From: Planctomycetota bacterium
GTDB taxonomy: Bacteria; Planctomycetota; Phycisphaerae; FEN-1346; JAACEH01
Direction of reading: 5' to 3'
Assembly: GCA_016935955.1 (NCBI GenBank)
Contig: JAFGPY010000324.1
Location: forward strand, 1 to 11,715
Length of the DNA stretch: 11,715 bases
The translations under genes and the position numbers were made by a program. Positions 1 to 11,715 of this stretch are shown piece after piece. Under the pieces are notes generated by a model that was not told the DNA's origin, ran no database searches, and saw only the letters and a list, made by a program, of their open reading frames with translations. Positions within the stretch are counted from its first letter, which is position 1, and the number at the start of each line of letters is the position of its first letter.

Positions 1-1546
1 CGTAGGGCGAGGTCAGCAGGAACGTCGCGCCCGGGGCCGCATTGGCCAGCATGTCGTACTTCTCGAGGAACACCCACTGGTGGCAGCCGATGAAGTTCGC
101 CGAAGTGATCAGGCACGACAGCCGGATCGGCTTCGGGCCGAACCGCAGGTGCGAGACGGTGATCGCCCCGGCCTTCTTCGAGTCGTAGACGAAGTAGCCC
201 TGGGCGTAGTTCGGTGTCTCCTCGCCGATGATGCGGATCGAGTTGTGGTTGGCGCCCACCGTGCCGTCCGAGCCCAGGCCGTAGAACATGCAGCGGACGA
301 CCTTCTCGTCCTCGATGTTGAACGCCGGGTCGTAGGCGATGCTCGTCTTGGTGACGTCGTCGTCGATGCCCACCGTGAAGTGGTTCGCGGGCGACGACTG
401 GGCCATGTGGTCGAACACGCCCTTGATCATCGCCGGCGTGAATTCCTTGCTCGACAGGCCGTAGCGACCGCCGATGACCTTGATCGCGCGGCCCGTTTCG
501 GCCATGGCCGTCAGGCAGTCCTGGTACAGCGGCTCGCCGGCCGAGCCCGGTTCCTTGGTGCGGTCCAGGGCGGCGACCCTCTTGACCGACTTCGGCAGCG
601 CGGCCACGAAGTCCTTGATGCTGAACGGCCGGTAGAGCCGCACCTTCAGCAAGCCCACCTTCTCGCCCTGGGCCGTCAGGTAGTCCACGGTCTCGTGGGC
701 CGTCTCGGCGGCCGAGCCCATCAGCACGATGACCCGCTCGGCGTCCGGCGCGCCGACGTAGTCGAACAGGTGATAGTGCCGCCCGGCGATCTTGGCGAAC
801 TTGTCCATGGCCTTCTGGACGATCTCGGGCGCCTTCAGGTAGAACGGGTTGCAGGCCTCGCGGGCCTGGAAGAAGACGTCGGGGTTCTGAGCCGTGCCGC
901 GGATGAACGGCTTCTCGGGATTCATGGCCCGGTGGCGGTGGGCCAGCACCAGGTCGTCGTCGATCATCGCCCGCAGGTCGTCGTCGGTCAACTGCTCCAC
1001 CTTGTTGATCTCGTGGCTGCTTCGGAAACCGTCGAAGAAATGAACCATCGGCACGCGCGATTCCAGGGTCGCCGCCTGGGCCACCACGGCCAGGTCCATG
1101 ATCTCCTGGTTCGAGCCCGAGGCCAGCAGGCCGAAGCCCGTCTGGCGGACGGCCATCACGTCGCTGTGGTCGCCGAAGATGCTCAGGGCGTGCGTGGCCA
1201 CCGTGCGGGCCGAGACGTGGAAGACCGTCGGCGTCAACTCGCCGGCGATCTTGTACATGTTGGGGATCATCAGCAGCAGGCCTTGCGAGGCCGTGAACGT
1301 CGTCGTCAGCGACCCGGTCTGCAGGGCGCCGTGGACGGCTCCGGCCGCGCCGCCTTCGCTCTGCATCTCGCAGACCAGCGGCACCGTGCCCCAGACGTTC
1401 TTCTGGCCGCGGGCCGACCAGGCGTCGGCGTGCTCGCCCATGGCGCTGGACGGCGTGATCGGATAGATCGCGATGACCTCGTTGGTCTTGTGTGCGACGT
1501 ACGCCGCCGCTTCATTTCCGTCAATCGTTACCATTTTTCTTTTCAT
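1..1546 (-). CDS. nifJ: Pyruvate:ferredoxin (flavodoxin) oxidoreductase, N-terminal 515 residues, cut by window edge
   Basis: Oxidises pyruvate with CoA to acetyl-CoA and CO2 and reduces ferredoxin or flavodoxin; a cytoplasmic thiamine-diphosphate, multi-[4Fe-4S] enzyme of anaerobic metabolism. The reverse strand is open from the ATG at 1546 to the window edge with no stop. Translation gives the family landmarks: YPITPSS (28-34), EMQSEGGAAGAVHGA (60-74), FTASQGLLLMIPNMYKI (84-100), FGDHSD, HFFDGFR, DYVGAPDAERVIV, LDRTKEPG, FYGLGSDGTVGANHNSI and QGYFVYDSKKAG. With this start, Thr31, Glu64 and Arg114 fall on the numbers I recall for the pyruvate- and thiamine-contacting residues of Desulfovibrio PFOR, which favours 1546 over the ATG at 1534. 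The full enzyme is about 1,170-1,200 residues, so the window holds the pyrimidine-binding domain, domain II and the start of the gamma-like domain; the ferredoxin and C-terminal thiamine domains lie outside. GGGAG lies 12 nt before the start. Monocistronic on this side, divergent from the gene at 1847. Confidence 0.96.
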   Translation of the reverse strand, partial: MKRKMVTIDGNEAAAYVAHKTNEVIAIYPITPSSAMGEHADAWSARGQKNVWGTVPLVCEMQSEGGAAGAVHGALQTGSLTTTFTASQGLLLMIPNMYKIAGELTPTVFHVSARTVATHALSIFGDHSDVMAVRQTGFGLLASGSNQEIMDLAVVAQAATLESRVPMVHFFDGFRSSHEINKVEQLTDDDLRAMIDDDLVLAHRHRAMNPEKPFIRGTAQNPDVFFQAREACNPFYLKAPEIVQKAMDKFAKIAGRHYHLFDYVGAPDAERVIVLMGSAAETAHETVDYLTAQGEKVGLLKVRLYRPFSIKDFVAALPKSVKRVAALDRTKEPGSAGEPLYQDCLTAMAETGRAIKVIGGRYGLSSKEFTPAMIKGVFDHMAQSSPANHFTVGIDDDVTKTSIAYDPAFNIEDEKVVRCMFYGLGSDGTVGANHNSIRIIGEETPNYAQGYFVYDSKKAGAITVSHLRFGPKPIRLSCLITSANFIGCHQWVFLEKYDMLANAAPGATFLLTSPY

Positions 1547-1607
1547 GACTTGCACCGTCTCCCTGAACCGCAGTTTGTTGTGCAATGGCCCAAACCTAAA
1601 GGCTCGC

Positions 1608-1636
1608 AATGTACCACGTTCCACGTCGCTTGGCAA
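1608..1636 (-). promoter_or_regulatory. Sigma70-type promoter for the PFOR gene
   Basis: Reading on the minus strand, TTGCCA (1631-1636) is followed by a 17-bp spacer and TACATT (1608-1613): 5/6 and 4/6 matches to the -35 and -10 consensus at ideal spacing. Predicted transcription would start near 1600 and give a leader of about 55 nt. Two overlapping CCACGT direct repeats (plus strand, 1614-1626) sit just upstream of the -10 and could be a regulator site; that part is speculation. Confidence 0.55.
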
Positions 1637-1732
1637 CCGCGAAAGACGCCTTTGTCCGGGGTCGGGGATTCTCCGGAATGGCTCTCGCGGAGGAGACCCC
1701 AATCACCTCGCCGTATCGATGGAGCCCGATTT

Positions 1733-1762
1733 TTGTCTTGCGGCGTTCAGACATGGTATAAT
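1733..1762 (+). promoter_or_regulatory. Extended -10 promoter of the first Cys-motif gene
   Basis: TGG TATAAT (1754-1762) is a perfect -10 hexamer with the TGn extension. TTGTCT at 1733-1738, 18 bp upstream, is a 4/6 -35 match. The same TGGTATAATAC block recurs at 2652-2662 before the paralogous gene, which supports it as functional. A start 7 nt after the -10 would fall at about 1769, the base of the hairpin that follows. Confidence 0.7.
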
Positions 1763-1767
1763 ACAGA

Positions 1768-1797
1768 GCCGCTGCACGTTGCAGCGGCTTTTTGTTT
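1768..1797 (+). promoter_or_regulatory. Leader hairpin with T-rich tail, first copy
   Basis: GCCGCTGCA (1768-1776), loop CGT, TGCAGCGGC (1780-1788) form a perfect 9-bp stem. TTTTTGTTT follows (1789-1797). By shape this is an intrinsic terminator, but it begins at the predicted transcription start, which makes ordinary termination unlikely. A 5' mRNA-stabilising hairpin, an attenuator, or a source of very short RNAs are alternatives. It is conserved in sequence and position at 2666-2694. Confidence 0.7.
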
Positions 1798-1798
1798 G

Positions 1799-1813
1799 CG
1801 CCCGCTTCGGGCG
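1799..1813 (+). promoter_or_regulatory. Second small hairpin in the same leader
   Basis: CGCCCG (1799-1804), loop CTT, CGGGCG (1808-1813): a perfect 6-bp GC stem between the first leader hairpin and the ribosome binding site AAAGGAG (1831-1837). I do not see it in the leader of the paralog. It may be only local structure. Confidence 0.35.
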
Positions 1814-1846
1814 AGAACCGCGAGCATCTGAAAGGAGTAGGAGAGT

Positions 1847-2512
1847 ATGAGGCGCCTGTTGGAGGTTGTGGGACTGGTTGTCGCAGTGGTCGTGCTGTAC
1901 ACGGTACCGGCGTGTGCGGTCGTTGCTGAGGACAACGTTGCGGCCGGTGAGACGGTGGCGGCGGAACAGCCCGCGGCGGACAAGGAGGCTCCCAAGGGCG
2001 GCGACGCTCCCAAGGCCGACGAGGCCCCCAAAGCGCCCAAGCTGAAACCGTGCTGTGAAGCAATCTGCAAGAACTGTGCATCGCAGGCCGACGAGGCCAA
2101 GAAGCTCGTCGACGAGGCCGCGGCCCTTGAGTCCAAGGACGAGGCCAACGACAAGCTCGACGCGGCGGCCAAGATCGTCGGCGCCGTGAAGGCCGACATG
2201 GACGCCAAGATCAAGCCGGCCAAAAAGGAAGCCGAGGGCGAGGCCGCCGACGACGAGGCCAAGGCGCCCCCGACCCCGCCGTGCTGCAAGAGAACGTGCA
2301 GCCGCTGCCTGCCGCAACTCGGCCAGGCCCTGAAGGCCATCGAGGCCGCCAAGGAAGCCGAAACCCTGGACGCCGCCAAGCCGCAGATGCAGAAGGCCTC
2401 CAAGACTCTCGCCGCTCTGAAGGGCAGCATGGACCGCCTGATGAAACCGGCCACGAAGGCCGGCGACGCCGAGAGCGAGAAGAAGACCGACAAAGGCGGG
2501 GCGGAAGAATAG
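1847..2512 (+). CDS. Exported protein with two CCx3Cx2C helical modules (paralog 1)
   Basis: 221 residues; I recognise no named family. A hydrophobic N-terminal segment (about 5-24) ending in PACA-VVAED looks like a signal peptide; VPAC is only a poor lipobox. A low-complexity Ala/Lys/Pro/Asp linker follows. Two homologous modules then start at CCEAICKNC (Cys 69, 70, 74, 77) and CCKRTCSRC (Cys 146, 147, 151, 154), each followed by about 50 residues of Ala/Lys/Leu-rich predicted helical hairpin ending in a DxKIKP or DRLMKP motif. The C-terminus is a charged tail. Four closely spaced cysteines suggest a metal or cluster site, or disulphide pairing outside the cytoplasm; there is no CxxCH haem motif. 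The start is fixed by AAAGGAG nine nt upstream. The gene has its own promoter-hairpin leader and is followed by a paralog on the same strand. Function unknown; that it is a real gene is well supported by the paralog, RBS and codon pattern. Confidence 0.85.
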   Translation: MRRLLEVVGLVVAVVVLYTVPACAVVAEDNVAAGETVAAEQPAADKEAPKGGDAPKADEAPKAPKLKPCCEAICKNCASQADEAKKLVDEAAALESKDEANDKLDAAAKIVGAVKADMDAKIKPAKKEAEGEAADDEAKAPPTPPCCKRTCSRCLPQLGQALKAIEAAKEAETLDAAKPQMQKASKTLAALKGSMDRLMKPATKAGDAESEKKTDKGGAEE

Positions 2513-2561
2513 CCTCGCGATCTGCGGCCCTGCTCGTTAGGACCGTTCCTCAGACCATCAA

Positions 2562-2616
2562 GGCGACCCGGGCGAGCTTTCCGCCGTCCGGGTCGCCGGT
2601 CCATGGGGGACGGCGG
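2562..2616 (+). promoter_or_regulatory. Two overlapping, mutually exclusive hairpins between the paralogs
   Basis: GGCGACCCGG (2562-2571) is perfectly complementary to CCGGGTCGCC (2588-2597), a 10-bp stem. CCGCCGTCC (2581-2589) is perfectly complementary to GGACGGCGG (2608-2616), a 9-bp stem. The second stem's left arm lies in the loop and right arm of the first, so both cannot form at once. No T run follows, so it is not a standard intrinsic terminator. It lies 50 nt after the stop of the first paralog and just before the promoter of the second. Confidence 0.45.
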
Positions 2617-2651
2617 CAAGTCGTGATTTCCATCTTGCAGGCTGTCGGAAT

Positions 2652-2660
2652 TGGTATAAT
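2652..2660 (+). promoter_or_regulatory. Extended -10 promoter of the second Cys-motif gene
   Basis: TGG TATAAT, identical to the element at 1754-1762. There is no good -35 at 17 +/- 1 bp; TTGCAG (2635-2640) is 14 bp away, too close for normal sigma70 spacing. CTTGC occurs at nearly the same distance upstream in both copies (1737 and 2634), so it may be a shared protein site. An extended -10 can work without a -35. Confidence 0.65.
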
Positions 2661-2665
2661 ACGAA

Positions 2666-2694
2666 GCCGCTGCACGTTGCAGCGGTTTCTTTGT
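2666..2694 (+). promoter_or_regulatory. Leader hairpin with T-rich tail, second copy
   Basis: GCCGCTGCA (2666-2674), loop CGT, TGCAGCGGT (2678-2686), then TTCTTTGT. It is the same hairpin as at 1768-1788; the single change at the stem base (C to T) keeps pairing as G-U. The distance from the -10 hexamer is identical in both copies. Confidence 0.7.
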
Positions 2695-2725
2695 TGCCTG
2701 CGCTGGGATGTGGGGGTCCAGGACT

Positions 2726-2732
2726 TAAGGAG
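2726..2732 (+). promoter_or_regulatory. Ribosome binding site that fixes the start at 2742
   Basis: TAAGGAG lies nine nt before the ATG at 2742. The in-frame ATG at 2691 lies inside the T-rich tail of the leader hairpin and has no such site, so the longer reading is rejected. The first paralog has AAAGGAG at the same nine-nt spacing. Confidence 0.8.
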
Positions 2733-2741
2733 TGTCAGAGC

Positions 2742-3299
2742 ATGAACCGTGTACTGAAGGTTACCGTGGTGGTTGCGGGATGGATCGCCCTGTCGGCGAT
2801 GGTCGCTCTTGCGGCCGACAAGGCCGACAAAAAAACCGACGATGCGGCGCCCAAGGCGTGCTGCAAAGCCCTGTCCCGATCGACCCTGGCCAAGCTCAAC
2901 AAGGTGTCCACAAGCATCGAGAAGGCCGCCGGCGACACGGCCAAGAAGACCCTCGATGCCGATCTCGACCGCGCGGCCAAGGCCATTGACGGCATCACGG
3001 CCGAACTGGAGGCCAAGATCAAGTCGCCCAAGAAGTCCAAGAAGGGCGACGACGGCGCCCCTCGCGGACCGCAGACGCCGCCCTGCTGCCAGAAGATCTG
3101 CAAGCGGTGCCTGTCGTCGCTCGGTCAGGTGAGCCGCGCGATCGACGCCGCCAAGAAGGCCGAGACGCTGGACAGTGCCAAGCCGCAGGTCACCAAGGCC
3201 GACGAGGCCCTCAAGGAACTGAAGGCCGAACTCGAAGGTATCGCCAAGTCGGAGACGAAGGCCAAGGGCCGGGACAAGGACAAAGAGGAAGACGACTAG
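2742..3299 (+). CDS. Exported protein with one intact and one degenerate CC-type module (paralog 2)
   Basis: 185 residues, homologous to the gene at 1847; no named family recognised. The N-terminus (about 5-24) is hydrophobic and ends in VALA-AD, a good signal peptidase I site, so the protein is probably exported and soluble. The second module starts CCQKICKRC (Cys 115, 116, 120, 123) and aligns closely with module two of the paralog: TPPCC, then LxxLGQ, AAKxAETLDxAKPQ, and LKxxM/L. The first module keeps the double Cys (40, 41) but reads SRST where the other two cysteines should be, so its four-Cys site has been lost. Length, helical composition and the AKIK module end are kept. The linkers are Lys/Asp rich, and the C-terminal tail is strongly charged. 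It converges on the ATP-grasp gene across a repeat-filled gap. Expression is probably shared with paralog 1 through the conserved promoter-hairpin. Confidence 0.85.
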   Translation: MNRVLKVTVVVAGWIALSAMVALAADKADKKTDDAAPKACCKALSRSTLAKLNKVSTSIEKAAGDTAKKTLDADLDRAAKAIDGITAELEAKIKSPKKSKKGDDGAPRGPQTPPCCQKICKRCLSSLGQVSRAIDAAKKAETLDSAKPQVTKADEALKELKAELEGIAKSETKAKGRDKDKEEDD

Positions 3300-3326
3300 G
3301 CGGTGTCGGATAAGTGTTCTTCTGTT

Positions 3327-3433
3327 GGGTGCCATGGCTGCTCCGTCGTAGATCCCGAGCAGCGTCGAGGGGCAGCCATGCGTTGTGAGATGGGGAGCTA
3401 TTCGGCATGCCTGACGTAGCAGGCATGGCGCCC
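3327..3433. repeat. Cloverleaf-like dispersed repeat, copy A (with loop insertion)
   Basis: The element starts GGGTGCCATGGCTGC (3327-3341) and ends with a 62-bp block (3372-3433) identical to 7226-7287 except one base (G3430 versus A7284). The ends pair: GGGTGCCATG with CATGGCGCCC, the one difference giving a G-U wobble. CATGGCTGC (3333-3341) pairs with GCAGCCATG (3372-3380) around a 30-nt loop; copy B has only CCC there. CATGCCTG and CAGGCATG form another arm. No coding capacity. Confidence 0.85.
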
Positions 3434-3469
3434 ACGCTTGTTAGGCACACGACCGGCGCGACGCACAAG

Positions 3470-3488
3470 CCCGCCGCACTGCGGCGGG
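3470..3488. repeat. GC-rich hairpin, possible terminator
   Basis: CCCGCCGC (3470-3477), loop ACT, GCGGCGGG (3481-3488): a perfect 8-bp stem in the convergent spacer. No T run follows on either strand, so an intrinsic terminator is not assured. Confidence 0.4.
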
Positions 3489-3614
3489 ATACGAACGTTC
3501 GCAACCGTTCGATTCCCCAGCGGTGCAGGGGGCTTCAACGGCAACGCCGCCGGCCGATAGAGTCCATTCAACCGTGAAAATGCCTTACCCGGCGTGCCGC
3601 CGGCGTTACCGGCG

Positions 3615-4640
3615 TTACTCGACGGGCTCGCCGCGGTAGCGCAGGCCGAGGTTCAGGATTCGCTGCAGCAGACGCTGGTAGTTGATGCCGCCCGCTTCGG
3701 CCGATTCGGCGAAATCCTCGCCGTAGGCCAACTGTGGGTTGTGGTTGCATTCCAGCAGGTAGATCTCGCCGTCGGACGATTGGCGAAAATCCATGCGGGC
3801 GTATCCGCTCTGGCCCAGGGCGCGATACGCCCGTCTGCATGTCCGCAGGATGTGCGACCGCAACTGCGGCGGCAGGTCCTTGGCTTCGCGGGTCATCACG
3901 CCCCGGGCCTTCTGGTACTGGAAGTCCCACTTGACCTTGGCCGTGGCGATGTTGGGGGCGTTGTCCGGCAGGTTCTCGAACGTCAGCTCCCAGATCGGAA
4001 ACGTATCGAGCCGGCGGTTGCCGATCACGCCGACGTAGAATTCGCGGCCCTCGATGTACTGCTCGGCCACGGCGTCGGTCCCGAGCTGCGCGTGCACCAA
4101 CTCGACGCGCTCCCGGAGCTGGTCGTCGTCGTGAACGATCGAGGCCTGCGAGATGCCGACCGACCCGTGTTCGGTGGCCGACTTCACGAGCAGCGGAAAG
4201 GCCAATCGCCGCGGGCGGCGGATGCGGCGGTCGCGCTCGAAGAGTCCGAAGTCCGGCACGCGGACGCGGTGCGACCGCAGAATGCGGTTGGCCAGGGCCT
4301 TGCTGTGCGACAGGATCATGCCCCGCGGGTTGCAGCCCGTGTAGGCCTGCCCGATCAGGTCCAGGTACCCCAGCACGTAGGGGGCGTAGACGCGCGACCC
4401 GCGAAACTCCTCCAGCAGGTTGAAGACGATGTGCGGTTTCTGTTCGTCGAGCGTCTTACGGAGCGGGTCCAGGGTGTCGCCGATGCCCACCGGCCAGGCC
4501 TCGTGGGCCATGTTGTGCAGCGTCGCCAGGACGTCATATTCGGTACGCCAGGGGGCGGCGTTCTTGGCGTCCTGGTCGTCCACCTTCTCCGGCGGCACGA
4601 GGTCCTGGTGCATCAGGACCGCCACTCGCAGCTTCTTCAT
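3615..4640 (-). CDS. D-Ala-D-Ala-ligase-like ATP-grasp enzyme
   Basis: 341 residues. ATP-grasp enzymes of this fold activate a carboxylate as an acyl phosphate and join it to an amine; the substrate here is unknown. Visible elements are FNLLEEF (73-79), AYTGCNP (99-105, like the ligase PYTG motif), the ATP-binding segment FPLLVKSATEHGSVGIS (148-164), EQYIEGREFYVGVIG (193-207), and the metal-binding strands YARMDFR (280-286, Asp284) and GEIYLLECNHNPQL (291-304, Glu297 and Asn299). The usual ligase ExNxxPG end is replaced by ECNHNPQL, so it is unlikely to be the housekeeping Ddl, although the length is in the same range. No signal peptide, so cytoplasmic. Its ATG overlaps the TGA of the upstream metallopeptidase gene by 4 bp (ATGA), which implies translational coupling and a joint pathway. 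The stop (TAA) faces the convergent Cys-motif gene. Confidence 0.88.
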   Translation of the reverse strand: MKKLRVAVLMHQDLVPPEKVDDQDAKNAAPWRTEYDVLATLHNMAHEAWPVGIGDTLDPLRKTLDEQKPHIVFNLLEEFRGSRVYAPYVLGYLDLIGQAYTGCNPRGMILSHSKALANRILRSHRVRVPDFGLFERDRRIRRPRRLAFPLLVKSATEHGSVGISQASIVHDDDQLRERVELVHAQLGTDAVAEQYIEGREFYVGVIGNRRLDTFPIWELTFENLPDNAPNIATAKVKWDFQYQKARGVMTREAKDLPPQLRSHILRTCRRAYRALGQSGYARMDFRQSSDGEIYLLECNHNPQLAYGEDFAESAEAGGINYQRLLQRILNLGLRYRGEPVE

Positions 4641-5728
4641 AGCGCCACCCGGTAATTGCCTCGCTGCAGGAAGTTCATCGTCTGAATCGTCAGCAGGATC
4701 GCCACCTCGAGCGTCGTCTGCTGCTTCGGCCGATGGACCCGCAGGCCCATCTCGCGCGACCGCGTGATCATTTCCTTCAGCACCTGGTCGATCGTGTACT
4801 CGTACTGACCGGTCCAGGCGGCCACCAGCGACCGCAACTGCGGCGCGACCCGGCGAAGGAACGTCGCCGCTGTTTCCTTATCGGCGTGTTCGCGCCCCTT
4901 TGTGAACAATCGCCGCAGATCGCGCACGTAAAAATCGGGGAACTCTTTGCCGTAGCGGGCCCGCTTGCGGCGGTAGTGGTCGCGCAGCGTCGTTCGCAGC
5001 ACCTTCAGCGGTTCGACCTGCCGCCGCGAGTAGTTCACCGGCCGCGTGCCCGCGATCTCGCGCATCAGTTCGTCCACGTACTCGAGCTTCTTCAGCGCCG
5101 GCCAGCCCTCGTAGCGCGTTCGCCACTGGGAGCCCGGCGTCAGCCAGACCGCGAACGTCTCGGCGAAGTCCTCGGCCGGATGGCTCTGGGCGTACCAATA
5201 GTCCAGGTGCAGGACGAACTTGCGGCTGCTGGGTTTGGGCAGGTAGATGTCGGGGTAGGGCTTCGACGAGTTGCCGAAGACGCGTTGCCATTTGCGCTTG
5301 CGGTGCAGTCGGAAGGCGTTCGAGATGGCGTGGCCCACCTCGTGCCTGAGCAGTTGCATGCACCAGCGGCGCGTGCCGCCCTCGACTTCGAGCATCTGCT
5401 TCTTCTCGAGGCGCATCAGCCGCGGGTGCGCCAGGTAGAAGGGGATCGCCGCACCGGGCACGCCGTCCGGCGTGAACCATTCGTCCGAGAGCCAGAAGTG
5501 CGGCTTGAAGAGCAGGCCGCGGCGGTCGAGTTCGCGCTGCACCTGGGCGACGCGCTTCTGGAGCACCGTGCCCTCGATCCGCAGGCCGAGCTTCGAGAGC
5601 CGCACGTCCAGCAACTCGTCGTCCGACAGCCGCGCCCACGTCGGAGTCTTCCGCCGCGGACGGGCAACCTTGCGCTGCCGCGCACTGCTCGTCTTTCGTG
5701 TGGTCTTGCGGGCGGTTTTGCGTTTCAT
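4637..5728 (-). CDS. HEVGH zincin-like putative metallopeptidase
   Basis: 363 residues. The N-terminal 30 residues are very basic (MKRKTARKTTRK onward), and no signal peptide or membrane segment is seen, so a cytoplasmic or nucleic-acid-associated location is likely. The zinc motif HEVGH is at 129-133, in RRWCMQLLRHEVGHAISN. HPAEDFAETFAVWL (183-196) supplies the downstream acidic third ligand (Glu186 or Glu190). This layout resembles the putative zinc-binding metallopeptidase family (Peptidase_Mx type), where an HExxH helix is followed by an (A/W)EDxAET segment. The C-terminal half is helical and Arg/Lys-rich with no motif I recognise. The start is ATG 5728: the upstream in-frame ATG at 5776 lies inside the predicted -10 box, and GGGAGG is present 13 nt upstream. 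It is first in a two-gene operon with the ATP-grasp gene (4-bp overlap), suggesting hydrolysis of, or processing for, the ligase's product. Activity is inferred from motifs only. Confidence 0.85.
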   Translation of the reverse strand: MKRKTARKTTRKTSSARQRKVARPRRKTPTWARLSDDELLDVRLSKLGLRIEGTVLQKRVAQVQRELDRRGLLFKPHFWLSDEWFTPDGVPGAAIPFYLAHPRLMRLEKKQMLEVEGGTRRWCMQLLRHEVGHAISNAFRLHRKRKWQRVFGNSSKPYPDIYLPKPSSRKFVLHLDYWYAQSHPAEDFAETFAVWLTPGSQWRTRYEGWPALKKLEYVDELMREIAGTRPVNYSRRQVEPLKVLRTTLRDHYRRKRARYGKEFPDFYVRDLRRLFTKGREHADKETAATFLRRVAPQLRSLVAAWTGQYEYTIDQVLKEMITRSREMGLRVHRPKQQTTLEVAILLTIQTMNFLQRGNYRVAL

Positions 5729-5774
5729 GCCGACGTGTTTGCCTCCCGATCCGGTCCGTCGTTCGGTCCGCGGC

Positions 5775-5803
5775 ATTGTACAGCAACCGCCCCGCCGTGT
5801 CAG
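5775..5803 (-). promoter_or_regulatory. Sigma70-type promoter of the metallopeptidase/ATP-grasp operon
   Basis: On the minus strand CTGACA (5798-5803), a 17-bp spacer, then TACAAT (5775-5780): 5/6 and 5/6 matches at ideal spacing. Predicted start near 5768, giving a 40-nt leader with GGGAGG (5742-5747). It rules out translation from the ATG at 5776. Confidence 0.7.
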
Positions 5804-5892
5804 CCCTGCTCTCGGCACGTCGCACCGGCCGCAGGGGCACGGCCTGCCGTGACCGCGACGCGGGACGCGGGTGTCATGGCCCAGGAGGTAGG

Positions 5893-5937
5893 GTGGGTGC
5901 TTGCCGTCAGGCCCTGAGCTTGTCGAAGGGCACCCAC
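5893..5937. repeat. REP-like nested palindrome
   Basis: GTGGGTGC (5893-5900) pairs with GCACCCAC (5930-5937), enclosing CCCTGAGCTTGTCGAAGGG (5912-5930). I recognise that core from memory as a short dispersed repeat seen in many bacterial genomes; this was not checked. It lies just past the stop of the Tat lipoprotein gene and could end or protect its mRNA. Confidence 0.6.
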
Positions 5938-5957
5938 GCGGTCGGAGGCTGTGACGC

Positions 5958-7166
5958 TCACACAAGGGCCGACAGCACCGACGGTGCGGCACCGGGGGAG
6001 GGGGGCAGGTCCAGGTACTCCAGGCCCGTGGCGGCTACGGTGGTGATGGGGGTGGGGCGATCGATCGTGCGGCCGGGGGCGATGCCCGGGCCAAGGGCCA
6101 GCATCCACACGCGCCGGCAACCCTCGTCGGCGCCCTCGCCCGTGTAGAAGTCGCTGTGGTGAATGAAACCGTAATGGCCCGGCCGGTCCAGCTCGCGGCC
6201 GTGGTCCGGAAGGATCAGCATCAGCGTCCGGTCGCGGTAGGCGTCCAACTCCTGCACCGCCTGCCAGAGCCGCCACGTCAGTTCGTCGGTGCGGCCAATG
6301 GCCTCGACGTAGCGCGACCACGAGCCGTAATGGGCACAATCAATCTCGCCGAAGTCCACCGAGATGACCGCCGGGGCGAACCGCCGCATGCAGGCCACCG
6401 CGCAGTCGGCCAGGAAGGCGTCGTGGCTGGTGGTGCCGCGGCCGCTCTTCCACTGCTCGTAATGGTCGACGAAGAAGTCGCGGGCCTCGGGCGACCGCAG
6501 TCCGTCGGTCGTCGCGCGGCTATCGGCGCGGGCCAACCTCGCGGCCTCGGCGGCCGCTTCGAGTTCGGCCTCCTTCGAGCCCAGTGCGGCCGCATGGGCC
6601 ATTCGCCGGTCCATGGCCTCGGCCGTCGTTCGCGGAATGGTCGGCGGCTCCACGACGTTCGCGGCATAGTCGGGGCCGTAACCGTTCGCGCGGCTCATGC
6701 CCGTCTGGGCCAGGATCGAGGCGTAGACGAAGGCCCAGGCGTCGGTATCGGCGGCGCGGCGGGCCTTGCGGTGAATCTCGTAGAGGGTCGGGTGAGCGAC
6801 CGGCCGCGCCCAGTCGATGTCGTCCCATTCCCAATGTCCGGTGACGACCGATCCGGCCGAGTTCGGATGGACCACCTTGTGCTCGACGCGCATATTCGTC
6901 AGCAGCGTGCCGCGCGGCGCCATTTCGTTCCACAGCCGCGGAATCCAGCGATGCTCGGGATCGTCGATCGATTCGCTCGACCGCGTGCCACCGCCGAACA
7001 GGACGACGATCAACTTGCGGTCCTCGGCGGCGCATAAAAAGGGCGAAGCGGGAGCCACCGACGGCGCCGGCGCACAACCGGCAATCCAACTTCCCGCTCC
7101 GCCCAAGGCTGCGGTTGCCCCCGCACCCAGGGCAACCCGCAGAAATTCACGACGCGTGACGTTCAT
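5958..7166 (-). CDS. Tat-exported lipoprotein of the alkaline phosphatase/sulfatase superfamily
   Basis: 402 residues. The N-terminus MNVTRREFLRV carries a twin-arginine motif (TRREFLR), then a hydrophobic Ala/Gly stretch and the lipobox IAGC (Cys31): a folded lipoprotein sent out by Tat, as expected for a metalloenzyme. The fold is indicated by LIVVLFGGGTRSSESIDD (52-69), PNSAGSVVTGHWE (101-113, the nucleophile-region loop), VISVDFGEIDCAHYG (267-281; Asp276, His279), LILPDHGRELDRPGHYGF (317-334; Asp321, His322, His331) and LALGPGIAPG. The first metal-ligand Asp, usually in a DG motif of strand one, is replaced by the GGG run, so either the metal site is altered or this is a distinct subfamily. 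No sulfatase CxPxR motif, so phosphoesters or phosphonates are likelier substrates than sulfate esters. Start at 7166 is chosen because the Tat motif immediately follows; upstream in-frame sequence is repeat DNA. No clear promoter found. Confidence 0.82.
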   Translation of the reverse strand: MNVTRREFLRVALGAGATAALGGAGSWIAGCAPAPSVAPASPFLCAAEDRKLIVVLFGGGTRSSESIDDPEHRWIPRLWNEMAPRGTLLTNMRVEHKVVHPNSAGSVVTGHWEWDDIDWARPVAHPTLYEIHRKARRAADTDAWAFVYASILAQTGMSRANGYGPDYAANVVEPPTIPRTTAEAMDRRMAHAAALGSKEAELEAAAEAARLARADSRATTDGLRSPEARDFFVDHYEQWKSGRGTTSHDAFLADCAVACMRRFAPAVISVDFGEIDCAHYGSWSRYVEAIGRTDELTWRLWQAVQELDAYRDRTLMLILPDHGRELDRPGHYGFIHHSDFYTGEGADEGCRRVWMLALGPGIAPGRTIDRPTPITTVAATGLEYLDLPPSPGAAPSVLSALV

Positions 7167-7207
7167 TCGCAACGCACTCTTACCTGGCCTCCTCCCGCTC
7201 CGCTCGG

Positions 7208-7287
7208 GGGTGCCATGGCTGCCCCGCAGCCATGCGTTGTGAGATGGGGAGCTATTCGGCATGCCTGACGTAGCAGGCATGGCACCC
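7208..7287. repeat. Cloverleaf-like dispersed repeat, copy B
   Basis: 80 bp. GGGTGCCATG (7208-7217) pairs perfectly with CATGGCACCC (7278-7287) at the ends. Arm 1: CATGGCTGC-CCC-GCAGCCATG (7214-7234). Arm 2: CATGCCTG-ACGTAG-CAGGCATG (7260-7281). It lies 42 bp upstream of the Tat lipoprotein start. The 62-bp right part is shared with copy A (3372-3433) with one mismatch. Confidence 0.85.
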
Positions 7288-7340
7288 GACAATGCGTAAC
7301 GTTCATCCCAATCCGGCAAGGACCTCCCAAGGTTCCGTCG

Positions 7341-7368
7341 GGCATGGCCACGCTTGCGTGGCCATGCC
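7341..7368. repeat. Perfect 28-bp palindrome, member of a second repeat family
   Basis: GGCATGGCCACGC (7341-7353), TT, GCGTGGCCATGCC (7356-7368): 13-bp arms. GGCCATGCCACCCC (7360-7373) recurs inverted as the last 14 bases of the window. It sits 42 bp after the stop of the 7411-9039 gene, where it could end transcription, although no T run follows. Confidence 0.75.
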
Positions 7369-7410
7369 ACCCCCCGCTGTTCGGAGACGACAGCCGTGCC
7401 GCTCCGGACG

Positions 7411-9039
7411 TCAGGGCGCCGCCTTGTTGTCTGTCGTTGCGGCGGCTGGTTGATCGGCCCCCATGGCCTTCTTCCACGCGGCCGCATCGACGGCCACGAA
7501 CAGCTCGCCCGTCTTCTCCGTGAGCGTGGCTTCGTACTCAATCAGCCGCGGCTTCTCGCCGTGGAAAATGAGCCGCGGCATCTTGGTCCGCAGTTCGTCC
7601 TCGTTGATGTCGCCTGTGCGGCGGACGGGCACCGAGGCCGTCACCGGCACGCCCTCAGGCGCATAGACCTTCAGGTGGATCGGCCCGAACTCGTCCCACA
7701 TGCTGGCCGGGTGCAGCACGTAGGCCAACTGGTAGCTCTCCGGATCGGCCGTATCCTGGTAGGCGTACTGGCTGTAGTCGACCGCGAGCACGTGCGACTC
7801 TTTGCCGGCCTGCGTGGCGTCGTTCGCGCTGGGCCGCGCGGGGAACTTCACCTGGTAGTGCAGCAGGTTCATCGGCGCGAACGTGAAAACGACCGGCAGG
7901 TTCTTCAGGATGCGGCTGCACGCGCCTCGTTCCTCGTCGCTGATCTTCGCATTCGGATCGAGATAATTGACGCGGGCGTAGACGGCCGGATCGCCGTTGC
8001 CCATGAACGCCGGCGCGCCCTCGGCTGGTTGAGCGACCGTGAACTCGCGCGGCCGCACCTTGCCGGTCTTCAGGTCCACGGACTGTTCGCGGACGTCGCC
8101 GCCCCAGGCCGTGAAGATGGCTTCGTAGGCGGCTGCCGCCTTGGGATCGAACTTCGCGGCCAGCACTGCCAGCATCTGCGTGGCCTTCTGCTCGCCGATG
8201 GCCGACAGGGGACCGAGGTTCTCGTCCTTGGGATCCTGTCCATCCCGCATAAACACGGAGAACGGGTCGCGGTCAATCGGGTGGCTTCGCATCTTGCCGA
8301 GATCCAGGCCCGCGTACTCGACCATCAGGGCGGCATCGCGAGCCTCCCACTTCATCTGGCCCGTCAGGTACTCGCCCAGGGCCTGCCGGGCCTTCTCGCG
8401 GTCGTTGCCGCTCGTGCTTCGTACCGCCGCAACGAGGGCCGCCAGACGCGGCATGCCCTGCGGGCCGGCCTTCTTCGTATAGGCCTGCTGCTGCATCGTC
8501 TGCGCCTGTGCGGCCTGCTGCCAGTCGGGGCCGAAGGCGCCCTTCTCGATCGCCTCGCGGGCCTGGCGGCGGATGATGCCGTAGATCGTCGAGTTGCTGA
8601 TGATGTGGCTGAGGACTCTGGTGCCGTTCAGCCTCACGTAGACGTCGGGTGTGAGGCTCATGGAGAACGGCGATATGGCGACGCCGCGAAGGATCGGGAA
8701 CCCGAAGTCGACGCTCGTCTCCTTGTCCGTCTTGCTCTCGATGGTGTAGATGGCCGCCACGTTGGCCAGGGGCGGGTTGTCGGCATTGGAACCGCGGGGG
8801 GCTCCGAACGAGTTGCGACTGAAGACCACAATCAGCTCTTCCTTGACCACCCGCAGGTCGCTGATGCGGCCGGGCTTGAGGTTCTCGTCCAGACGTGCCA
8901 GCGTGCCCTTGGCCGCCGGGTCGCCGCCGGGGTACTTGATGACGAACGGCCCCCCATTGGCCATCGCCCAATGAGCCGCAAGAAGACACGCAGCCGCAAC
9001 CGCAGCCGCACCAAGCACCACCTTCGCCGAACGCTTCAT
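7411..9039 (-). CDS. Large exported protein of unknown function
   Basis: 542 residues; I do not recognise the family. A signal peptide is clear: MKRSAKVVLGAAAVAAACLLAAHWAMA, with cleavage likely before NGG at 28. The mature N-terminus (NGGPFVIKYPGGDPAAKG) is followed by a beta-rich region containing YTIESKTDKETSVDFGFPIL (98-117), the look of a sandwich domain in which secreted proteins describe mixed-strand repeats; the resemblance to DUF4424- or VIT-like domains is weak and unproven. The middle (about 155-350) is helical with Gln/Ala-rich stretches. The C-terminal region again looks like a beta sandwich (LHYQVKFPA, YQLAYVLHPASMWDEFG, LKVYAPEGVPVTASVPV), ending in a low-complexity ADQPAAATTDNKAAP tail. 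No transmembrane segment after the signal, no catalytic motif. The start at 9039 has GAAAGGGG close upstream; longer readings run into a terminator. Probably its own transcript, since the terminator at 9125-9145 separates it from the transporter. Confidence 0.82.
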   Translation of the reverse strand: MKRSAKVVLGAAAVAAACLLAAHWAMANGGPFVIKYPGGDPAAKGTLARLDENLKPGRISDLRVVKEELIVVFSRNSFGAPRGSNADNPPLANVAAIYTIESKTDKETSVDFGFPILRGVAISPFSMSLTPDVYVRLNGTRVLSHIISNSTIYGIIRRQAREAIEKGAFGPDWQQAAQAQTMQQQAYTKKAGPQGMPRLAALVAAVRSTSGNDREKARQALGEYLTGQMKWEARDAALMVEYAGLDLGKMRSHPIDRDPFSVFMRDGQDPKDENLGPLSAIGEQKATQMLAVLAAKFDPKAAAAYEAIFTAWGGDVREQSVDLKTGKVRPREFTVAQPAEGAPAFMGNGDPAVYARVNYLDPNAKISDEERGACSRILKNLPVVFTFAPMNLLHYQVKFPARPSANDATQAGKESHVLAVDYSQYAYQDTADPESYQLAYVLHPASMWDEFGPIHLKVYAPEGVPVTASVPVRRTGDINEDELRTKMPRLIFHGEKPRLIEYEATLTEKTGELFVAVDAAAWKKAMGADQPAAATTDNKAAP

Positions 9040-9124
9040 GGTTCTGCCCCTTTCCCGCGGACGCGGATTCCACCTGCCCACACGCCATAGACTGTGACGC
9101 CCTCGCGGCCGAAAGGTTCCCGGG

Positions 9125-9145
9125 AAAAAAGGGGCGATTCCGCCC
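9125..9145 (-). terminator. Intrinsic terminator after the EamA transporter gene
   Basis: Read on the minus strand: GGGCG, loop GAAT, CGCCC (stem 9132-9145) then C and six Ts (9125-9130). The 5-bp stem is short but GC only, and the position, about 64 nt after the transporter stop and before the next gene, fits. Confidence 0.65.
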
Positions 9146-9208
9146 TGCAAGGCCGGACGCGGAATTTCCTGTATGACATCCGAGGCGGGAGGCTCAACTG
9201 ACACCACT

Positions 9209-10117
9209 CTAGCCGAGCGACACGAAGACGACGCCGGCCAGCATCAGGGCCACGCCGACGAACTTCAGCACCGGGCGAGGCTCCTTCAGCACCAGCACGC
9301 CGAGCAGGGCGCCCAGCGGAATGCTCAGCTGCGTGTAGGCAATCACGTAGCTGACGTCCGTGACGTGGACCATGGCCGTCAGCACCGCGGTGTAGGCCAG
9401 GGCGAAGATCAGGCCGCATCCGAGGCTCGTTCGCCAGTTGCGGCGGGCCTCGGACCCCAACTGCCGGCGCGTCTGCGGCACGGCCAGGATCGACGCCAGC
9501 ACAAGCAATCCCCCGCCGCCGATCTCGATGCAATAGTAGATCATGCGGCCGGGCACCGACGACAGCACCGGGTCGCCCAGTCGGCCAAGGGTGACCATGG
9601 CCTGCCCGTCGGCGATCGTGAAGCCGGCGATGCCCAGTGCGGCCACGACGGCCATCAGGCAACTGACGTTCAGGTAGTTCCGCAGCCGCAGGTCGCTCAG
9701 GTGCCGCATCGGCAGCACGATGCAGCCGACGATGACCATGGCCACGCCCGCGGCGAAGGCCGCCGAGAGGTGCCGCTCGGGGAAACGGACCAGCGTGGTC
9801 GCCGTGACCAGGACCACCGGCAGGCTGCGGGCCAGGGGATAGGCGATCGACATGTGCCCGTGGCGGTAGGCTGCGGCCAGGGCGATGAAGTAGAAGGCCT
9901 GGCTCGCCGCGGCCGCCGCGGCCAGCAGCCAGACCCGACCCGGCACGACGGCAAGCCGGTCGCCATACCAGACCACCAGCGGCGCCATCAGCAGGGCGGC
10001 CGCGCACATGGCCATCATGAAGAAGGCCGACGACGGATGGACGCGTTTTCCGAGGAGGTTCCATCCGGCGTGCGCTGCCGCGGCCACGGTCAACAGGATG
10101 ATCGCGATGCTTGTCAT
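9209..10117 (-). CDS. EamA/DMT-superfamily transporter
   Basis: 302 residues, the usual length for ten-helix drug/metabolite transporters of the inner membrane. Almost the whole protein is hydrophobic segments, in two halves of about five helices (about 3-135 and 148-300). Typical EamA motifs are AAHAGWNLLGKR after helix one, AYRHGHMSIAYPLARSLPVV (88-107) in the first repeat and YTQLSIPLGALLGVLVLKEPR in the second. Members export amino acids, nucleotide sugars, metabolites or take up small molecules; the substrate cannot be read here. It lies 47 bp after the sulfatase stop on the same strand and is followed by a terminator, so it is probably the second gene of a sulfatase operon. That association suggests moving a sulfatase substrate or product across the membrane; this is inference from context. 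Confidence 0.92.
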   Translation of the reverse strand: MTSIAIILLTVAAAAHAGWNLLGKRVHPSSAFFMMAMCAAALLMAPLVVWYGDRLAVVPGRVWLLAAAAAASQAFYFIALAAAYRHGHMSIAYPLARSLPVVLVTATTLVRFPERHLSAAFAAGVAMVIVGCIVLPMRHLSDLRLRNYLNVSCLMAVVAALGIAGFTIADGQAMVTLGRLGDPVLSSVPGRMIYYCIEIGGGGLLVLASILAVPQTRRQLGSEARRNWRTSLGCGLIFALAYTAVLTAMVHVTDVSYVIAYTQLSIPLGALLGVLVLKEPRPVLKFVGVALMLAGVVFVSLG

Positions 10118-10164
10118 GGCGCCAGATTGTCCTCGCCGTCACGGGCCACGTGACGGCCGGAGCA

Positions 10165-11544
10165 TCAATCCCATGTGTTGCGACTGCCGCGAAGGCCCGC
10201 GCGGCTGCGCACTTCCTCGGGCACCTCGATCGGCGCGGTCGTGAACGGTTCGCCCTGGGCGTTGGTCGGTTGCTGCGTGAAGAGCGGATCGCCCGTCTCG
10301 ACGACGAACCGCACCAGGCGCCGCTGCAGGTCGGCCTTGACCTTGGCGTGTTTGGCCTCTGCGGCCAGGTTGGTCGTCTCCCACGGGTCGGCGTTCATGT
10401 CGTAAAGTTCCTCGCCGTGGCCCAGGTAGAAGGTGTACTTCCAGCGCTTCGTGCGGACCATGCGGATCGGTGCCACGCGGCGGCCGAGCATCGTCAGTTC
10501 GGCGAAGACGGCCTCGTGCCCCTCGAACGCTTCGCCGCGGATGGCCGGCAGGAGGCTGCGGCCGCGCAGGCCGGGCTCGGGCTCCGCCCCGGCCAGTTCC
10601 AGCACCGTCGGGAAGACGTCGAGGTTCGTGCACAGGGCGTCGCAGACCGTGCCCGGCTTGAAACCGTCGGGGGCCTTGACCGGCCCGGGGCCGGCGTACC
10701 CGGGTCGCGGCGGCATGATGACGAACGGGATGTGCGTCTGGCAGTCGTACATGAACGGGCCCTTGAAGCCCACGCCGTGTTCGCCGCCCATGTCGCCGTG
10801 GTCGGCCATGAAGATCACGTACGTGTTGCTGCCGAAGCCGCCCATGATCATCTCTTCGAGCAGCTTGGCCACGTCGCGGTCCACCTTCTCCACGCGGCTG
10901 CGATAGAACTGGCGATAGTACTCCCAGCGTTCGGGGCTCCAGCCTTCGCCGCGGTTGTAGTCTTGCTGCGGCCAGGGTTTGGTCTTGCGGTCGTCGTTGC
11001 GGTTGGGCCACGGCTCCAGTTCGACCGGTCGTTCCTCGTGCGGGTCCAGGTAGTAGATGTCGTGCGGGTCCAGCAGGGAGACGACCTGAAAGAACGGTCG
11101 CTTCTGCACGATCCAGTCACGGTTGCGCCAGAAGCGGCAGGCCTCGATCACCGTCGACTCGTCGAAGCTGTTCTCGTAGACGTTCTTGAAGCCGAGCTGG
11201 CCCAGGTCGGTGCCCAGGTGGCTCTTGCCGTGGTAGACCGTCAGGTACCCGGCCTGCTGCATGCGATGGGCCAGCGTGGTGATGTTCTGGTTCATCGGCG
11301 AACTGGGATTGCCCAGGTTGCCCACCAGGTCGATCTCGCTCGGCATCTTGCCGGAGAAGATCGCGCCGCGGGCCGGCGTGCAGATCGGGCACGTGGTGAA
11401 CATGTTGCTGAACGTCACGCCGTGGCGAACCAGCGTGTCCATGCCGGGCGTGGTCGCGCCGAAGCGGCTGACGTGGGCGGCAATCGTATCGTACCGCTGC
11501 TGATCGGTGATGATCATGACGACGTTGGGGCGTTTTTCCGGCAT
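10165..11544 (-). CDS. Formylglycine-dependent sulfatase, no export signal
   Basis: 459 residues, normal for the S1 sulfatase family. It hydrolyses sulfate esters; the substrate is not deducible. The N-terminus is the core strand itself: PNVVMIITDQQRYD (6-19), with the TDQ form of the metal site. The formylglycine motif is CTPAR (55-59) within TCPICTPARGAIFSGKMP; Cys55 must be converted by a maturase not in this window. Other signatures are HGKSHLG (105-111), SLLDPHD (156-162), FMADHGDMGGEHG (245-257; Asp248, His249), KGPFMYD (261-267), and the C-terminal ELYDMNADPWETTNLA. No signal peptide or Tat motif, so the enzyme seems cytoplasmic, unlike most planctomycete sulfatases. The start is 11544, set by GGGAGGT six nt upstream; the longer reading from 11631 begins inside the predicted -10 box. 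It heads an operon with the EamA transporter, which may handle the substrate or product. Confidence 0.95.
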   Translation of the reverse strand: MPEKRPNVVMIITDQQRYDTIAAHVSRFGATTPGMDTLVRHGVTFSNMFTTCPICTPARGAIFSGKMPSEIDLVGNLGNPSSPMNQNITTLAHRMQQAGYLTVYHGKSHLGTDLGQLGFKNVYENSFDESTVIEACRFWRNRDWIVQKRPFFQVVSLLDPHDIYYLDPHEERPVELEPWPNRNDDRKTKPWPQQDYNRGEGWSPERWEYYRQFYRSRVEKVDRDVAKLLEEMIMGGFGSNTYVIFMADHGDMGGEHGVGFKGPFMYDCQTHIPFVIMPPRPGYAGPGPVKAPDGFKPGTVCDALCTNLDVFPTVLELAGAEPEPGLRGRSLLPAIRGEAFEGHEAVFAELTMLGRRVAPIRMVRTKRWKYTFYLGHGEELYDMNADPWETTNLAAEAKHAKVKADLQRRLVRFVVETGDPLFTQQPTNAQGEPFTTAPIEVPEEVRSRAGLRGSRNTWD

Positions 11545-11550
11545 GGCAAG

Positions 11551-11557
11551 ACCTCCC
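11551..11557 (-). promoter_or_regulatory. Ribosome binding site that decides the sulfatase start
   Basis: GGGAGGT on the minus strand, six nt before the ATG at 11544, the strongest Shine-Dalgarno in the window. It settles the choice against in-frame ATGs at 11559, 11598 and 11631. Confidence 0.8.
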
Positions 11558-11629
11558 ATCTTTGCGTCCAGGCGGGCCGCGCCGTCCGGGTGGCCCATGC
11601 GGCGGGCTTCCTGACGCGGCAAACCGGCC

Positions 11630-11657
11630 ACTATAGGGTATCGCCGGGACGTGTCAA
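11630..11657 (-). promoter_or_regulatory. Near-consensus sigma70 promoter of the sulfatase operon
   Basis: On the minus strand a perfect TTGACA (11652-11657), a 16-bp spacer and TATAGT (11630-11635, 5/6). Predicted start about 11623, leader about 80 nt. Strong by sequence, so constitutive expression or repression by an unseen operator is likely. Confidence 0.75.
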
Positions 11658-11701
11658 GCCCGTCGCCCGGCCGGCCGCGGGGGCATCGCCGTTGACAAGA
11701 C

Positions 11702-11715
11702 GGGGTGGCATGGCC
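11702..11715. repeat. Partial second copy of the 7341-type palindromic repeat, cut by window edge
   Basis: GGGGTGGCATGGCC is the exact reverse complement of 7360-7373, which includes four bases flanking the palindrome there. The rest of the element should continue to the right of the window. Confidence 0.6.

Follow-up and report, generated by a model that had tools for sequence, protein, structure and literature searches.

Two adjacent forward-strand genes, A and B, in the 11,715-nucleotide stretch of planctomycete DNA analyzed here (the window) encode apparently exported paralogous proteins built from helical-hairpin modules that carry clustered cysteines. They represent a real orphan family with a consistent cysteine site, apparently restricted to a single lineage. 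Tentatively, these proteins could serve, beyond the cytoplasm, to soak up or buffer a soft metal through their thiols, a leading reading that draws on analogy with known metal-binding bundles and that is quite possible at this stage.

Cysteine modules and their predicted structure

The two genes and their modules are laid out as follows:

1847..2512, forward strand: gene A, 221 amino acids (aa), two CCx3Cx2C helical-hairpin modules, apparently exported (open reading frame list and AlphaFold2)
1847..1918, forward strand: putative signal peptide of gene A, ∼24 aa, ending in ACA, assigned by eye
2048..2212, forward strand: predicted hairpin of gene A module 1, helices 68-93 and 97-122, cysteine motif at 2051-2077
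2279..2443, forward strand: predicted hairpin of gene A module 2, helices 145-170 and 174-199, cysteine motif at 2282-2308
2742..3299, forward strand: gene B, 185 aa from the ATG at 2742, a paralogue of A with one eroded and one full module, apparently exported
2742..2813, forward strand: putative signal peptide of gene B, ∼24 aa, ending in ALA, assigned by eye
2856..3026, forward strand: gene B module 1, eroded, with CC only at 2859-2864, AlphaFold2 helices 35-63 and 68-93
3081..3257, forward strand: gene B module 2, cysteine motif at 3084-3110, AlphaFold2 helices 114-139 and 143-172

The program-made list of open reading frames opens the frame of gene B at TTG 2691; the ATG at 2742 is used here. 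Judging from their signal peptides, both proteins are likely exported by the Sec route. The motif cysteines are residues 69, 70, 74, and 77 (module 1) and 146, 147, 151, and 154 (module 2) in protein A and residues 40 and 41 (module 1) and 115, 116, 120, and 123 (module 2) in protein B. These positions and the reading frames confirm the initial annotation, which described two adjacent genes with four modules in total, three beginning CCx3Cx2C and one keeping only the CC; the full motif is in both modules of A and in module 2 of B, and CC alone is in module 1 of B. Protein A has one extra cysteine, C23, inside the signal peptide, where the sequence VPAC might represent a weak lipobox. Histidine is absent from both proteins.

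AlphaFold2, supplied with five-row alignments, predicts two helical hairpins in each protein (pTM of 0.54 for A and 0.61 for B), in line with the earlier description of the modules as helical. The block-mean pLDDT values are 90-97 in the middle of the helices, 55-91 in the cysteine-holding blocks, and low elsewhere. In the models, helix 1 starts one residue before the motif in both modules of A and in B module 2 and five residues before it in B module 1. A helical-wheel plot places the second, third, and fourth motif positions on the hydrophobic side in all eight modules and the first 74-109 degrees away from it, with the amphipathicity of single modules being weak. The cysteines are neither dispersed in sequence, standing at the start of a predicted helix, nor unconserved: alignment A6 has five proteins, including two that are nearly identical, and each of them retains all four cysteines of module 2.

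Neither Pfam nor NCBIfam has a model that scored above its cut-off for A, B, or the relatives scanned, in keeping with the initial annotation, which knew of no family with this exact motif. The best Pfam match below the cut-off, SOAR (E-value of 0.0026; 18.1 bits versus the required 25; protein from genome G043), was taken to reflect helix composition. Four spellings of the CCx3Cx2C motif were not found in the literature searched, and a literature search for exported metal-binding proteins of Phycisphaerae found none. Foldseek returned no PDB match at E ≤ 0.001 for the model of A. A further structural comparison matched the models of both A and B to many four-helix bundles.

Module ancestry and genomic distribution

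Most of the module pairs are homologous beyond composition. Local alignment scores exceeded those of all 2000 shuffles (p ≤ 0.0005) in five of the six pairs, with p = 0.005 for A2-B1. After removal of the cysteine stretch, four of the six pairs retained p ≤ 0.002 and A1-B2 gave p = 0.02; the A2-B1 pair (p = 0.18) is not homologous beyond composition by this measure once that stretch is removed. In the module tree, a single branch (support of 87/93; 88% of bootstraps) separates the four module-1 rows from the four module-2 rows, and B module 1 forms a long branch. This split fits an internal duplication that preceded the gene duplication, an order of events that had been suggested in the initial annotation and that now has moderate support.

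The cysteine loss noted earlier in one of the modules is real and graded between relatives. Module 1 of the B orthologue in G043 and of the related protein P0004 reads CCx3C, with the third cysteine retained, and the same module in the window reads CC. The CxxC part is broken in the G043 orthologue and lost in the window, and the vicinal CC is present in all eight modules counted (those of A, P0002, B, and the G043 protein). The substitution pattern of gene B is that of a moderately constrained coding gene: it differs from its G043 relative at 49, 41, and 74 sites in codon positions 1, 2, and 3, respectively (184 codons; dN of 0.30 and dS of 0.71). The alignment also reveals charged low-complexity tails of variable length. 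Those of the G043 orthologue (L089, 6071-6715) and P0004 are rich in Lys and Asp and differ from each other, the remainder of the two proteins being identical, which suggests slippage in the tail repeats.

In a search of ∼5.8 billion proteins, the only relatives found, the window's own proteins aside, were the A-type protein P0002 (212 aa, 74% identity over 96%) and the B-type protein P0004 (214 aa, 65% identity over the part searched); such a search requires shared exact words, so that distant relatives may escape it, and one search scored the 7999 best word-sharing candidates. A clear relative was found in 1 of the 397 genomes drawn from the class and 1 of the 8 genomes of the order, namely, in G043, which encodes an orthologue 60% identical to B. 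This orthologue adjoins the same two genes as B, whose products are ∼80% identical between the two genomes:

3615..5725, reverse strand: gene for a D-Ala-D-Ala-ligase-like ATP-grasp protein overlapping the gene for a putative zinc metallopeptidase (Pfam)

Gene A was not found in G043, the only relative genome among the 397, so conservation of the tandem pair, which the initial annotation had proposed to check, is not borne out; B alone was detected in that genome.

Other searches delimited the family further. A protein-alignment scan of genome contigs, with patterns that derived from low-complexity stretches, detected no relative. Within the 80 class loci reached through homologues of the neighboring oxidoreductase, A, B, and six other window proteins had no tblastn match at E ≤ 1e-3. 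Neither phages nor plasmids gave a match to protein A, and among 88 loci the CCx3Cx2C pattern in a K/A/E-rich frame was seen only in L082. Profile A2 matched 7 of the 397 class genomes at E ≤ 0.01, one of them (G043) real; the weak matches were read as a coiled-coil protein (L083) and an MlaD-like protein (L084), and L085 to L088 were also set aside as not real. Profile A8 matched 10 of the 397 at the same threshold, again with one real match. Those rejected covered chiefly the cysteine stretch (L097, L100, and L101) or the first 28-30 positions (L095) in open frames of 38-68 aa, helices of long frames (L096, L098, L099, and L102), or a Cys-free hairpin (L094). The short frames at L097 (∼1465, reverse strand) and L101 (∼1390, forward strand), from two class genomes, have the sequence LHxCCQRxCxRCxP in common and similar flanks. 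Across the phylum, where 392 genomes were scanned, profile A7 matched two at E ≤ 0.001; one of these, G530, encodes a Cys-free hairpin protein (P0006). The L094 match (1306-1800) lies in an apparently exported protein of G007, a member of the same order, with a single Cys-free hairpin that resembles the module; its relationship to the A/B scaffold is possible.

A candidate metal site and its alternatives

In the proposed mechanism, A and B would leave the cytoplasm by the Sec route and fold as four-helix bundles, with a linker rich in Lys, Ala, Asp, and Pro between the two hairpins of each protein. An up-down-up-down arrangement would bring the N termini of helices 1 and 3 to the same end, so that both cysteine groups could form one thiol-rich mouth facing the core. 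The CxxxC pair of a single helix, together with thiolates of the other hairpin, would hold ions at this open end, Cu(I) being the first candidate and Zn or Cd the next. The mode of binding would be like that of SmbP, Cys taking over from His, or like that of reduced Csp1. The modules would provide up to 8 thiols in A and 6 in B, so that B may be a lower-capacity or more specialized copy. Pfam hits for nine scanned proteins of the window include no metal-handling family, so that the case for a metal role is built on the predicted structure and the conservation of the cysteines.

SmbP, one of the two nearest parallels in architecture, is a small four-helix protein of the periplasm that depends on Sec for its export (PMC7137794, PMC12955753); it binds metal and is said to help remove metal ions (PMC7137794). 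A and B may resemble it, being apparently exported and predicted to form two hairpins each. Superimposed on the model of A, SmbP (PDB entry 3u8v) has 23% identity, the highest among the 50 matches listed, with an rmsd of 1.5 over 77 residues; its Z score of 12.0 does not stand out from those of other bundles. The 50 matches listed for the model of B do not include it. Nor is 3u8v among the PDB sequence hits up to E 10. However, SmbP is a His-rich protein with many histidine ligands that binds divalent metals, whereas A and B contain no His and would use Cys. An SmbP-named family, which Pfam presumably includes, is missing from the Pfam hits up to E 10 for five proteins.

The Csp proteins provide a second parallel. 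Csp3 is a four-helix bundle with eight Cu(I) sites, at which the metal is held by CXXXC pairs that belong to single helices (PMC5171941); the likeness to A and B would lie in the bundle, the core-pointing cysteines, and the use of a single-helix CxxxC as a Cu(I) site (PMC5171941, PMC7558416). In the A/B motif, the second and third cysteines make up a CxxxC that is predicted to be on the hydrophobic face, at helix starts only. The exported Csp1 takes up 13 Cu(I) ions, is Tat exported, and is tetrameric, and Csp3 is cytosolic; in contrast, the signal of A and B looks Sec-type, and their 8 or 6 cysteines would sit at the start of just two helices. Csp entries are not among the 50 matches listed in each of three structural comparisons, which does not count against the parallel. 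DUF326 (PF03860) is absent from the Pfam hits up to E 10 in all five proteins and was found in none of the eight order genomes. A and B may be viewed, by analogy, as combining the export and hairpin plan of SmbP with the ligand spacing of Csp3.

Cytochrome b562 (PF07361), also an exported up-down-up-down four-helix bundle, gave a weak local match to a hairpin (E of 0.83), and entries bearing BRIL are among the structural matches listed. PF07361 is present in 11 of the 150 class genomes searched, G043 not being one of them. However, its His heme ligand is missing from A and B, and the family is not among the Pfam hits up to E 10; on these two grounds, homology to cytochrome b562 was dropped. 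What is new in A and B may be a variant of the exported helical-bundle kind, with a function that we infer.

The best surviving alternative, although rather unlikely, is that A and B are disulfide-pinned structural or cell-envelope proteins, in which the cysteine groups cross-link the hairpins to each other or to other envelope proteins and the Lys/Ala/Pro-rich tails touch the wall. The apparent export, the invariant CC, the variable charged tails, and the expected location of both cysteine groups at the same end of the predicted bundle all agree with such a role. However, a profile search found the DsbA and VKOR families in none of the eight order genomes (whose completeness is not stated) and in 8 and 3, respectively, of 14 well-known control genomes, which favors free or metal-bound thiols over disulfides and weakens this option with respect to these two oxidant families. 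Each cysteine group also lies within a single helix, where cysteines at i and i+4 do not pair well, and a literature search on cysteine-rich walls of planctomycetes, judged by title, gave nothing fitting.

Still less probable is a generic exported helical hairpin of a chaperone-like or space-filling kind, with cysteines that serve for attachment or are incidental. The Cys-free hairpins of similar sequence in the apparently exported proteins of G530 and G007 and the rapid divergence of gene B would fit it, but the cysteine spacing of module 2 has stayed fixed in all five proteins despite divergence elsewhere. Least probable of all is a thiol-based redox or electron-transfer carrier, with CxxC cycling between thiol and disulfide or the cysteines holding a cluster: three of the four window modules contain CxxC and the neighboring divergent gene encodes a pyruvate:ferredoxin oxidoreductase (Pfam), but CxxC is the very part of the motif that is lost in B module 1 and broken in the G043 orthologue, no thioredoxin-like or ferredoxin family in Pfam or NCBIfam matches A or B, and the oxidoreductase belongs to a cytoplasmic family and was not detected by tblastn within the 20 kb of G043 sequence containing the B orthologue.

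Should the metal-sink reading hold, exported helical-bundle metal buffers could be built with a compact mouth of cysteines instead of histidines or a cysteine-lined core, and free thiols might be tolerated outside the cytoplasm of bacteria in which DsbA and VKOR were not found. Proteins A, G043, and B would then offer a natural comparison of 8-, 7-, and 6-thiol forms on one scaffold.

Leader and promoter

Both genes are preceded by similar leaders, read directly from the DNA:

starting at 1733, forward strand: −35-like TTGTCT of gene A, listed by the promoter scan with the promoter of A
1757..1762, forward strand: −10 TATAAT of gene A, a consensus match preceded by TGG (extended −10)
1765..1791, forward strand: 5′ hairpin or inverted repeat of gene A, core CGCTGC-N5-GCAGCG
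1832..1837, forward strand: ribosome-binding site AAGGAG of gene A
2655..2660, forward strand: −10 TATAAT of gene B, a consensus match preceded by TGG
2663..2689, forward strand: 5′ hairpin or inverted repeat of gene B, core CGCTGC-N5-GCAGCG
2727..2732, forward strand: ribosome-binding site AAGGAG of gene B

The promoter scan, for which a −35 element is needed as well, does not include the promoter of gene B. In both leaders, TGGTATAATAC is followed directly by the CGCTGC-N5-GCAGCG repeat, a T-rich run, and AAGGAG. In G043, the leader of the orthologue carries TGGTACAATAC; its repeat core and spacing are those of the A and B leaders, and the T-run is missing. The conservation of the leader, another point raised in the initial annotation, thus extends to the promoter and hairpin, which are common to A, B, and the G043 orthologue. 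An exact pattern written from these three leaders occurs at one place in the 397 class genomes, before the G043 B orthologue, where it matches by construction; no second place was found in G043 nor any in the other class genomes with this pattern, which would miss variants. The 20-base hairpin had no match in viral contigs.

With an inferred start site 6-7 bases past the −10 element, at about 1768 for A and 2666 for B, the transcript would open with the hairpin, and the leader would be a case of a hairpin placed at the very start of a transcript. The pyrophosphohydrolase that initiates transcript decay in other bacteria has a preference for 5′ ends that are unpaired (PMC3997798). The consensus −10, the strong ribosome site, and the transcript-start hairpin could together provide high and stable expression. 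A role of the repeat as a DNA operator is a fair alternative; a terminator was dropped as the general case because the T-run is missing in G043. As for the hairpin itself, its covariation in the three sequences is reached by 108 of 500 shuffles, and in the G043 leader it is present in the 28-nucleotide fold and not in the minimum of the 80-nucleotide fold.

It is possible, though doubtful, that all these features belong together in a lineage-restricted exported metal store that holds metal only at the mouth of two CCx3Cx2C hairpins and has a dedicated promoter and a transcript opening with a protective or regulatory hairpin, with B recording how one half-site lost its ligands step by step, from CCx3C as in G043 to CC as in the window.

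Elsewhere in the window, a 62-base intergenic repeat is found at positions 3372-3433 and 7226-7287 in two copies that are 98% identical, beside a GGGTGCCATGG / GGCATGGCACCC-like palindromic sequence; it looks like a dispersed repeat.
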